A stretch of 64,000 nt of DNA, from contig PWMF01000192.1 of NCBI GenBank assembly GCA_003559215.1, forward strand, positions 124,001 to 188,000, given 5' to 3'. The position numbers were made by a program, and so were the translations under genes. The notes under the pieces were generated by a model, which was not told where the DNA came from, ran no database searches, and saw only the letters and a list, made by a program, of their open reading frames with translations. Below, one piece after another: positions 1 to 64,000 of the stretch (its first letter is position 1; each line of letters begins with the position of its first letter). Source of the DNA: Natrialbaceae archaeon. GTDB taxonomy: Archaea > Halobacteriota > Halobacteria > Halobacteriales > Natrialbaceae.

Positions 1-1041
1 ACGATGCCCGAGGAGACGATCGTCGTCGATCGCTACCGGCTCGTCCTCGAGCTCTTCGAGAGCCAGGCCGGAACCCGGCGGGCCCAGCTTCAGGTCGAGC
101 TGGCGCGCCTGCGGTACGACCTGCCGCGGGTGATCGCCGCGGCCGACGAGGGGATGTTGAACCAGCAGACCGAGAAGGGGTCGCGGATCTACGACGTCGA
201 GGAGCGGATCGACCGCCTCGAGACCAAACTCGAGGAGCTGCCCGAGCCCGCCGAGCAGTTCCGACGGCGTCGCCGCGAAGAGGGGTTCGATCTCGTCACC
301 CTGGCGGGCTACACCAACGCCGGGAAGTCGACGCTGTTGCACAGACTCGCCGACGAGATGAGTCTCGAGGACCACGACGAGGACGCTCCCGCGGACGGCG
401 ACGAAAAGAACGCCACCGCGACGATCGAGGACCGACTGTTCGAGACTCTCGAGACGACGACCCGTCGGGCGACCCTCGAGGGCCGGCCCGCGCTCGTGAC
501 CGACACGGTCGGGTTCGTCGACGACCTGCCCCACGACCTCGTCGAGTCGTTCAGTTCGACGCTGTCGGAGGCGGCCGCGGCCGACGTCGTCGTACTGGTC
601 ATCGACGCGAGCGACCCCCTCGAGACGTTCCGTGAGCGGCTGTCGGTGTCCCTCGAGGTGCTCGACGCGCAGGGGGTCGACGACGATCGGATCGTCCCCG
701 TACTCAACAAGGCCGAGACGCTGTCCGACGAGGAGCGCCGACGGCGGTCTTCGACGGCGACGGATCTCGTTCCCGAGTCGGCAGCCGACCCGATCCTCGC
801 AAGTCTGCTCGAGGGGACGAACCTCGAGACCGTTCGCTCGGCGATTCGGGAGCGGTTCCCCGAGGAGCGGGCGACGCTTCGGCTACCGAACACCGACGAC
901 GCGATGTCGCTGATCTCGACGGCCTACGACCGCACGACCGTCGAATCGGTCGACTACGAGGGCGAGACGGTCACGCTCCAGTGCCGCGGTCGACCGTCGG
1001 TACTCGAGCGGCTGCGTGGTCGGGCGGAGGCGTTCGAGTGA
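1..1041 (+). CDS. hflX: GTPase HflX, 5'-truncated by window edge
   Basis: Ribosome-associated GTPase that in bacteria splits or rescues stalled 70S ribosomes. The reading frame is open to base 1, so the N-terminal part of the HflX domain lies outside the window and the first in-frame ATG (base 4) is probably internal. Visible are the conserved linker typical of HflX (VVDRYRLVLELFESQA, then RRAQLQVELARLRYDLPR), a coiled segment, a P-loop (GYTNAGKSTL), the switch II motif DTVGF and the base-specificity motif NKAE, in the order of a TRAFAC GTPase. An acidic insert (DEDAPADGDE) after the P-loop is typical of haloarchaeal versions. Family assignment is secure; the archaeal cellular role is inferred. 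Confidence 0.93.
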   Translation, partial: TMPEETIVVDRYRLVLELFESQAGTRRAQLQVELARLRYDLPRVIAAADEGMLNQQTEKGSRIYDVEERIDRLETKLEELPEPAEQFRRRRREEGFDLVTLAGYTNAGKSTLLHRLADEMSLEDHDEDAPADGDEKNATATIEDRLFETLETTTRRATLEGRPALVTDTVGFVDDLPHDLVESFSSTLSEAAAADVVVLVIDASDPLETFRERLSVSLEVLDAQGVDDDRIVPVLNKAETLSDEERRRRSSTATDLVPESAADPILASLLEGTNLETVRSAIRERFPEERATLRLPNTDDAMSLISTAYDRTTVESVDYEGETVTLQCRGRPSVLERLRGRAEAFE

Positions 1042-1104
1042 GTGGGGCCGGCCGTCACCGGAGCTAATCGATACCCGTTTGACCCATCACGGGAAGCTAT
1101 TGGT

Positions 1105-1452
1105 ATGCCCCTGGATCGGATCGACGCAGTCGCGATCGTCGGCGTCGGCGCGCTGATCGCGGCGTCGACTGCGCTCGAGGGCGTCGTGGTGGCGGCTGCG
1201 CTCGGCGGCTTCGCCCTCTCGCTGTCGAGCTGGCGGCTGTACGGCGGCCGACCCTGGGAAGCGATCGCCTGGCTAGCGTGGGTCGGTGCAGCCGTCGCGA
1301 TCGTCGTCGTTCCCGGCGGCGCGGCGCTCGCAGTCGTCTTCTTCGGCTGTCTGTTGTTCGGCCTCGGTGTCCTGCTCGCAGCTCGGCTCGAGCTTCTGCC
1401 GCCGATCTGGGACGCTGAAGGAGAGGACCGCGACGAACCGGCAGACGGGTAA
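1105..1452 (+). CDS. Small hydrophobic membrane protein, function unknown
   Basis: A 115-residue protein with about three to four hydrophobic segments (roughly residues 7-22, 26-40, 53-68 and 70-90), no charged residues inside them, and an acidic tail (EGEDRDEPADG). I chose the ATG at 1105 rather than the upstream GTG at 1042, because a TATA-like stretch (CCCGTTTGA, about 1074-1081) lies about 27 bases upstream and would give a leaderless message. It begins about 60 bases after hflX and could also be read through from it. No family recognised; the protein is likely an integral membrane protein. Confidence 0.6.
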   Translation: MPLDRIDAVAIVGVGALIAASTALEGVVVAAALGGFALSLSSWRLYGGRPWEAIAWLAWVGAAVAIVVVPGGAALAVVFFGCLLFGLGVLLAARLELLPPIWDAEGEDRDEPADG

Positions 1453-1754
1453 TCCGCCACCGATCGTCGACGAGTCCTCCGGGGCGGTGACAGACCGGCC
1501 GCGAGCTTATCTTCGACCGGGCACAATCAGAGTGCATGACGACGCGTGTCATCCCCAACGCGCTTTTGATGCGGATGTAGCCGCGGCACCGTCTCCGGGA
1601 GGACCGTCACGAACGCATCGGTCGTACGATGTCCGCGCGGCGGCGAAATCCGGCCCGTATCGACGACTGGACCGCAAGCAACGGGTGGCGATCGGAACCG
1701 AACCGACGACCGAAAACCGGCGGGTTTTACGCCCGCCACCGACAGATCACAGAT
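1453..1754. other. Intergenic region upstream of metG
   Basis: About 300 bases without a convincing gene. It holds the metG promoter near its end. A TATA-like CTTATC at about 1506 sits about 28 bases before an ATG at 1536 that opens a 14-codon ORF ending at 1580; I do not call this a gene. Longer open frames on both strands here are extensions of frames from neighbouring coding DNA. Confidence 0.4.
1719..1737 (+). promoter_or_regulatory. metG TATA box enclosed by a 6-bp inverted repeat
   Basis: GTTTTACG (1724-1731) lies about 27 bases before the ATG at 1755, the spacing expected for a leaderless haloarchaeal transcript. The arms GGCGGG (1719-1724) and CCCGCC (1732-1737) flank it perfectly. 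Whether the inverted repeat binds a regulator is unknown. Confidence 0.55.
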
Positions 1755-3872
1755 ATGAGCACCGACGAGTTCCCGACGGACAGTCCCGCGATCGTGACCT
1801 GCGGGTTGCCCTACGCCAACGGCGACCTCCACATCGGTCACCTCCGTGGATACATCGGCGCGGACGCGTTCAACCGCGCCCTCGAGACGATGGGCCAGGA
1901 GACGGCCTACGTCTCCGGCTCGGACATGCACGGCACCCCGGTCGCCGTCAACGCCGAGCAGGAGGGCGTCGATCCCGAGGAGTTCGCCCTCGAGTGGCAC
2001 CGCAAGTACGAGGAGACCTTTCCCAAATTCAACGTCGACTTCGACAACTACGGCCACACCCACGACGAGACCAACACCGAACTGACCCAGGAGATCGTCC
2101 GCACCCTAGACGAGGAGGGCTACGTCTACGAGAAGGAGATTCAGGTCGCCTACGACCCCGACGCCGACCAGTACCTGCCCGACCGCTACGTCGAGGGGAC
2201 CTGTCCCTACTGTGGCGAGAAGGCCCGCGGCGACGAGTGCGACGAGGGCTGTCAGCGCCACTTAGAGCCCGGCGAGGTCGAGGATCCCAAAAGTACGATC
2301 ACCGGCAACGACGCCGAGTACCGCGAGCGCACCCACAAGTTCTTCCGCGTCTCGGAGTTTTCGGACTACCTGACGGAGTTCCTCGACAATCTGGAGGGTA
2401 CCTCGAACGCGCGCAACCAGCCCCGCCAGTGGATCGAAGAGGGCCTCCAGGACTGGTGTCTCACCCGCGACATGGAGTGGGGAATCGACTACCCGAACGG
2501 TGACGACGAAAGCACGGAAGACATCGTTCTCTACGTCTGGGTCGACGCACCCGTCGAGTACATCGCCTCGACGAAGCAGTACTCCGAGCGCGTCGGCACC
2601 GACGAGTACGACTGGGAGCGCGTCTGGAGAGAGGACGGGGAGATCGTCCACGTCATCGGCCGGGACATCATCCAGCACCACACGATCTTCTGGCCCGCGA
2701 TGCTCGAGGGCGCCGACTACAACGCCCCCCGCGCCGTCGCCGCAACCGGGTTCATCACGATCAACGGGAAGGGGCTCTCGACGAGCCGAAACCGGGCGAT
2801 CTGGGCCGAGGAGTACCTCGAGGAGGGGTTCCACCCCGATCTGCTGCGGTACTACCTGACGACCACCGGCGGCCTCCAGCAGGACGTCGACTTCTCCTGG
2901 GACGCCTTCCAGGAGAAGGTCAACGGCGAGCTGGTGGGAACGGTCGGTAACTTCTGGTACCGCTCGCTGCTCTTTGCCTACCGGAACTTCGAGGGAACCC
3001 CGGACGCGGACGTCTCCGAGGAAGTTCAGGAACGTATCGAGGGTGCCATCGGCGAGATTCGGGAGGCCGTCAACGACTACTCGCTGCGCGGCATCGGTCA
3101 GGCCGCCACTCGATTGGCGCAGTTCGGCAACGAGTACATCCAGCGTAACGAGCCCTGGAAGCTCACCGACGAGGACCCCGAGCAGGCGGCCCAGGTCATC
3201 CGCGACTGCGTCCAGATCGCCAAGGCCGTCGCCGTCCTGCTCGAGCCGATCACGCCCGACAAATCACGGCAGCTGTGGGACCAGATCGGCGAAGACGGAG
3301 AAATCGCGGACGCTGGCCTCGAGGCCGCCCTCGAGACCCCGCCGCGGAGCTTCGAGGAGCCCGGCGAACTGTTCGAGAAGATCGAGGACGACCGTGTCGC
3401 GGAACTCAACGAGGAACTCGAGGACCGCGTGGCTGCAGCTGGTGCCGATGACGACCAGGAGGGCAAGGTGGGGACCGAAAGCGACGACACTGACTCGGAC
3501 GAATCGGCTGCTATGGCGAACGCAGACACCGACGATCTCGAGCCCCTGCTCGAGGACCGCATCGGCTTCGAGGAGTTCCAGGACGTCGATATTCGCGTCG
3601 GTCGCATCGAGACGGCCGAGGGGATCGAGGGTGCCGACGACCTCGCGCGCCTCGAGGTCGACATCGGCTTCGAGACCCGCCAGGTCGTCGCGGGGATCAA
3701 GCAACTCCACGACCTCGAGGAGCTGCCCGGCGAGAAGTGCATCCTGCTGGCGAACATGGAACCCGCCGAACTGTTCGGCGTCGAATCGAACGGAATGGTG
3801 CTCGCGGCGGGCGAGCAGGCCGACCTGCTAACGACCCACGGCGACGCCGAGGTCGGCGAGAAGGTTCGGTAG
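1755..3872 (+). CDS. metG: Methionyl-tRNA synthetase with C-terminal tRNA-binding domain
   Basis: Cytosolic class I synthetase that charges tRNA-Met. The 705 residues from ATG 1755 show the HIGH motif (HIGH, residues 26-29), a zinc-knuckle region with two CxxC-type clusters (CPYC and DECDEGC), the KMSKS-equivalent loop K-G-L-S-T-S at about 339-344, and a C-terminal EMAP-II/Trbp111-type tRNA-binding domain from about residue 604 (FEEFQDVDIRVGRIE onward). An acidic Ser/Asp-rich linker (about 575-600) joins catalytic and tRNA-binding parts. The start is set by the TATA box 27 bases upstream; an in-frame upstream ATG at 1629 would precede the promoter. Confidence 0.96.
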   Translation: MSTDEFPTDSPAIVTCGLPYANGDLHIGHLRGYIGADAFNRALETMGQETAYVSGSDMHGTPVAVNAEQEGVDPEEFALEWHRKYEETFPKFNVDFDNYGHTHDETNTELTQEIVRTLDEEGYVYEKEIQVAYDPDADQYLPDRYVEGTCPYCGEKARGDECDEGCQRHLEPGEVEDPKSTITGNDAEYRERTHKFFRVSEFSDYLTEFLDNLEGTSNARNQPRQWIEEGLQDWCLTRDMEWGIDYPNGDDESTEDIVLYVWVDAPVEYIASTKQYSERVGTDEYDWERVWREDGEIVHVIGRDIIQHHTIFWPAMLEGADYNAPRAVAATGFITINGKGLSTSRNRAIWAEEYLEEGFHPDLLRYYLTTTGGLQQDVDFSWDAFQEKVNGELVGTVGNFWYRSLLFAYRNFEGTPDADVSEEVQERIEGAIGEIREAVNDYSLRGIGQAATRLAQFGNEYIQRNEPWKLTDEDPEQAAQVIRDCVQIAKAVAVLLEPITPDKSRQLWDQIGEDGEIADAGLEAALETPPRSFEEPGELFEKIEDDRVAELNEELEDRVAAAGADDDQEGKVGTESDDTDSDESAAMANADTDDLEPLLEDRIGFEEFQDVDIRVGRIETAEGIEGADDLARLEVDIGFETRQVVAGIKQLHDLEELPGEKCILLANMEPAELFGVESNGMVLAAGEQADLLTTHGDAEVGEKVR

Positions 3873-4546
3873 TCACCCCGTCGATTTTTGTTCGAGCCGA
3901 GTGCGTTCCAGAGGTGACGATCCGCAAGATGACTGTTGCGTAGGCGGACGAGCCGACCGACCTCGAGCCAGGATCTCTGACCGACCACCGCTGAGTGGGA
4001 CTGAAAGGGCCAGGCTTTCGCGCAATTCCGACGGTCGCAGGTCCTACTCGCGCGGCTAAAGTGGATCACCACGTCCTCCCCAGCCGACTTCTGCTCACGG
4101 GCGCTGCGGGAGGCTCCGCCGCCCTGTCAGTCGCGGCGCTACGCGCCGCGCACTGCCCGTTCGCATGGTCCGCGGAACCTGTGGTTCCGCGCTACGCTCG
4201 CTCCCTGTGGTCGTTCACTCCTCCACTGGCAGAGCACGCTCTGCCAAGCCGTTCGCTCGTTTCATCTGCTCACGGACGCGAAGCGTCCGTTCACGGCTCA
4301 CTCCGTTCACGTCGCGGTTCCCGCTCACCGCGTTCACTCCGAACCGTGCACCGTTCGCATGGTATGCGAGACCGGAAGTCTCGGACTATTCGCTTTTCGA
4401 GGTGCTCGCATCCGAGCACCTCGCGGTGCTCGGTCGGCTGACAGCGCACGCCACCGCAGGAGGAACAGTCGGATCGAGCTGATACGTAGCCCACTGTACT
4501 GGGCGCGAGTTTCACATACGATAGAATACCGAGACTGCCGCCGTCG
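3873..4546. other. Long intergenic region with hairpin-rich sequence
   Basis: About 670 bases between metG and the convergent amidase gene. A T-run (GATTTTTGTT, about 3884-3893) just after metG could terminate its transcript. From about 4130 onward the sequence is dominated by short perfect hairpins (separate entry). Open frames of 148 and 105 codons on the plus strand have compositions driven by the palindromes (Ser/Arg/His-rich, not acidic) and are unlike proteins of this organism; I regard them as spurious. No tRNA fold or transposase remnant was recognised. Confidence 0.6.
4132..4423. repeat. Cluster of six perfect short hairpins
   Basis: Perfect inverted repeats read directly: 4132-4139/4143-4150 (CGCGGCGC, loop 3), 4171-4178/4184-4191 (CGCGGAAC, loop 5), 4227-4235/4238-4246 (TGGCAGAGC, loop 2), 4272-4279/4283-4290 (ACGGACGC, loop 3), 4367-4372/4378-4383 (CGAGAC, loop 5), and 4398-4408/4413-4423 (CGAGGTGCTCG, loop 4). 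The arms differ in sequence from one hairpin to the next, so this is a repetition of structure, not of sequence. Function unknown; candidates are a structured RNA, a barrier to transcription between convergent genes, or the remains of a mobile repeat. Confidence 0.7.
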
Positions 4547-6064
4547 CTACGTTCCAGTTTCGCCTCGAGCCTGCTCGACCGCGTAACCGGCGTTCAATAC
4601 CGTCGCGTCTTCGAACCGCGCGCCGACCAGCATCAGCCCGATCGGGAGCCCGTCGACCTCTCCCGCAGGGACGCTGATGGCGGGGTGGCCGGTGCGGTTG
4701 AACGGCGAGGTGTTGGCGGGGACGTCGGTCTCGAGGAGCCGATCGAACGCGTCCCGGTCGGGGTCGTGTTCGGGTGCGGTCACGTCCGTCGTCGGCATCG
4801 CGAGGACGTCGTACTCCTCGAGGGCCGCGTCGTACGTCTCGGCCAGCTCGAGCATCAGGTTCATCCCGGCCGCGTAGTACCGGGAGTGGTACCGACTGAG
4901 GGTGTACAGCCCCTGGAGCAGCTTGAGCTTGAGGTTCGGCGGGAAGTCATAGCCCTGCGCGCGCTGGAACTTGCCGAAGGCCTCGACCCACGAGGTGCTG
5001 TACCACGCTTTCCAGCCGTGGCCGACGCCCTGGCCCATCATCGCGGCGACCAGTCCCTCGTTTGTACAGATCTTGTGGATCGTGTCGGCGTCCTCGTGCA
5101 GCGGAATCGAGACGTCCTCGACGGTCGCGCCGCGCTCCTCGAGCAGGTCGATCGCGTCCCGCACCTGCTCGTCGACGCCCGGGTCGCCGTTCGGCTTGTC
5201 GAACCCCTCTTCGAGGACGCCGACCGAGAGCTCCGAGACGTCGCCATCGAGGGCCTCTTCGTAGCGTTCCGTCGGCACGTCCGTCGGCCGCCGGAGGTGA
5301 GCCGCGTTGCTGCCGGCGATTTCCGTGAGCATCTTCGCGGCCGTCTCGACGTCGGGGGTCATCGGCCCTGGATGGTCGATCGTGTGCTCGAGGCCCACGC
5401 AGCCGGTGTAGGGGACGAGCCCGTAGGTCGGCTTGTGGCCGACGATCCCACACAGCGAGGCGGGGATCCGGATGCTCCCTCCCTGATCGCTCCCGATTGC
5501 AGCGTCGGCCTCGCCCTCGGCGACGGCGACCGCGCTGCCGCCGCTCGAACCCCCCGCGAGGTAGTCGTCGTCGCGGGGGTTCGTGATCGGGCCGAACGCG
5601 GTGTGACCGACCCGCGTAACGGCCATGTCGTCCATGTTCGTCTTCCCGACGATATCGGCTCCGGCCTCGAGTAGCCGGCTGACCACCGTCGCGTCGGCGT
5701 TCGGGACGTACCCTTCGACGACGTTCGATCCGCAGGTCATTTCGACGCCGGCGACCGCGACGTTGTCCTTGATCGCGACCTCCCAGTCCGACAGCGGTCC
5801 CTCCTCGTCGCCCTTGACTTCGCACTTCGTGACCCAGGCGTTGTGGGGGTCCTCGTCGTCGTCGAGTCGGGTTCCCGGATTCCGTGGCCGAGTTCGCGTG
5901 ATCGGCCCGCGAGGCTCGGGATCGTACGACTGGATCATCTCGTACTCCTCGAGGTTGCCGGTGAGCTGCTCGTGGTAGAACTCGACTTCGTCCGGCGTGA
6001 GATCGAGGAACAGCTCCTCGCCCATCTCACGGACGTCGTCCTCGGACGGGGGGCGGATTGGCAT
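4547..6064 (-). CDS. Amidase-signature family hydrolase
   Basis: Hydrolase of the amidase-signature family (505 residues), which cleaves C-N bonds of amides with a Ser-cisSer-Lys triad. All three can be placed: K99 in VAIKDN, the cis-Ser in GGSSGGS (S173) and the nucleophile S197 in SDQGGSIRIP, with the 24-residue Ser-Ser spacing normal for the family. It lies 167 bases downstream of a LIV-type transporter operon on the same strand but has its own promoter. I do not call it GatA: the long N-terminal extension and the transporter context favour a catabolic amidase (for instance acetamide/formamide-like). The substrate is inferred, not shown. Confidence 0.85.
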   Translation of the reverse strand: MPIRPPSEDDVREMGEELFLDLTPDEVEFYHEQLTGNLEEYEMIQSYDPEPRGPITRTRPRNPGTRLDDDEDPHNAWVTKCEVKGDEEGPLSDWEVAIKDNVAVAGVEMTCGSNVVEGYVPNADATVVSRLLEAGADIVGKTNMDDMAVTRVGHTAFGPITNPRDDDYLAGGSSGGSAVAVAEGEADAAIGSDQGGSIRIPASLCGIVGHKPTYGLVPYTGCVGLEHTIDHPGPMTPDVETAAKMLTEIAGSNAAHLRRPTDVPTERYEEALDGDVSELSVGVLEEGFDKPNGDPGVDEQVRDAIDLLEERGATVEDVSIPLHEDADTIHKICTNEGLVAAMMGQGVGHGWKAWYSTSWVEAFGKFQRAQGYDFPPNLKLKLLQGLYTLSRYHSRYYAAGMNLMLELAETYDAALEEYDVLAMPTTDVTAPEHDPDRDAFDRLLETDVPANTSPFNRTGHPAISVPAGEVDGLPIGLMLVGARFEDATVLNAGYAVEQARGETGT

Positions 6065-6082
6065 ATGCTTCCATCACCACTA

Positions 6083-6091
6083 GCATAAAAA
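6083..6091 (-). promoter_or_regulatory. TATA box of the amidase gene
   Basis: Minus-strand TTTTTATGC, centred about 25 bases upstream of the ATG at 6064, indicates an independent, near-leaderless promoter for the amidase in addition to any read-through from the transporter operon. Confidence 0.5.
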
Positions 6092-6231
6092 GGGATTCAG
6101 CCTGACGCTGCACAGTCGATTCCGCCGCGAGAACCGATTGTGGGTCTCCGTCGCTCCGACGGCTCGAGCGACTTCGAGGCACTCGTCTAACTCGAGCGCG
6201 CGACGGCTGGCACACGTTGACTCGTCGGTGC

Positions 6232-6942
6232 TCAGTGAACGCCGACGTAGGCGTCGCGGATGTACTCGTTCTCGCGGAGTTCCGAGGCGGAGCCGGAGAG
6301 TTCGATCGTGCCGGTCTCGATGAGCGCGAGCCGCTCGGCGTGACGAAGCGCGAACGTCGAGTTCTGCTCGGCCAGCAGGATCGTCAGCCCTTCCTCGTTC
6401 AGCCGCTCGATCGCCTCGTTGATGTCCTCGATGATGATCGGTGCGAGTCCGAGCGTCGGTTCGTCGAGCATCAACACCTCGGGATCGCTCATCAGTGCTC
6501 GGCCGATCGCGAGCATCTGCTGTTCCCCGCCGCTCATCGTCTCGGCCTCCTGTTCCCGGCGCTCGTCGAGGCGCGGGAACAGCTCGTAGACCATCTCGAG
6601 GTCCTCCCGAACCGCCTCGCGGTCCTCGCGGAACTGCGCGCCCATCAGCAGGTTCTCGTGAACCGAAAAGAACGGGAACAGGTCCCGGTCCTCGGTGCAG
6701 TAGACGAGGCCCTCGGTGACGATCTCCTGGGCGCTTCGTCCGGCGAGGTCGGTTCCGGCGTACTCGATCCGCCCCTCGTAGTCGATAAAGCCCGCGATGG
6801 CGTTGAGCATAGTCGTCTTGCCGGCGCCGTTGGGGCCGATCACGCCGTAGATCTCGCCGGGTTCGACCGCCAGCGAGATCCCCTTCAGCGCGTGGGCCTT
6901 GCCGTATCGGACGTGAACGTCGGTGAGTTCGAGAAGGGCCAT
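6232..6942 (-). CDS. LIV-type ABC transporter ATPase (LivF-like)
   Basis: 236-residue ATP-binding subunit energising uptake by a hydrophobic-amino-acid/amide-family importer, on the cytoplasmic membrane face. It shows the Walker A GPNGAGKTT, the ABC signature MSGGEQQ, Walker B VLMLDEP and the switch His replaced by the LLAEQN motif characteristic of LivF. It is the last of five genes transcribed leftward; its ATG directly abuts the stop of the LivG-like gene, so the two are probably translationally coupled. Specificity cannot be read from the ATPase. Confidence 0.92.
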   Translation of the reverse strand: MALLELTDVHVRYGKAHALKGISLAVEPGEIYGVIGPNGAGKTTMLNAIAGFIDYEGRIEYAGTDLAGRSAQEIVTEGLVYCTEDRDLFPFFSVHENLLMGAQFREDREAVREDLEMVYELFPRLDERREQEAETMSGGEQQMLAIGRALMSDPEVLMLDEPTLGLAPIIIEDINEAIERLNEEGLTILLAEQNSTFALRHAERLALIETGTIELSGSASELRENEYIRDAYVGVH

Positions 6943-7674
6943 CTACGCCACCTCCATCCCGCCGAGGTAGGCGTTTCTGACGCGCTCGTCCGTCGTGACC
7001 TCGTCGGGGCTCCCCTCCATCAGGAAATCCCCGTTATCGAGGACGACGGCCCGATCGACCAGCCCCATCAGCCCGCCCATGTTGTGATCGACGATGACCA
7101 TCGTAATCCCGTCCTCGCGGAACTTCTCGAAGGTTGCCGCGAGTTCGCCGATCTCCTGTTGGTTCATTCCGGCGAAGGGTTCGTCGAGCAGGAGTAGCTC
7201 CGGCTCCGTCGCGAGCGCCTTCGCGACCTCGAGCCGGCGGATGTCGGCGTGTGGGAGTTCGTCCGGAAGCTCCTGCAGTTCGTTCTCGAGTCCGACCCGT
7301 GCGGCGTACTGGTAGATCTCTTCCTCGCTCGCGCCGCCACGCAGGGAGACGACGCTGTTCGGCAGCGTAAACAGCTTGATGTTCCCGCCGACTGGCAGCG
7401 CGTCGATCGGGTTCGACTCCTGGGAGACCCGTGACAGCCCATTGTTGACGACCTGATGGGTCCGGTAGTCGGTGATATCCTCCCCGCCGAACCGGATCGT
7501 TCCCGCGGTAACGTCGTACTCGCTCATGATGCAGTTGAAGATCGTCGACTTGCCCGAACCGTTCGGACCGATCAGTCCGACGATCTCGCCGCGGTCGACG
7601 GTAAACGAGACGTCGTCGACGGCGACGAGACCACCGAACTTCTTCGTCACACTGTCGATCTCGAGTAAGCTCAT
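6943..7674 (-). CDS. LIV-type ABC transporter ATPase (LivG-like)
   Basis: 243-residue ATP-binding subunit, the LivG partner of the neighbouring LivF-like ATPase. Walker A is GPNGSGKST, the Q-loop follows in SRVSQES, and Walker B LLLDEPFAGMNQQE is diagnostic of LivG, followed by the switch His in VDHNM. The usual ABC signature is replaced by ADIRRLEVAKAL, as is normal for this subfamily where LSYG(K/Q)QR varies. It overlaps the permease gene upstream by 4 bases, a tight operon junction. Confidence 0.92.
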   Translation of the reverse strand: MSLLEIDSVTKKFGGLVAVDDVSFTVDRGEIVGLIGPNGSGKSTIFNCIMSEYDVTAGTIRFGGEDITDYRTHQVVNNGLSRVSQESNPIDALPVGGNIKLFTLPNSVVSLRGGASEEEIYQYAARVGLENELQELPDELPHADIRRLEVAKALATEPELLLLDEPFAGMNQQEIGELAATFEKFREDGITMVIVDHNMGGLMGLVDRAVVLDNGDFLMEGSPDEVTTDERVRNAYLGGMEVA

Positions 7675-8780
7675 CCTTTCTCACCTCGGCTTCCGTAGTT
7701 GTCGAGTTTGTGCCACAATTTCCGGAACAGTCCGTCGCGGGCGAAGACGAGCACGAGCAGGACGATCACCCAGAGGATCGTCCACCGGGCCGACGCCGGC
7801 AGTCCCTCCAGCAGGAAGTCCTCGAGCATGACGAAGAGGAACGCACCTCCAAGCGGGCCGAGGATCGAACTCATTCCACCGATGACGGCCATCGCGATCA
7901 TCTCGATGCTGTTGTCGACCACGACGAACGTCGTCGGATCGACGGAGCCGTAGTAGTGGACCAGGAGGACGCCACCGATCCCCATCGGGATCGAACTCAG
8001 GACGAACGACCAGAGCTTGAACTTGGTCGCGTCGAGCCCGGCGGCGTTGACCGCCGACTCGTTTTCCCGGATCGCCATAAGCACGAGCCCGATGTTCGAG
8101 CGGGCGACGAACGTTAGCGCGACGGCGACGACGAGCATCGGGATCAGCATGTAGTAGTAGCGCACGAGCGGATCGTACGTGAACACCTCTACGGTCTGGA
8201 TCCCGGTTTCACCGCCGGTGTACTCGCTGAACGGCCGTATCAACCGGTAGAAGATCAACACGGCGACGAACGTGATCAACGAGAAGTACGGTCCGCTCAG
8301 TCGAAGCGTCGGGAGTGCGATCAGCATCCCGACGACGAGCGCTGCGAGTATCGAGAGCGGAATCGTGATCGCCATCGACATCTCGGGGTCGACGTTGTAG
8401 ACGAGCATCGCCGTCGCGTACGCCGCCGCACCCGAGAGCACGGAGTGGCCGAAGCTGATGTAGCCGGTGTAGCCGCTCTGGATGTCCCAGCTCATCGCGA
8501 ACACCGCCCAGATGCAGGCGATCGTCATCGTCTGAATGAGCGAGAACGTGCCCCAGAAGGGGGCCGTCAACAGCCCGAGCAGCGAGCCGAAGATCAGCAG
8601 GAACTGCAGGCCGTTCATCTCGCCGAACGTCGCCCCGAACAGCCGGTTGTAGCCGTCTGCGAGGGGCTGGAAGACGGGGTTGACTCGCCTGCCGACGGTG
8701 CGTAGTCCGTCGTCGACGCTGCGCCAGGTGTCTCCCAGCACCCGCGTCGAGCCGGTCGAACGATCGGTTTCACTACTCAT
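7671..8780 (-). CDS. LIV-type ABC transporter permease (LivM-like)
   Basis: 369-residue integral membrane permease with about nine to ten hydrophobic segments, forming the translocation pore with the LivH-like subunit. The family features are the SGYTGYISFGHSVLSGAAAY stretch early in the membrane domain and the cytoplasmic coupling loop around LMAIRENESAVNAAGLD. A soluble N-terminal extension of about 60 residues precedes the first membrane helix. It overlaps both neighbours (4 bases with the ATPase, 8 with the other permease). Confidence 0.92.
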   Translation of the reverse strand: MSSETDRSTGSTRVLGDTWRSVDDGLRTVGRRVNPVFQPLADGYNRLFGATFGEMNGLQFLLIFGSLLGLLTAPFWGTFSLIQTMTIACIWAVFAMSWDIQSGYTGYISFGHSVLSGAAAYATAMLVYNVDPEMSMAITIPLSILAALVVGMLIALPTLRLSGPYFSLITFVAVLIFYRLIRPFSEYTGGETGIQTVEVFTYDPLVRYYYMLIPMLVVAVALTFVARSNIGLVLMAIRENESAVNAAGLDATKFKLWSFVLSSIPMGIGGVLLVHYYGSVDPTTFVVVDNSIEMIAMAVIGGMSSILGPLGGAFLFVMLEDFLLEGLPASARWTILWVIVLLVLVFARDGLFRKLWHKLDNYGSRGEKG

Positions 8781-9657
8781 GGACGAACTCCCTCCCGTAC
8801 AGCCCCTGTGGTAGGACGAGCAGGACGATGACGAGGACGACCAGCGAGAAGATCCCCTGGAAGCTCGAGCCGAGGAACTGGATCGTCACCGTCTCGAGGT
8901 AGCCGATGAAGTAGGCCGCGACGACCGACCCCTTGATGCTCCCGATTCCGCCGATGACGACGATGATAAACGCGATGGCGAGCGGGTTGAGCCACATCTC
9001 CGGGTACGTCGAGAGCAACGATCCCAGGAACACGCCGGCGATTCCGGCGAACGCGCCGGCGATCAGCCAGGTCCGGGACTTGACGAAGTCGAGGTCGACT
9101 CCCGTGAGCTGCGCGCCACGCTCGCTCATCGACGTCGCGAGGATCGATCGACCCTCGTCGGTCTGGGTCACGTAGTACCAGAGAAGGCCGATCGCGATCC
9201 AGGAGATGGCGAATCCGAGCAACTCCATGTAGCGAATACGCGTCCCGACGGTCTCGAGATGGATGGAGCCGGCGACGAGCGGCACGAGCTGGTAGGGATC
9301 GGTCCCGAACCAGAAGGTCACGAGTTCGGTCGCCAGCAGCGCGAGGACGACGGTCGCGAGGAACGTGATAACCACGTTCTCCTCGATGTACTGCACGATC
9401 CCCGCATAGATCGCGTAGGAGGCTCCCGCCGAGACGGCGACGGCGAGGACGAATCCCACTACCGGCGGCAGGGAGAGCAGCCCTCCCGTCGAGGTGAGCC
9501 CCAGATACGCGAAGGCGCCGAGCATGATCAGGGCACCGTGTGCGAGGTTCAACACCCCGCCCACGCCGAAGATCATCGTAAAGCCGATCGCGATCAGCGC
9601 GTAGACGGCGCTGATCATCGCGCCCAGAATCAGTATCGATAGCAGTGTACCGAGCAT
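8773..9657 (-). CDS. LIV-type ABC transporter permease (LivH-like)
   Basis: 294-residue membrane permease with about eight hydrophobic segments. Diagnostic stretches are GVGGVLNLAHGALIMLGAFA near the N-terminus, the coupling region RSILATSMSERGAQLTGVD, and VVIGGIGSIKGSVVAAYFIG. It follows the binding-protein gene by only 6 bases, so the five genes from 11001 leftward to 6232 form one operon. Confidence 0.92.
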   Translation of the reverse strand: MLGTLLSILILGAMISAVYALIAIGFTMIFGVGGVLNLAHGALIMLGAFAYLGLTSTGGLLSLPPVVGFVLAVAVSAGASYAIYAGIVQYIEENVVITFLATVVLALLATELVTFWFGTDPYQLVPLVAGSIHLETVGTRIRYMELLGFAISWIAIGLLWYYVTQTDEGRSILATSMSERGAQLTGVDLDFVKSRTWLIAGAFAGIAGVFLGSLLSTYPEMWLNPLAIAFIIVVIGGIGSIKGSVVAAYFIGYLETVTIQFLGSSFQGIFSLVVLVIVLLVLPQGLYGREFVHE

Positions 9658-9663
9658 GTCTGC

Positions 9664-11001
9664 TTACAGCCACTCCGGCGCGACGTGATCGGCGGTCGCG
9701 TCGGTCTCCGGGAAGACGCACTCGACCTCCCCGTCGTCCTGCCACTGGGTCACCGGGAAGTTCGAAATATAGTCGTCCTCGTCGCGCGTTTCCTGGAGGT
9801 CGTTCGGATACTCGGAATCCTCGTCGAACAGCGCCATATCGCCCGCAGCACCGGTGTGCTCGGTGCTGAGCATCGCGTCGACGATACCGTCGAGTTCGTT
9901 CTCGTAGTCGGCAGTGCCAGCGCTTTCGACGGCCTCCCTGTAGAAGTGGACCGCGTCGTACGAGTTGAACCCCATGTACATGGGTTTGCTCGGCGGATCC
10001 TCGTCGGCGTAGCGGTCCTCGTACTCTTCGACGAACGGTATCGTCTGATCGGTGAGTTCCGCGACGCCGCCGGCTCCCGACTGGGACGTCGTCTCGTACA
10101 GACACGCCCCCTCGGTCGCGTCCCAGAACGCCGGCGACATGCCCGGGACGTTGATCCCTTCCACCGCGAACGGATACTCGTTGCTCTGCCACGTCGAGAT
10201 GAACGCTGCCGAGTCGGCGTGAGCGATGAAACGGAAAACGGCATCGGCATCCGCGTTGTCCACATCGTCGAGATACTGCGTGAAGTCGTCCGTTTCGATC
10301 CCCATCGTATCGGTGTGGACGACACTGAACCCACGGTCTTCGATCTCGTCGGGGAGTCGATCCATGAACGGACCGGTCCAGGCGGCGTCGTCGGCCAGGA
10401 TGGCGAACTCCTCCCAGCCGTGCTCGTCCGAGAGGAACTCGGCGTACTGGCCCATCCCCTCGGCCTGGAGGTCGGAGTTGATCGGTCCCGTTCGGAAGAC
10501 GTTCCTGTACTGCTCGTAGTCCTGTCCGTGGAACTCCGTGATCGTGCCCGGATCGGCCGATCCGGTAATAATGAACGGCACGTTCCGGTCGGCGACGAAG
10601 TCCATGACCCCCTGTGTTACCTCGCTGACGAACGTTCCGATCAACAGGTCGACGTCGTCTTCCTGGACCAGACTCTCGACGACGGCGGTCCCCTCGTCGA
10701 CTTGCCCCTCCGTGTTCTCGGAGAGCAGTTCGACCTCTCGGTCGAGGATTCCCTCGTCGTCGTTTACCTCGTCGACGGCGATCTCCACGCTCCGTTCGGC
10801 CCCGAGTCCCATCTGGGTTCGCGTCGGCGCCAGATGCCCGATCCGGAACACGTCGTCGTCATCGCCGTCGATTCCGCCGAGACAACCGGCCAACCCCACG
10901 GCTACCGTACTCCCACCGGCGGCCCCGAGAAAGGTTCGGCGGTCGACCGTATCGTTACCAATGTTTCCTGTCATCCTTCTCCCACTATCTTTGTTAGCCA
11001 T
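9664..11001 (-). CDS. LIV-type substrate-binding lipoprotein
   Basis: 445-residue extracellular receptor for the transporter. The N-terminus carries a twin-arginine signal (DRRTFLGAAGG) followed by a lipobox (GLAGC) and an acidic linker, so it is a Tat-exported lipoprotein anchored outside the membrane, usual in haloarchaea. The mature part is a type 1 periplasmic-binding fold (FRIGHLAPTRTQMGLGAERS...; DVDLLIGTFVSEVTQGV). It is the first gene of the operon; a minus-strand TATA-like CTAAACTATC (11031-11040) sits about 34 bases upstream. Amide, urea or amino-acid ligands are all possible; the adjacent amidase favours an amide. Confidence 0.92.
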   Translation of the reverse strand: MANKDSGRRMTGNIGNDTVDRRTFLGAAGGSTVAVGLAGCLGGIDGDDDDVFRIGHLAPTRTQMGLGAERSVEIAVDEVNDDEGILDREVELLSENTEGQVDEGTAVVESLVQEDDVDLLIGTFVSEVTQGVMDFVADRNVPFIITGSADPGTITEFHGQDYEQYRNVFRTGPINSDLQAEGMGQYAEFLSDEHGWEEFAILADDAAWTGPFMDRLPDEIEDRGFSVVHTDTMGIETDDFTQYLDDVDNADADAVFRFIAHADSAAFISTWQSNEYPFAVEGINVPGMSPAFWDATEGACLYETTSQSGAGGVAELTDQTIPFVEEYEDRYADEDPPSKPMYMGFNSYDAVHFYREAVESAGTADYENELDGIVDAMLSTEHTGAAGDMALFDEDSEYPNDLQETRDEDDYISNFPVTQWQDDGEVECVFPETDATADHVAPEWL

Positions 11002-11073
11002 CGTTGATCAATCAATTAGCAACTCTGGAGATAGTTTAGATTCCTGCCTATTAAACATGAGGGTGGCTAACAA
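10991..11073. repeat. Inverted repeat around the binding-protein promoter
   Basis: TTGTTAGCCA (10991-11000, overlapping the start codon) is repeated inverted as TGGCTAACAA (11064-11073). The right copy is also part of a small hairpin (GGTGG/CCACC). The pair brackets the putative promoter and could be an operator. Confidence 0.35.
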
Positions 11074-11180
11074 CCACCGCGAGATAAGTACGCATGTCAG
11101 TCAGGCGGTCAACGTGCGGGTACGATCGATCGACAGCCGGATCGTTCGAGTCCGGCGATCGATCGCTACTCGGAGGCGGG

Positions 11181-12194
11181 CTAAACGAGCGACTCGAGGT
11201 CGTTTGGCCGTTCGAGCAGCCGATACTCGCCGTCGTCGTACCCGAGGACGTCCTCGTGGCGGAGGTGATCCAGGTGGGCGTAGGCCTCGCCGGGACCGTG
11301 GACGATGTGGATCCCCTCGAGATCGCCGAACAGGTGGGCGCTGACCGTCCAGGCATCGGCCGGCCCGCGCTCCTCGAGGACGTCCAGGACGTTCCCGGTC
11401 CGTTCACGATGGTGGTTGAGGATCGTCCGCGCGCGCTCGGAGGGCTCCTCGATGGGGTCGCGGTGGCCCGGCCAGACCCGGTCGTACTCACGGTCGATAA
11501 ACACCCGCAGCGTCTGGGCGTACTTCTCGAGCGGGCGCTCGACCCGAACGTCCGCGCCGCCGACGTTGGGGGTGTAGACGGGGAGGACGGCGTCGCCGAC
11601 GAACGCCTCTCCGCCGGCTGGTGAGTCCCCGTCAGCCGCCTCTCCATTGTGGTCCGTCCCCGCGGCGTCGCCGATCTCGAAACAGCAGAGTCCCGCCGCG
11701 TGGCCGGGCGCATGGACCGTCTCGAGCGTCGTCCCGCCGACTTCCAACATCGTCCCGTCCTCGATCGGTGTCGGCTCCGCCGGTGGTCCCTCGATGTGGG
11801 CCGCGCCGTCGAGGAACGAGCGCAGTTCTTCGCGGGGCTCCTCGGGGAGCCCCCACTCCTCGAGCAGCGCCTCGCGCCGGTCCTCGAGGGCGGTGACGGC
11901 CTCCTCGTCCTGTTCGATCAGGGGGGCGTCGGCCTCGTGGACGTACACCGTCGCCCCGCTCTCGCGTTGAATCTCGCCGGCCAGGCCCGCGTGGTCGACG
12001 TGGAAGTGGGTGAGCACGATATCGTCGACGTCGGCGAACTCGTAGCCCCGCTCGGCCAGGCCGTCCCGAAGATCAGTACGGACGTCGTCGGTCGCGACGC
12101 CGGTGTCGACCAGTGCGAGCTCGTCGCCGTCGGCGAGCACGTAGGCGTTGTTGCGTCCCTCGAACTCCTCGTTGCCCAGCGTGATCCTGTCCAT
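11181..12194 (-). CDS. MBL-fold metallo-hydrolase with C-terminal winged helix
   Basis: 337-residue cytoplasmic protein with the metallo-beta-lactamase signature LTHFHVDHAGL, which binds two metal ions, then downstream His/Asp ligands (VHAPGHAAG; DAVLP; WPGHRDP). The C-terminal 90 residues (HHRERTGNVLDVLEE...HLDHLRHEDVL) look like the winged helix of LACTB2-type hydrolases. I chose ATG 12194 because a minus-strand TATA-like element at 12218-12225 lies 27 bases upstream; the longer frame from 12239 would start before it. The substrate is unknown: thioesterase, glyoxalase II-like and RNase functions all occur in this fold. Confidence 0.85.
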   Translation of the reverse strand: MDRITLGNEEFEGRNNAYVLADGDELALVDTGVATDDVRTDLRDGLAERGYEFADVDDIVLTHFHVDHAGLAGEIQRESGATVYVHEADAPLIEQDEEAVTALEDRREALLEEWGLPEEPREELRSFLDGAAHIEGPPAEPTPIEDGTMLEVGGTTLETVHAPGHAAGLCCFEIGDAAGTDHNGEAADGDSPAGGEAFVGDAVLPVYTPNVGGADVRVERPLEKYAQTLRVFIDREYDRVWPGHRDPIEEPSERARTILNHHRERTGNVLDVLEERGPADAWTVSAHLFGDLEGIHIVHGPGEAYAHLDHLRHEDVLGYDDGEYRLLERPNDLESLV

Positions 12195-12291
12195 ATCGAG
12201 TACGAAACGGTTACCGGCTATTAGTTTGCGCGGTAACAAAACGCCCGCCGGACGCGTTCGGATCCGGCCTGGATCGAGGGACAGGAGGTGG

Positions 12292-13788
12292 TTACACCTC
12301 GAGTTCGGCCCGCAGCAGCTGGTTGACGTCGCCCGGATCCGCGCTGCCGCCGGTCTTTTGCATCACCTGACCGACCAGGAAGTTGATCGCGCCGTCGTCA
12401 CCCGACTCGTAGTCCGCGACCGCGTCGGGGTTCTCCTCGACGGCCTCGACGACCGCCTGCTGGACCTCGTCCTCACCGGTCTTGCCCAGCCCCTCCGCCT
12501 CGACGATCTCGTCGGGAGCCTTCCCGTCGTCGAGCATCCCCCGCAGCACCGTCTCGCGGGCGTTTTTCGCCGTGATCTCGTCCTCGGCGACGAGCTCGAC
12601 GAGCCGAGTGACCTCCTCGAGCCGGCCCTCGATGTCCGTGATCTCCATGTCGCGGTAGTTCAGCTCGCCCAGCAGGTTGTCCGCGACCCACGTCGCCGCC
12701 AGATCGGGGTCGTACTCGCCGGCGACGTCCTCGTAGAAGTCAGCGACCTGCTTCGTCGAGGTGAGTTTCGAGGCAGCCTCGTCGCTCAGGCCGTACTCGT
12801 CCTCGAAGCGCTCGCGGCGGGCGGTCGGAAGCTCCGGAATCACGATCTCCTCCTTCCAGCCCGAGACCCGCAGCGGCGGCAGGTCGGCCTCCTCGAAGTA
12901 GCGGTAGTCCTTCTCCTCTTCCTTCGAGCGCATCGAGACCGTGATCCCCCGTGACTCGTCCCAGTGGCGGGTCTCCTGCTCGACAGCCCGGCCACGCTGG
13001 ATCGCGTTCTTTTGGCGGGTCTCCTCGTAGGCCAGGGCCTTCTGGGCGCCCTTGTGACTCGAGATGTTCTTGACCTCCGTGCGGTTCGCGGCCGCGAGCG
13101 CCTCCTCGCCGATCTCGGTGATGTCGTCGCTCTCGATTTCCTCGGCGGGGATGATCGAGAGGTTGGCGTCGATCCGCAGGCTGCCGTCGCGCTCGGCGTC
13201 GAAGACGCCCAGGTACTCGAGGACCTCCTCGAGCTCCGAGAGGAAGGCCCGCACCTCGTCGGGGCTGCGGAAGTCGGGTGCCGTGACGATCTCCATTAGC
13301 GGCGTCCCCGCGCGGTTGTAGTCGACGAGCGTGTACTCAGCGGAGTCGATCCCGCCGCCACCACCGACGTGCTGGAGGCTGCCTGGGTCCTCCTCGAGGT
13401 GGGCCCGTTCGATCGTCACGGTGCGGCGGTCGCCCTCGACGCTGATCTCGAGGTCGCCGTCGGCACAGATCGGCTCGTCGTACTGAGTGATCTGGAAGTT
13501 CTTCGGTAGATCGGGGTAGTAGTAGTTCTTGCGGTGGAACCGCGTCTCTTCCGGAATGTCGGCGTCGATCGCCTTTCCGATTTTCACCGCGGCCTCGACG
13601 GCACCCTCGTTGAGCACCGGCAGCGCGCCCGGCAGGCCGAGACAGACCGGGCAGACGTGGTCGTTCGGCTCGTCGGTCGCCTCGGTCGAACAGCCACAGA
13701 AGATCTTCGTGTTAGTCTCCAGCTGGACGTGGACCTCGAGGCCGATGACGGTGACGAGGTCGCCCTGCTGGGCGGTCTGGGCAGTCAT
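12292..13788 (-). CDS. gatB: Asp/Glu-tRNA amidotransferase subunit B
   Basis: 498-residue kinase/transfer subunit of GatCAB, which converts Asp-tRNA-Asn (and in bacteria Glu-tRNA-Gln) to the amidated form. The N-terminal cradle starts VTVIGLEVHVQL and carries the zinc cysteines (FCGCS...CPVCLGLPG). The C-terminal YqeY-like tail domain ends NFLVGQVMQKTGG. gatA and gatC are not in this window, so the complex is encoded at scattered loci. The start at 13788 is the only reasonable ATG. Confidence 0.95.
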   Translation of the reverse strand: MTAQTAQQGDLVTVIGLEVHVQLETNTKIFCGCSTEATDEPNDHVCPVCLGLPGALPVLNEGAVEAAVKIGKAIDADIPEETRFHRKNYYYPDLPKNFQITQYDEPICADGDLEISVEGDRRTVTIERAHLEEDPGSLQHVGGGGGIDSAEYTLVDYNRAGTPLMEIVTAPDFRSPDEVRAFLSELEEVLEYLGVFDAERDGSLRIDANLSIIPAEEIESDDITEIGEEALAAANRTEVKNISSHKGAQKALAYEETRQKNAIQRGRAVEQETRHWDESRGITVSMRSKEEEKDYRYFEEADLPPLRVSGWKEEIVIPELPTARRERFEDEYGLSDEAASKLTSTKQVADFYEDVAGEYDPDLAATWVADNLLGELNYRDMEITDIEGRLEEVTRLVELVAEDEITAKNARETVLRGMLDDGKAPDEIVEAEGLGKTGEDEVQQAVVEAVEENPDAVADYESGDDGAINFLVGQVMQKTGGSADPGDVNQLLRAELEV

Positions 13789-13889
13789 TGAACCTCGGTT
13801 CGGGCCGGGCCGGGTAAAACGTAACGGGACGGAGTCACCGCCTCGTTCTCCGGGAGCGGGGTCACAGCGGAACCTTGTAGGGGCAATCG

Positions 13890-13895
13890 TTTATT
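13890..13895 (+). promoter_or_regulatory. TATA box of the Bat-like regulator gene
   Basis: TTTATT centred 27 bases before the ATG at 13920, predicting a leaderless transcript divergent from gatB. Confidence 0.55.
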
Positions 13896-13919
13896 CGCCT
13901 GGGTGCTGAAGATCGAATT

Positions 13920-15905
13920 ATGACAGGAGCTCGCACGCTCCTCGTTCATCCGAGGAATGGGGTGGTGGACCAAGCGACGGGAGCGCTCGAGGACGTGGGG
14001 TGTCGGGTGACGACGGTCGACTCCGCGACGCGGGCGCTCGCGACGCTGTCGACCGAGGGGTTCGACTGTCTGGTCAGCGAACAGTCGCTGCCCGGCGACG
14101 ATGGCCTTTCGCTGCTCGACGCGGTTCGGGAGGTGGAGCCGGAGCTCCAGTTCGTAATGTACGCCGACGAGGAGACCGCCGAGGACGCGTTCGAGGCGGG
14201 CGTCGACCGGTTCGTCGCGAAAAACGGCGGCGACTCCGCGGGCGAGCTCGCTGCGGAGGTGGCCGCGGTCACGTCCGCGACCGGGACGATCGAACGGGAC
14301 GTCTCCGACCACGAGCCGGCACCCGAAGAGATCGTTCGGGCGATCGACGACGCCTCCGTCGGCATCAGCATGACCGACCCCTCGCTGCCGGACAACCCGA
14401 TCGTCTACGTCAACGACGCCTGGGAGGAGATCACCGGCTACGATCAGGAGACGATCCTGGGGCGGAACCCACGATTCCTGCAGGGCCCTGGAACCGATCC
14501 CGGGGCTCGGGAGACGCTGTCGACGGCTCTCGAACAGGAAGCGCCGACCACCGTCGAGCTCAAAAACTATCGGCCCGACGGCACCCCGTGGTGGAACGAG
14601 CTGACCGTCGCACCGATCCACGACGAGGACGGGGAGCTCGTTCACTACGTCGGGTTCCAGACGGACGTCACCGATCGCAAGACCGCGGAGCGTCTCGCAG
14701 AGGAGCGTGCCGCGAAACTCGTCGACGAGAAGGAGGCGCTCGAGCGGATCCTCACGCGGGTCAACGGCGTCCTCAGTGAGATCACGCGCGTCCTGGTCGA
14801 GGAGAACGATCGACCAATCGTCGATCGACGGATCTGCGACGAGCTCGTCGACGACGAGGGGTACGTCGCTGCCTGGATCGGATCGGTCGACTCGGTCGGC
14901 GAGACCCTGGAGCTGACCGGAGCGGTCGGAATCGAAGCGGGAACGGGTAGCCGATCGCTTGCGGCCCTCCCGGACGCCGTCTCGCGGGCGGTCGAGACGA
15001 ACGGGATCGCCTCCCAGTCGGTCCGGGAGTGTGACGCCGAGATGCTCGATGCGGCCGCCGTCGGCGCCCGCCGGCTCGCCGTCGTTCCGCTCGTCTACGG
15101 CCACAAGCGGTACGGGCTGCTCGGCGTCTACGGTGAAACCGAGTCGGCGCTAGACGCCCGCGAGCGTCGGCTGTTCGACTCGATCGGCGCGATGATCGGT
15201 ACCCGATTCAACGCGATCGAAATGTCGAAGATCCTGACGGCCGATCGCGCCGTCGAGGTGACGGTGTCGATCGCCGACCCGTCGTTTCCCCTGTCGGCCG
15301 TCGCGGCCGCGGTCAACGGCGAGGTCGAGTACGTCGGGATGACGTCGGCGGGCGAGGGAACGGAGCTGTTCGTGACCATCCGCTGTGAGGGGCCGGTACC
15401 GGATCTCACGACGCTCTCGTTCGTCGAGGACGTCCGAGAGATCGCCCGGACCGACGACGTCCACACGCTTGCCCTCACGGTCGATGCGGCGACGCCTTTC
15501 GACGAACTGGCCGACTACGGGGCGTTGGTCTCCCGGGTCACCGCGAACCCGACCCGGGCGCGACTCGCCGTCGACCTCCCGCTGGAGTACGACGTTCGGT
15601 CGGTGCTCGAACTGCTCGAATCGTTGTACGGCGGCGTCAAACTCCGATCGCAGGTCGAACACGATCGGCGAGAGCGTACCCCAGAGGAGTTCGCATCCGA
15701 TCTCGAACAGCGGTTAACCGACCGCCAGCGGACGTCGCTCGAGACGGCCCACATGAACGGGTACTTCGAGTGGCCGCGGCCGACCGACGGCGACGAGATC
15801 GCCGACACGATGGACATCACTCGTCAGACCTTTCACCAGCACCTTCGCGCGGCAGAGCGCAAGCTCGTCGACACCTATGTCGACTCCTGGTCGGACGGTT
15901 GCTGA
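13920..15905 (+). CDS. Bat-like PAS/GAF sensor with HTH_10 DNA-binding domain
   Basis: 661-residue multidomain regulator resembling bacterio-opsin activator (Bat). In order: a receiver-like domain (about 1-115), a PAS/PAC domain (about 136-256, with a LOV-like GRNPRFLQG), a GAF domain (about 275-430), a Bat-specific middle region, and a C-terminal HTH_10 module (LTDRQRTSLETAH ... ITRQTFHQHLRAAERKL). The residue at the phosphoacceptor position is E54, not Asp, and the flavin-binding Cys of LOV domains is P184. It may therefore be constitutively switched or sense something other than blue light. The hop-crtY-brp operon 4 kb downstream is a natural target, but regulation of it is inferred. Confidence 0.85.
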   Translation: MTGARTLLVHPRNGVVDQATGALEDVGCRVTTVDSATRALATLSTEGFDCLVSEQSLPGDDGLSLLDAVREVEPELQFVMYADEETAEDAFEAGVDRFVAKNGGDSAGELAAEVAAVTSATGTIERDVSDHEPAPEEIVRAIDDASVGISMTDPSLPDNPIVYVNDAWEEITGYDQETILGRNPRFLQGPGTDPGARETLSTALEQEAPTTVELKNYRPDGTPWWNELTVAPIHDEDGELVHYVGFQTDVTDRKTAERLAEERAAKLVDEKEALERILTRVNGVLSEITRVLVEENDRPIVDRRICDELVDDEGYVAAWIGSVDSVGETLELTGAVGIEAGTGSRSLAALPDAVSRAVETNGIASQSVRECDAEMLDAAAVGARRLAVVPLVYGHKRYGLLGVYGETESALDARERRLFDSIGAMIGTRFNAIEMSKILTADRAVEVTVSIADPSFPLSAVAAAVNGEVEYVGMTSAGEGTELFVTIRCEGPVPDLTTLSFVEDVREIARTDDVHTLALTVDAATPFDELADYGALVSRVTANPTRARLAVDLPLEYDVRSVLELLESLYGGVKLRSQVEHDRRERTPEEFASDLEQRLTDRQRTSLETAHMNGYFEWPRPTDGDEIADTMDITRQTFHQHLRAAERKLVDTYVDSWSDGC

Positions 15906-16101
15906 CCGACTTCGACCCCGTTCCAGCTTCTCTCACGTCCTCGGGCGGACGTACCGTCGCGCCCGCGGCGGCACTGTATCCGTATGGGCCGTCAACCGAC
16001 CGACGCCGCGAGGTCGCGACCGATCGCTCCGGTGGATCTGTGTCGCGGAACCCGGACTGGTTAGGGAAGTCGTTCTTTTGCGCTGTCGTCCCCGTTCGCA
16101 T

Positions 16102-16539
16102 ATGGTCACGGTATCCGAAACGATCGAGATCGACGCCGACCCCGAACGGGTTTTCGACTACCTCGACGATCCCCACAACCACGCCGAGGTGACGCCGAGT
16201 CTCTCCGATATCCGAAACGTGGAGTCGCTCGAAGACGGGAGCAAGCGTCTCGAGTTCACCTACGGGATGGCCGGTGTCGGCCTCGACGGCGAACTGGTCC
16301 AGACGATCCACCAGCCGCCGGAACGGCATACGTTCGCGATGTCGGGCACCCTCGAAGGAGAGATCGATATCGAACTCGAGGAGCACGACGACGGCACCCG
16401 GCTGACGTATACGGGAACGTACGACCTCCCGGGGCGGGTACTCTCGAAAGCCGCCGAGCCGTTCGTCCGGCGGTACAACGAGCGCGAGCTGCGAACGACG
16501 CTCGAGAACGTCAGGACCCGACTCGAACTGTCGGCGTGA
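16102..16539 (+). CDS. SRPBCC-fold protein
   Basis: 145-residue single-domain protein of the START/polyketide-cyclase-like superfamily, a helix-grip fold that binds hydrophobic ligands. Family features are the opening strand VSETIEIDADPERVFDYLDDP, central strands, and a long C-terminal helix (FVRRYNERELRTTLENVRTRL). The start at 16102 is supported by a TTCTTTT element about 27 bases upstream. Location beside a retinal/carotenoid region raises the idea of lipid or polyene handling, but nothing in the sequence proves it. Confidence 0.75.
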   Translation: MVTVSETIEIDADPERVFDYLDDPHNHAEVTPSLSDIRNVESLEDGSKRLEFTYGMAGVGLDGELVQTIHQPPERHTFAMSGTLEGEIDIELEEHDDGTRLTYTGTYDLPGRVLSKAAEPFVRRYNERELRTTLENVRTRLELSA

Positions 16540-16554
16540 GCTACGGGAACAGGA

Positions 16555-18864
16555 TCAGCCGCCGAACAGCCTGTCGAGGATGAGCCGCTGGACGAGTCCG
16601 GGGCGGTGCTCGTCGGTCGGCTGGACCATCACCGCAGTCACGTCGACCGAATCCACGAGCCGATCCCCGGGACGGCCGAGCATGTCACCCAAGATGCCGC
16701 GGCTCTCCGTACCGGTCACGAGAAGGTCCGCCGACTCGGCGAAGCGGGCGAGTCCGTCGACACGATCGTCGGTCTCGACGACGTGCGATCGAGCCCGGAC
16801 CGTCAGGATTCGCATGAGTTCTGCGTGGTAGTCCTCGATGACCTGGCGACGCTGGCCCGGTGCGTCGGCCGGAACCGCCTGTAACAGGACCAGCTCCGCA
16901 CCGGTCTCCTCGGCGATGGCGTCGGCGACGAGCAGTTTCAGCGGATCGTAGGCCCCGCGGCTCGCGACGACCGCTATCTCGTCGACGCCGTCGAACCCCC
17001 GGTCTTCGACCAACAACACGCCACAGGGGGCGTTTCGCAGGACGTGATCGTTCAGACCCCCGGCGAACGGCCGGTGGAACTCCTCCCGACGTCGCTCGAG
17101 CACGAGCAGGTCGTAGCCGTCGAAGGTGGCGAACTCGACGATCGCGTCGGGGACGTCCTCGCTCTCGATCTCGAGGTAGTCGAACGACGCGCCGGCCGCC
17201 CCGCGCAGTTCCGTCCCGCCGGAGGGTCTGAGCGACCAGTCAGTCTCTTGCATCCAACTCGGAGGATCGTCGACCGAAAGCCAGTCGGGGGCCTCACGTC
17301 GCGTCACCGACGGCCCGCTCCCGGTGAACGCCCGGTGGGGGACGTCGACGAACCGGGCGACGGTAACCGACCCCGTCCTGAGTCGCGAGAGGTCGGTGGC
17401 GATCCTGACCAGATTCGTTCGAGCCTGGTCGTTCGTCACGTCGGTAATCGCGACGAGGACGTCGTGGCGTCGATCCTCCGCGAACAGCTCCGCCGTCCGC
17501 TCGACGGCGCTCTCGCCCACGCTCTGTCTGACCCCCGATCGCGCTGCCCCCTCGCGATCGATCCGCGGACGGGCGTAGAGGTAGTACCAGGCCAGCGAGC
17601 CACCGACGATCACGAGCGAGCCGAGGAAGGGAACGAACCCCATCTGGGTCAGGACGAGGACGCCACCCCCGATCCCGACTAGCTGGAGCCACGGGTACAG
17701 CGGCGAGACGAACACGGGGGAGTACTCCTCGACCGCCCCCTCGCGGAATCCGATCACGGCCACATTGAGCAGGATGAACACGAGGATCTGGAAGGCGCTG
17801 CCGAACTGGGCGATCCGCTCGACCGGAAAGACCGTAACGAGGACGACCATTACGCCACCGGTCAGCGCGATGGCGTTGGCCGGCGTGTTGTACCTGGCGC
17901 TTATCGACTCGAACTGGGGCGGGACGAGGCCGTCGCGAGCCATCGCGAACGGGAACCGCGACGCCGCGAGCAACCCCGCGTTCGCCGTCGACGCGAGCGC
18001 GAGCAGGGCGGCAAGAACGATCGCGACGACGCCGAGTTGGCCGAAGGCGGTGGCGGCGGCGGCCGCGATCGGCGCGGTCTCCTCGCCCGGTGCTGCGGGG
18101 ACGAATCCGGCCCCGGGCTCGAGGTCGGCGAGCCCGATCGCGATCCACACGACGGCGACGTAAAGCGCCGTGGTGAAAACCAGCGAGCCGACCATCGCCA
18201 GCGGGAGGTTCCGGCCGGGGTCTTTCACCTCCTCGGCCACGGCGGTCACCTTCGTCACGCCGGCGTAGGAGACGAACACGACGCCGACCGCGGCGAGAAT
18301 GCCGTCGGCCGTGAGGTCGAAACTCCCCGCCGTCTGCTCCGGAGCGAACGCCTGACTCGAGAAGCCGCCGACGATGAAAAACGCCATGACGGCGAGCATG
18401 ACGCCGACGATGACGAACTGCATCGAGCCGGACCCCTTCGCACTGACGATGTTGATCAGGGTGAAAAAGAGCGCGAGAGCGACCGCGAGCACGACGATCC
18501 AGTCGGCGAGCACCGGCGCGAGCTGGGCCAGGTACGGGACGCCACCGACGAGCGCGAGCGAGCTCTTCAGGGAGAGCATCAGCCAGGTGCCGATACCGGC
18601 GACGGTGCCGAGGACGGGACCCATTCCCCGCTCGACGTAGATGTACGCGCCGCCGTCCTCGGGCATCGCGGTCGCCATCTCGGCCGCACTGATCGCCGCC
18701 GGAAGCACCAGCAACCCGGCGATCAGGAACGCGACCACGGCGGCCGGTCCCGCTGCGACGTAGGCAATCGCCGGCAGGATGAAGATGCCGCTGCCGACCA
18801 TCGCCCCGATGGCGAGCGCGGTCGTCGACAACAGTCCGAGATCCCGCTTGAGATCAGTTGGCAC
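16555..18864 (-). CDS. APC-family amino-acid transporter with C-terminal Usp domains
   Basis: 769-residue fusion. Residues 1-440 form a 12-helix amino acid-polyamine-organocation permease (TTALAIGAMVGSGIFILPAI is the classical helix I signature). The remaining part holds two universal-stress-protein-like domains (DVLVAITDVTNDQARTNLVRIA; IAVVASRGAYDPLKLLVADA). This architecture is common in haloarchaea and suggests uptake gated by a cytosolic nucleotide-binding sensor. The start codon is GTG at 18864. It is transcribed away from the membrane-protein gene at 19028. Confidence 0.9.
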   Translation of the reverse strand: MPTDLKRDLGLLSTTALAIGAMVGSGIFILPAIAYVAAGPAAVVAFLIAGLLVLPAAISAAEMATAMPEDGGAYIYVERGMGPVLGTVAGIGTWLMLSLKSSLALVGGVPYLAQLAPVLADWIVVLAVALALFFTLINIVSAKGSGSMQFVIVGVMLAVMAFFIVGGFSSQAFAPEQTAGSFDLTADGILAAVGVVFVSYAGVTKVTAVAEEVKDPGRNLPLAMVGSLVFTTALYVAVVWIAIGLADLEPGAGFVPAAPGEETAPIAAAAATAFGQLGVVAIVLAALLALASTANAGLLAASRFPFAMARDGLVPPQFESISARYNTPANAIALTGGVMVVLVTVFPVERIAQFGSAFQILVFILLNVAVIGFREGAVEEYSPVFVSPLYPWLQLVGIGGGVLVLTQMGFVPFLGSLVIVGGSLAWYYLYARPRIDREGAARSGVRQSVGESAVERTAELFAEDRRHDVLVAITDVTNDQARTNLVRIATDLSRLRTGSVTVARFVDVPHRAFTGSGPSVTRREAPDWLSVDDPPSWMQETDWSLRPSGGTELRGAAGASFDYLEIESEDVPDAIVEFATFDGYDLLVLERRREEFHRPFAGGLNDHVLRNAPCGVLLVEDRGFDGVDEIAVVASRGAYDPLKLLVADAIAEETGAELVLLQAVPADAPGQRRQVIEDYHAELMRILTVRARSHVVETDDRVDGLARFAESADLLVTGTESRGILGDMLGRPGDRLVDSVDVTAVMVQPTDEHRPGLVQRLILDRLFGG

Positions 18865-18903
18865 CGTCGGCCCTCCAGTCGAACGCGTTCACGACGTTCG
18901 ACC

Positions 18904-18938
18904 GTTAGGACGGTCGGGTAATGTGTGACACACCTAAC
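18904..18938. promoter_or_regulatory. Nested inverted repeat between divergent genes
   Basis: GTTAGG (18904-18909) pairs with CCTAAC (18933-18938), and inside lies TGTG/CACA (about 18922-18932). It is placed between the GTG of the transporter (18864) and the ATG at 19028. A further ACCTAAC lies at about 19764-19770, just upstream of the opsin start. Possible activator or repressor sites; no binding protein is identified. Confidence 0.3.
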
Positions 18939-19027
18939 CAGTAATACGCCACCGCCGGCCGCGGATCGCGACGGGCCACTCCTCGCGAGCGAAGCATTAT
19001 ACGTCCCCACGACGTCAGACGGCTTCG

Positions 19028-19657
19028 ATGGACGATCAGGACGACGTCACGGAGACGGTGCTCTCGGGCGAGGCATACGCCCGGGCGGCGCTGTCGACGA
19101 GACGATTCTACCCGCTCGGGCTCCGGGGCAAGGTGCTGTTTTGTATCCTGACGGTCGCGTCGACGATCCTGCTCGCGCCCGCCACGTACGCCCGTCGGGG
19201 CTTGATCGGGTCGCTCGAGGGGGACGCTGCCTCCTCGGGTGCGATCGAGCCCAGTTTCAGCACGATCGCTCTCGCCGGCGTCGTTTCGACGAGCCTCTGT
19301 GCGATCCTCCTGTTGCGCTTCCTCTGGCTGGTCGAGACCGACGCCCTCTCGGTCGAGCAGGCGACGGAGGTGGTTCGGATCGAGGAGGCGATCCTGACCG
19401 TCGCCATCTCGACGGGGACGATCACCGTCGTCGCAAGCGTGACGCTGGCGCTGATCGGCCTTCTCGCCCCGAATCTAGCCGTGGCTCTCTACGGCTCCGG
19501 CGTCCAGATCTACGTCCAGGCCGGCGGTCTCTTCGGCGTCGACACGCAGGTCACGTCCGGCCTCGCCGTCGCGATCACGCTCGTCTTCCTGGTGCTCTAC
19601 CTCCTGATCACGGGCGAGGGCGAGCGCCGACGGGCGGCCGTCCCGCAGCCGCAGTGA
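19028..19657 (+). CDS. Integral membrane protein, function unknown
   Basis: 209-residue protein with a short acidic cytosolic N-terminus and about four hydrophobic segments (approximately residues 34-54, 77-100, 122-148 and 180-198). The last is followed by a basic tail (GEGERRRAAV), consistent with positive-inside topology. No family recognised. It precedes the opsin gene by 126 bases on the same strand, so it may share transcription with hop, though the gap is large enough for a separate promoter. Confidence 0.7.
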   Translation: MDDQDDVTETVLSGEAYARAALSTRRFYPLGLRGKVLFCILTVASTILLAPATYARRGLIGSLEGDAASSGAIEPSFSTIALAGVVSTSLCAILLLRFLWLVETDALSVEQATEVVRIEEAILTVAISTGTITVVASVTLALIGLLAPNLAVALYGSGVQIYVQAGGLFGVDTQVTSGLAVAITLVFLVLYLLITGEGERRRAAVPQPQ

Positions 19658-19783
19658 GCCCGACGGACGACGATCGACTCGAATTCGCGTCGGTACCCGT
19701 TCGGATCCGTCGCCGGGTCGCCGATCCCTTACCAGTATGGGACCCCGTTCACCTCGGATGGAACCTAACATGACAGCGTAACC

Positions 19784-20638
19784 ATGCAACTGACCGAATC
19801 ACTGGCAGCGATCACGCGGAACATCACCCTGCAGGCACCGGATACCCAGAGCGAGATCGTCGAGTTCGTGCTCGACGACACGTTGCTCACGCTCTCGTTC
19901 GTCGCAAACATCGCCCTCGCTGGCCTGACGATCCTCTTTATCGTCGCGATGGCCCGGGGTGTGACCGACCCACGGACGAAACTGATCGTCGTCGCAACGA
20001 TGCTGATCTCGGTCGTCTCGATCTCGAGTTACACCGGGCTCATGTCGGGGCTGACGTTGAGTTTCATCGAGATGCCCACGGGCCACCCGCTTGCAGGCGA
20101 GGAGGTGCTTACCATGTGGGGACGCTACCTCACCTGGACGTTCTCCACGCCGTTCATCCTGATCGTGCTCGGGATGATTGCCGGCTCGAATCTGACGAAG
20201 ATTCTGACCACCGTCTCGATGACGATCGCGATGTGTGTCACCGGCCTGGCCGCCGCGCTGACCACCTCCTCGTACCTCATGCGCTGGTGGTGGTTCGTGC
20301 TCAGTTCGGCCTTCTTCCTGGTGATCGTCTACGTCATCATGGTCGACTGGACCCGGGAGGCCGAGCGGACCGGTACCGATGATCTGTTCAACACGTTGAA
20401 GATCCTCACCGTCGTCGGCTGGTTCGGCTACCCGATCCTCTGGGCGCTCGGCGTCGAAGGGTTCGCGCTGCTCGAGGTCTGGATGACCTCCTGGGGCTAC
20501 AGCGTCCTCGACATCATCACGAAGTACATCGTCACCGTGCTGATCGTGATGTACGTCATCAAGGAACCCGAGACGATCACCGCCGACGCCGACTACGGCA
20601 CCACGCTGAAGAGTGTCGGGACCCCCGCCGACGACTGA
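19784..20638 (+). CDS. hop: Halorhodopsin (light-driven chloride pump)
   Basis: 284-residue seven-helix microbial rhodopsin that binds retinal at K247 in helix G (DIITKYI; D243 matches bacteriorhodopsin D212). Helix C reads R114-Y-L-T117-W-T-F-S121...V128. The bacteriorhodopsin proton acceptor D85 is therefore Thr, T89 is Ser, and the donor D96 is Val, the pattern of an inward chloride pump. The long B-C loop EMPTGHPLAGEE and the helix F motif FGYPILWALGVEG are also halorhodopsin-like. Canonical haloarchaeal halorhodopsin has Ala at the third position, so the Val is a small departure. First gene of an operon with crtY and brp. No good TATA box lies 27 bases upstream, consistent with activator-dependent transcription. 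Confidence 0.92.
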   Translation: MQLTESLAAITRNITLQAPDTQSEIVEFVLDDTLLTLSFVANIALAGLTILFIVAMARGVTDPRTKLIVVATMLISVVSISSYTGLMSGLTLSFIEMPTGHPLAGEEVLTMWGRYLTWTFSTPFILIVLGMIAGSNLTKILTTVSMTIAMCVTGLAAALTTSSYLMRWWWFVLSSAFFLVIVYVIMVDWTREAERTGTDDLFNTLKILTVVGWFGYPILWALGVEGFALLEVWMTSWGYSVLDIITKYIVTVLIVMYVIKEPETITADADYGTTLKSVGTPADD

Positions 20639-20680
20639 CCCGGACGCAACCGACCCGATGCCACCCTACAGTTCCACACG

Positions 20681-21472
20681 ATGACGCCACCGCTCACCTA
20701 CCTCGAATTCCACCTTGTCTTCACGCTTCCGCCGATCGCGCTGCTCGGCTGGCTCGCCGTCAGACGCGAGCGAGCCTGGTGGAACTGGCAGTCGTTTTCG
20801 GGGTTTGCGATCCTGGTCGCGCTGGCGATGGTGTACACGATGCCGTGGACGAACGCGCTGATCCCTGAGGGAGTCTGGTGGTACGGCGAGGGAGCCGTTA
20901 TCGCCACGATCTGGTACACCCCCGTCGAGGAGTACCTCTTTTTCGTCCTCCAGACGGCGTTGACGGCGTTCTGGCTCTTTCATCTGCTCGACGTCGCTGA
21001 CGTCTCCCTCGACCTCCCGACGAGCCACCGCGTCGTCGGCGTTCTCGCCGGGCTGTCGATCTGTCTGGTCGGCTGGGTTCTGCTCGGGACGACGTCGACG
21101 TTCTACCTCGGCGCGATCCTGTTCTGGGCCGGCCCGATCCTCGCGATTCAGTGGGGGTTCGGTCTCACCTACCTCGTCCGCGCGAGACGACAGGTGCTGC
21201 TCGCGATCGCCGTCCCGACGCTGTACTTGTGGCTCGCCGACTGGGTCGCGATCTCGCTCGGCATCTGGATGATTTCGGAGACGCACACGATCGGCGTCGG
21301 CGTCGCCGGTCTGCCGCTCGAGGAGATGTTATTCTTCCTGATGACGAACGTCTTCATCGTGCAAGGGATCGTCCTCTACGTCTGGGTCCTCGACCGCCTG
21401 GACGTCGATCCGGCCAGTTCGCCCGTTCGGTCGCTCGTCGAGCGACTCGACGGCCGACCAGCCGATGAGTGA
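20681..21472 (+). CDS. crtY: Lycopene beta-cyclase, CrtYcd type
   Basis: 263-residue membrane protein made of two tandem cyclase half-domains (about 1-110 and 125-250), the fused form of the heterodimeric CrtYc/CrtYd enzymes. Each half has several hydrophobic helices and a conserved acidic motif: PVEEYLFFVLQT in the first and PLEEMLFFLMTN in the second, both typical of the family. It cyclises lycopene to beta-carotene, the substrate of the next gene's enzyme. It starts 42 bases after hop and overlaps brp by 8 bases. Confidence 0.92.
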   Translation: MTPPLTYLEFHLVFTLPPIALLGWLAVRRERAWWNWQSFSGFAILVALAMVYTMPWTNALIPEGVWWYGEGAVIATIWYTPVEEYLFFVLQTALTAFWLFHLLDVADVSLDLPTSHRVVGVLAGLSICLVGWVLLGTTSTFYLGAILFWAGPILAIQWGFGLTYLVRARRQVLLAIAVPTLYLWLADWVAISLGIWMISETHTIGVGVAGLPLEEMLFFLMTNVFIVQGIVLYVWVLDRLDVDPASSPVRSLVERLDGRPADE

Positions 21473-22532
21473 GCTACCGCCATCGAGCGACCTCGGCGCG
21501 GATTCGGCGACCAGCACCGCACGGAAGCGTGCCACCCGGATCGCCGTCGTCGGTGGCGTCGTGGCCCTCGCCGTCGGCGCGGCCGTCGCAGTCGTCACCG
21601 ACTCGATCCCGCTATGGGCACAGCTGCTTCCGTTCGCGGCGAGCGTCCTCGTCTTCGGGCTTCCTCACGGCGCCGTCGACCATCTCGTGCTCCCGCGTGC
21701 ATACGGCCGCCCGGTCACCCCTCGAGCCCTGGCGTTTGTCGGTGGGCTGTACCTGACCGTCGGCGGTCTGTACGCCGTCGTCTGGTGGTTCGCGCCCGCG
21801 GCCGCGTTCGCGGCGTTCATCGGGCTGACGCTCGTCCACTGGGGACAGGGCGACGTCTACACGCTCGTCGCGATCGCGGGTGCGGATCACCTCCGGACGC
21901 GGGCGGCCCGCGCGCTGACGGCGTTCGTTCGCGGCGGGATCCCGATGCTCGTCCCACTGGTCGCGTTTCCCGCCGAGTACGCCTTCGTCGCGCAGGCGCT
22001 GGTGGGGCTGTTCGATCCCGCCGCCGTGGCGGCTCTCGAGCCCGCTTTCGCACCCGAAACGCGCCTCGTCGTCGGTGTCGTCCTCGCGGCGTCGATACTG
22101 GGATCGCTCGCGATCGGGTTTCGCGCGGCCGATGACCACGGTCCCTGGCTGCTCGAGGCGGGCGAAACGCTCGGACTGGTTGCGTACTTCGCGGTCGTCC
22201 CTCCGATCCTCGCGATCGGGCTGTACTTTCCGTTCTGGCACTCGCTTCGTCACATCCTCAGAGCGATACTGCTCGACGAGTCGGCCGGCAGTCGGCTCGC
22301 CCGGGGTCCTCTCGCCGGTGCATTCGGTCGGTTCGCTCGCGACGCCGCGCCGCTGACAGCCGGTGCACTGGTCCTGTTTGTCGCCCTCGCGCTCCTCGTG
22401 CCGACGACACCGGCGACCGTCGCTGATCTGCTGGGACTCTACCTGGTCGGCATCGCAGTGTTAACACTGCCACACGTCGTCGTCGTCGTGTTGCTGGATC
22501 GCCGGATCGGACTCTGGGCGCCGGGGCGCTGA
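21465..22532 (+). CDS. brp: Brp/Blh-type beta-carotene 15,15'-dioxygenase
   Basis: 355-residue integral membrane iron-dependent enzyme of the Brp/Blh family that cleaves beta-carotene into two retinal molecules, supplying the opsin chromophore. It shows FGLPHGAVDHLVLPR (metal-binding His and Asp region), LVHWGQGDVYTL, and FWHSLRHILRAILLDES, which carry the conserved histidines, spread over about nine hydrophobic segments. It overlaps crtY, so cyclase and cleavage enzyme are translationally coupled in the opsin operon. Confidence 0.92.
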   Translation: MSELPPSSDLGADSATSTARKRATRIAVVGGVVALAVGAAVAVVTDSIPLWAQLLPFAASVLVFGLPHGAVDHLVLPRAYGRPVTPRALAFVGGLYLTVGGLYAVVWWFAPAAAFAAFIGLTLVHWGQGDVYTLVAIAGADHLRTRAARALTAFVRGGIPMLVPLVAFPAEYAFVAQALVGLFDPAAVAALEPAFAPETRLVVGVVLAASILGSLAIGFRAADDHGPWLLEAGETLGLVAYFAVVPPILAIGLYFPFWHSLRHILRAILLDESAGSRLARGPLAGAFGRFARDAAPLTAGALVLFVALALLVPTTPATVADLLGLYLVGIAVLTLPHVVVVVLLDRRIGLWAPGR

Positions 22533-22576
22533 CCGACCGACGAACTCGAGAACCGACCACAGTAGTGCCGGGTAGC

Positions 22577-22582
22577 TATAAA
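22577..22582 (+). promoter_or_regulatory. TATA box of the copper amine oxidase gene
   Basis: TATAAA at 22577-22582, centred 29 bases before the ATG at 22609. This favours that ATG over the in-frame one at 22597, which would fall upstream of the predicted transcript start. Confidence 0.6.
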
Positions 22583-22608
22583 TCGAAGGCGATCGTATGA
22601 GCCTGTCA

Positions 22609-24645
22609 ATGTCTCACACAGACGGCAGTGCCGACCATCCGCTAGACCCGCTAGCACCGTCCGAGATCGAACGGAGTTGGTCGATCGCGACCGAAGAGCG
22701 GAGCCTCTCGGAGGACGCTCGAGCGATCGAGATCACGCTCGCCGAACCACCGAAGGCGGCGCTTCGGGCGTTCGAGGACGGCGACTCGAGACCGGAACGA
22801 CGGGTATCGATCGTCGCCCGCGACAAGACCAAGCGGGTATCCTACGAGGGGATCGTCTCGCTCGACGACGAGGCGGTCGTCGAGTGGAGCGAGATTGAGC
22901 GCGGCCAGCCGCGAATGATCGGCGAAGAGTTCGTCGAGGTCGAAGAGACGGTCACCGCGAACGAGGAGTTCTGCGAGGCGGTGCGCCGACGGGGTGCCGA
23001 TCCCGATCTGGCGATCGTCACCGCCTGGTCGGCCGGCTACGACTTCGTCCCCGAGGACGTCGACCGGGAGCGCCGGCTGGCACACGGTATCGCCTGGGTG
23101 CAGGGCGACGCCGAGGACGAGGGTGCGGAGGCGTACAATCGGCCGCTATCGGGCATCCACGCCTGGGTCGACCTCGACGACCGCGAGGTAGTGAAGGTCG
23201 TCGACACGGGGCCGAAAACGGAAGACGTCGTCGGGAACCTCCGGACGAGCTACTACCGCGAGGACAAACGCGACCTCCGCGAGGACCTCGAGCCGTACAA
23301 CGTGATCCAGCCGGAGGGGCCGAGCTGGGAGGTCGACGGCCACACCGTCGAGTGGCAGAACTGGAACGTCCGAGTGGGATTCAACCACCGAGAGGGGCTG
23401 GTACTTCACGACGTCAGCTACGAGGACGGCGGCGACGAGCGGACGATCCTCCGGCGGGCCTCCTGGCCGGAGGTCGTCACCGCGTACAACGACCCCGATC
23501 CGGATCACGACTGGAAGGCTCCCTTCGACGTCGGCGAGTACGGACTGGGTCGGCTGGCAAACTCGCTGACCGAGGGCTGTGACTGTCTGGGGTACATGCA
23601 CTACTGGGACGCCGCGCTCAACGACGGCGACGGCAACGCGCAGGTGATCCCGAACGCGATCTGTCTCCACGAGGAGGACTACGGCCTTCTCTGGAAACAC
23701 TACGACTGGCGGATCGACGACCACGAGGTGCGGCGCAACCGCCGACTCGTGATCTCGTTCATCTCGACGATCGGGAACTACGACTTCGGGTTCTACTGGT
23801 ACTTCTACCAGGACGGAAGCGTCGAGGGCGAAGTTCGGCTGACGGGGTGTAACGCGACGGGACTGCTCGGCGAGGGCGACCGGGAGACGGGGTACGCCGA
23901 GACGATCGGACCGGGCCACAAGTCGATGCTCCACCAGCACGTGTTCAACTGCCGGCTCGATTTCGAGGTCGACGGCCCAGCAAACACCGTCCGGGAGGTG
24001 AACCTTCGAGAGGTGCCCTACGGGCCCGAGGGGTACGATCCGACGCCACACGCCGACGCCGACCGAAACCACCTGAATCCGCACGGGAACGCCGCCTACG
24101 TCGATCGCACGCGGTTCGAACGGGAGTCCGAGGCCAGGCGCCTGACCGATACCCACGCGGGTCGCTACTGGGAAATCGTCAACGAGGACGTCCGGAACGA
24201 CGCGACGGGCGAACCGGTCGGCTACCGACTGGTCGGCGGGGACGGGACGAACACCGCGTTCCCGATGCAGGCCGGCTCCGGCGTGGTGAAACGGGCCGGC
24301 TTCGCGAAGAAACACCTCTGGGTTACGCGGTACGACGACGACGAGCGCTACCCCGCAGGCGAGTACCCCAACCAGCACCCCGGCGGCGAGGGGCTACCGG
24401 CCTGGACCGAGGCGGACCGCTCGATCGCGAACGAGGACCTCGTCGTCTGGTACAACCTCTGTCAGACCCACGTCTCGGTGCCCGAGGACTGGCCGATCCT
24501 GCCCGCGAAGATGGTCTCGTTCAAGCTCCAGCCCGCCCACTTCTTCGAGGAGAATCCCGCGATCGACGTCCCGCCGGAGCACGCGATCAAGGACGTCGAG
24601 CAGTGGAAGACCGACCGCCAGGAGTCGATGGAACTCGACGAGTGA
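22609..24645 (+). CDS. Primary (copper) amine oxidase
   Basis: 678-residue oxidase that converts primary amines to aldehyde, ammonia and hydrogen peroxide using copper and a self-made topaquinone. The cofactor precursor is Y391 in the consensus T-I-G-N-Y-D (23776-23784 encodes NYD). Copper ligands are the HxH in LHQHVFNC and a C-terminal His in QTHVSVPEDWPILP, matching the family pattern. N2/N3-like domains precede the large catalytic beta-sandwich. No Tat or Sec signal is visible, so the enzyme appears cytosolic. An in-frame start at 22597 is the alternative. Single-gene unit; substrate unknown. Confidence 0.93.
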   Translation: MSHTDGSADHPLDPLAPSEIERSWSIATEERSLSEDARAIEITLAEPPKAALRAFEDGDSRPERRVSIVARDKTKRVSYEGIVSLDDEAVVEWSEIERGQPRMIGEEFVEVEETVTANEEFCEAVRRRGADPDLAIVTAWSAGYDFVPEDVDRERRLAHGIAWVQGDAEDEGAEAYNRPLSGIHAWVDLDDREVVKVVDTGPKTEDVVGNLRTSYYREDKRDLREDLEPYNVIQPEGPSWEVDGHTVEWQNWNVRVGFNHREGLVLHDVSYEDGGDERTILRRASWPEVVTAYNDPDPDHDWKAPFDVGEYGLGRLANSLTEGCDCLGYMHYWDAALNDGDGNAQVIPNAICLHEEDYGLLWKHYDWRIDDHEVRRNRRLVISFISTIGNYDFGFYWYFYQDGSVEGEVRLTGCNATGLLGEGDRETGYAETIGPGHKSMLHQHVFNCRLDFEVDGPANTVREVNLREVPYGPEGYDPTPHADADRNHLNPHGNAAYVDRTRFERESEARRLTDTHAGRYWEIVNEDVRNDATGEPVGYRLVGGDGTNTAFPMQAGSGVVKRAGFAKKHLWVTRYDDDERYPAGEYPNQHPGGEGLPAWTEADRSIANEDLVVWYNLCQTHVSVPEDWPILPAKMVSFKLQPAHFFEENPAIDVPPEHAIKDVEQWKTDRQESMELDE

Positions 24646-24765
24646 TACGGATCGCCGTCTCGAGCGATTGCCGGGCGTCGTTCGGCCCGCCCTCGTCCCC
24701 GTAGAACGGCGTTCATGAATCCGATCGGTCGAGACGAGGGGCCCGAAACGGCCACCGGCCGGCCG

Positions 24766-25245
24766 TCAGTTTTCGCTCGTGAGCGACGGCTTGACGACCG
24801 CGAGAAAGAGGAAGTACGCGAGCGCGGCGACGACGATCGAGACGGCGAGGACGGTCACGCCGACGAATCCCTCGAGTGCCGCCTCGGGCCGCTCGAAGAG
24901 GTACGCGCCGCCCTCGATGGCGAACACGACCAGCCCGCCGTAGACCGCGGTAAACGCGACCGCCCGGACGAGCGCTTCCCCGTCGTACCCCGGGCTTCGA
25001 AAGAGTTCGACCACGAACAGCAACGCGAGCGCCAGCACGTAGAACGGCTCGGGCACGGCCCCGAAACCAACGGCGCTCACGGCGAGGTAGCCGTAGTACG
25101 CGAGCGCGAGCAACACCCCGCCGAGCAGGGTCATCGAGAAACCGTACCCGCTGGCGTCGTCGACCGCCGGCGTCGTGAACTCTATCCCGTCGCTCGCGTC
25201 GTCGGCCGGGGTCGAATCCGGCCCGGCGGTCTCGTCGTCGGACAT
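24766..25245 (-). CDS. Small membrane protein with four hydrophobic segments
   Basis: About 159 residues from ATG 25245. An acidic cytosolic N-terminus of about 40 residues is followed by four hydrophobic segments (SMTLLGGVLLALAYYGYLA; PFYVLALALLFVVELF; AFTAVYGGLVVFAI; VTVLAVSIVVAALAYFLFLAVV). Family not recognised. I preferred 25245 to the in-frame start at 25326, because the upstream extension is basic and unlike the rest of the protein. It is convergent with the amine oxidase gene. Confidence 0.65.
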   Translation of the reverse strand: MSDDETAGPDSTPADDASDGIEFTTPAVDDASGYGFSMTLLGGVLLALAYYGYLAVSAVGFGAVPEPFYVLALALLFVVELFRSPGYDGEALVRAVAFTAVYGGLVVFAIEGGAYLFERPEAALEGFVGVTVLAVSIVVAALAYFLFLAVVKPSLTSEN

Positions 25246-25585
25246 AGCTCTATACGTTGACTCGACACCCATCCTTAGAAACATTCGGTATGTTATACGT
25301 GCGGGTGGCGACGTCTCCGCGGTCACCGATCGGCCCTTAGCGCGCCCGTTCGAGGTCCTCGAGAAGCGGAAGACCGAACGCCGGGAGCCGATCGAACTCG
25401 AGGAGTGGGTCGAGCCGGGTCCGCTTGGGAGTACGACCGCGGTCAGCGTTTCGAGGAGGGGAACTCCGAAACGGAATTGTCGAGGGAGGGCACGCGGTCC
25501 TGTCGCCCAACGGAACCCGCCGAACGTCGATTTCGACTACGGTACCGCTCGAAACGCCCGCCGCGACCGTCCGTAACGGCCGGCG
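25246..25585. other. Intergenic region without a recognised gene
   Basis: About 340 bases between two minus-strand genes. Open frames on the plus strand (up to 133 codons) are Arg/Ser-rich and lack a homologue I recognise; their composition is typical of shadow frames. The part near 25260-25300 is AT-richer (TTAGAAACATTCGGTATGTTATACG) and probably holds the promoter of the gene starting at 25245. Confidence 0.45.
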
Positions 25586-26602
25586 CTACTCGTCCTCGAA
25601 GTCCTCGAACTCGAGATCCAGCTCGTCGAAGAGCTCGACGACCAGCTCGTAGTCGCTCCGGTCGGCCTCCTCGATCCCGGTAAACCAGAGTTCGTACTCC
25701 TCGTCGACGTCGTCGGGGATGAGGTCCTCCTCCTCGGCGTCGAGCAGCGCCTCCCTGACGTCGTCGCGAACGGGCCCGTCCCAGTCGCTCCGGGCCGCGA
25801 TCGGCGCTCGCGGGAGCGGCTCGGAGACGGCGACCAACTGCAGCTCCTCCGCACCGTCCTCAAGCGCGTGACCCGCGTCGTCGTACTCCGCGGAGTGTTC
25901 GACGAACTCCTCGTGTTCGTCGAACTGTTCCTGTGGGATCTGCGGCGCGGAGGCGAACGCCCCCGTCGCGGCGGCCGCGACGGTGTCGTCGTTGATCATC
26001 TGTTCGCGGGTCGTGTCGTGGTCGTCCGCGGTCTGGATCTCCAGGTCGTTCGCGTCGCCCTGCGGGAAGTCGCCGATGTCCAGCCCGGCCTCGCTCAGCA
26101 TCATTGCCGGCGCGAGCGTGCCGCTGAACGACAGGAGCGCGCCGGTGGCCATCGTATCCCCCTCGAGGTCGTCGATGGTTTCGATACCGCTGTCCGGCGT
26201 GGTGATAATCGTCGAGAAGTACAGCGGGCCGCCGAAGGCCGTCCGCATCCCGAGAACGTCCGCGAACTCCTGGCTCCCCGGGAGCCCCGTTGGCGACGTG
26301 TCCGCGATCTCGGCCTGATTGGTGTTGAGCGCCTCGAAGGTCTCGACGTAGCTGCCGGCGCGGATGAGTTCTATCTCGGCGCCGGTTTCCTCCTCGAGAT
26401 ACTCCTTCATCGGGGTGTACTCCTCGACGATGTCGGTCTGTTCCTCCGCCGGGTTGAGGACGAACCGAACGGGGTCGTCGTCCTCCCTACCGCCGCCGTC
26501 TCCCTCCCCGAGGCAGCCGGCCAGTCCCGCGAGCGCGGCCCCGCCGGTCGCGGTCAGAAACGTTCGCCGAGTGTTGGTACCACGACGTGGTAGCTTCGCC
26601 AT
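25586..26602 (-). CDS. PhnD-like phosphate/phosphonate-type binding lipoprotein
   Basis: 338-residue extracellular binding protein. A twin-arginine signal (TRRTFLTATGG) and lipobox (GLAGC) are followed by a Gly/Asp linker. The mature part is the PhnD/PtxB type 2 periplasmic-binding fold: VRFVLNPAEEQTDIVEEYTPMKEYLEEETG, then a Pro/Gly switch region (ADTSPTGLPGSQEF) and YFSTIITTPDSGIETIDDLEG. No PhnC ATPase or PhnE permease is adjacent, so this is an orphan receptor. Phosphonate, phosphite, phosphate or another anion could be the ligand. Confidence 0.85.
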   Translation of the reverse strand: MAKLPRRGTNTRRTFLTATGGAALAGLAGCLGEGDGGGREDDDPVRFVLNPAEEQTDIVEEYTPMKEYLEEETGAEIELIRAGSYVETFEALNTNQAEIADTSPTGLPGSQEFADVLGMRTAFGGPLYFSTIITTPDSGIETIDDLEGDTMATGALLSFSGTLAPAMMLSEAGLDIGDFPQGDANDLEIQTADDHDTTREQMINDDTVAAAATGAFASAPQIPQEQFDEHEEFVEHSAEYDDAGHALEDGAEELQLVAVSEPLPRAPIAARSDWDGPVRDDVREALLDAEEEDLIPDDVDEEYELWFTGIEEADRSDYELVVELFDELDLEFEDFEDE

Positions 26603-26623
26603 ATTTCATACCCAAAGTCACTC

Positions 26624-26633
26624 ATTATAAAAT
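26624..26633 (-). promoter_or_regulatory. TATA box of the PhnD-like gene
   Basis: Minus-strand ATTTTATAAT centred 27 bases upstream of the ATG at 26602. It is one of the best TATA boxes in the window and predicts a leaderless mRNA. Confidence 0.65.
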
Positions 26634-26735
26634 CAACGAGATACGGCTGCGGGCGTTTCGTACGGCGGCTCGTATTGGCAACTGATCTGGAACACCGAGC
26701 GGTCGGGTTCGCTTCCGATACCGGTTCAGTCGGAC

Positions 26736-28754
26736 CTACCGCGCGTCCTCGAGATCCTCGAGCGCGTCGGGGTTCTCGATGCTGCTCATGTCACCGAGAT
26801 CCTCGCCCGTGTAGGTCGCCTCGATCGCCCGGCGGATGATCTTGCCCGACTGAGTCTTGGGGAACTCGTCGACGAACAGGACTTCCCGCGGACGGAACGG
26901 CTTCCCTAGCTCTTCGCCGACCTGCGCGCGAAGTTCCTGGCGGAGTTCGTCGCTCTCCTCGCGGCCCTCCTCGAGGATGATGTAGGTGACGACCGCCGTG
27001 CCCGTGGTGTCGTCGGGGGCGCCGATCGCCGCGGCCTGGTTGACCGCCTCGTGGTCGATCAGCGCGCCCTCGACCTCGGCGGGACCGACCTTGCGGCCCG
27101 CGACGTTGAGCGCGTCGTCGGCTCGGCCGTGGAGGAACCAGAACCCATCCTCGTCCTTCTGGGCCCAGTCGCCGTGGTTCCACATGTCGTCGAACCGCGA
27201 CCAGTACTCCTCGAGGTAGCGCTCGTCGCCCGACCACAGCGACTTGGTCATCGACGGACAGGAGTCGCGCGCGACGAGGTAACCCCGCTCGTTGTCCTCC
27301 TTTACGGACTCGCCCGTCGCATCGACGATGTCGATGTCCATGCCGAGACCGGGACCGCCCAGCGTGCAGGGTTTTAGCGGTTCGGTCGGCATCGGCATCA
27401 GGAAGCAGCCACAGATCTCGGTCCCTCCGGAGATGTTGATGATCGGGGCCTCCCCGTCGCCGACGTTCTCGTAGAACCACTGCCAGGATTCGGGATCCCA
27501 GGGTTCGCCCGTCGATCCGAGCAGCCGGAGCGAGGAGAGGTCGTGGTCCTCGAGCCACTCGTCGCCGTGCTTGCGCAGCGCGCGAATGGCGGTCGGCGAG
27601 ATGCCGAACTGCGTGAGTTCGTGGCGGTCGATCATCTCCCAGAACCGATCCGGCTGGGGATGGTCGGGCGCGCCCTCGTACATGAAGACGGTGCCGCCGG
27701 AGGTGTGGGTGCCGATCAGCGTCCAGGGACCCATCATCCAACCGATATCTGAGACCCAGAAGAACCGATCCGAGGGCTTGAGGTCCATCCCGAAGTGGAG
27801 TTCCTTCGCACACTGGACCTGCACGCCCGCATGGGTATGGACGATCCCCTTCGGTTTGCCCGTCGTCCCCGATGAGTAGAGCAGCATCGACTCCTGGCTC
27901 GAGTCCAGTGACTTCGTCTCGTACTCGTCCGAGCGGCTCTCGACGGCGTCAGCCCACCACTCGTCGCGGTCGTCGGTCCAGGGAACGTCGTTCTCACTGG
28001 TGTCGCTGCTGGTGCCGAGTCGGTCGAAGACGATCACGTCCTCGACGTACCCGGCCTCCTCGATCGCCTCGTCGGCCGACCCCTTGAGACGGACGGGGCT
28101 CCCCCGCCGGTAGAAGCCGTCACCGGTAAACAGCACCGAGCACTCCGAGTCGGCGATCCGGGTCGCGGTGGCGTCGACGCCGAAGCCCGAGAAGATCGGG
28201 ACGGCGATTGCGCCGACCTTGTAACAGCCGTAGAGGATCGAGGCGACCTCGGGGACCATCGGCATGTAGAGCCCGACCGTATCGCCCGTCTCGATCCCTC
28301 GTTCCTCGAGGGCGTTCGCGACCTGATTCGACTGGCGACGAAGCTCGTGATAGGTGATCTCGCGAACCTCGCCGTCCTCGCCCTCCCAGATGGTGGCGAC
28401 CTTGTTGCGCCGCTCCTCGTCGCGGGCGGCGTGGCGGTCGACGACGTTGTGGGCGAGGTTGAGTTCACCGCCGGGGTACCAGTCGGTGAACTGGGGGCCC
28501 TCGCTGTCGTCCCTGACGGCGTCGTACTCCTCGTAGAACTCGATCCCGAGGTAGTCGACCAGCTCGTCCCAGAACCAGTCGACGCCGCTTTCCGGTTCGT
28601 CCTCGAGCTCGGTCGTCGTGCGCTCGATCAGTTCCTCGTAGTCGTCGATCCCGTACTCCCGCATGAACGCGGCGACGTTGGTCGACTCGACGAACTCCTC
28701 GCTGGGTTCGTGAACGACCTCGTCGACGTCTTCCAGACTGGTGTTTCCTCCCAT
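26736..28754 (-). CDS. Acyl-CoA synthetase, AMP-forming (acetyl/acetoacetyl-CoA synthetase-like)
   Basis: About 672-residue ANL-superfamily ligase. It has the P-loop-like YSSGTTGKPKGIVHTHAG, the adenylate-binding NISGGTEICG, the hinge region DDALNVAGRKVGPAEVE and the catalytic lysine in KTQSGKIIRRAI. The N-terminal part (GGELNLAHNVVDRHA) is the acetyl-CoA-synthetase subfamily type, indicating a short-chain acid. It follows an SDR gene resembling 3-hydroxybutyrate dehydrogenase. A plausible pathway is 3-hydroxybutyrate to acetoacetate to acetoacetyl-CoA, but acetate or propionate are equally possible. An alternative GTG start at 28766 overlaps the SDR stop by 4 bases. Confidence 0.87.
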   Translation of the reverse strand: MGGNTSLEDVDEVVHEPSEEFVESTNVAAFMREYGIDDYEELIERTTTELEDEPESGVDWFWDELVDYLGIEFYEEYDAVRDDSEGPQFTDWYPGGELNLAHNVVDRHAARDEERRNKVATIWEGEDGEVREITYHELRRQSNQVANALEERGIETGDTVGLYMPMVPEVASILYGCYKVGAIAVPIFSGFGVDATATRIADSECSVLFTGDGFYRRGSPVRLKGSADEAIEEAGYVEDVIVFDRLGTSSDTSENDVPWTDDRDEWWADAVESRSDEYETKSLDSSQESMLLYSSGTTGKPKGIVHTHAGVQVQCAKELHFGMDLKPSDRFFWVSDIGWMMGPWTLIGTHTSGGTVFMYEGAPDHPQPDRFWEMIDRHELTQFGISPTAIRALRKHGDEWLEDHDLSSLRLLGSTGEPWDPESWQWFYENVGDGEAPIINISGGTEICGCFLMPMPTEPLKPCTLGGPGLGMDIDIVDATGESVKEDNERGYLVARDSCPSMTKSLWSGDERYLEEYWSRFDDMWNHGDWAQKDEDGFWFLHGRADDALNVAGRKVGPAEVEGALIDHEAVNQAAAIGAPDDTTGTAVVTYIILEEGREESDELRQELRAQVGEELGKPFRPREVLFVDEFPKTQSGKIIRRAIEATYTGEDLGDMSSIENPDALEDLEDAR

Positions 28755-28762
28755 CGTCACTC

Positions 28763-29620
28763 TCACTCGTAGGTTAGGGTCATGCCCCCATCAAACAACA
28801 GGTCGCCGCCGTCGAGATGTCGGCCGAGATCCGAGAAGCCGAGCACGAACAGGTTCCCGACGTCGATCGGCTCCATCATCTCCTTGACCCGGGAGTGGCC
28901 CAACATTACCTCCTCGATCACCTCCTGGACGCTGATCCCGCGCTGTTCGGCCGTGTCCTCGAGCTGGGCGGTCACCAGCGGCGTCTTCACGTAGCCCGTA
29001 CTCACCGAGAACGCGCGGATCTCACCGTCGCCCTCGGCCGCGATCGACTGGGTGAGCCCGCGCAGCCCGAACTTCGAGACGTTGTAGGCGACCTTGTCGC
29101 TCGTGACGAAGTGGGCGTGGACCGAGGCCATGTTGCCGACGCAGCCCCGTCCGTCCTCGGTATCCCGGAAATGAGGGAGACAGAGCTTCGAGAGGTAGAT
29201 CGGGGCCCGGAGCATGATCCGGTGGATCGTGTCGTAGGTCTCCATCGGGAAGTCCTCGATCGAGTCGATGTGTTGCATCCCGGCGACGTTCGCGAGGTAC
29301 TTGAGATCCCCCAGCTCGGCCGCTTCGGCGACGATCCGCTCGATGTCGTCGTCGACAGTGAGATCGCCGGGGACCGGCACGATCTCCCCCTCGAGGTCGA
29401 GCTCCTCGCCGCGGGCGACGGTCTCCTCGAGTCCGTCCTCATCGATGTCCGTGATCGCGACGGTGAGGCCGTTTCCTGCGGCTGCCAGTGCGGTTGCCCT
29501 GCCGATACCGGATCCCCCGCCCGTAACCAGACAGACGTTTCGCTCGGTAAAGGAGTCGTCCGCGATCCTGTGGATGTCCTCGTTCGTGATCGTCGGCGGG
29601 CTCACCTCGTCCTGAGACAT
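28763..29620 (-). CDS. SDR oxidoreductase, 3-hydroxybutyrate dehydrogenase-like
   Basis: 285-residue Rossmann-fold dehydrogenase with the cofactor motif TGGGSGIG (33-40), structural N111 in NVAGMQH, and the catalytic triad S166, Y179, K183 (YNVSK). The segment NVAGMQHIDSIEDFP and the FSVSTGYVKTPLV stretch resemble bacterial D-3-hydroxybutyrate dehydrogenases, which oxidise the monomer of polyhydroxybutyrate to acetoacetate. It is the first gene of a two-gene operon with the acyl-CoA synthetase and is divergent from an HTH regulator. The N-terminal extension of about 25 residues is unusual. Confidence 0.82.
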   Translation of the reverse strand: MSQDEVSPPTITNEDIHRIADDSFTERNVCLVTGGGSGIGRATALAAAGNGLTVAITDIDEDGLEETVARGEELDLEGEIVPVPGDLTVDDDIERIVAEAAELGDLKYLANVAGMQHIDSIEDFPMETYDTIHRIMLRAPIYLSKLCLPHFRDTEDGRGCVGNMASVHAHFVTSDKVAYNVSKFGLRGLTQSIAAEGDGEIRAFSVSTGYVKTPLVTAQLEDTAEQRGISVQEVIEEVMLGHSRVKEMMEPIDVGNLFVLGFSDLGRHLDGGDLLFDGGMTLTYE

Positions 29621-29728
29621 ACCGTGTAGGTCGACCGGAGGGCGCTAAAACGACCCTGTTAACATATCAACGGCGATCACCGACTCGCCGTCGCGACCGT
29701 GGCCGGTGCCAACCGCAGATGCGAACGA

Positions 29729-29756
29729 TTAATATCCGTATTATAGTTATAATATA
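29729..29756 (+). promoter_or_regulatory. AT-rich promoter region of the HTH regulator
   Basis: The divergent spacer contains TTAATATCC (29729-29737) and ATTATAGTTATAATATA (29740-29756), clustered AT-rich boxes 8-35 bases before the ATG at 29764. The exact TATA box cannot be chosen. The overlapping boxes could serve both this gene and, on the other strand, the SDR operon. Confidence 0.45.
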
Positions 29757-29763
29757 CCGTGCT

Positions 29764-30480
29764 ATGATCGACCTCGATCTCGACATGCGACAGTACGACT
29801 GCCCCTTTATCGACACGACCGACGACGTCGACGTCGCGTTCTCGGCCGTCCAGTGGCAGCTCGACACCGACGCCGAGAAACTCGAGACGCGACTCATCGC
29901 GAAGGGGGAGTCGGCGCCGGCGCTGGAGCAGGGGCTCCACGAGCTTCGGACCCACCCGAACATGCGCGACTGTTATATCCTCACGAAGCGGGACAACGTC
30001 GCCCAGATCGGGACGACGATCGAACAGACGAACGCGATGCGGGCGATCCAGGAGAACGACGGCTACATCACCGGCCCGTTCCGGATCGAAGACGGTCGCG
30101 AGCGCTGGCACGTCGGCTTCGACGACGACGACGCCGAGGACCGCACCCTCGCCGAACTCGAGCGACACAACGACTACGAGGTCGAGGACCGCGACCAGTT
30201 CGGACCGACGACGCTGTTCGACCTGCTCGAGAACTCCGACAGCGCGCTTCGCCTGCTCGAGGGCTGTCGCTCCCTCACCGAGACCGAGCAGGAAACCTTC
30301 GAGGTCGCCTCGAAGAACGGCTACTACGAGACGCCCCGGGAGACGACCCTCGACGAGCTGGCCGACCACTTCGACATCTCGAAGACCGCCGTCTCGATGA
30401 ACCTGCGACGCAGCGAGCGAAAGATCCTGAAGGCCGCGCTGGGTGCGATCGAGGGGATGGACGGTCACGACGAGCTGTAG
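29764..30480 (+). CDS. Bat-type HTH_10 transcriptional regulator
   Basis: About 238-residue regulator lacking PAS/GAF sensors. The N-terminal 150 residues are a small ligand- or partner-binding-like domain (VAFSAVQWQLDTDAEKLETRLIAKGE...). The C-terminus is the HTH_10 module (SLTETEQETFEVASKNGYYETPRETTLDELADHFDISKTAVSMNLRRSERKIL). It is divergently transcribed from the SDR/acyl-CoA-synthetase operon, with 143 bases between the two, and is its most likely regulator. The start at 29764 follows the AT-rich promoter; an earlier in-frame ATG at 29719 would lie inside it. Confidence 0.82.
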   Translation: MIDLDLDMRQYDCPFIDTTDDVDVAFSAVQWQLDTDAEKLETRLIAKGESAPALEQGLHELRTHPNMRDCYILTKRDNVAQIGTTIEQTNAMRAIQENDGYITGPFRIEDGRERWHVGFDDDDAEDRTLAELERHNDYEVEDRDQFGPTTLFDLLENSDSALRLLEGCRSLTETEQETFEVASKNGYYETPRETTLDELADHFDISKTAVSMNLRRSERKILKAALGAIEGMDGHDEL

Positions 30481-30534
30481 TTTGGTACAGACTCGCAGTA
30501 AGTTACCAGAACTGTTAGTTGTGTCTGACGTACG

Positions 30535-30540
30535 TTTATG
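30535..30540 (+). promoter_or_regulatory. TATA box of the gene upstream of smc
   Basis: TTTATG centred 27 bases before the ATG at 30565. It places the transcript start at the ATG and rules out the in-frame ATG at 30538, which lies inside the box. Confidence 0.6.
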
Positions 30541-30564
30541 GTTCCGGACCATTCCCTAGAAGGT

Positions 30565-30918
30565 ATGTCGAACAATCGCGTGGAGCAACTCGAGTCGTCC
30601 GTCGCGGAACTCGAGTCGACCGTCGAAGGACTGACGAGCGAACTTATCGAAGCGAAAGAACGAATTCGCGTCCTCGAGGCCGAACTGGACGCCGATACGC
30701 CGACCCGCGTTCCCGAACGGCGAAGCGAGAGCGAGGAGCCGGTCGACGCCGAGGCGACCGAGGAACCCGAACCCTCGGCTGACGACGCCGAGGCGACCGA
30801 GGAACCCGAACCCTCGGCTGACGACGCCGAGGCCGAACCCGCGGACGACGAGGCGACCGAGGAGAGCAATGCCGACGAAACGGAAGACTCAGGTAGCGAC
30901 GACATTATCGTCGCATAA
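30565..30918 (+). CDS. Small coiled-coil protein with acidic repeat tail
   Basis: 117-residue protein in two parts. Residues 1-40 form a heptad-rich amphipathic helix (VEQLESSVAELESTVEGLTSELIEAKERIRVLEAEL), a clear coiled coil. Residues 55-117 are low-complexity Glu/Asp/Ala and contain a 13-residue unit starting EATEEPEPS, perfectly repeated at DNA level. It lies 62 bases upstream of smc on the same strand, and a similarly placed small gene occurs in other haloarchaea as I recall. A role linked to Smc is possible but unproven. Confidence 0.7.
   Translation: MSNNRVEQLESSVAELESTVEGLTSELIEAKERIRVLEAELDADTPTRVPERRSESEEPVDAEATEEPEPSADDAEATEEPEPSADDAEAEPADDEATEESNADETEDSGSDDIIVA
30751..30828 (+). 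repeat. Perfect 39-bp tandem duplication in coding sequence
   Basis: Bases 30751-30789 and 30790-30828 are identical (each begins GAGGCGACCGAGGAACCC), encoding two copies of a 13-residue acidic unit. A partial third echo follows (EAEPADDEATEE). Complete identity suggests a recent slippage event; copy number may vary between strains. Confidence 0.85.
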
Positions 30919-30980
30919 CCGCACGACCGCACCGCAGGTCGATCCGCGACGGCCGAGTTGACGGAGGATTCGAGAAGGGT

Positions 30981-33900
30981 ATGTACATCAAGGCGCTCGT
31001 CTTAGACAACTTCAAGAGCTTCGGACGCAAGACCAAGATTCCGTTCTACGAGGACTTCACTGTCGTCACCGGGCCGAACGGCTCCGGGAAGTCGAACATC
31101 ATCGACGCCGTCCTCTTCGCGCTGGGGCTCGCCCGGACCCGGGGTATCCGCGCCGAGAAGCTGACCGACCTCATCTACAACCCCGGTCACGAGGACGACG
31201 CCTCCTCGGGCGGTCCCCGCGAGGCGACCGTCGAGGTGATCCTCGACAACTCCGATCGAACGCTCGAGCGTTCCCAGGTCGTCAACGCCGCCGGCAGCGA
31301 CGATGTCGGCGACGTCGACGAGATCCGCATCCGCCGTCGGGTCAAGGAGACCGAGGACAACTACTACTCCTACTACTACCTCAACGACCGCTCGGTCAAC
31401 CTCTCGGACATCCAGGACCTGCTGGCCCAGGCCGGGGTCACCCCCGAGGGGTACAACGTCGTCATGCAGGGCGACGTCACCGAGATCATCAACATGACGC
31501 CCCACGCCCGCCGGGAGATCATCGACGAGATCGCCGGCGTCGCGGAGTTCGACGCCAAGAAGGAAGACGCCTTCGCGGAGCTCGAGACGGTACAGGAGCG
31601 GATCGACGAGGCCGAACTCCGGATCGAGGAGAAACGCGATCGCCTCGCCCAACTCGAAGACGAACGACGGGAAGCCCTTCGCTATCGACGGCTTCGCCGC
31701 GAGAAGGAGGAGTACGAGAGCTACAAGAAGGCCAGCGAGCTCGAGGAGAAACGCGAGGAGCTCGACGGGCTCGAGGCGAACGTCGACGACCTCGAGGACG
31801 AACTCGAGGAGCTCCGGCGTACGTTAGATGAGCGCCAGGGAACCGTCGTCCGTCTGCAGGAGGACCTCGAGGATCTGAACGCGGAGATCGAACGGAAAGG
31901 CGAGGACGAGCAGCTCCGGATCAAAGGCGAGATCGAGGAGATCAAGGGCGACATCTCCCGGCTCGAGGACAAGATCGAGGCCAGCGAAGAACAGATCGAG
32001 GCCGCCGAGTCCGATCGGCGAGAGGCGTTCGTCCAGATCGACCGCAAGCAGGAACAGGTCGACGAGCTCGAGGACGAGATCCGGGAGCATAAACTCGAGA
32101 AGGCGTCGGTCAAGACCGAGATCGCCGAACGCGAGACCGAACGCGACGAGCTCGAGGCCGAGATCGAGGCCGTCGACACCGAGTTCGACGAACTCAAGGC
32201 GGACCTCGCCGATCGCAAGGAGGACCTCGAGGCGGCCAAGACCGAACGGAACGATCTCCAGCGCGAGCAGGACCGCCTGCTTGACGAGGCCCGTCGGCGT
32301 TCGAACGCCATCAGCGAGACCGAGGAGACGATCGAGGAGAAACGCGCGACGCTTCCGGAACTCGAGGAACGGGAGTCGGATCTCGAGCGCGAGCTGCAGA
32401 AGGCCGAGACGAACCGCGAAAACATCGCGAGCGTCGTCGACGACTTGAAAGCCGAGAAGCGCCGGACCCAGTCGGAACTCGACGAACTCGACGACGAGAT
32501 CCAGGCGAAACAACAGGAGTACGCCGAACTCGAGGCAAAGGCCGGCGAGAGCGGCGACTCCTCGTTCGGCCGCGCGGTGACGACGATCCTGAACGCGGGG
32601 ATCGACGGCGTCCACGGCGCGGTCGCCCAGCTGGGATCGGTACCGGGCGAGTACGCCGTCGCCTGCGAGACCGCGGCCGGCGGCCGGCTCGCGAACGTGG
32701 TCGTCGACGACGACGGTGTCGGCCAGCGGTGTATCGAACACCTCAAATCGCGCAACGCTGGACGAGCGACCTTCCTCCCGATGACCGACATGCACGAGCG
32801 CCGGCTCCCGTCGGCGCCGACCGATCCCGGCATCGTCGGCTTCGCGTACGATCTGGTCGAGTTCGACGAGCAGTACGTGGGGATCTTCTCGTACGTGCTC
32901 GGCGATACGCTGGTCGTCGAGGACCTCGAGACGGCCCGCTCGTACACGGGTGACTACCGGATGGTCACCCTCGACGGCGACCTCGTCGAGAAAAGCGGCG
33001 CGATGACCGGGGGTTCCCGGAAGGGCTCTCGGTACTCCTTCACCGGCGGCGGCGAGGGCCAGCTCGAACGCGTCGCGAAGCGGATCACCGACCTGCAGGA
33101 AGAGCGCGAGGAACTGCGCGAGGAGCTCCGGGGCGTCGAGGATCGCCTCGACGACGCCCGCGACCGAAAGACGGACGCGGCCGACGAGGTCCGCTCGATC
33201 GAGAGCGAACTCGAGAGCATCGAGAGCGACCGCGAGGCGGTCCGAGACGAGATCGACGACCTCGAGAGCGAACTCGAGGACCTGCGCGAGGAACGCGAGT
33301 CGGTCGACGAGCGGATGACCGAGATCTCCGACGAGATCGACGTGAAGACCGGGCGAATCGAGGAGATCGAGGCCGATATCGAGGAGCTCGAGTCCGAACT
33401 CGCGGACTCGAAGATCCCCGAACTCACCGCACAGATCGAGGAGCTCGAGGACGAGATCGACGAGCGCGAGAACCGAATCGACGATCTCGACGGGAAGCTC
33501 AACGAGCTCCGCCTGGAGAAGGAGTACACCGAGGACGCCATCGAGGAGCTCCACGACGACATCGAGGAAGCCCAGAACCGGAAGGCGGACCACGAAGACC
33601 GGATCGAGGAACACGAGGCGACGATCGAGGAGAAACGCGAGGAGCTCGAGGCCAAACACGAGGCCGTCGCGGCACTCGAGGACGAGCTGACGGAGCTCAA
33701 GGACGACCGCAGCGAGCTCAAAGAGGGGCTCGCCGACGCCCGGACGAAACGCGACCAGCAACAGGACCGGGTCAACGCCGTCGAGAGCAAACTCGAGGAC
33801 AAGCGGGGTCGGCTCGAGGACCTCGAGTGGGAGATCGAGAGCCTCGAGGCCGAGGTCGGCGACTACGACCCCGAGGACGTCCCCGATCACGAGACGGTCC

Positions 33901-34562
33901 TCGAGACGATCGAGCTCCTGGGAGCCGACATGGAGGCGATGGAGCCGGTCAACATGCTCGCGATCGACGAGTACGACGAAGTCCGGGAGGATCTCGCGGA
34001 GCTCGAGGAGGGGAAGGCGACGCTGGTCGAGGAGGCCGACGGCATTCGCGACCGGATCGAGCAGTACGAGACCCAGAAGAAGCGGACGTTCATGGACGCC
34101 TACGAGGCGATCGCCGGCCACTTCACCGACATCTTCGAGCAGCTCTCGGAGGGGACCGGAACCCTCCACCTCGAGGACGAGGCCGATCCCTTCGAGGGCG
34201 GGCTGACGATGAAGGCCCAGCCGGGCGACAAGCCGATCCAGCGCCTGGACGCGATGTCGGGCGGCGAGAAGTCCCTGACCGCGCTGGCGTTTATTTTCGC
34301 GATCCAGCGGCACAACCCGGCGCCGTTCTACGCGCTCGACGAGATCGACGCCTTCCTCGACGCGGTCAACGCCGATCGGGTGGGTGAGATGGTCGACGAA
34401 CTCTCCGAGGACGCCCAGTTCGCGGTCGTCTCCCACCGCTCGGCGATGCTCGACCGCGCCGAGCGCGCGATCGGGGTAACGATGCAACGGGACAACGTGA
34501 GCGCGGTAACCGGTATCGACCTGGGCGACGGGGAGACGACGGAGGTTCCGGCCGATGACTAG
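30981..34562 (+). CDS. smc: Chromosome segregation ATPase Smc
   Basis: 1193-residue SMC ATPase that shapes and segregates chromosomes. Domain order is an N-terminal ATPase half with Walker A GPNGSGKSN (31-39), a coiled coil (about 170-500), a hinge (about 510-680, with the Gly-rich end SGAMTGGSRKGSRYSF), a second coiled coil, and a C-terminal ATPase half with signature AMSGGEKSLTALAFIFA and Walker B YALDEIDAFLD. The length is normal. A GGAGG sequence at 30963-30967 lies 13 bases before the ATG. It overlaps scpA by 8 bases, so the kleisin partner is translationally coupled. Confidence 0.97.
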   Translation: MYIKALVLDNFKSFGRKTKIPFYEDFTVVTGPNGSGKSNIIDAVLFALGLARTRGIRAEKLTDLIYNPGHEDDASSGGPREATVEVILDNSDRTLERSQVVNAAGSDDVGDVDEIRIRRRVKETEDNYYSYYYLNDRSVNLSDIQDLLAQAGVTPEGYNVVMQGDVTEIINMTPHARREIIDEIAGVAEFDAKKEDAFAELETVQERIDEAELRIEEKRDRLAQLEDERREALRYRRLRREKEEYESYKKASELEEKREELDGLEANVDDLEDELEELRRTLDERQGTVVRLQEDLEDLNAEIERKGEDEQLRIKGEIEEIKGDISRLEDKIEASEEQIEAAESDRREAFVQIDRKQEQVDELEDEIREHKLEKASVKTEIAERETERDELEAEIEAVDTEFDELKADLADRKEDLEAAKTERNDLQREQDRLLDEARRRSNAISETEETIEEKRATLPELEERESDLERELQKAETNRENIASVVDDLKAEKRRTQSELDELDDEIQAKQQEYAELEAKAGESGDSSFGRAVTTILNAGIDGVHGAVAQLGSVPGEYAVACETAAGGRLANVVVDDDGVGQRCIEHLKSRNAGRATFLPMTDMHERRLPSAPTDPGIVGFAYDLVEFDEQYVGIFSYVLGDTLVVEDLETARSYTGDYRMVTLDGDLVEKSGAMTGGSRKGSRYSFTGGGEGQLERVAKRITDLQEEREELREELRGVEDRLDDARDRKTDAADEVRSIESELESIESDREAVRDEIDDLESELEDLREERESVDERMTEISDEIDVKTGRIEEIEADIEELESELADSKIPELTAQIEELEDEIDERENRIDDLDGKLNELRLEKEYTEDAIEELHDDIEEAQNRKADHEDRIEEHEATIEEKREELEAKHEAVAALEDELTELKDDRSELKEGLADARTKRDQQQDRVNAVESKLEDKRGRLEDLEWEIESLEAEVGDYDPEDVPDHETVLETIELLGADMEAMEPVNMLAIDEYDEVREDLAELEEGKATLVEEADGIRDRIEQYETQKKRTFMDAYEAIAGHFTDIFEQLSEGTGTLHLEDEADPFEGGLTMKAQPGDKPIQRLDAMSGGEKSLTALAFIFAIQRHNPAPFYALDEIDAFLDAVNADRVGEMVDELSEDAQFAVVSHRSAMLDRAERAIGVTMQRDNVSAVTGIDLGDGETTEVPADD

Positions 34563-35493
34563 CGACTCCGACGACGAGATACCACTCGATATCGCCGGAC
34601 ATGACGACCGACCCCGAGCGAACGACGAGGAGGCTGTGTTCGAGTTCGACGACGAGGAGGTCGGGCCGGTCGACGAAGACGAGGACGGAGACGACGAGGA
34701 AGTCGAGCCCGTCGAGTTGCTCGTCCAGCTCGCCGAGAACGGGGAAATCGACCCCTGGGATATCGATATCGTCGAGGTGACCGATCGGTTCCTCGAGGCG
34801 CTGGACGACGCCGATCTGCGGACCTCGGGTCGGGCGCTGTTCTACGCGAGCGTCCTGTTGCGGATGAAAAGCGACGAGCTGTTCGGCCCGGACGAGCCTG
34901 AAGAGGAGGAGCTTCCCCCGTGGGAGGCACCGTTCGCCGACGAGACGCCGGCTCAAAACGGCGGCGACGCGCCCGCGTTCGACCCCGTCGAGGGACTCGA
35001 GGCGGAGATGGAACGCCGCCTCGAGCGCAAACAGGCCCGCGGGAAGCCCGAGACGCTCGACGAGCTGGTTCGTGACCTTCGAGACGCCGAGCGAGACACC
35101 TGGTGGAAAGAGTCCCGGAGCTACGACACGAGCGACTCGCCTCAGGGGTACGACCGCGGCGTTCAGGAGCTGAGCTACCACGCGGAGGACCAGTTCCGGG
35201 TCGACGACGAGCCGACCAGCGACGACGTCACGCACACGACCCACGAGGAGGATATCGAGCGAGTTATCGACGACGTCGCGGCGGCGCTCGAGACCCGGTA
35301 CGAGCGGGGCCGCGAGGAGGTCCTGTACGCCGAGGTCGACGAGGTCGGCGGCTCGCGCGTGATGACGTATCTCGCTGTGCTCTTTCTGTCACACCGGGGA
35401 ACGATCACGCTCGAGCAGGACGAGCTGTTCGGTGATCTCTGGCTCCGGCGGACCGACTCCGACACCGATCGGGCCGAGCCGGTAGCGAACTAA
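34555..35493 (+). CDS. scpA: Kleisin subunit ScpA of the Smc complex
   Basis: 312-residue kleisin that bridges the Smc heads. After an acidic N-terminal extension of about 55 residues comes the conserved core EPVELLVQLAENGEIDPWDIDIVEVTDRFLEAL and SGRALFYASVLLRMKSDELF. The C-terminal winged helix (VMTYLAVLFLSHRGTITLEQDELFGDLWL) binds the Smc head. The middle is a long charged linker. No scpB-like gene follows; the next gene is in the opposite orientation. Confidence 0.92.
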   Translation: MTSDSDDEIPLDIAGHDDRPRANDEEAVFEFDDEEVGPVDEDEDGDDEEVEPVELLVQLAENGEIDPWDIDIVEVTDRFLEALDDADLRTSGRALFYASVLLRMKSDELFGPDEPEEEELPPWEAPFADETPAQNGGDAPAFDPVEGLEAEMERRLERKQARGKPETLDELVRDLRDAERDTWWKESRSYDTSDSPQGYDRGVQELSYHAEDQFRVDDEPTSDDVTHTTHEEDIERVIDDVAAALETRYERGREEVLYAEVDEVGGSRVMTYLAVLFLSHRGTITLEQDELFGDLWLRRTDSDTDRAEPVAN

Positions 35494-35567
35494 CGATCGT
35501 TGCAAAACCGGGAGCGGGTCCAGTCGGGCGAACCCGCACTCGAACCACTACAGACGAGAGAGAGACG

Positions 35568-36179
35568 TTACTGTGCGGTGAGGCTGTTCGCCGACTCTAC
35601 GAACTGCGAGAGGTTCGTGACGAGCGTGATCAGCGCGAACAGCGCCGTGATGATCGCCGCGAGGGCGACGCCGGGAATCGAGAGGAGGCCGACCGCGGAG
35701 GCGAACAACAGGCTCGCGCTCGCGGCGACCGCGGTGACGTAGTACTCCCGGACCGCGCGATTGCTCGCGAGCTGGGAGTCCAGCTCCGCGGTCCCCTTCT
35801 CGGTCGCTTCGATGTAGGGCGCGAAGATCTCGAGATTATCGGTCGGTTTGACGATCCCGCGGGGCTGGTTGTACTCGACGACGCCTTCCTCGTCGAGCTT
35901 CGGCAGGTGGGACTGATACAGCGGAATGTACACGCGCTGGCGCTCGGTCGAGGACAGCTCCGCGACGGTCGTATCGTTCTCGCGGGCGGCGACGTACTCG
36001 GCGACGTCGCGCATCTTGACGGGGCCTTCCTCCTCGAGGAGGTAGCGGATGGTATCCCGCCGGCGGTTGGTCTGGAGCAGGTGGAAGATATCGTCACTGG
36101 AGAGATTCGGCGTCTCGTCGGACACCGTCTCTTCCTCGTCGTCAGATGAGTGGGCTGAGTGGTCGGTTTCGAGGGTCAT
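35568..36179 (-). CDS. Winged-helix protein with two C-terminal membrane helices
   Basis: 203-residue protein. An acidic N-terminus of about 30 residues is followed by a winged-helix domain (SSDDIFHLLQTNRRRDTIRYLLEEEGPVKMRDVAEYVA...YQSHLPKLDEEGVVEYN), of a type widespread in haloarchaea. The C-terminus has two hydrophobic segments (VTAVAASASLLFASAVGLLSI and GVALAAIITALFALITLVTNL), so the DNA-binding part would be membrane-tethered. ATG 36179 was chosen over 36212 because the minus-strand TATA box (36211-36220) overlaps the earlier start. Target genes are unknown. Confidence 0.8.
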   Translation of the reverse strand: MTLETDHSAHSSDDEEETVSDETPNLSSDDIFHLLQTNRRRDTIRYLLEEEGPVKMRDVAEYVAARENDTTVAELSSTERQRVYIPLYQSHLPKLDEEGVVEYNQPRGIVKPTDNLEIFAPYIEATEKGTAELDSQLASNRAVREYYVTAVAASASLLFASAVGLLSIPGVALAAIITALFALITLVTNLSQFVESANSLTAQ

Positions 36180-36630
36180 GCTCTTCACTCGAACATTGGC
36201 GTCCGTATACACATAAAACTTTCTGTGACAATCTGATTTTCTGAAGATATTCGTGACTATAGAACACTAAGAAGGAATTAATCGCTGAGAAAGTGCACAA
36301 CTGTTGCACTTTGCGATCGGCGATGGATCGTCGACCGCTTCTTCGAGCATATCGACGGGCTCAGTTCGTCTCGTACTCATGAAAAGGGGTGAGAGTACTA
36401 TAGGGGTTGTTCCAACGATATTTGGTATGGTGCTGTCTGGCAGGATTCAACTATCGTCCCCATAACGTCGTCTTCCTCCCGCTGGCCGGGATTCCTGTCG
36501 AACGTGGAACTCACTATCCGAACGCTACGCATCTCCTACTCGGTCGATAACGGACCGATTGTCGAATAGAAACGGTTCCAAGAAACGAACGAACTGCGGT
36601 AGTCGGTGTCTCAGTGCCGGGCGACGTCCG
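36180..36630. other. AT-rich intergenic region
   Basis: About 450 bases between two minus-strand genes, clearly AT-richer than the surroundings. It contains the TATA box of the winged-helix gene (minus AGTTTTATGT, 36211-36220) and a perfect inverted repeat AAAGTGCA/TGCACTTT (36290-36297 and 36305-36312, loop 7). No convincing ORF of any size was seen. The composition could reflect a promoter-rich region or an old insertion. Confidence 0.5.
36290..36312. promoter_or_regulatory. Perfect 8-bp inverted repeat, possible operator
   Basis: AAAGTGCA at 36290-36297 and its exact reverse complement at 36305-36312 flank CAACTGT. It lies about 75 bases upstream of the TATA box of the membrane-tethered winged-helix protein. 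A dimeric winged-helix regulator would suit such a site; autoregulation is speculative. Confidence 0.35.
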
Positions 36631-37485
36631 CTATCGAAGATACTCGCCGGCCAACAGGTCGATCCGCTCGCGAGTTTCCTCGGGAATCGCGTCGGTCGGC
36701 GTATTGATCGTTCCCTCTAGGGCGCTCCAGGCTTCGCTCTCGAAGTCGTCGGGCATCGTTCGAATCGCGTGCTCGATGACCGTATTGATCGACTCCTGGT
36801 TCGCCTCGGCGTTCGCGAGCACTTCCTCGAGGCTGACCTCGCTGTCGTCCTTCCAGACGTCGTAGTCGGTGACGCCCGCGACGGTCGCGTAGCTCAGTTC
36901 GGCTTCGCGGGCCAGTTTCGCTTCCGGGATCGTCGTCATCCCGACGATATCCCACCCCTGATCGCGGTAGAACTCGCTCTCGGCTTTCGTCGAGTACTGC
37001 GGCCCCTCGATACAGACGTAGGTGCCGTCCTCCGAGACGTCCGCGTCGGTAGCTTCACGGGCGGACTCCGCGAGGTGTGCGGTCATCTCCGGACAGTACG
37101 GTTCGGCGAAGCTCATGTGGACGACCATCCCGTCGCCGAAGAACGTCGGCGTTCGGTGTTTCGTCCGGTCGTAGATCTGATCCGGAACGACGAGCGTCCG
37201 GGGTGGCAGCTCCTCGCGGAGGCTGCCGACGGCGTTCGTCGAGATCACCCGATCGACGCCGACTGACTTCAGCGCGTAGATGTTCGCCCGGTAGCTCGCG
37301 TCGGTCGGCGTGTGCTGGTGGTCCCCGCCGTGGCGCGGGAGAAAGGCCACCTCCCGACCGCCGAGTTCGCCGAGCGTCACGTCCTCGCTCGGTTCGCCGT
37401 AGGGCGTAGAGACGGACTCCTTCGAAACGTTCTCGAGTGGCAGTGCCTCGTAGATACCGCTGCCGCCGATGACACCGATGGTCAT
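36631..37485 (-). CDS. mtnP: S-methyl-5'-thioadenosine phosphorylase
   Basis: 284-residue trimeric-type nucleoside phosphorylase (PNP/MTAP family 2) that splits methylthioadenosine with phosphate for methionine and adenine salvage. It shows the family opening MTIGVIGGSGIYE, phosphate-binding LPRHGGDHQHTP, substrate-pocket NAVGSLREE, and CIEGPQYSTKAESEFYR. The start at 37485 has a minus-strand TGTTTAC box 27-29 bases upstream. The phosphoribosyltransferase gene just upstream could use the adenine or hypoxanthine released, so the two form a purine-salvage pair, though each seems to have its own promoter. Confidence 0.92.
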   Translation of the reverse strand: MTIGVIGGSGIYEALPLENVSKESVSTPYGEPSEDVTLGELGGREVAFLPRHGGDHQHTPTDASYRANIYALKSVGVDRVISTNAVGSLREELPPRTLVVPDQIYDRTKHRTPTFFGDGMVVHMSFAEPYCPEMTAHLAESAREATDADVSEDGTYVCIEGPQYSTKAESEFYRDQGWDIVGMTTIPEAKLAREAELSYATVAGVTDYDVWKDDSEVSLEEVLANAEANQESINTVIEHAIRTMPDDFESEAWSALEGTINTPTDAIPEETRERIDLLAGEYLR

Positions 37486-37534
37486 ACGGTCACCTCGCGC
37501 AGGCGAGAACGTAAACAGTGTGGGTTCGGACCGA

Positions 37535-38230
37535 CTACTCGAGCAGCCGCCACTCGCCGTGGTCGACCATCTCGACGACCTCTCGTCGGTCCATCTCCCG
37601 GAGAACCTCTTGAAGACGGTCGGGTTGGGCGATCTCCATCTCCATTCGGTCGATGCCGTGATACTCCGAGAGGTAGTGGCGGATCTCCTTGATTGTGAAC
37701 GCCTTCTGGTCGGCCCGCTCCATTGCACCCGAGATCAGGTCGACCATGTCCTCGATGAAGTTCCACGGGTAGACGACCCAGGTCCACTCCTTGAGACGCT
37801 CGCCGATGTAGTCGGGTTCGTACTCGCTGGTCTGGAGGAGTTGGAGGGTCGCAGTACGGACCTCACCGGCGTTGCGGTCGTCGACGTACTCGTGGGCGCG
37901 CTCGATCGAGCCGCCCGTGTCCGCGATGTCGTCGATGATGAGAACGTCCTTCCCCTCGACGCTGCCTTCCGGCATGGGGTAGCGAACGGTCGGCTCGCCG
38001 CTCTTTTCGGCCGTGCCGACGTAGTGTTCCATCTTCAGGCTCGTCAGGTCGTCGAGACCGAGGAAGTCACAGATACAACGGCCCGCGAACCAGCCGCCAC
38101 GGGCGAGCGCGACGATGACGTCGGGCTCGAAGTCGCCCCGGCGGACCTCGTCGCTGACGTCGCGACAGAGGCTGTAGATGTAGTCCCAGTTCGTTATCGT
38201 ACAGTCGAAATCGTCCGGTAAGTCGGACAT
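37535..38230 (-). CDS. Purine-type phosphoribosyltransferase
   Basis: 231-residue type I phosphoribosyltransferase. The PRPP-binding loop is IDDIADTGGS (99-108), preceded by IVALARGGWFAGRCICDFLG, a hallmark of the Gpt/xanthine-type branch. The C-terminal 70 residues (AFTIKEIRHYLSEYHGIDRME...VVEMVDHGEWRL) resemble a small winged-helix extension, which is unusual for a salvage enzyme and might bind DNA or a partner. The base used (hypoxanthine, guanine or xanthine) is not determined by visible motifs. It neighbours mtnP. A minus-strand TATA-like CTTATGAG lies near 38265-38272. Confidence 0.82.
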   Translation of the reverse strand: MSDLPDDFDCTITNWDYIYSLCRDVSDEVRRGDFEPDVIVALARGGWFAGRCICDFLGLDDLTSLKMEHYVGTAEKSGEPTVRYPMPEGSVEGKDVLIIDDIADTGGSIERAHEYVDDRNAGEVRTATLQLLQTSEYEPDYIGERLKEWTWVVYPWNFIEDMVDLISGAMERADQKAFTIKEIRHYLSEYHGIDRMEMEIAQPDRLQEVLREMDRREVVEMVDHGEWRLLE

Positions 38231-38357
38231 CTGGTGGCCACCTATCGGAAAGAATTCGCCCCGTCCTCATAAGTGGGGCTGAAACGAGCGCCCCAGTATG
38301 AGAGAGACAGCCACACTTCTAAGGTAGTTCGGTACGAATGTGTTACAGATTCAAATT

Positions 38358-39668
38358 ATGCCCACAACCCAGGATTTCGAGTACTTGCTCGAGTGCAAGA
38401 ACGTGATCGGCGTCGATTACGACGAGAGCGAAAACGAGGTTCGGGTGTTCGTCTCACAGAAGGAGCCACCCGGCTCCCTCGAGGACAAGGACGACGTCGA
38501 GAAACGGATTCGCGAGGTCGGCGACGCGGACATCACCGTCGACGTCGTCGACGCCGGCTACGGCGAGGAACGGCAGGGATTCGATCCGTTAGCGACCCTC
38601 GAGGCGGTTCCCGAGGCCGCGGAGGGACGAAGCGATCGCAAGCGGCCGGTGCCCGCCGGGGCGAGTGAGGCCAACGCCGAGCTGTCGGCGGGCACCGGGG
38701 GGCCCTACCCCGCGCGGGTTACGGGAGACGCCGAGGACGCGGTCTGGAACGAGGCGGTGGAACCGGACGACCTCGTCCGCCTCTCGAACAATCACGTCTA
38801 CGCGCGCTCGAACGAAGCCGAACTCGGCGAGTCGATTCTCCAGCCTTCTCCCCACGACGGCGGCGGGCCCGACGACGACGTCGGCAAGCTCGTGGGGTAC
38901 GTTCCAGTCGAGGACGGCGTCCGGGTCGACGTCGCCGCGAGATCCGTCGACCCGGACCGGGAGTCCGATCGGTATCACGAGCTCGACGAGGCGTGGCCGA
39001 CGGGCGTCCGCCGAGACGGGTACGGCGAGCTCCGGGGCGAGACGGTGACCAAGACGGGGCGAACGACGGGAGTCACCAGCGCGACCGTCGAGGCCACGAG
39101 CGCGACCGTCGAGGTCGAGTTCGGTGCCGAGCAGGGGACGGTGACGCTTCGCGACCAGCTGATCACGGACTACATGTCCGAGGGCGGGGATAGCGGTTCA
39201 CCGGTCTTTCGCGAAGATGGCGAGCTCATCGGCCTGCTTTTCGCCGGCTCGTTCCAGCAGACGATCTGTAACCGGATCGAGAACGTCGAACGGCAGCTCG
39301 GGGTGGAGATTCTCCTCGAGGAACCGGACGACGGGAACGGTGGCGGGGACGACGACGAGGACGATCGGGACGTTCCAGTGTACACGACATCGTTCGAGAC
39401 CGATATCGAGGTCGATCTCGAGGGTCGCGCCCTCGAGCTCGAGTCGATCACGTTCGGCGATCGACTTGTCCCGGGAACGGCCGTTCCGGCGACGGTCGTC
39501 GTCACGGCGAGCGAACCGGGGCGCTACTGGCTCGAGGTCGACGGGGAACGACGGACGCTCGAGATCGACTCCGACGACCGCGACCGGGCGCTCGAGGTCG
39601 ACGTTCCGATTCCGGAGGCGGCCGACAGATCGGTAACTCTCTCCGTCCGCGGCGGTCCCGTCGAGTGA
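38358..39668 (+). CDS. Trypsin-like serine protease, apparently cytosolic
   Basis: 436-residue protein with a chymotrypsin-fold core. The triad can be placed as H146 (LSNNHVYA), D191 (RVDVAARSVDP) and S279 (SEGGDSGSPVF), and KTGRTTGVTSATV is a typical strand before the Ser. About 70 N-terminal residues form a small alpha/beta domain (FEYLLECKNVIGVDYDESENEVRVFV). The C-terminal 90 residues after a Gly/Asp linker look like a beta-sandwich. There is no Sec or Tat signal, so secretion is not predicted, unlike most haloarchaeal proteases. Start ATG 38358 chosen; a GTG at 38340 is possible. Substrate unknown. Confidence 0.78.
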   Translation: MPTTQDFEYLLECKNVIGVDYDESENEVRVFVSQKEPPGSLEDKDDVEKRIREVGDADITVDVVDAGYGEERQGFDPLATLEAVPEAAEGRSDRKRPVPAGASEANAELSAGTGGPYPARVTGDAEDAVWNEAVEPDDLVRLSNNHVYARSNEAELGESILQPSPHDGGGPDDDVGKLVGYVPVEDGVRVDVAARSVDPDRESDRYHELDEAWPTGVRRDGYGELRGETVTKTGRTTGVTSATVEATSATVEVEFGAEQGTVTLRDQLITDYMSEGGDSGSPVFREDGELIGLLFAGSFQQTICNRIENVERQLGVEILLEEPDDGNGGGDDDEDDRDVPVYTTSFETDIEVDLEGRALELESITFGDRLVPGTAVPATVVVTASEPGRYWLEVDGERRTLEIDSDDRDRALEVDVPIPEAADRSVTLSVRGGPVE

Positions 39669-39758
39669 TCGAGCTCGCGCGCTGGCGTATCTGCGGGCGC
39701 GACCGATCGTCCGCTGACGCTGCGATGGTTTGATACCGCGGCCGTTCGAGGCCGACGT

Positions 39759-40658
39759 ATGGAGACGATTCGGGTTCTGCAGGTCGACGCGTTCACCGAC
39801 GAGCCGCTGACGGGCAATCCGGCCGGCGTCGTCCCCGGTGCCGACGGGCTCACCGACGAGCAGATGCAGTCGATCGCCCGCGAACTGGCGCTGAGCGAGA
39901 CCGCGTTCCTCTACTCGAGCGACGACGCCGACCGCCGAATTCGGTACTTCACCCCCACACAGGAGGTCGATCTCTGCGGCCACGCGACGATCGGCAGCTA
40001 CGCCCACCTTCACGACGAGGGGCTCGAGCCGGGAACGACGACCCTCGAGACGAACGTCGGCGTCCTCGAGATCGAGCTCGAGGCCGACGGAACGGTCTGG
40101 ATGACCCAGAACGAACCGGCGATCCGAGTGGTCGAGGTCGGCTACGACCGGGTCGCCGAGGCACTCGGCGTCAAGGCGGCCGCGCTCGAGGGCGCCAGCG
40201 ACGACATCCCGCTCGCGATCGCCTCGACTGGGCTTCCGTTCCTGATCGTCCCGATAACCTACCTCTCGGACCTCGGCGCGGCCGATCCCGATATGGGCGC
40301 GATCGAGGAGCTCGCCGAGGAGTTCGAGGCGACCGGAATCTACCTCTTCTCGTTCGACACCCTCGAGCGCGAGTCGACGCTCCACGGGCGGATGTTCGCC
40401 CCCGGAGCCGGCGTTCCGGAGGATCCGGTCACCGGAACCGCGAGCGGCGCCGTCGGCGCGTACCTCGATCGGTTCGGCGCGTTCGACGACGACCTCCCCG
40501 ACGACCTCCGACTCGAGCAGGGCCACTACGTCGACCGCCCCGGAACGGTCTTCGTTCGCGTCGGCGATCGCGTTCGGGTTGGCGGCCGTGGCGTAACGAC
40601 ACTCGACGGTAGCCTCGTCGTTCCGGACGACGACGGCGACAACATCCTCGAAGCCTGA
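39759..40658 (+). CDS. PhzF-family isomerase/epimerase
   Basis: 299-residue protein with the diaminopimelate-epimerase-like double fold of the PhzF family. It opens RVLQVDAFTDEPLTGNPAGVV, carries the catalytic Glu in LSETAFLY (E47) and the strand YFTPTQEVDLCGHATIGS, and repeats the Gly-rich motif in EDPVTGTASGAVGAYL. There is no phenazine gene nearby, so the name describes a fold, not a pathway. GTTTGATA at about 39728-39735 lies 27 bases before the ATG. Substrate unknown. Confidence 0.88.
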   Translation: METIRVLQVDAFTDEPLTGNPAGVVPGADGLTDEQMQSIARELALSETAFLYSSDDADRRIRYFTPTQEVDLCGHATIGSYAHLHDEGLEPGTTTLETNVGVLEIELEADGTVWMTQNEPAIRVVEVGYDRVAEALGVKAAALEGASDDIPLAIASTGLPFLIVPITYLSDLGAADPDMGAIEELAEEFEATGIYLFSFDTLERESTLHGRMFAPGAGVPEDPVTGTASGAVGAYLDRFGAFDDDLPDDLRLEQGHYVDRPGTVFVRVGDRVRVGGRGVTTLDGSLVVPDDDGDNILEA

Positions 40659-40732
40659 CTAATCAAAGTTGCCGCGGGGATCGCAAACTCATTCGGTCAC
40701 GAGTTGTGAATCATGTGTGGGGTTCGCAACCT

Positions 40733-40738
40733 TCTTTA
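40733..40738 (+). promoter_or_regulatory. TATA box of ppsA
   Basis: TCTTTA centred about 30 bases before the ATG at 40766. It argues for that start and against the in-frame ATGs at 40706 and 40748, which lie before or too close to the predicted transcript start. Confidence 0.45.
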
Positions 40739-40765
40739 GCCGGTCCGATGACCTTCCAGCTACAG

Positions 40766-43108
40766 ATGGCTGTACTCTGGTTGGACGAAATCAGCGCCGG
40801 TGACCTCGAGAAAGTCGGCGGCAAGGGAGCTTCTCTGGGCGAGCTCACGGGCGCTGGACTTCCCGTCCCACCTGGTTTCGTCGTAACTGCGGACACCTAC
40901 CGATCGTTCATCGAGAACGCGAACATCGACGAGGAACTGTTCGAGGTCGTCGACGTCGACGTCGACGACTCGAGCGCGCTCGCGGCGGCGGCCGAGCGCG
41001 CCCAGGAACTCATCCTCGAGACCCCGTTCCCCGAGGACGTTCGCGAGGAGATCCTCGAGGCCTACCGCGAGGTCGGCGACTCGGGCGAGGAAGCGTTCGT
41101 CGCCGTCCGCTCCTCCGCGACCGCCGAGGATCTCCCGGACGCCTCCTTTGCCGGCCAGCAGGAAACCTACCTCAATATCACCGAAGACGACCTTCTCGAC
41201 CGCGTCCGGAGCTGCTGGGCCTCGCTGTTCACCCAGCGGGCGATCTACTACCGACAGGAGAAGGGGTTCGACCATTCCGCCGTGAACATCGCGGTCGTCG
41301 TCCAGCAGATGGTCGAGGCCGAGAAATCCGGCGTCATGTTTACGAGTCACCCCTCGACCGGCGATCCGACGATGATCATCGAAGCCGCGTGGGGACTGGG
41401 CGAGGCCGTCGTCTCGGGGGCTGTCTCCCCAGACAACTACATCGTTCCGCGGGACGGCGGCGACGTCGACGTTACCGTCGCCGAAAAGAAGGTGATGCAC
41501 GCCAAAGACGAGGAAACCGGCGAAACCGTCGAAAGCGAAGTTCCCGAGGAGAAACGGACCGCCCGCGTCCTCTCCGAGGGGGAGATAGATCGACTCGTCG
41601 AACTCGGCGAGCGCGTCGAGGACCACTACGATACCCCCCAGGACGTCGAGTGGGCAATTCTCGAGGGGACGGTCTTCATGCTCCAGTCCCGTCCGATCAC
41701 GACGATCGACGAGGGCGACGCCGACGCGACGAGCGCCACCGATGCTGGCGACATCACGGCGGGGCTCACCGACGGGAGCGGGACACAGACCCGGGCCGCC
41801 GACAGTGCCGAGAGCGCAACTGAAGCCGGGACGGGCGACGTGATAGTCGACGGGCTGGGTTCGAGTCCGGGCCGGGTCAGCGGCGCCGCCCGGATCGTCA
41901 CCAAGCTCGATGAGCTCGACAAGGTCGGCGAGGGCGACATCATCGTCACCGAAATGACGATGCCCGACATGGTCCCCGCGATGAAACGGGCCGCCGGCAT
42001 CATCACCGACGAGGGCGGAATGACCAGCCACGCGGCTATCGTCTCCCGCGAACTCGGCGTGCCCGCGATCGTCGGCACGACCAACGCCACGACGACGCTG
42101 GAGGACGGCCAAGTTGTCACGCTCGACGGCGACAAGGGCTCGGTCCTCGAGGGAGACCTCGTCTCGCCCGAGGAGGAGGCCGAACCCGTCGAGGAAGTGC
42201 GCCCGCAGTCGCCGGTCAAGCCGATGACCGCGACCGAGGTCAAGGTCAACGTCTCCATCCCCGAGGCCGCAGAGCGGGCGGCCGCGACCGGCGCCGACGG
42301 CGTCGGCTTGCTTCGCACGGAGCACATGATCCTCTCGCTGAACCAGACGCCCGCGAAGTTCATCGAGGAGAACGGCGAGGACGCCTACATCAAGGAACTC
42401 GTGCAGGGCATTCGCGGCGTCGCCGACGAGTTCTACCCCCGACCCGTCCGTGTTCGGACGCTGGACGCGCCGACCGACGAGTTCCGCCAGCTCGAGGGCG
42501 GCGAGGACGAACCCCACGAACACAACCCGATGCTCGGCTACCGGGGGATCCGCCGTTCGCTCGATCGTCCCGACGTCTTCGCTCACGAGCTCGAGGCGTT
42601 CCGCCGGCTCTACGAGCTGGGCTACGACAACGTCGAGATCATGTTCCCGCTTGTCAACGACGCCGAGGACGTCTACCGCACCAAGCGACTCATGACCGAC
42701 GCCGGGATTGACCCCGAGAAGCGGACCTGGGGTGTGATGATCGAGACGCCCGCCTCCGCACTGGCCGTCGAAGGGATGGCCGAAGCAGGCATCGACTTCG
42801 CCTCCTTCGGGACCAACGACCTCACCCAGTACACGCTCGCGGTCGATCGCAACAACGAGCACGTCGCCGACCGCTTCGACGAGCTTCACCCCTCCGTGCT
42901 CCGGCTGATCGCCGACGTCATCGAGACCTGCCGCGAGCACGACGTCGACACGAGCATCTGCGGTCAGGCCGGCTCGAAACCCGAGATGGTCCAGTTCCTC
43001 GTCAACGAGGGCGTTCACTCGATCTCGGCGAATATCGACGCCGTCCGCGACGTCCAACACGAAGTCAAACGCGTCGAGCAGAAGCTGTTGCTCGATTCGG
43101 TTCGCTGA
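40766..43108 (+). CDS. ppsA: Phosphoenolpyruvate synthase
   Basis: About 780-residue enzyme (pyruvate + ATP + water to PEP + AMP + Pi), key to gluconeogenesis. The N-terminal ATP-grasp half starts VLWLDEISAGDLEKVGGKGASLGEL and includes VRSSATAEDLPDASFAGQQET. The swivelling domain carries the phospho-histidine H422 in GGMTSHAAIVSRE. The C-terminal TIM barrel has the PEP-utiliser signatures FASFGTNDLTQYTLAVDRN and CGQAGSKPE. An acidic/Thr-rich linker of about 40 residues precedes the swivel domain. No adjacent regulator was seen. Confidence 0.95.
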   Translation: MAVLWLDEISAGDLEKVGGKGASLGELTGAGLPVPPGFVVTADTYRSFIENANIDEELFEVVDVDVDDSSALAAAAERAQELILETPFPEDVREEILEAYREVGDSGEEAFVAVRSSATAEDLPDASFAGQQETYLNITEDDLLDRVRSCWASLFTQRAIYYRQEKGFDHSAVNIAVVVQQMVEAEKSGVMFTSHPSTGDPTMIIEAAWGLGEAVVSGAVSPDNYIVPRDGGDVDVTVAEKKVMHAKDEETGETVESEVPEEKRTARVLSEGEIDRLVELGERVEDHYDTPQDVEWAILEGTVFMLQSRPITTIDEGDADATSATDAGDITAGLTDGSGTQTRAADSAESATEAGTGDVIVDGLGSSPGRVSGAARIVTKLDELDKVGEGDIIVTEMTMPDMVPAMKRAAGIITDEGGMTSHAAIVSRELGVPAIVGTTNATTTLEDGQVVTLDGDKGSVLEGDLVSPEEEAEPVEEVRPQSPVKPMTATEVKVNVSIPEAAERAAATGADGVGLLRTEHMILSLNQTPAKFIEENGEDAYIKELVQGIRGVADEFYPRPVRVRTLDAPTDEFRQLEGGEDEPHEHNPMLGYRGIRRSLDRPDVFAHELEAFRRLYELGYDNVEIMFPLVNDAEDVYRTKRLMTDAGIDPEKRTWGVMIETPASALAVEGMAEAGIDFASFGTNDLTQYTLAVDRNNEHVADRFDELHPSVLRLIADVIETCREHDVDTSICGQAGSKPEMVQFLVNEGVHSISANIDAVRDVQHEVKRVEQKLLLDSVR

Positions 43109-43161
43109 TTCGGGCTGCCACAGCCGCGGATTTCGCCGCGTCTCTTTCGTCCGTACCGCTG

Positions 43162-43647
43162 TTACCCGTCCGGAAGGCCGCCCAGGAGGCCGTATCTCCC
43201 GCGGTAACAGAGCGCGCCGAGCGTCGACCCGAGACCGAGGCTGTGGAGCCGATCCCGGTCGTCGAGGCCGAGCGCGAACCAGGCCGTCCAGACGCCCGCG
43301 AGGACCGTCGTTCGACGGATTCGAGAGCGACGAACCCCGGCGACGTTTCGATCCAGCAGCGTCCGGTATCCAACGGCAACGACGGCACCGAGAAGCGCCC
43401 AGCGCGGGCGAACGTCCGGAACGTCTATCCCGTCTGTCAGCCCGACGCCGAAAGCGGTCCGCGCGTCGTCGAACGTCACCTCGGACTCGTCTTCGGAACA
43501 GCTACTCTCAGCGGCGGGGTCCTCGAGCGAGCCTTCCCGCCGCAGCCGTTCGACTCGGGCCGACTCGTTCCGGAGAAGCAGCTGGACGAGGACGGCCGTC
43601 GCGTTTCCGAGGAAGTCGAGGACCGCGCGGGTTCTTCGCGATAGCAT
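43162..43647 (-). CDS. Small hypothetical protein with two membrane segments
   Basis: 161 residues from ATG 43647 (MLSRRTRAVLDFLGNATAVLVQLLL...). A basic N-terminal region, an acidic middle (CSEDESEVTFDDA) and two weak hydrophobic segments (RWALLGAVVAVGYRTLL; TVLAGVWTAWFALGL). Family not recognised. Codon use is consistent with a real gene, and it fills an otherwise empty convergent slot between ppsA and mfnA. The longer frame to 43812 would overlap the mfnA start, so I shortened it. Confidence 0.5.
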   Translation of the reverse strand: MLSRRTRAVLDFLGNATAVLVQLLLRNESARVERLRREGSLEDPAAESSCSEDESEVTFDDARTAFGVGLTDGIDVPDVRPRWALLGAVVAVGYRTLLDRNVAGVRRSRIRRTTVLAGVWTAWFALGLDDRDRLHSLGLGSTLGALCYRGRYGLLGGLPDG

Positions 43648-43757
43648 GTGATTTGACACGTTCCGTCGGACGGTAGGTCTTCGGATCGATCGAGTCCATC
43701 GTTCGACGATCGGGTTCGACGGTAGTAGTAAGCGCTTTTGGTACTGCGGCGCACTCG

Positions 43758-44930
43758 ATGGAGCCCGACCCGTTCGCCACTCTCGAGGACGGTCCGTTCG
43801 GGGAGAACGCAACTACTAAGCGGCTGACGCGACTGCTGAGTGATATGCAAGCGGAGCCGCAGGCGTTCGACCGGGTTCTCTCGTCGATGTGTACGAAACC
43901 CTACCCGGACGCGCGCGATGCGGCCGAGCGGTTTCTCGCGACGAACCCCGGCGATCCCGCCACCTACCAGCGGGTCGCCACCCTCGAGAACGAGGTCGTC
44001 GACCTGCTCGGCGAGATCGCGGGCCTCGAGGATCCCGCCGGCTACGTCGCCAGCGGCGGAACGGAGGCAAACATCCAGGCGGTCCGGATCGCCCGCGAGC
44101 GGGCCGACTCGCCGAGGCCGAACGTCGTCGTGTCCGAGTCGGGCCACTTCAGTTTCCAGAAGGCCGCCGACGTGCTCGAGGTCGAGCTGCGGCTCGTGCC
44201 GACCGACGACGACCATCGGACGGACCTCGAGGCGGTTCGAGCCTCCGTCGATGCGGACACAGCCCTGATCGTCGGTGTGGCCGGCACCACGGAGTACGGC
44301 CGGGTCGATCCGATCCCCGAGCTCGGTCGAATCGCCGACTCGGTCGGCGCCCTGTTACACGTCGACGCCGCCTGGGGCGGGTTCGTGCTTCCCTTTACCG
44401 ACCACGAGTGGCACTTCGGTCACGCACCCGTCGACACGATGGCGATCGACCCTCACAAGATGGGCCAGGCCGCGGTTCCCGCCGGAGGGCTACTCGCCCG
44501 ATCCGACGAGTTACTCGACGAACTGGCCGTCGACACGCCCTACCTCGAGTCGACCGCCCAGGCGACGCTGACCGGGACTCGATCGGGTGCGGGCGTCGCC
44601 AGCGCCGTGGCCGCGATGGAGGCGCTGTGGCCCGGGGGATACCGCGAGCAGTACGTTCGCTCGCAGCGAAACGCCGAGTGGCTGGCCGACGCCCTGGAGA
44701 AACGCGGGTACGAGGTCGTCGATCCAACCCTGCCGCTGGTCGCCGCGACGGTCCCTCGACCGACGTTCGACGCGCTCCGGGCGAAGGGGTGGCGGATCTC
44801 CAGAACCGCGACGGGTGAGCTTCGAGTCGTCTGTATGCCCCACGTCACCCGCGAGATGCTCGCCTCCTTCGTCGGGGATCTGGACCGGCTCGAGGTGCGT
44901 GCAAGCGTGCCCGTCGCGAGCGACGACTGA
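43758..44930 (+). CDS. mfnA: MfnA-type L-aspartate/L-tyrosine decarboxylase
   Basis: 390-residue group II PLP-dependent decarboxylase. The cofactor lysine is K234 in AIDPHKMG, and [12 protein letters not shown] contains the Asp that pairs with the pyridine nitrogen. In archaea without the bacterial PanD, this family makes beta-alanine from aspartate for coenzyme A; in methanogens it makes tyramine for methanofuran. In a haloarchaeon the aspartate role is the likelier. Alternative in-frame start near 43845 would remove a conserved N-terminal stretch, so 43758 is kept. Confidence 0.9.
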
Positions 44931-45081
44931 GACGGTTTGCTGTAACGGTTTACCGATGAGACCGCAGGACGGATCGCGGTCCCACCGGAAATGACTTACA
45001 GCAGACAGTACGAGCGGAGCCACGGAGGGTCGAGCGTAGCGGTTGGGACGGGAGCCGAAGAAATCGATCGACTCGAGTCCG

Positions 45082-45987
45082 CTACTGCATCGCCTTGACC
45101 CAGCCCGGAACCGAGGCCATCCCCTCTTTGTCCTCCCAGCCGTGCTCGCGGAGGTAGCTCTCGAACTCGGTAAACTCGAAGCCGAAGCGCTCCTCGAGCC
45201 CCTCGAGATCCGCGCCGTAGCCGACCTCGTTGAACCACTCGCACATGACGGTGAACTCCTCGCCGAAGGAGTCGTAGGCGTCCTCGATCGGGACGTGAAC
45301 CGGCTCGACGTCGCGGCCCGTCACCTCCGAGAGGGTTGCCGCAGCTTCCGCCAGGGTAAGTTCGTCGCCAGCGAGTTCGATCCGCTCGCCGACGAACGCC
45401 TCGGGGTTCGCGAGCGCGACGGCGGCGGCGTGGCCGACGTCGCCGGTATCGATCATCTGCAGCGAAACTCCTTCCTCGAGGGGCAGCGCGATCTGACTGT
45501 CCTCGACGACGTCTTCGGCGAACGCCTCGAAATTCTGGAAGAAGAACACGGGACCGAGGACCGTCATCGGGAGCTCGAGGTCCTGTGCGTGCTCGTCGAT
45601 CTCCTGAGCCGAATCGAAGTGGGGGACGCCGGTGTCCTCCCAGTGGCTGCCGACGCCGCTGAGGACGAACTGCTCGACACCCTCGTCGGCGGCGACCTCG
45701 GCGATATTCTTCCCTTGCTGGACCTGCGCGTCGTACCCCTGGGTCCAGAAGTTGGTAACTGCGAAGACGGCGTCGACCTCGGCGACGTGAGGGGCAAGCG
45801 ACTCCTTCTCGTCGAGGTCGCCCTCGACCATCGTCACGCCGTGCTCGGACAGCTCCCGTGCATGGTCGCCCGAGGCGTCCCGCGTCAGTCCGTAGACGTC
45901 GAACTCGGTATCGCTCTCGAGCAGGTGGTCGACGACCGCGCCGCCCTGGTTGCCGGTTGCGCCGGTGACGAGAACCTTCGTACTCAT
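45082..45987 (-). CDS. NmrA-like NAD(P)-binding protein
   Basis: 301-residue atypical short-chain-dehydrogenase-fold protein: Rossmann motif GATGNQGG at the N-terminus, then VEGDLDEKESL and AVFAVTNFW as in NmrA/HSCARG. No YxxxK catalytic pair is evident, so it may be a redox sensor or a quinone/NADPH reductase-like protein rather than a classical dehydrogenase. It is preceded, with a one-base gap, by a 25-residue ORF that seems to be the first coding unit on its mRNA (separate entry). Confidence 0.85.
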   Translation of the reverse strand: MSTKVLVTGATGNQGGAVVDHLLESDTEFDVYGLTRDASGDHARELSEHGVTMVEGDLDEKESLAPHVAEVDAVFAVTNFWTQGYDAQVQQGKNIAEVAADEGVEQFVLSGVGSHWEDTGVPHFDSAQEIDEHAQDLELPMTVLGPVFFFQNFEAFAEDVVEDSQIALPLEEGVSLQMIDTGDVGHAAAVALANPEAFVGERIELAGDELTLAEAAATLSEVTGRDVEPVHVPIEDAYDSFGEEFTVMCEWFNEVGYGADLEGLEERFGFEFTEFESYLREHGWEDKEGMASVPGWVKAMQ

Positions 45988-45988
45988 T

Positions 45989-46066
45989 TCAGTTCGCCCT
46001 CCATCCGTCGGTCCCGGTCGGTGCGGCGAACTCGGCTCGAACGGCGGCGTCGGTTTGTGGTTGCAT
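45989..46066 (-). CDS. Putative leader peptide upstream of the NmrA-like gene
   Basis: 25-codon ORF beginning ATG at 46066 (MQPQTDAAVRAEF...) and ending TGA at 45989-45991, one base before the ATG of the NmrA-like gene. A minus-strand TATA box (GTATATGG, 46092-46099) lies about 28 bases upstream, so the transcript should start at or next to this ATG. That makes it leaderless, and the downstream gene coupled by termination-reinitiation. Either a regulatory leader peptide or the residue of a longer gene. Confidence 0.5.
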   Translation of the reverse strand: MQPQTDAAVRAEFAAPTGTDGWRAN

Positions 46067-46091
46067 CACGTCACCTAGTTCGTCAGGTAAC

Positions 46092-46099
46092 CATATACG
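46092..46099 (-). promoter_or_regulatory. TATA box of the leader peptide/NmrA unit
   Basis: Minus-strand GTATATGG, centred 29 bases from the leader-peptide ATG (46066) and 108 bases from the NmrA-like ATG. Confidence 0.5.
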
Positions 46100-46235
46100 C
46101 GTTTGGCGACGCCGGAGATACCACGTAACACTGATGTTATCGCCCCCGCCGTATGCCGAACCTGTCGCTGCTCGAGAGACACGTTGTGGGTATGGACGAG
46201 AACGCAGAACGCGGCCGCGGGGAAGCGATCCCTCG

Positions 46236-46796
46236 CTACGCGCCGTTTTCCTCACAGATCTCGAGGAAGTTCTCAAAGATCTCCTCGCCTTCCTCGGTGT
46301 GGGCGACCTCGGGGTGCCATTGGACACCGTAGAGGTCCCGGTCGGTGTCGCTCATCGCCTCGACGTCGCAGACATCACTGTGGGCGGTGAGTTCGAACCC
46401 TTCGGGAAGTTCGGTGACCTCGTCGGCGTGGCTCGCCCACACCCGAGTTTCGGGGTGGAGGCTGCCCGTGAGCGGATCGTCTTCGTCGACGATCTCGACG
46501 GTCACGTCCGCGTAGCCGCCGTACTCGCCGCTGCCGACCTCGCCGCCGAGTTCCGTCGCGATCAGTTGCATGCCGAGACAGATCCCCAGGACGGGGAGGT
46601 CGGACTCGAGGTACTCCGCCGAACGGCCGATCCGATCCATGTCGGGGCCACCCGAGAGGACGACGCCGTCGGCGTCGACCTCCGCGGGGGCGGTATCGTT
46701 GTCGATCAGTTCCGTCTGGACGCCGAGATCTCGAAGCGCCCGCTGCTCGAGGTGGGTGAACTGTCCGTGGTTGTCTACCACGACGATCTTCGTCAT
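46236..46796 (-). CDS. guaAa: GMP synthase glutamine amidotransferase subunit A
   Basis: 186-residue class I glutaminase that feeds ammonia to the separate GMP synthase ATP-PPase subunit, the split arrangement normal in archaea. The catalytic triad is C73 (GICLGMQL), H161 and E163 (QWHPEVAHTEEGEE). The N-terminus IVVVDNHGQFTHLEQRALRDLG is specific to the archaeal GuaA subunit. Start 46796 is supported by a minus-strand GCTTTTACC element (about 46821-46828) 27 bases upstream. The partner guaAb is not in this window. Confidence 0.94.
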   Translation of the reverse strand: MTKIVVVDNHGQFTHLEQRALRDLGVQTELIDNDTAPAEVDADGVVLSGGPDMDRIGRSAEYLESDLPVLGICLGMQLIATELGGEVGSGEYGGYADVTVEIVDEDDPLTGSLHPETRVWASHADEVTELPEGFELTAHSDVCDVEAMSDTDRDLYGVQWHPEVAHTEEGEEIFENFLEICEENGA

Positions 46797-47250
46797 TGCG
46801 AGGGTATAGCCAGTCGGCCGGTAAAAGCGGACCGGAACCGCGAGTGGGTGATTCAGTCTCCGATGGTGGAACGGGTGTTCTCCCTACTCTTCGTTGTTTC
46901 GGGGGCTACGCTGCAACTTTCAATAGACTGTGGCAGGGTGTCTAGCCAGTCGGTGACGCCGACTGACCAATCACGTCTTTGTGGGTAAAGGTTCCAAGCC
47001 ACTGGGCGAAACGCTCCTGCGGGGCACCCATCGCGGAACACGTACCCCGAATCGTGGAGCGCCAGAGCGTTGTATGCGCGAGTGTCTCCTGGTACCGCCG
47101 TACGGCGTTCGAGGGCCGTACTTCAACCGCCAGTTGCTGCCCGCTATCGCGTTGGTACTGACCGATCAGTGCTTCTACACGCTATCGATCTGCTTTCGCC
47201 ACTTTTTATACTGCACGCGGTTTCTCTACAGCCGTCCAGAGGAGAAATAT
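46797..47250. other. Intergenic region upstream of the flippase gene
   Basis: About 450 bases. It has a small perfect hairpin CAGTCGG/CCGACTG (46947-46953, 46959-46965) and a good TATA box near the end. An open frame continues upstream from the flippase to 46981, but its sequence (GTRTPNRGAPERC...) is unlike a flippase N-terminus, it lacks membrane character and is interrupted by the promoter. It may be debris of an older gene. Confidence 0.5.
47203..47244 (+). promoter_or_regulatory. TATA box and Shine-Dalgarno sequence deciding the flippase start
   Basis: TTTTTATA at 47203-47210, then AGAGGAG at 47238-47244, six bases before the TTG at 47251. The transcript start would fall near 47234, leaving a leader of about 17 bases that contains the ribosome binding site. 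This differs from the leaderless pattern of most genes here. Confidence 0.6.
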
Positions 47251-48825
47251 TTGAAGCGTAGTCTAACGAGTGCAATTCTCTCGGTCGCCAGCGGCAAGTT
47301 CGTCGCGTTGATCCTGGGGATCATCGCTTCCCCGCTGCTCTATCGCTGGCTCGGCGACGTCGATTACGGCGCCTATGCGACGGTCCTCTCCGCCCACTCC
47401 ATGTTCATGATCGTCGTCAGTACCCCGATCGCCGACGGCGTCCGGAAGTACGTCGCCGAGGACCGCGACGACCCTGCCTGGGAACGGATCGTCGTCGGCT
47501 TCTACTTCCGGCTGGCGACGCTGCTGGCCGTCCTCGGTGCCGTCGTTCTCGGTATCGTTACCTACCTCGGCTTCTTCGAGTGGCTCTGGCGCGAGGAGTT
47601 CACGCTCTACTTCTACGTCACCGTCGCGCTGGTAATCACGGCTCAGTACTGGCCCTTTGCCAGGAAGACGCTGATGGGATTCGGCCTCGAGCGCTACTCG
47701 GAATCGCTGAAGATTCTCTTCAACGTCTCGTTCGTGGCTATCGCCCTCCCGCTCGTGTATTTGGGCTACGGCGTCGTCGGGGCCCTGCTCGGTCACATCC
47801 TCTCGAGCGGTCTGGTAGCGCTCGTCGGGCTGGTCGTGCTCCACTACCGTCAGTCGCTCTGGGGCGTCTTCGAGACGAACGACAGAATGCTTCCCAAACG
47901 GGAGATGATGACTTTCAACTCGCTGTCGATCGTCCTCGTGCTCCTCTTGATGTCGCTGTACCACATCGACATCCTGATGCTCCAGGCGATGGCCTCGGAG
48001 GAGGCGCCGGGCCACTACAAGGCGGCGCTCGTGTTCGCCGAGTTCCTCTGGTTCGCACCGATCGTCCTTCAGACGGTGTTCGTCCACTCGACGTCCGAAC
48101 TCTGGTCTCAGGGGAAGGTCGGTCAGATCTCGGAGATTGCGGGTCGGACGCTCCGGTACACGTTCTTGATCACGGCGGTGATGGCACTCGGAATGGCGGC
48201 TCTTGCCGACGCCGCCGTCCCGATCTACTGGGGGCCCGGCTCCGAACCAGTTATCGCGCCGTTGCTCCTCTTGCTTCCCGGTGCGGTCGGATTCGCGCTC
48301 GCCCGCCCGATGCTCGCGATCGCCCAAGGAAAAGGCGAACTCCGGTACCCGATCGTCGCGACCGGCGCCGCGGCGATGATCAACCTGGTCCTGAACGCTG
48401 CCCTCATTCCGACCTACGGGATGCACGGGGCGGCGATCGCGACTTCGATCGGGTACGGCTCGATGGCGATCTTCCACCTCTGGAGCGCCCGCAAGACCGG
48501 TTTCGACCCGATCACCAACGCCCGGTACGGACGGGTCGCCGCTACCACCGCCGTCGCGGCGGTCCCGATCTACCTCATGGCCGACGCGCTCTCGATGCCG
48601 ATCGGGTTCCCGATCGTCGGCGCGATACCGATCTCGGTGTTCGTCGTCCCGCCTGCAGGGTTGCTCGTCTTCCTCGCCATCGCCGTCCTCCTCCGTGCCC
48701 TCGAGTTGATCGAGATCCTCCGCATTCTCGCCGAGTTTCCCGAACCGATCGGGTCGAAGGCCCGTCCGCTCTGTCGGCGCCTCCGGAACGCCGACGACGA
48801 GAGCGGCCTGTTGCGGTACTTCTAA
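47251..48825 (+). CDS. Polysaccharide flippase (Wzx/MATE-like)
   Basis: 524-residue membrane protein with about 12-14 hydrophobic segments, of the polysaccharide biosynthesis/flippase family that moves lipid-linked sugars across the membrane for N-glycans or surface polysaccharide. It starts LKRSLTSAILSVASGKFVALILGIIASPLLYRWLG, a typical Wzx opening with helix I and the 'YG' motif (DVDYGAYATVL). The start is TTG, supported by a ribosome binding site. It stands without glycosyltransferase genes on either side and is flanked by what look like gene remnants, as if left from a larger glycosylation cluster. Confidence 0.85.
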   Translation: MKRSLTSAILSVASGKFVALILGIIASPLLYRWLGDVDYGAYATVLSAHSMFMIVVSTPIADGVRKYVAEDRDDPAWERIVVGFYFRLATLLAVLGAVVLGIVTYLGFFEWLWREEFTLYFYVTVALVITAQYWPFARKTLMGFGLERYSESLKILFNVSFVAIALPLVYLGYGVVGALLGHILSSGLVALVGLVVLHYRQSLWGVFETNDRMLPKREMMTFNSLSIVLVLLLMSLYHIDILMLQAMASEEAPGHYKAALVFAEFLWFAPIVLQTVFVHSTSELWSQGKVGQISEIAGRTLRYTFLITAVMALGMAALADAAVPIYWGPGSEPVIAPLLLLLPGAVGFALARPMLAIAQGKGELRYPIVATGAAAMINLVLNAALIPTYGMHGAAIATSIGYGSMAIFHLWSARKTGFDPITNARYGRVAATTAVAAVPIYLMADALSMPIGFPIVGAIPISVFVVPPAGLLVFLAIAVLLRALELIEILRILAEFPEPIGSKARPLCRRLRNADDESGLLRYF

Positions 48826-49052
48826 GGATCGAAGCCGTATTCGGAGGCAAGCGTCTCGCGGATATCGACCCACTTCGACTCTGCTTCCTGCGATCCGCTC
48901 CGGCTCACCCCAAAGCCTTCCAGTCTCTTGATTGCAAGAGATCGCAGTGGAGTCCAGCATATCGACAGCCGTCTCTCCCCGTGGATCTCACTGCCTCTGG
49001 TGATCAGTAGCTGACCAATCCCGGTGGAGGTTCTCTTCGAGAAGCAGAACTG
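48822..49052 (-). pseudogene. Possible C-terminal remnant of an unknown gene
   Basis: An open minus-strand frame of 76 codons without an ATG, ending TAG at 48822-48824, directly against the flippase stop. Its end (ESKWVDIRETLASEYGFDP) is amphipathic and protein-like, and the frame upstream reads LRSLAIKRLEGFGVSRSG. An in-frame stop at 49053-49055 cuts it off. GTG or shorter starts within it are possible. I do not recognise the family; it could be a decayed gene end. Confidence 0.3.
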
Positions 49053-49149
49053 CTACAGCGAGACGTGTAAACCGCCCATTTATAGCGGTACGGTGTTCGA
49101 AATCAAGGAAACCATACTACCCGGCGTGGGCCCGCAAGTGCGCCGGTAC
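48826..49149. other. Intergenic region between flippase and small membrane peptide
   Basis: About 320 bases. Apart from the possible minus-strand remnant it contains CATTTATAGCGG (about 49078-49089), a TATA-like box on the plus strand with no good ORF downstream of it. GC content is lower than in neighbouring genes. Confidence 0.4.
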
Positions 49150-49157
49150 GTTTATGA
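49150..49157 (+). promoter_or_regulatory. TATA box of the 45-residue membrane peptide gene
   Basis: GTTTATGA centred 27 bases upstream of the ATG at 49181; predicts a leaderless transcript. Confidence 0.6.
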
Positions 49158-49180
49158 ACGCCTCTTCGGTTCGTATCTAC

Positions 49181-49318
49181 ATGGCAATCGATATACGCGA
49201 GTTCGAGCATCCTGCCTGGCTCACTGCGGGAAGCACCGTCGTCGGCTACCTCCTCATTCTGGCCGTGCTGACGGCGGCGCTGTTCGTAGTGCCGTGGCTC
49301 GTCTTCGCCGCGCTGTAG
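49181..49318 (+). CDS. 45-residue single-span membrane peptide
   Basis: MAIDIREFEHPAWLTAG followed by about 24 hydrophobic residues (VVGYLLILAVLTAALFVVPW...) and stop at 49318. The gene was found by reading rather than by length. The start is set by the TATA box; an in-frame ATG at 49154 lies inside that box. It runs convergently into pan, with 37 bases between stops. An N-out/C-in or reverse single span; function unknown. Similar small ORFs next to pan exist in other haloarchaea as far as I recall, which should be checked. Confidence 0.65.
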   Translation: MAIDIREFEHPAWLTAGSTVVGYLLILAVLTAALFVVPWLVFAAL

Positions 49319-49355
49319 AGAAAAAACGAGACGAGTCGACCCGACAGGAGCCCGG

Positions 49356-50573
49356 TTAGGCGAACGTCTTCGAGACCTCGTCGGTCTCGTCGGTTTCGGC
49401 CTGAACTTTCTCCCAGGCACCACGGAAGTCCTCCATCCGGATCTCGGTGCGGTCGTCGCGGATGGCGAACATCCCGGCCTCGGTGCAGACGGCCTTGACG
49501 TCGGCGCCGGACGCCTCCTCGGCCTCGGCGGCCAGTTCGGAGAAGTCGACGTCGTCGGCGACGTTCATGCCGCGGGTGTGGATCTCGAAGATGATCTCGC
49601 GGCCCTCCTGGTTCGGCTTCGGGACCTCGATGAGGCGGTCGAACCGGCCCGGCCGGAGGATGGCGCGATCGAGCATGTCGAAACGGTTGGTGGCGGCGAT
49701 GATTCGGATCTCGCCGCGGTCCTCGAAGCCGTCCATCTCGCTCAAGAGCTGCATCATCGTCCGCTGAACCTCGGCGTCGCCGGAGGTCTTCGACTCCGTG
49801 CGCTTGGCGGCGATGGCGTCGATCTCGTCGATGAAAATGACGGCTGGCTCGTGCTCGCGGGCGACCTTGAACAGGTCGCGGACGAGCTTCGCGCCCTCGC
49901 CGATGAACTTGTGTACGAGTTCGGAGCCGGCCATCTTGATGAAGGTGGCGTCGGTCTGGTTGGCGACGGCCTTCGCGAGCATCGTCTTCCCGGTGCCCGG
50001 CGGGCCGTACAGCAGGACGCCGCTCGGGGGCTCGATGCCGACGTCGTCGAACATCTCGGGCTTCTCGAGGGGCATCTCGACGGTTTCGCGGACCTCCTGC
50101 ATCTGCTCCTCGAGGCCGCCGATGTCCTCGTAGCTTACCTCGGGGCTCTCGGTGACTTCCATCACGCGGGCGCGGACGTCGGTCTCGTTCGAGAGGGTCT
50201 TGACGATAGACAGCGAGTTGTTGACGGCCACGCGAGCGTCGGGCTCGATGTCCTCGCGCATCTCCTCGGTCACTTCGGTCAGCGCCTCCTGGTTGTTCCC
50301 GTGCTGTTTGATAATGACGCCTTCGTCCGTCAGTTCCTGGACCGTGGCGACAAACAGGGGAGACTGCTTGAGCTTCTTGTTCTCGTGGGTAAGCCGCTCG
50401 AGCTTCTGCTGGTACTTGTTGTTCTCGGCGTTCGCATCGAGGAGCTTGTCGCGCATCTCCTCGTTTTGCGACTCGAGGATCTCTAACCGATCCTCGAGTG
50501 CCTGGATTTTCTCCTGTTGGGACGCCTCGTCCTCGTCGTAGGGGAGGTCGACGTCGTCCACAGTGTCGCTCAT
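49356..50573 (-). CDS. pan: Proteasome-activating nucleotidase PAN
   Basis: 405-residue AAA ATPase, the archaeal equivalent of the 19S ATPases; it unfolds substrates for the 20S proteasome. It has an N-terminal coiled coil (about 18-75), an OB domain (about 80-150), Walker A GPPGTGKT, Walker B FIDEIDA, and a second region of homology with Arg fingers (RAILRPGRFDR). The C-terminus is SKTFA, not the usual HbYX (hydrophobic-Tyr-any) that docks into the 20S. Start 50573 matches a minus-strand TATA box (CTTATGAG, 50595-50602) 26 bases upstream. Confidence 0.95.
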   Translation of the reverse strand: MSDTVDDVDLPYDEDEASQQEKIQALEDRLEILESQNEEMRDKLLDANAENNKYQQKLERLTHENKKLKQSPLFVATVQELTDEGVIIKQHGNNQEALTEVTEEMREDIEPDARVAVNNSLSIVKTLSNETDVRARVMEVTESPEVSYEDIGGLEEQMQEVRETVEMPLEKPEMFDDVGIEPPSGVLLYGPPGTGKTMLAKAVANQTDATFIKMAGSELVHKFIGEGAKLVRDLFKVAREHEPAVIFIDEIDAIAAKRTESKTSGDAEVQRTMMQLLSEMDGFEDRGEIRIIAATNRFDMLDRAILRPGRFDRLIEVPKPNQEGREIIFEIHTRGMNVADDVDFSELAAEAEEASGADVKAVCTEAGMFAIRDDRTEIRMEDFRGAWEKVQAETDETDEVSKTFA

Positions 50574-50594
50574 CACCTGTGAGTTGGGTGCTGG

Positions 50595-50602
50595 CTCATA
50601 AG
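50595..50602 (-). promoter_or_regulatory. TATA box of pan
   Basis: Minus-strand CTTATGAG, centred about 26 bases before the ATG at 50573. Confidence 0.55.
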
Positions 50603-50698
50603 AGGCTTCGGGTAACTACAGCCCCGCTGGAATATTACCATAAGACATAGAATGAAACAGAAAATATTATCAGGCCGTATTCGTAATGGGAGTACAGG

Positions 50699-50968
50699 AT
50701 GAGTTCTCTAGAGTCGCCACAGCCCGAACCCACGAACCGGGGGTCGTGGGACGACGTCCGCGAGCTCCCGCCGAGCGCGAAACTCGTTGCGAAGGTTCTC
50801 GAGTACAACGACACCATGACCCAACAGCAGATCGCCGAGGAGACGCTCCTGCCGGCGCGGACGGTTCGGTACGCCCTGAACCGGCTCGACGAGGAGAACG
50901 TCATCGACTCCCGCTTCTCGTTCTCGGACGCCCGCAAGCGCCTGTACAGCCTCGATATCGAGTCGTAG
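50699..50968 (+). CDS. MarR-like winged-helix regulator
   Basis: 89-residue single winged helix: PPSAKLVAKVLEYNDTMTQQQIAEETLLPARTVRYALNRLDEENVIDSRFSF is a textbook helix-turn-helix plus wing. A disordered Pro/Ser-rich N-terminus of about 18 residues precedes it. The upstream AAAATATTAT (50661-50670) is a strong AT-rich promoter element. The gene is divergent from pan and followed by mre11 in the same direction (116 bases away). The target could be any of these; no evidence decides. Confidence 0.82.
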   Translation: MSSLESPQPEPTNRGSWDDVRELPPSAKLVAKVLEYNDTMTQQQIAEETLLPARTVRYALNRLDEENVIDSRFSFSDARKRLYSLDIES

Positions 50969-51084
50969 CGGAGCCTCCCGTTACCGATCCCGTGCGAGAG
51001 GAAAGTTACTCGTTTTCGCCAATCCGCTCTACTTTCAGTCCGGTCGCGGAATCCATTTAGGGCCTCGTAGTCAACTCCCGGCAG

Positions 51085-52521
51085 ATGACGCGGGTGATAC
51101 ACACGGGCGACACCCACATCGGGTACCAGCAGTACAACTCGCCCGAGCGACGACGGGACTTCCTCGAGGCCTTCCGGAGTGTAGCCGAGGACGCTATCGA
51201 GGGCGACGTAGACGCCGTGATCCACGCCGGCGACCTCTTTCACGACCGCCGGCCGAACCTGGTCGACCTCCAGGGGACCGTCGAGATCCTTCGCTCGCTC
51301 GAGGCGGCCGACGTCCCCTTCCTCGCGATCGTCGGCAACCACGAGGGGAAACGCGACGCCCAGTGGCTCGATCTGTTCGCCGACCTCGGGCTGGCGACCC
51401 GGCTCGGCGCCGAGCCGTACGTCCTCGAGGACGTCGCGCTCTACGGTCTGGACTTCGTTCCACGCTCCCGACGCGAGAAGCTCGAGTACGAGTTCGACCC
51501 GGTTCCGGACGAGGCGGCACACGCCGCGCTCGTGAGCCACGGACTGTTCGAACCCTTCCCTCACGCCGACTGGGACACCGAACGACTGCTCGAGGAGTCG
51601 ACCGTCGAGTTCGACGCCGTCCTGCTCGGTGACAACCACCACCCCGACACCGCCGAGCTGGAGGGAACGTGGGTCACCTACTGTGGCTCCACCGAACGGG
51701 CGAGCGCGAGCGAACGCGAGGACCGTGGATACAACCTCGTCGCGTTCGAACCCGGTCAGGAGCCGGCGATCCGGCGGCGCGGCCTCGAGTCGACTCGCGA
51801 GTTCGTCTTCGCCGACGTCGAACTCGCCGAGGGCGAGGGCGTCGACCGCGTCCAAGAGCGGGTCCGCCAGCACGACCTCGAGGACGCGGTCGTCATCGTC
51901 ACGATCGAGGGCGAAGGAAAGCCGATCGCGCCCGCGGCCGTCGAGGAGCTCGCCGTCGACCGCGGCGCGCTCGTCGCTCGCGTGAACGACCGGCGGGAGC
52001 TGCCCGACGAGGGCGAGGCGGTCTCGGTCAGCTTCGCCAACCCCGACGACGCGGTCCGCGAGCGCGTTCGCGAACTGGGGCTCAGCGACGCAGCCCTCGA
52101 GATCGACCGCACCGTCCGGAACGCCGACCTCGCGGACGCGAACGTCCGCGAGCAGATCGAACGGCGGGTACGGGAGCTGCTCGAGGACGACGACACGGCC
52201 TTCGAACCCGCACCCGATCGGAAGCCGAGCGACGAGGACGTGTCGACGGTCGCCGATCAGCTGGCGAGTGGGGACGGGTCGGCGGCAGCCACCGCGTCGA
52301 CAGAGACGACCGAGGACGAGACCGTGGCCGCAGCGGACGACGGTTCGAGCGACGAACGGGAGACGGAGCCCGTCGTCGCGGACGACGGTGACGGCGAGAC
52401 TGCTACGACCGAGACGAGTCAGCCGTCGGCCGAGGAAACCGCCGAGACGGATTCAGGAGACGGCTCCGAGTCGAAGACGGATTCCAACGGCGAGTACGCC
52501 TCGCTGGGTGATTTCGAATGA
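51085..52521 (+). CDS. mre11: DNA double-strand break repair nuclease Mre11
   Basis: 478-residue nuclease of the Mre11-Rad50 complex. Phosphoesterase motifs are GDTHIGY, HAGDLFHDR, GNHEGKRD, SHGLFEP and GDNHHPD; the last departs from the common GHxH arrangement. A capping domain and a Rad50-binding region follow, then a Glu/Thr/Ser-rich acidic tail of about 110 residues (from 375) that ends in YASLGDFE. The start is backed by ATTTAG 27 bases upstream. Its stop overlaps the rad50 start by 4 bases (ATGA). Confidence 0.95.
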   Translation: MTRVIHTGDTHIGYQQYNSPERRRDFLEAFRSVAEDAIEGDVDAVIHAGDLFHDRRPNLVDLQGTVEILRSLEAADVPFLAIVGNHEGKRDAQWLDLFADLGLATRLGAEPYVLEDVALYGLDFVPRSRREKLEYEFDPVPDEAAHAALVSHGLFEPFPHADWDTERLLEESTVEFDAVLLGDNHHPDTAELEGTWVTYCGSTERASASEREDRGYNLVAFEPGQEPAIRRRGLESTREFVFADVELAEGEGVDRVQERVRQHDLEDAVVIVTIEGEGKPIAPAAVEELAVDRGALVARVNDRRELPDEGEAVSVSFANPDDAVRERVRELGLSDAALEIDRTVRNADLADANVREQIERRVRELLEDDDTAFEPAPDRKPSDEDVSTVADQLASGDGSAAATASTETTEDETVAAADDGSSDERETEPVVADDGDGETATTETSQPSAEETAETDSGDGSESKTDSNGEYASLGDFE

Positions 52522-55196
52522 GGGTCGACCGCGTTCGCCTGCGTAACTTCAAGTGCTACGGTGAGGCCGATCTCGGCCTCGATCGCGGCGTGACGATCGT
52601 CCACGGCGTTAACGGCAGCGGGAAGTCGACGCTGCTCGAGGCCGTCTTCTTCGCGCTGTACGGCTCGAAGGCGCTGGGCGATCGGACCCTCGACGACGTG
52701 ATCACGACCGGTGAGGAGGAGTGCGAGGTCGAACTCGAGTTCACCCACGACGACGAGAGCTACCGCGTCGAGCGTCGGCTCAAGCTGCGGGGCGATCGGG
52801 CGACGACGACCAAGTGCGTCCTCGAGGGGCCGAGCGGGACCATCGAGGGAGCGCGCGACGTCCGCCACGAGGTGACCGAGCAGCTGCGAATGGACGCCGA
52901 GGCGTTCGTCAACTGCGCGTACGTCCGTCAGGGCGAGGTGAACAAGCTGATCCACGCCTCGCCGGGCGAGCGTCAGGACATGATCGACGATCTTCTGCAG
53001 CTGGGCGCGCTCGAGGAGTACCGCGAACGAGCCAGCGACGCCAGACTCGGCGTCAAGTCGGTGCTCGACGGCCAGCGCGAGGTACTCGAGGATCTCCGGA
53101 CGCAGGTTCGGCGCAAGGAAGACCAGGACCTCCACGACCGGCTGAACGCCCTCGAGTCGAGTCACGCCGACGTCGTCTCGGACATCGAGCGCTTCGAGTC
53201 CCAGCGCGAGAACGCGCGGGAGACCCTCGAGACGGCCGAGGACGTCCTCGAGCGCCACGAGAAGACTCGCGAGGAGATCGCCGACCTCGAGGAGGGGATC
53301 GAGGAGCTTCGTTCGAAAATCGCCGAGACCGAACGGAAACGGGAGGACGCCGGCGAGACCCTCCGCGAGCGCAAACGCGAGCGCGAGGAGCTCGTCGACG
53401 AGCGCGAGTCGCTGCTCGCGGAAACCGAACTCGAAGCGGGCGACGCCGACGCGGTCGAGTCCCGAATCGAGGAACTCGAGGACCGCGACGACGACCTCCG
53501 TGACGACCTCGAGGACGTCCGCGTCTCGATCACGGAGCGCAACGGCGAGGCCGAGCGACTGCTCGAGGAGGCCGACGAACTCGAGTCCCAGGCCGAGCGG
53601 GCCCGCGAAGAGGCCGACGAGCTCGACGAACGCATCGAGGACGACCGCGAGGCGATCGCGGATCGCGAGGAGAAGGTCGACGAGCTCGAGGACGACCTCG
53701 AGACCGCCCGCTCGGCGTTCGACGACGCACCGGTCGCGTTCGGCGAGGCCGAGAGCCACCTCGAGGAGCTCGAAGACGAGCGCGAGGAGCTGGTCTCGAC
53801 GATCAACGACGTCACCGCGGAGATCAGAACCGTCGAGAACGCGATCGAGGAGGGCGAGCGTCTCCGCGAGGAGGGGAAGTGTCCGGAGTGCGGCCAGGAC
53901 GTCGAGGACTCTCCCCACGTCGACGTCCTCGAAGAGAAACGCGAGAAGCTCACGACCCTCGAGGAGCGACTATCGGCGCTCGAGGACGACCGCGACGACC
54001 TCGACGACCGCATCGAGCGCGCCGAGTCGCTGGTCGAGGCCCAGCGTCGGGTCGACCGACTCGAGGAGAACCGTGAGAACGTTACCCAGCTGCTCGCCGA
54101 GAAGCGCGCGAGCCTCGAGGACCGACGGGAGCAGCGGGACCGACTCCGCGAGGAGGCCGACGAGCACGAGCGCGAGGCCGAGACGAAACGCGAGCGGGCG
54201 ACCGTTCTCGAGGGCGAAGTCGCGGACGCGCGGACCGAGCTCGGCGAGATCAACGCCGAGCGCGGCGAGATCAAGGAGAGTCTGGAGACGCTTCGTCGAG
54301 CGAGCGAGATCGAGACCGAGCGCGCCGAACTCGAGCGCGAGATCGAGTCGCTGCGGGAGCGACGCGCGGACTGGGGGACGATGAACGACGAGCGCCGCGA
54401 GCAGCTCTCGGCCGACCGCGAGCGCAAGCGCGAACTCGAGTCGGAGTTCGACGACGACCGGATCGAAACCGCTCGGACGAAAAGGTCCAACGCCGAGCAG
54501 TACCTCGAGAAGGTCGACGAGAAGCTCGCGGCGCTCGAGGCCGACCGCGACGAGCTACAGGGGAAGATCGGTGGCGTCGAGGAGAAGATCGAGGAGCTCG
54601 AGCGACTCCGGGAACGTCTCGAGAGTGTCGAAGAGAAACTCGAGAAGCTCGACTCGCTGTACGGCGAAGCCGAGACCCTGCAGACGACCTACGGGGAGTT
54701 GCGCGCGGAGCTTCGCCAGCGAAACGTCGAGACTCTCGAGCGACTGTTGAACGAGACCTTCGATCTGGTCTACCAGAACGACTCCTACGCGGCGATCGAC
54801 CTGGACGGGGAGTACCGACTGACCGTCTACCAGAAGGACGGGGAACCGCTCGAGCCCGAGCAGCTCTCGGGCGGGGAGCGCGCGCTCTTTAATCTCAGTC
54901 TGCGGTGTGCGATCTACCGGCTGCTCGCGGAGGGCGTCGAGGGAACCGCGCCGATGCCACCGCTGATTTTGGACGAGCCGACCGTCTTCCTCGACTCCGG
55001 ACACGTCACGCAGCTGGTCTCGCTCGTCGAGTCGATGCGAGACCTGGGCGTCGAACAGATCGTTGTCGTCAGCCACGACGAGGAGCTGATCGGCGCGGCG
55101 GACTCGCTGGTCCGCGTCGAAAAGGACGCGACCTCGAACCGATCCCGACTCGAGCGCGGCCGGCCGACGGAGGCGGCGCTGCTGACTTCGGACTGA
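52518..55196 (+). CDS. rad50: DNA repair ATPase Rad50
   Basis: 892-residue SMC-like ATPase partner of Mre11. Walker A GVNGSGKS (30-37), Q-loop in YVRQGEVNKL, a long antiparallel coiled coil with the zinc hook CPEC at 455-458, signature LSGGERALFNLSLRCAI and Walker B LILDEPTVFLDSG. The two coiled-coil arms are of similar length (about 270 and 250 residues), as expected. Translationally coupled to mre11. Confidence 0.96.
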   Translation: MRVDRVRLRNFKCYGEADLGLDRGVTIVHGVNGSGKSTLLEAVFFALYGSKALGDRTLDDVITTGEEECEVELEFTHDDESYRVERRLKLRGDRATTTKCVLEGPSGTIEGARDVRHEVTEQLRMDAEAFVNCAYVRQGEVNKLIHASPGERQDMIDDLLQLGALEEYRERASDARLGVKSVLDGQREVLEDLRTQVRRKEDQDLHDRLNALESSHADVVSDIERFESQRENARETLETAEDVLERHEKTREEIADLEEGIEELRSKIAETERKREDAGETLRERKREREELVDERESLLAETELEAGDADAVESRIEELEDRDDDLRDDLEDVRVSITERNGEAERLLEEADELESQAERAREEADELDERIEDDREAIADREEKVDELEDDLETARSAFDDAPVAFGEAESHLEELEDEREELVSTINDVTAEIRTVENAIEEGERLREEGKCPECGQDVEDSPHVDVLEEKREKLTTLEERLSALEDDRDDLDDRIERAESLVEAQRRVDRLEENRENVTQLLAEKRASLEDRREQRDRLREEADEHEREAETKRERATVLEGEVADARTELGEINAERGEIKESLETLRRASEIETERAELEREIESLRERRADWGTMNDERREQLSADRERKRELESEFDDDRIETARTKRSNAEQYLEKVDEKLAALEADRDELQGKIGGVEEKIEELERLRERLESVEEKLEKLDSLYGEAETLQTTYGELRAELRQRNVETLERLLNETFDLVYQNDSYAAIDLDGEYRLTVYQKDGEPLEPEQLSGGERALFNLSLRCAIYRLLAEGVEGTAPMPPLILDEPTVFLDSGHVTQLVSLVESMRDLGVEQIVVVSHDEELIGAADSLVRVEKDATSNRSRLERGRPTEAALLTSD

Positions 55197-55224
55197 CGGG
55201 TTCGAAAACGGCGACCAAATCCGG

Positions 55225-55716
55225 TCAGGAGTCGGATTCGTGCCCGGACGGACCGTCGTCGGTCGATCGAGCGGCCGCGGACTCCTCGCCGATGTCCGCA
55301 CCGATGGCCTCAAGTGCGGTCTCGCCGTCGTCGGTGAGCCGATACCCGCGCTCGCCGGCGACGTCGGTTTCGGCGATCAGGTCCGCCGCCGTCAGCACCG
55401 TGAGCCGACCGTGGAGGTCGCTCTCGCAGCAGTCGTAGGTTTCGATCATCTCGCGAACGCCTAGCGGGCCCCGCTTGCCGAGCTCGACGAGCAGCCCGAG
55501 ACCGGTCTCGTCGTGGACGGCCGACAGCAGCGTTCGGACCGGTTCACCTACCGTTCGAGCGGCGGTCTCGAGGACCGACTCGTCTGCGAGGTGCTCGAGG
55601 CGGTCGTTCTGGACGTAACACTCGTTTCCGGTTTCGGGATCGCGAACGAGACTCGCGTGCTCGGAGCGTTTGAGAAGGACGTATCGCTTCCCGGTGTCGT
55701 CTTGGACGGGTTTCAT
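55225..55716 (-). CDS. Winged-helix-like haloarchaeal protein
   Basis: 163-residue protein. Residues 1-60 look like a small beta domain (GKRYVLLKRSEHASLVRDPETGNECYV). Residues 60-135 are a winged helix with a Cys pair (TYDCCESDLHGRLTVLTAADLIAETDVAGERGYRLTDDG). An acidic tail follows. It is convergent with rad50 and overlaps its upstream neighbour by 4 bases. I believe it belongs to a haloarchaea-specific family of unknown function; the CC motif could be a redox switch or a metal site. Confidence 0.75.
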   Translation of the reverse strand: MKPVQDDTGKRYVLLKRSEHASLVRDPETGNECYVQNDRLEHLADESVLETAARTVGEPVRTLLSAVHDETGLGLLVELGKRGPLGVREMIETYDCCESDLHGRLTVLTAADLIAETDVAGERGYRLTDDGETALEAIGADIGEESAAARSTDDGPSGHESDS

Positions 55717-56228
55717 GTGCTGTCGGGTTCGTCGTGTGATCGGTGTTCGGGCTCGGCTTCCGAAGTCGTTTCGCCGGGTACTGACTGGACGGAATCCGCG
55801 TCGGTATCCGAGTCGTCCGCCTTGCCATCGGTCGCCGGCGGATCGTCGCGTTTTGTCACCTGGTAGCTCCGGTAGCGGTAGACGGCGAACCCGGAGAGTA
55901 CGAGTCCGCCGGCGACGAGAACGAAACCGTTGGTCGACGGGCCGTCGAAGAGCAGAAACAATACGCCGAGCGAGAACGCGAGCACGGCCGCGTTGACGAC
56001 GAGGACGATCGACCAGAACGCCTGCAGCAGGTCGCTCGAGACGTCAGTTTCGATCTCCGCCTCGTCGTCGGTCGACGACTCGAACTCCGAGCGCAGGTCC
56101 GACCCGAGGTCGGATCCGGCGTCCTCGGTCGACACTTGCGGAATCGTCAGCGAGTCGCTGTCGGGGTCGGTAAACTCCTCTTCGGGGTCCCACTCCTCGG
56201 GTTCGTGTTCGGATCGGTCGAACACCAC
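55713..56228 (-). CDS. Two-helix membrane protein with acidic tails
   Basis: 171 residues. About 65 very acidic N-terminal residues (EPEEWDPEEEFTDPDSDS...), two adjacent hydrophobic helices (LQAFWSIVLVVNAAVLAFSLGVLFLLF and GFVLVAGGLVLSGFAVY), then another acidic tail. Both ends are likely on the same side. It overlaps the winged-helix gene by 4 bases, implying co-production. Function unknown; haloarchaea-specific as far as I can tell. Confidence 0.72.
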   Translation of the reverse strand: MVFDRSEHEPEEWDPEEEFTDPDSDSLTIPQVSTEDAGSDLGSDLRSEFESSTDDEAEIETDVSSDLLQAFWSIVLVVNAAVLAFSLGVLFLLFDGPSTNGFVLVAGGLVLSGFAVYRYRSYQVTKRDDPPATDGKADDSDTDADSVQSVPGETTSEAEPEHRSHDEPDST

Positions 56229-56283
56229 ACAGTCGAAGACGGGAAGCGCAAGGAAAAGGATTCGCGTTCACCCGCGGGGAGCC

Positions 56284-56436
56284 TCAGACGAACTCCTCGA
56301 GCGTCAGCGTTCTGCTCGTCTCGACCCACGCGAGGGGGTTCTCCGCGTCGTAGAACACGACGCCGTCGTCGATCTCGTAGGCCTCGATCGTCGCTGTGCC
56401 CTCGGGTTCGCTACTCGGTTCGCCTCGATCCGTCAT
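56284..56436 (-). CDS. Small conserved-type haloarchaeal protein
   Basis: About 50 residues from ATG 56436 (MTDRGEPSSEPEG...). The second half, IEAYEIDDGVVFYDAENPLAWVETS, looks like a compact beta-rich domain with conserved Tyr/Trp; I associate this pattern with a small haloarchaeal family of unknown function. A GTG start at 56472 would add 12 residues and lies about 27 bases from the minus-strand TATA-like CATATAATG (56491-56499). It heads the three-gene minus-strand group and is divergent from polB. Confidence 0.65.
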   Translation of the reverse strand: MTDRGEPSSEPEGTATIEAYEIDDGVVFYDAENPLAWVETSRTLTLEEFV

Positions 56437-56551
56437 CTCGTCTTCGTTGGCACGAGTGGACACGTCGGTCACCTTGGGCCTTGCTATGTGTTACCACATT
56501 ATATGCTTTGTTCTTCCTTCAGTTTTACGTGGTATCGACGGGAATGGTGGG

Positions 56552-56557
56552 TTTTTA
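56552..56557 (+). promoter_or_regulatory. TATA box of polB
   Basis: TTTTTA centred 28 bases before the ATG at 56583; predicts a leaderless polB message. Confidence 0.55.
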
Positions 56558-56582
56558 ACCGGCGACGCCAAACGTCGACGCA

Positions 56583-59309
56583 ATGACCGAGGCGGGCCAG
56601 ACTGGACTCGCGGAGTTTTCCCCCGAGTCCGCCGAACGGCCGGACGAAGAGGCAGCCGCCGTCGCCGGCGACGGGACGGGAGAGAGCACAGCCGTGATCG
56701 ACGTTCGCGAGGAGACGCTTCCGGAGTCGACCGGAGAGCTCGAGCTCGCCGTGATGCAGGTCGACTACACCATCGCCGGCTACGGCGACGACGAACGCCC
56801 GATCATGCACGTCTTCGGCCGGACGGCCGAGGGCGAGCTCGAGCACGTCCAGGTCGTCGGCTTTCGTCCGTACTTCTACGCGCCGACGGCGTCACTCGAG
56901 CGTCCGCCCGAGGAGGCCTACGACCGGCTCACCGGGAGCCGCGAGGAGGATCGAAACGGCGAGCCCTACGAGAGTATTCGCGGCAAAAAATTAGCCAAAA
57001 TCTTCGGGCAGACGCCCCGCGACGTCGGCCAGGTCCGCGACGAGTTCGAACACTACGAGGCCGACATCCTCTTCCCGAACCGGTTTCTGATCGACAAGGA
57101 CGTCCGCAGCGGGATTCGCGTTCCCGAGCGGCGGGCCGACGACGACTCGCTGGTCGTCCCCCACGAGGAGGTCGAAGCGACCGACGTCGACGCCGAGCCG
57201 CGGGTCCAAACGTTCGACATCGAGGTCGACGACCGTTCGGGGTTCCCCGAGGACGGCGAGGAGCCGATTATCTGCCTGACGAGCCACGATTCCTACCGCG
57301 ACGAGTACGTCATGTGGCTCTACGAGGCGCCCATCGGCGACGGACCGATCCCCGACGCGGTCGAGGAGTACGATCCCATAGAGGGCCCGATCGATCACGA
57401 GGTTCGCCGCTTCGCGGAGGAGGAGGCCATGCTCGAGGCCTTCGTCGACTATATTCGCGAAACGGATCCCGACGTGCTGACGGGGTGGAACTTCGAGGAT
57501 TTCGACGCGCCGTACCTGCTGGATCGCCTCGAGGAGCTCCAGGGCGGCCACGAGTACGACCTCGAAATCGACCGGCTCTCGCGGGTCGACGAGGTCTGGC
57601 GCAGCAACTGGGGCGGCCCCGACATCAAGGGTCGGGTCGTCTTCGACCTGCTCTACGGCTACCAACGGATGGTCTTCTCCGAACTCGACTCCTACCGCCT
57701 CGACGCCGTCGGCGAGTCGGAACTCGGGGGCGGCAAGGAACGCTACGCCGGCGACATCGGCGATCTCTGGGAGGACGATCCGACCCAGCTGCTCGCGTAC
57801 AACCTCCGGGACGTCGAGATCTGCGTCGAACTCGACCGCCAGCAGCAGATCATCCCCTTCTGGGACGAGGTCCGCTCGTTCGTCGGCTGCAAGCTCGAGG
57901 ACGCGCCGACGCCGGGCGACGCGGTCGACATGTACGTCCTCCACCAGGCTCACGGCCAGTTCGCCCTCCCCTCGAAGGGCCAGCAGGACGCCGGCGAGGA
58001 GTACGAGGGCGGGGCCGTCTTCGACCCGATTACGGGCGTCAAGGAGAACGTCACCGTGCTCGACCTGAAGTCGCTGTACCCGATGTGTATGACGACGATC
58101 AACGCCTCGCCGGAGACGCGGGTCGATCCCGCCGAGTACGACGGCGAGACCTACACGGCGCCCACCCAGCCCGAGCCGATCCACTTCCGAAAGGAACCCG
58201 ACGGCGTGATGCGCGAGATGATCACGGAGCTGCTCGCCGAGCGCGAGGAGAAGAAGGGACTTCGGAACGAGCACGAGCCCGGTAGCCCGGAGTACGAGCA
58301 GTACGACCGCCAGCAGGGTGCGGTAAAGGTTATCATGAACTCGCTCTACGGGGTGTCGGGATGGGAACAATTCAGATTATATGATAAAGAAGCAGCATCG
58401 GCGATCACCGCTACTGGGCGCGAGGTCATCGAATTTACCGAGACTGCTGCGAACGAGCTGAATTATCAAGTTACGTATGGTGACACCGATTCGGTCATGC
58501 TCGAGCTCGGTCCCGACGTCTCGAAGGACGAGGCCCTCGAGCACTCCTTTACCATCGAGGAGCACATCAACGACCGCTACGACGACTTCGCGCGGGAGGA
58601 CCTGAACGCCGAGGAGCACCGCTTCCAGATCGAGTTCGAGAAGCTCTACCGGCGCTTCTTCCAGGCGGGCAAGAAGAAACGCTACGCCGGCCACATCACC
58701 TGGAAGGAGGGGAAAGACGTCGACGACGTCGACATCGTCGGCTTCGAGTACCAGCGCTCGGACATCGCTCCGATCACCAAGGAGGTCCAACACCGCGTCA
58801 TCGAGATGATCGTCAAGGAAGGCGATATCGAGGGCGCCAAGGAGTACGTACAGGGTATCATCGAGAACGTCCGCGCGGGCGAGGTGAGCCTCGAGGAGAT
58901 CGCCATCCCGGGCGGGATCGGCAAACGCCTGGACAACTACGACACCGACACGGCCCAGGTTCGGGGCGCGAAGTACGCAAACCGGGTGCTCGGGACGAAC
59001 TTCCAGCGCGGGAGCAAGCCGAAGCGACTCTACCTCGAGCGTGTGGATCCCACCTTCTTCGAGCGACTCGAGGACGAGGAGGGACTCGACGCACGCCGGG
59101 ATCCCGTCTACGGCGCGTTCAAGCGCGATCCAGACGTCATCTGTTTTGAGTACGACGACCAGATCCCCGCGGAGTTCGCAGTTGACTACGACACGATGCT
59201 CGAGAAGACCCTGAAGGGGCCGATCTCGCGGATCCTCGAGGCGCTCGACGTCTCCTGGGAGGAAGTGAAATCCGGTCAGGAACAGACCGGACTCGACCAG
59301 TACTGGTGA
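56583..59309 (+). CDS. polB: Family B DNA polymerase
   Basis: 908-residue replicative-type polymerase. The 3'-5' exonuclease metal residues are D212/E214 in FDIEVDD, with Exo II in GWNFEDFDAPYL. Polymerase motif A is DLKSLYP (494-500), motif B KVIMNSLYG (NSLYG 586-590) and motif C YGDTDS (632-637). No intein interrupts these motifs, though both B and C are known intein insertion points in archaeal PolB. The stretch between them has unusually AT-rich codons (separate entry). A poorly conserved acidic N-terminus of about 50 residues precedes the core. Confidence 0.96.
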   Translation: MTEAGQTGLAEFSPESAERPDEEAAAVAGDGTGESTAVIDVREETLPESTGELELAVMQVDYTIAGYGDDERPIMHVFGRTAEGELEHVQVVGFRPYFYAPTASLERPPEEAYDRLTGSREEDRNGEPYESIRGKKLAKIFGQTPRDVGQVRDEFEHYEADILFPNRFLIDKDVRSGIRVPERRADDDSLVVPHEEVEATDVDAEPRVQTFDIEVDDRSGFPEDGEEPIICLTSHDSYRDEYVMWLYEAPIGDGPIPDAVEEYDPIEGPIDHEVRRFAEEEAMLEAFVDYIRETDPDVLTGWNFEDFDAPYLLDRLEELQGGHEYDLEIDRLSRVDEVWRSNWGGPDIKGRVVFDLLYGYQRMVFSELDSYRLDAVGESELGGGKERYAGDIGDLWEDDPTQLLAYNLRDVEICVELDRQQQIIPFWDEVRSFVGCKLEDAPTPGDAVDMYVLHQAHGQFALPSKGQQDAGEEYEGGAVFDPITGVKENVTVLDLKSLYPMCMTTINASPETRVDPAEYDGETYTAPTQPEPIHFRKEPDGVMREMITELLAEREEKKGLRNEHEPGSPEYEQYDRQQGAVKVIMNSLYGVSGWEQFRLYDKEAASAITATGREVIEFTETAANELNYQVTYGDTDSVMLELGPDVSKDEALEHSFTIEEHINDRYDDFAREDLNAEEHRFQIEFEKLYRRFFQAGKKKRYAGHITWKEGKDVDDVDIVGFEYQRSDIAPITKEVQHRVIEMIVKEGDIEGAKEYVQGIIENVRAGEVSLEEIAIPGGIGKRLDNYDTDTAQVRGAKYANRVLGTNFQRGSKPKRLYLERVDPTFFERLEDEEGLDARRDPVYGAFKRDPDVICFEYDDQIPAEFAVDYDTMLEKTLKGPISRILEALDVSWEEVKSGQEQTGLDQYW
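58359..58493 (+). other. Low-GC codon tract between polymerase motifs B and C
   Basis: Within polB, 45 codons from just after NSLYG to the end of YGDTDS contain 65 G/C of 135 bases (48%) and 21 of 45 GC-ending codons. Codons rare elsewhere in the window are common here: TTA, AGA, AAA, CAA, TAT, AAT, TTT, GCA, GTT. The protein sequence itself is normal. Flanking polB codons are almost all GC-ending. Interpreted as imported sequence, possibly a co-conversion tract of intein homing. Confidence 0.85.
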
Positions 59310-59438
59310 GCGGACGGCTCGGGGAGCGGAGGAGCTGCCGGTTTCGCTCGCCACGAGCGGCGAGAGCCCGGAAAACAACGACCGAAAAGACGAAACCGCG
59401 GCTGGTTCGGCGTTTCCGATACTCCGTCGCCGGTTCTC

Positions 59439-59454
59439 GTTAAAGAAAATTATC
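59439..59454 (+). promoter_or_regulatory. AT-rich promoter element of the suf operon
   Basis: GTTAAAGAAAATTATC (59439-59454), the only AT-rich stretch in the polB-sufC gap. It would place the transcript start near 59475, inside the palindrome that follows, with a leader of about 60 bases. Confidence 0.45.
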
Positions 59455-59469
59455 TTCGCCATTCGAAAC

Positions 59470-59487
59470 CGTATCCAATCGGATACG
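59470..59487. promoter_or_regulatory. Palindrome at the suf promoter, possible operator
   Basis: CGTATCC (59470-59476) and its exact reverse complement GGATACG (59481-59487), loop AATC, framed on both sides by GAAACCGT. Its position over the predicted transcript start suits repressor binding. An iron- or redox-sensing regulator would fit the operon's function, but none is identified. Confidence 0.5.
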
Positions 59488-59533
59488 AAACCGTTATCAC
59501 TCGGACGACCCACGGTTCACACGACAGACTACT

Positions 59534-60445
59534 ATGGCACGCCTCGAACTACGCAACCTGCACGCGGAAGTGGCGGACGGCGACGAAAAGATCCTCGAGG
59601 GCGTCAACCTCGAGGTCGAGTCGGGCGAGATCCACGCCCTGATGGGCCCGAACGGCTCCGGGAAGTCGACCTGTGCGAAGGTCATCGCCGGCCACCCGGC
59701 CTACGACGTTACCGAGGGCGAGGTTCTCCTCCACCTCGAGGACGACGAGTTCGGCGAGGACATCGAGATCGACGAGGACCAGCGCACCTGGAACCTGCTG
59801 GAGCTCGAGCCCAACGAGCGCGCGGCGCTCGGTGTCTTCCTCGGCTTCCAGTACCCCGCCGAGATCGAGGGCGTCACGATGACGAACTTCCTGCGCACGG
59901 CGCTCAACGCCAAGATCGAGGAGCGCGAGGAGCTCTTCGAGGACGAGGACGAAGCGGAAGCGGAAGAAGAGGAGGACGAAGGCTTCGAGACGTCGCCGAT
60001 GGAAGGTAACGTCGACGAAGGCGAGGTCGGCGTCGCCGAGTTCCAGCAGATCCTCCAGGAGAAGATGGAGCAGCTGGACATGGACGAGCGATTCGCCCAG
60101 CGCTACCTCAACGCCGGCTTCTCCGGCGGCGAGAAGAAGCAAAACGAAGTGCTGCAGGCCGCGATCCTCGAGCCGTCGGTCGCCGTCCTCGACGAGATCG
60201 ACTCTGGGCTCGACATCGACCGTCTGCAGGACGTCTCGAACGGGATCAACGCGCTGCGCGACGAGCAGGGCACCGGGATCCTTCAGATCACCCACTACCA
60301 GCGCATCCTCGACTACGTCGAGCCCGATCACGTCCACGTGATGCTCGACGGTCAGATCGCCAAAAGCGGCGACGCCTCGCTCGCAGAAGAGCTCGAGGAC
60401 AAGGGGTACGACTGGGTCCGCGAAGAGGTCTACGGCACGGCGTAA
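59534..60445 (+). CDS. sufC: Fe-S cluster assembly ATPase SufC
   Basis: 303-residue ABC-type ATPase of the SufBCD scaffold. Walker A is GPNGSGKST (39-47), signature FSGGEKKQNEVLQA, Walker B AVLDEIDSGLDID. It is about 50 residues longer than bacterial SufC because of an acidic insert (DEDEAEAEEEEDEGFE, about 137-152), which is common in salt-in archaea. First gene of sufCBD, with 61 bases before sufB. Confidence 0.95.
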   Translation: MARLELRNLHAEVADGDEKILEGVNLEVESGEIHALMGPNGSGKSTCAKVIAGHPAYDVTEGEVLLHLEDDEFGEDIEIDEDQRTWNLLELEPNERAALGVFLGFQYPAEIEGVTMTNFLRTALNAKIEEREELFEDEDEAEAEEEEDEGFETSPMEGNVDEGEVGVAEFQQILQEKMEQLDMDERFAQRYLNAGFSGGEKKQNEVLQAAILEPSVAVLDEIDSGLDIDRLQDVSNGINALRDEQGTGILQITHYQRILDYVEPDHVHVMLDGQIAKSGDASLAEELEDKGYDWVREEVYGTA

Positions 60446-60506
60446 CCGGATTCGACTAGAACAACCGTAATAACGCTGCAGCCGTAAACACGAATACATA
60501 CCAATC

Positions 60507-61937
60507 ATGAGCTCCGAACAAGACCACCTCAAAGAAACTGACACTGAAGCGCGGTTCGAATTCAAGAAAGAAGAGCGCTCCGCCGTCAAATCGGACAAGG
60601 GCCTTACCGAAGAGGTCGTTCGACTGATCAGTGAAGACAAAGACGAGCCCGACTGGATGCTCGAGCGGCGCCTCCGCGCGCTCAAGCAGTACCAGAACAT
60701 GCCGATGCCGACGGACTGGCCCGGTCAGCCGGACCTGACCGAGCTGGATATCGAGGAGATCGTTCCCTACATCCGACCGGACGTCGACAAGCGCGAGGGC
60801 GTCGACGACTGGACCGAACTCCCCGACGAAATCAAGGACACCTTCGACAAGCTGGGCATTCCGGAAGCCGAGAAGAACGCCCTCTCGGGCGTCGGCGCCC
60901 AGTACGAGTCCGAGGTCGTCTACCAGAACATGCAGGAGCAGTGGGAGGAGAAAGGCGTCGTCTTCATGAACATGGACGAGGCCGTCAAGGAGCACCCCGA
61001 ACTCGTCAAGGAGTACTTCATGACGACCTGCGTCCCCCCGAGCGACAACAAGTTCGCCGCGCTGCACGGCGCCGTCTGGTCCGGCGGCTCGTTCGTCTAC
61101 GTTCCCGAGGACGTGACGGTCGAGATGCCCGTCCAGGCGTACTTCCGGATGAACTCCGAGGGAATGGGCCAGTTCGAGCACACGCTCATCGTCGCCGAGG
61201 AAGGGTCGGAAGTCCACTACATCGAGGGCTGTTCCGCACCCAAGTACGGGAGCCACAATCTCCACTCGGGTTGTGTCGAAGTCTTCGTCGGCGAAGACGC
61301 CCACGTTCAGTACTCGACCGTCCAGAACTGGTCGAAGAACACGTTCAACCTCAACACCAAGCGTGCGATCTGTGAGGAGAACGCGACGATGGAGTGGGTC
61401 TCCGGCAGCATGGGCTCGAAAGCGACCATGCTCTATCCGTGTACGATCCTCAAGGGTCGCGGCTCGACGGACACCCACATCACCATCGCGTTCGCTGGCG
61501 AGGGACAGAACATCGACACCGGCGCGAAGGTCTACCACAACGCACCCGAAACCAGTTCGACGATCGAGTCCAAGTCGATCTCGAAGGACGGCGGCCGCAC
61601 CAACTACCGCGGTCTCGTCCACATCGCCGATGGCGCCGAGAACTCCTCGACCGCCGTCGAGTGCGACGCGCTGATGTTCGACAACGAGTCGACGTCGGAC
61701 ACCATGCCGTACATGGAGATCGAGGAGTCGAAGGTCGACGTCGCCCACGAGGCGACCGTCGGTAAGATCGGCGACGAGGACATCTTCTACCTCCAGAGCC
61801 GCGGTCTGGACGACGACGACGCCAAGAAGATGATCGTCGCCGGCTTCATCGAGCCGATCACGGAGGAACTGCCCATCGAGTACGCGGTCGAACTCAACCG
61901 CCTTATCGAACTCGAGATGGAGGGGAGCCTCGGATAA
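60507..61937 (+). CDS. sufB: Fe-S cluster assembly scaffold protein SufB
   Basis: 476-residue SufB with a right-handed beta-helix core, the main scaffold on which Fe-S clusters form. Recognisable stretches are MTTCVPPSDNKFAALHGAVWSGG, EGCSAPKYGSHNLHSGCVEVFV (with a conserved Cys that may carry persulfide), and SRGLDDDDAKKMIVAGFIEP near the end. Immediately followed by sufD (one base apart), so the paralogues are made together. Confidence 0.95.
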   Translation: MSSEQDHLKETDTEARFEFKKEERSAVKSDKGLTEEVVRLISEDKDEPDWMLERRLRALKQYQNMPMPTDWPGQPDLTELDIEEIVPYIRPDVDKREGVDDWTELPDEIKDTFDKLGIPEAEKNALSGVGAQYESEVVYQNMQEQWEEKGVVFMNMDEAVKEHPELVKEYFMTTCVPPSDNKFAALHGAVWSGGSFVYVPEDVTVEMPVQAYFRMNSEGMGQFEHTLIVAEEGSEVHYIEGCSAPKYGSHNLHSGCVEVFVGEDAHVQYSTVQNWSKNTFNLNTKRAICEENATMEWVSGSMGSKATMLYPCTILKGRGSTDTHITIAFAGEGQNIDTGAKVYHNAPETSSTIESKSISKDGGRTNYRGLVHIADGAENSSTAVECDALMFDNESTSDTMPYMEIEESKVDVAHEATVGKIGDEDIFYLQSRGLDDDDAKKMIVAGFIEPITEELPIEYAVELNRLIELEMEGSLG

Positions 61938-61938
61938 T

Positions 61939-63159
61939 ATGAGCGCAGGAACCCAGGTACACGCCAATCTGACGGAGGAACAGGTACGCCAAATCAGCGG
62001 AGATCTCGACGAGCCCGACTGGCTGCTCGAGACCCGTCTCGAGGCGCTTGAGGCGCTCGAGGAGCTCGGCATGCCGAAGGTGATCCGAACGCCGGGTCGA
62101 GACTGGACGAACCTCCACGAACTCGACTTCGAATCGCTGGTCGATCCGCTGAACGCGGCGGAGAACAAGGACCAGGTTGGCCCCGACGAGGTCGAGGTTC
62201 TGCCCTGGAGCGACGCGGTCGACGAGCACGAGGAGCTCCTGAAGGAGCACTTCGGCTCGATCGTCGACCCCCAGGAGAACTACCTGACAGCCCTATCCAC
62301 GGCGCTGTTCAGTACCGGAACCGTGGTCTACGTCCCCGAGGGCGTCGACGCCGAGGACGTCACGATCCGGACCGAGCAGAACTCCAGTTCGCTGTTCAAC
62401 TACACGCTCGTCGTCACCGAGGAGTCCTCCTCGGTCACGATCATGGAGCGTCAGTCGACCGGCGAGGAGCAGGACGAACAGTACTACAGCGGAATCGTCG
62501 AAGTCGTCGCCGGCGAGAACAGCAACGTTCAGTACGGCAGCCTCCAGAACCTCTCGGAGGAGGCTTACAACTTCGCGCTCAAGCGCGGCGACGCCGGCAC
62601 CTACGCGACGATCAACTGGATCGAGGTCAACGTCGGAACGCAGCTGACCAAGTCCGGCGTCTCGACGGAACTCAACGGAGACTCCTCCGAGACCCAGATC
62701 GTCGGCGCCTTCTACGGCCACAACGACCAGCACTTCGACCTCGACGCGAAGGTCTGGCACCGCGCCGAGCACACGACGGCCGACCTCGTCACCCGCGGCG
62801 TCACTGACGACATCGCCCGCTCGGTGTACGAGGGCGTCCAGGACGTCGGGCGCGACGCGTGGGACACGAGCTCCTACCAGCGCGAGAACACGCTGATGCT
62901 CAGCGACGAGAGCGAGGCCGACGCCTCGCCGAAGCTGATCATCAACAACCACGACACCGAGGCCAGCCACTCGGCGACGGTCGGCCAGATCGACCAGGAG
63001 GACCTGCTGTACATGACCTCCCGCGGCATCTCGCCCCGAGCCGCGCGCAACATGCTCGTCGAAGGCTTCTTCGTGCCCGTACTCGACGAGATCGCGGTCG
63101 ACGAACTCCGCGAGGACCTCGAGGACCTCGTCGCGGCGCGTCTTCGGAAGCGCGACTAA
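61939..63159 (+). CDS. sufD: Fe-S cluster assembly protein SufD
   Basis: 406-residue paralogue and partner of SufB, completing SufBC2D. The shorter N-terminus is followed by the same beta-helix core (GTVVYVPEGVDAEDVTIRTE; IVEVVAGENSNVQYGSLQNLS) and the shared C-terminal helix SRGISPRAARNMLVEGFFVPV. The N-terminus ends in GMPKVIRTPGRDWTNL, typical of archaeal SufD. No sufS or sufE/U follows; sulfur donor genes lie elsewhere. Confidence 0.94.
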   Translation: MSAGTQVHANLTEEQVRQISGDLDEPDWLLETRLEALEALEELGMPKVIRTPGRDWTNLHELDFESLVDPLNAAENKDQVGPDEVEVLPWSDAVDEHEELLKEHFGSIVDPQENYLTALSTALFSTGTVVYVPEGVDAEDVTIRTEQNSSSLFNYTLVVTEESSSVTIMERQSTGEEQDEQYYSGIVEVVAGENSNVQYGSLQNLSEEAYNFALKRGDAGTYATINWIEVNVGTQLTKSGVSTELNGDSSETQIVGAFYGHNDQHFDLDAKVWHRAEHTTADLVTRGVTDDIARSVYEGVQDVGRDAWDTSSYQRENTLMLSDESEADASPKLIINNHDTEASHSATVGQIDQEDLLYMTSRGISPRAARNMLVEGFFVPVLDEIAVDELREDLEDLVAARLRKRD

Positions 63160-63233
63160 CCCCTCTTCGAACGGACGAGGACGGCCGCTCGTCTGACGGG
63201 CCTTTTTGTATCGAAGCCCGGTACCGATCGGTA

Positions 63234-63980
63234 ATGCCGGAGCTGTCGGTCGCGTTCGACGCCGAAACGCTCGAGGAACTCGAGACGGAACGACGAGTTC
63301 TCGGGTTCGAGAGCCGAGATGCCTACGTCCGGTGGATCGTCGACCGGCGAGAAGCGCCCGAGGACGTTCAGCGCCGAACGGACGGCCCCGACTCCGAGTC
63401 CAACGATCGAACTCCGACGGCGGCGGACGCCGACGGGGCGAGTCGATCGACCGGGAACATCGAGCTCGACGACGTATCGGCGTCGCTGACCCCGGAACGA
63501 ATCGACAGGATCCCCGAGGACGGCGTCGGGACGGACGCGACCGTCCTCGAGACCGTCCGGCTCGATCGGCTCGACGAGCTCTCGCGGCGGGCGGTCGCCG
63601 AAACGCGCAGTCGGCTGGACCGGGACGTCGAGACTGGACTCGAGTACCGATCGACGGCTTCGCTCGGGCGAGAGACGCTCCGGTCCGGCGCCGACCTCGT
63701 CGATCTCGACGCCCTGTCGGTTCCGGGTCGATCCGCGGATCAACGCGAGCAGCGACGAGCCGTCGCCGGACGCGCGGTCGCCCTCCTGCGCGATGAGGGG
63801 CGAGCGAAGAAGGCGCGCTTCGTCGCGGAACTGTACGATTCTCATCCCGTCGGCTACGAAACCGCCGACGGCTGGTGGACGTTTCTCAAGGGCGTCTTCG
63901 AGCAGATCGACGCGATCGAGGGCGGCGACGGCAGCCGCGTCTGGCGGTACGTCGGCAGCACTCGGAACCGGGATGCCTGA
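63234..63980 (+). CDS. Protein of unknown function with ribbon-helix-helix-like N-terminus
   Basis: 248-residue protein. The first 42 residues (MPELSVAFDAETLEELETERRVLGFESRDAYVRWIVDRR) follow the strand-helix-helix pattern of CopG/Arc-type DNA-binding domains. A charged linker and a mainly helical C-terminal half follow (EQRRAVAGRAVALLRDEGRAKKARFVAELYDSHPVGYETADGWW), whose end resembles a winged-helix dimer partner. CTTTTTGTA at 63202-63210 lies 27 bases before the ATG. Its place just after suf could be chance. Family not recognised. Confidence 0.68.
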   Translation: MPELSVAFDAETLEELETERRVLGFESRDAYVRWIVDRREAPEDVQRRTDGPDSESNDRTPTAADADGASRSTGNIELDDVSASLTPERIDRIPEDGVGTDATVLETVRLDRLDELSRRAVAETRSRLDRDVETGLEYRSTASLGRETLRSGADLVDLDALSVPGRSADQREQRRAVAGRAVALLRDEGRAKKARFVAELYDSHPVGYETADGWWTFLKGVFEQIDAIEGGDGSRVWRYVGSTRNRDA

Positions 63981-64000
63981 AGTTAAGTAGCACGCTCACC

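Follow-up and report, generated by a model that had tools for sequence, protein, structure and literature searches.

In fungal mitochondria, exon diversity forms gradients beside mobile self-splicing introns (Repar and Warnecke 2017, PMC5378118). As at the locus described here, silent diversity is raised there beside endonuclease-driven elements and matches their present presence or absence imperfectly, and the candidate mechanisms, co-conversion and mutagenic repair, are the same. In haloarchaea, neighbouring extein DNA moves with inteins, as seen in the MCM genes of Haloferacales (PMC10643990). The polB gene of Halobacteria is host to the inteins polB-a to -d, which have a patchy distribution and home by gene conversion (PMC4071816; PMC3024317), a process shown experimentally in Hfx. 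volcanii (PMC3024317). That extein flanks move with inteins (PMC10643990) and that diversity is raised near mobile introns (PMC5378118) is therefore already known.

Here, we analyse an intein-free polB from a Natrialbaceae archaeon, which lies in a stretch of 64,000 nucleotides of contig PWMF01000192.1 (hereafter the window). In the mitochondrial system the elements are organelle introns and the diversity is that of within-species SNPs (PMC5378118), whereas here they are inteins of archaeal replication genes, the shift in GC3 is strong, and two allele classes extend across genera. The work on Haloferacales MCM inteins concerned the codon adjoining the site and the splice-site residues (PMC10643990), while the effect described here covers tens of codons, in intein-free alleles, of four genes. 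Studies of polB-a to -d dealt with the same host gene and the same sites but treated the inteins (PMC4071816; PMC3024317), whereas our subject is the extein DNA beside unoccupied sites; neither codon nor GC content occurs as a term in PMC4071816. Among the open-access papers searched we found no account of codon or GC patterns at intein sites, and no earlier description of unoccupied intein sites marked by low GC3 in several haloarchaeal genes, or of a two-class polB-b/-c cassette.

Results

The polB gene of the window (Table 1) is present in one copy in its genome, and its whole coding sequence has 64.1% GC and a GC3 of 0.867. The initial annotation had drawn attention to positions 58359-58493, between the motifs NSLYG and YGDTDS, as a stretch of 48% GC with 21 of 45 codons GC-ending. 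On recount these figures are exact (48.1% GC, 21/45), and the motif coordinates are right, with the insertion points of intein carriers falling there. A search blind to those coordinates returned the core listed in Table 1 as the maximal low-GC3 segment of polB, with 20 GC-ending codons observed against 38.1 expected from amino-acid composition. Its score was reached in none of 5000 permutations and ranks first among the low-GC3 segments of the 44 likely genes of the window (21.1, against 11.2 for the runner-up). The full interval between sites b and c has 50.0% GC and 25 of 48 codons GC-ending, and the AT enrichment of this allele class sets in about 8 codons upstream of site b and ends at site c. 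The runner-up segment lies in an SMC gene (window 30981-34559), where it takes up 21 codons (codons 217-237, about 31632-31694) of a coiled-coil region in which we know of no intein site.

Table 1. Features of the intein-free polB gene and its low-GC3 tract, in window coordinates (a slash marks the insertion point)
Feature	Position	Strand	Description and basis
polB	56583..59309	+	Family B DNA polymerase of 908 aa, host gene without intein; ORF with the Pfam domains DNA_pol_B and exonuclease
Upstream flank of site b	58314..58340	+	Haplotype CAG GGT GCG GTA AAG GTT ATC ATG AAC; AT ramp of the allele class starts here
Empty polB-b insertion point	58340..58341	+	MN/SLYG, codons 586/587; relatives' b-inteins sit exactly after codon 586
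b-c extein cassette, exchangeable, of the low-GC3 class here	58341..58484	+	48 codons; two-class polymorphism, incongruent history, turnover with intein status
Core of lowest GC3	58359..58490	+	44 codons, GC3 0.45; maximal scoring segment
Empty polB-c insertion point	58484..58485	+	YGD/TDS, codons 634/635; relatives' c-inteins sit exactly after codon 634

Insertion sites were mapped in a sample of 176 distinct haloarchaeal PolBs. Because sites b and c map to the positions given in Table 1, the core occupies the interval between them, both being empty; the tract adjoins real insertion points and is bounded by them, as co-conversion with inteins predicts. The haplotype immediately upstream of site b has an exact match in five other members of the family, and three of these six are b-intein carriers. 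The remaining PolB inteins sit after about codon 303 (site d) and about codon 496 (site a), where a dip in GC3 is found in carriers only (site d: p=8.6e-5, n=6; site a: n=4, weaker). Carriers of the d-intein from different genera have in common AT-rich flanking codons that are absent from non-carriers, and have Cys-Asp after the site in place of the Phe-Glu of non-carriers, so that amino acids, too, move with the intein. In the polB-d carriers L177, L179, L180, L181, L203, L211 and L212, the common extein haplotype takes in PolB codons 285-322. The third positions of the inteins are AT-richer than those of their hosts in nearly all cases (GC3 mostly 0.56-0.78, against about 0.76-0.95).

Along polB in Natrialbaceae, amino-acid-adjusted GC3 is lowest in the b-c region, which is also where synonymous divergence peaks and where the correlation with the remainder of the gene is weakest. 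The same three features mark this region in 61 other Halobacteria, with a dip that is more focal at b and c. Among 115 Natrialbaceae PolBs the GC3 of the b-c segment has a standard deviation of 0.157, against 0.081 or less in other windows of the gene, with values below 0.63 in 41 of the 115 and of at least 0.80 in 35. The pattern is thus no peculiarity of the window's locus, as might have been supposed, being present in those 41 PolBs and paralleled by dips in MCM, the PolD large subunit and RFC. Intein-free relatives with the AT-rich class are common, and L082, an intein-free sister, belongs to the tract class of the window's polB.

Alleles of the low-GC3 class have position-specific codons in common across genera, with an identity of 0.50 against 0.41 expected from pooled codon use, an expectation that control windows likewise exceed, by 0.03-0.07. 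Mapped onto a tree of polB outside the segment, class membership in the 115 Natrialbaceae shows 27 changes, against 7 on the segment's own tree (26 and 8 with classes cut at the median), a clustering on the segment tree that is partly built in, the class being defined by the segment's own composition. The tract hence has a phylogeny distinct from the remainder of polB, and an identical one, which would have spoken against any separate history, was not recovered.

Turnover of the tract follows intein status. Among 22 close pairs of genomes (less than 16% codon differences outside the region), all seven in which one member has an intein that the other lacks diverge at 38-71% of the codons of the segment and at 7-15% of those elsewhere, whereas only 3 of the 15 concordant pairs, each involving L098, show strong divergence of the segment; as the pairs have members in common, the Fisher value of 7e-4 is indicative only. 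In the discordant pairs the excess divergence begins near b and continues downstream for about 95 codons, largely on one side. In DP2 and MCM-a, too, pairs discordant in intein status have higher ratios of halo to rest divergence. Third-position identity between L065, which carries the c-intein, and L176, which carries the b-intein, is 0.58 in the tract and 0.91 outside the region. At the level of the family, replacement of the tract coincides with gain or loss of an intein. Sequence comparison indicates that gene conversion at the b-c segment is tied to intein turnover, and an exchangeable, intein-linked tract is well supported. The intein-free PolB of L098 has a low-GC3 b-c tract while those of its close intein-free relatives L020, L100 and L103 are of the GC class, which implies a swap of the tract without a present difference in inteins.

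Between the low-GC3 class and the b-intein the association is negative. In 21 phylogenetically independent pairs discordant in b-intein status about 9.1 go in opposite directions and 1.4 in the same direction (median p 0.02); a median cut gives the same trend, not significant (5.9 opposite, 1.9 same). DP2 and both MCM sites lean the same way as polB-b, none significantly when taken alone, and the four sites pooled give about 19 opposite and 5 same (p about 0.007), in a pooling chosen post hoc and with DP2 and MCM samples that are not random. Since the low-GC3 class opposes the b-intein, present b-donors tend to bring GC-richer tracts, and the idea that they had supplied the window's AT-rich tract does not hold. 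Nor is that tract nearer to an intein-bearing donor than is the rest of the gene, as had also been anticipated: third-position identity to the Natronococcus b-/c-carriers is 0.77 in the tract and 0.77 in the rest of polB for L178, 0.73 and 0.80 for L065, and 0.67 and 0.80 for L176. As the carriers are no nearer in the tract, an old, clade-inherited tract is as likely as a recent event.

A search for a low-GC donor found none, and the nearest tracts of most low-class genomes are 0.5-0.8 identical at the codon level. We set aside a viral source (viral PolBs are too distant, at about 52-53% identity, and no viral sequence matched the degenerate core pattern) and a plasmid one (two haloarchaeal plasmid PolBs, 66-72% identical over the segment). 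A single recent mobile haplotype was likewise dismissed, long identical runs between distant genomes being scarce in the tract, as was the c-intein as an order-wide source of the low-GC3 class, for c-carriers outside the family dip no more than intein-free genes do.

Other replication genes show a similar footprint. At the level of the family, an intein site coincides with or lies close to the 12 codons of lowest GC3 in intein-free alleles of PolB, MCM, DP2 and the RFC small subunit. The dip in DP2 spans about ±33 codons, and the RFC site, GTGK/T, was confirmed in two carriers. The per-gene chance levels of 0.04-0.07 have a product of about 6e-6, which is a guide and not a clean test, as the question itself arose from PolB and the RFC site was fixed in advance of its confirmation. 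In our one intein-free control gene, RadA, the conserved P-loop shows no dip in the family, and highly conserved stretches away from the intein sites of three intein genes show none either (-0.001 to +0.019). The dip at motifs without inteins that a general codon effect of conserved motifs calls for was thus not seen.

Discussion

We propose that the tract is one allele, from an old low-GC3 class, of an extein cassette lying between two intein sites, which has been replaced by gene conversion during the gain and loss of haloarchaeal inteins; we give this account somewhat better than even chances. Homing endonucleases would cut intein-free alleles at b or c, repair would copy the intein and a short neighbouring extein from the partner allele, and later loss or reversal would swap the same stretch again. 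Repeated exchange with inteins would give the cassette a genealogy of its own and let it escape the strong GC3 bias of its host. Endonuclease cutting is the probable driver of exchange at the cassette, and its low GC3 presumably derives from an old pool of donors with weaker codon bias. Against this account stand the anti-association with the b-intein, by which present b-donors are not the source of the class, the failure to find a low-GC donor, the swapped tracts of the three concordant intein-free pairs with L098, and the c-carriers outside the family, whose dip is no stronger than that of intein-free genes.

The initial annotation had offered a more specific history, in which an intein from an AT-richer relative entered the lineage at b and/or c, with co-conversion of the tract, and was then precisely lost, or in which an intein-bearing relative was the direct donor in a conversion of the tract. 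Parts of it stand: the tract and the remainder of polB differ in history, the tract is swapped with intein status, and AT-rich haplotypes travel with the d-intein. It also agrees with the AT richness of c- and d-inteins, with the haplotype upstream of b that the window has in common with some b-carriers, and with the presence of the b-/c-carriers L178, L176 and L065 among the closest Natronococcus relatives of the tract. An origin from present b-donors and the expected closeness to carriers are the parts that found no support, for identity to those three carriers is no higher in the tract than elsewhere, the intein-free sister L082 is of the same class, and the low-GC3 class opposes the b-intein in independent pairs; we therefore think this history rather unlikely for the window. 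Also unlikely, but a little less so, is recoding as an escape from homing, in which synonymous changes near the site reduce cutting or conversion so that divergent low-GC3 alleles persist in intein-free lineages. Such escape would account for the raised synonymous divergence and for the anti-association, including its non-significant counterparts at DP2 and MCM, and among intein-free alleles the low class has 2.31 mismatches to the nearest b-carrier target in 30 nt, against 1.0 in the GC class. The halo of 30 to 60 codons is, however, broader than a LAGLIDADG target, and the changes span the whole b-c interval where a homing-resistant allele should have them confined to the target. Moreover, the dip at d and a is in carriers and not in free alleles, and the window's own b target departs from those of carriers at only 2-3 of 30 nt, while such enzymes tolerate single synonymous changes according to the Hfx. 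volcanii work (PMC3024317).

Mutagenic repair, by which repeated endonuclease cuts would turn the flanks into mutational hotspots where changes accumulate in place, has been discussed as an alternative for yeast mitochondrial introns (PMC5378118) and fits both the rise in synonymous divergence and the flattened codon usage around the sites. We consider it improbable, because low-class alleles have position-specific codons in common across genera and cluster on the tract tree (7 changes vs 27), which points to exchange, and because the left and right sides of the sites show no consistent strand asymmetry; strand-asymmetric deamination around the cuts, tried as a candidate, gave no consistent pattern. 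Least probable of all, to a degree that we barely entertain it, is a cause unconnected with inteins, whether a function at the codon or RNA level, such as pausing or structure, or a feature that conserved active-site motifs show in general. Inteins occupy precisely such motifs, so that the two are confounded, but many members of the family (the 35 of 115 noted above) have GC-rich codons there, and neither the conserved stretches off intein sites nor the RadA P-loop dips. The tract has no Rfam match and a fold that is not unusual (z 0.06), and we regard a function purely at the RNA or codon level as unlikely. As sources of the AT richness, old donors of weak bias, escape recoding and mutagenic repair could possibly act jointly.

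A broader proposal is tentative, and we would sooner doubt it than rely on it: intein sites in haloarchaeal replication genes may leave a lasting low-GC3 footprint in intein-free alleles, with polB b-c as a trans-species two-class polymorphism in which low GC3 is the mark, and perhaps the protection, of alleles without an intein. These alleles would then be engaged with homing endonucleases in an arms race at the nucleotide level that hardly touches the protein. If true, past intein traffic could be read from the codon composition of intein-free genes alone, which would help to gauge the frequency of intein gain and loss in the homing cycle. Inteins would then also alter essential replication genes over tens of codons while the protein stays almost as it was, a point that bears on phylogenies built from these genes. 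Homing resistance at the nucleotide level becomes directly testable through the anti-association with the b-intein.

The window's own genome also has occupied intein sites. Its MCM gene (L217, G000:C13:29500-33600) has a mini-intein of 181 aa at the Walker A site, GTGK/S, and the extein codons after it are AT-richer, with a GC3 of 0.60-0.65 over about 40 codons. Its PolD large subunit gene, DP2 (L218, G000:C190:50500-57600), has a full-length intein in the RRN/CDGDED motif, flanked by exteins of reduced GC3.
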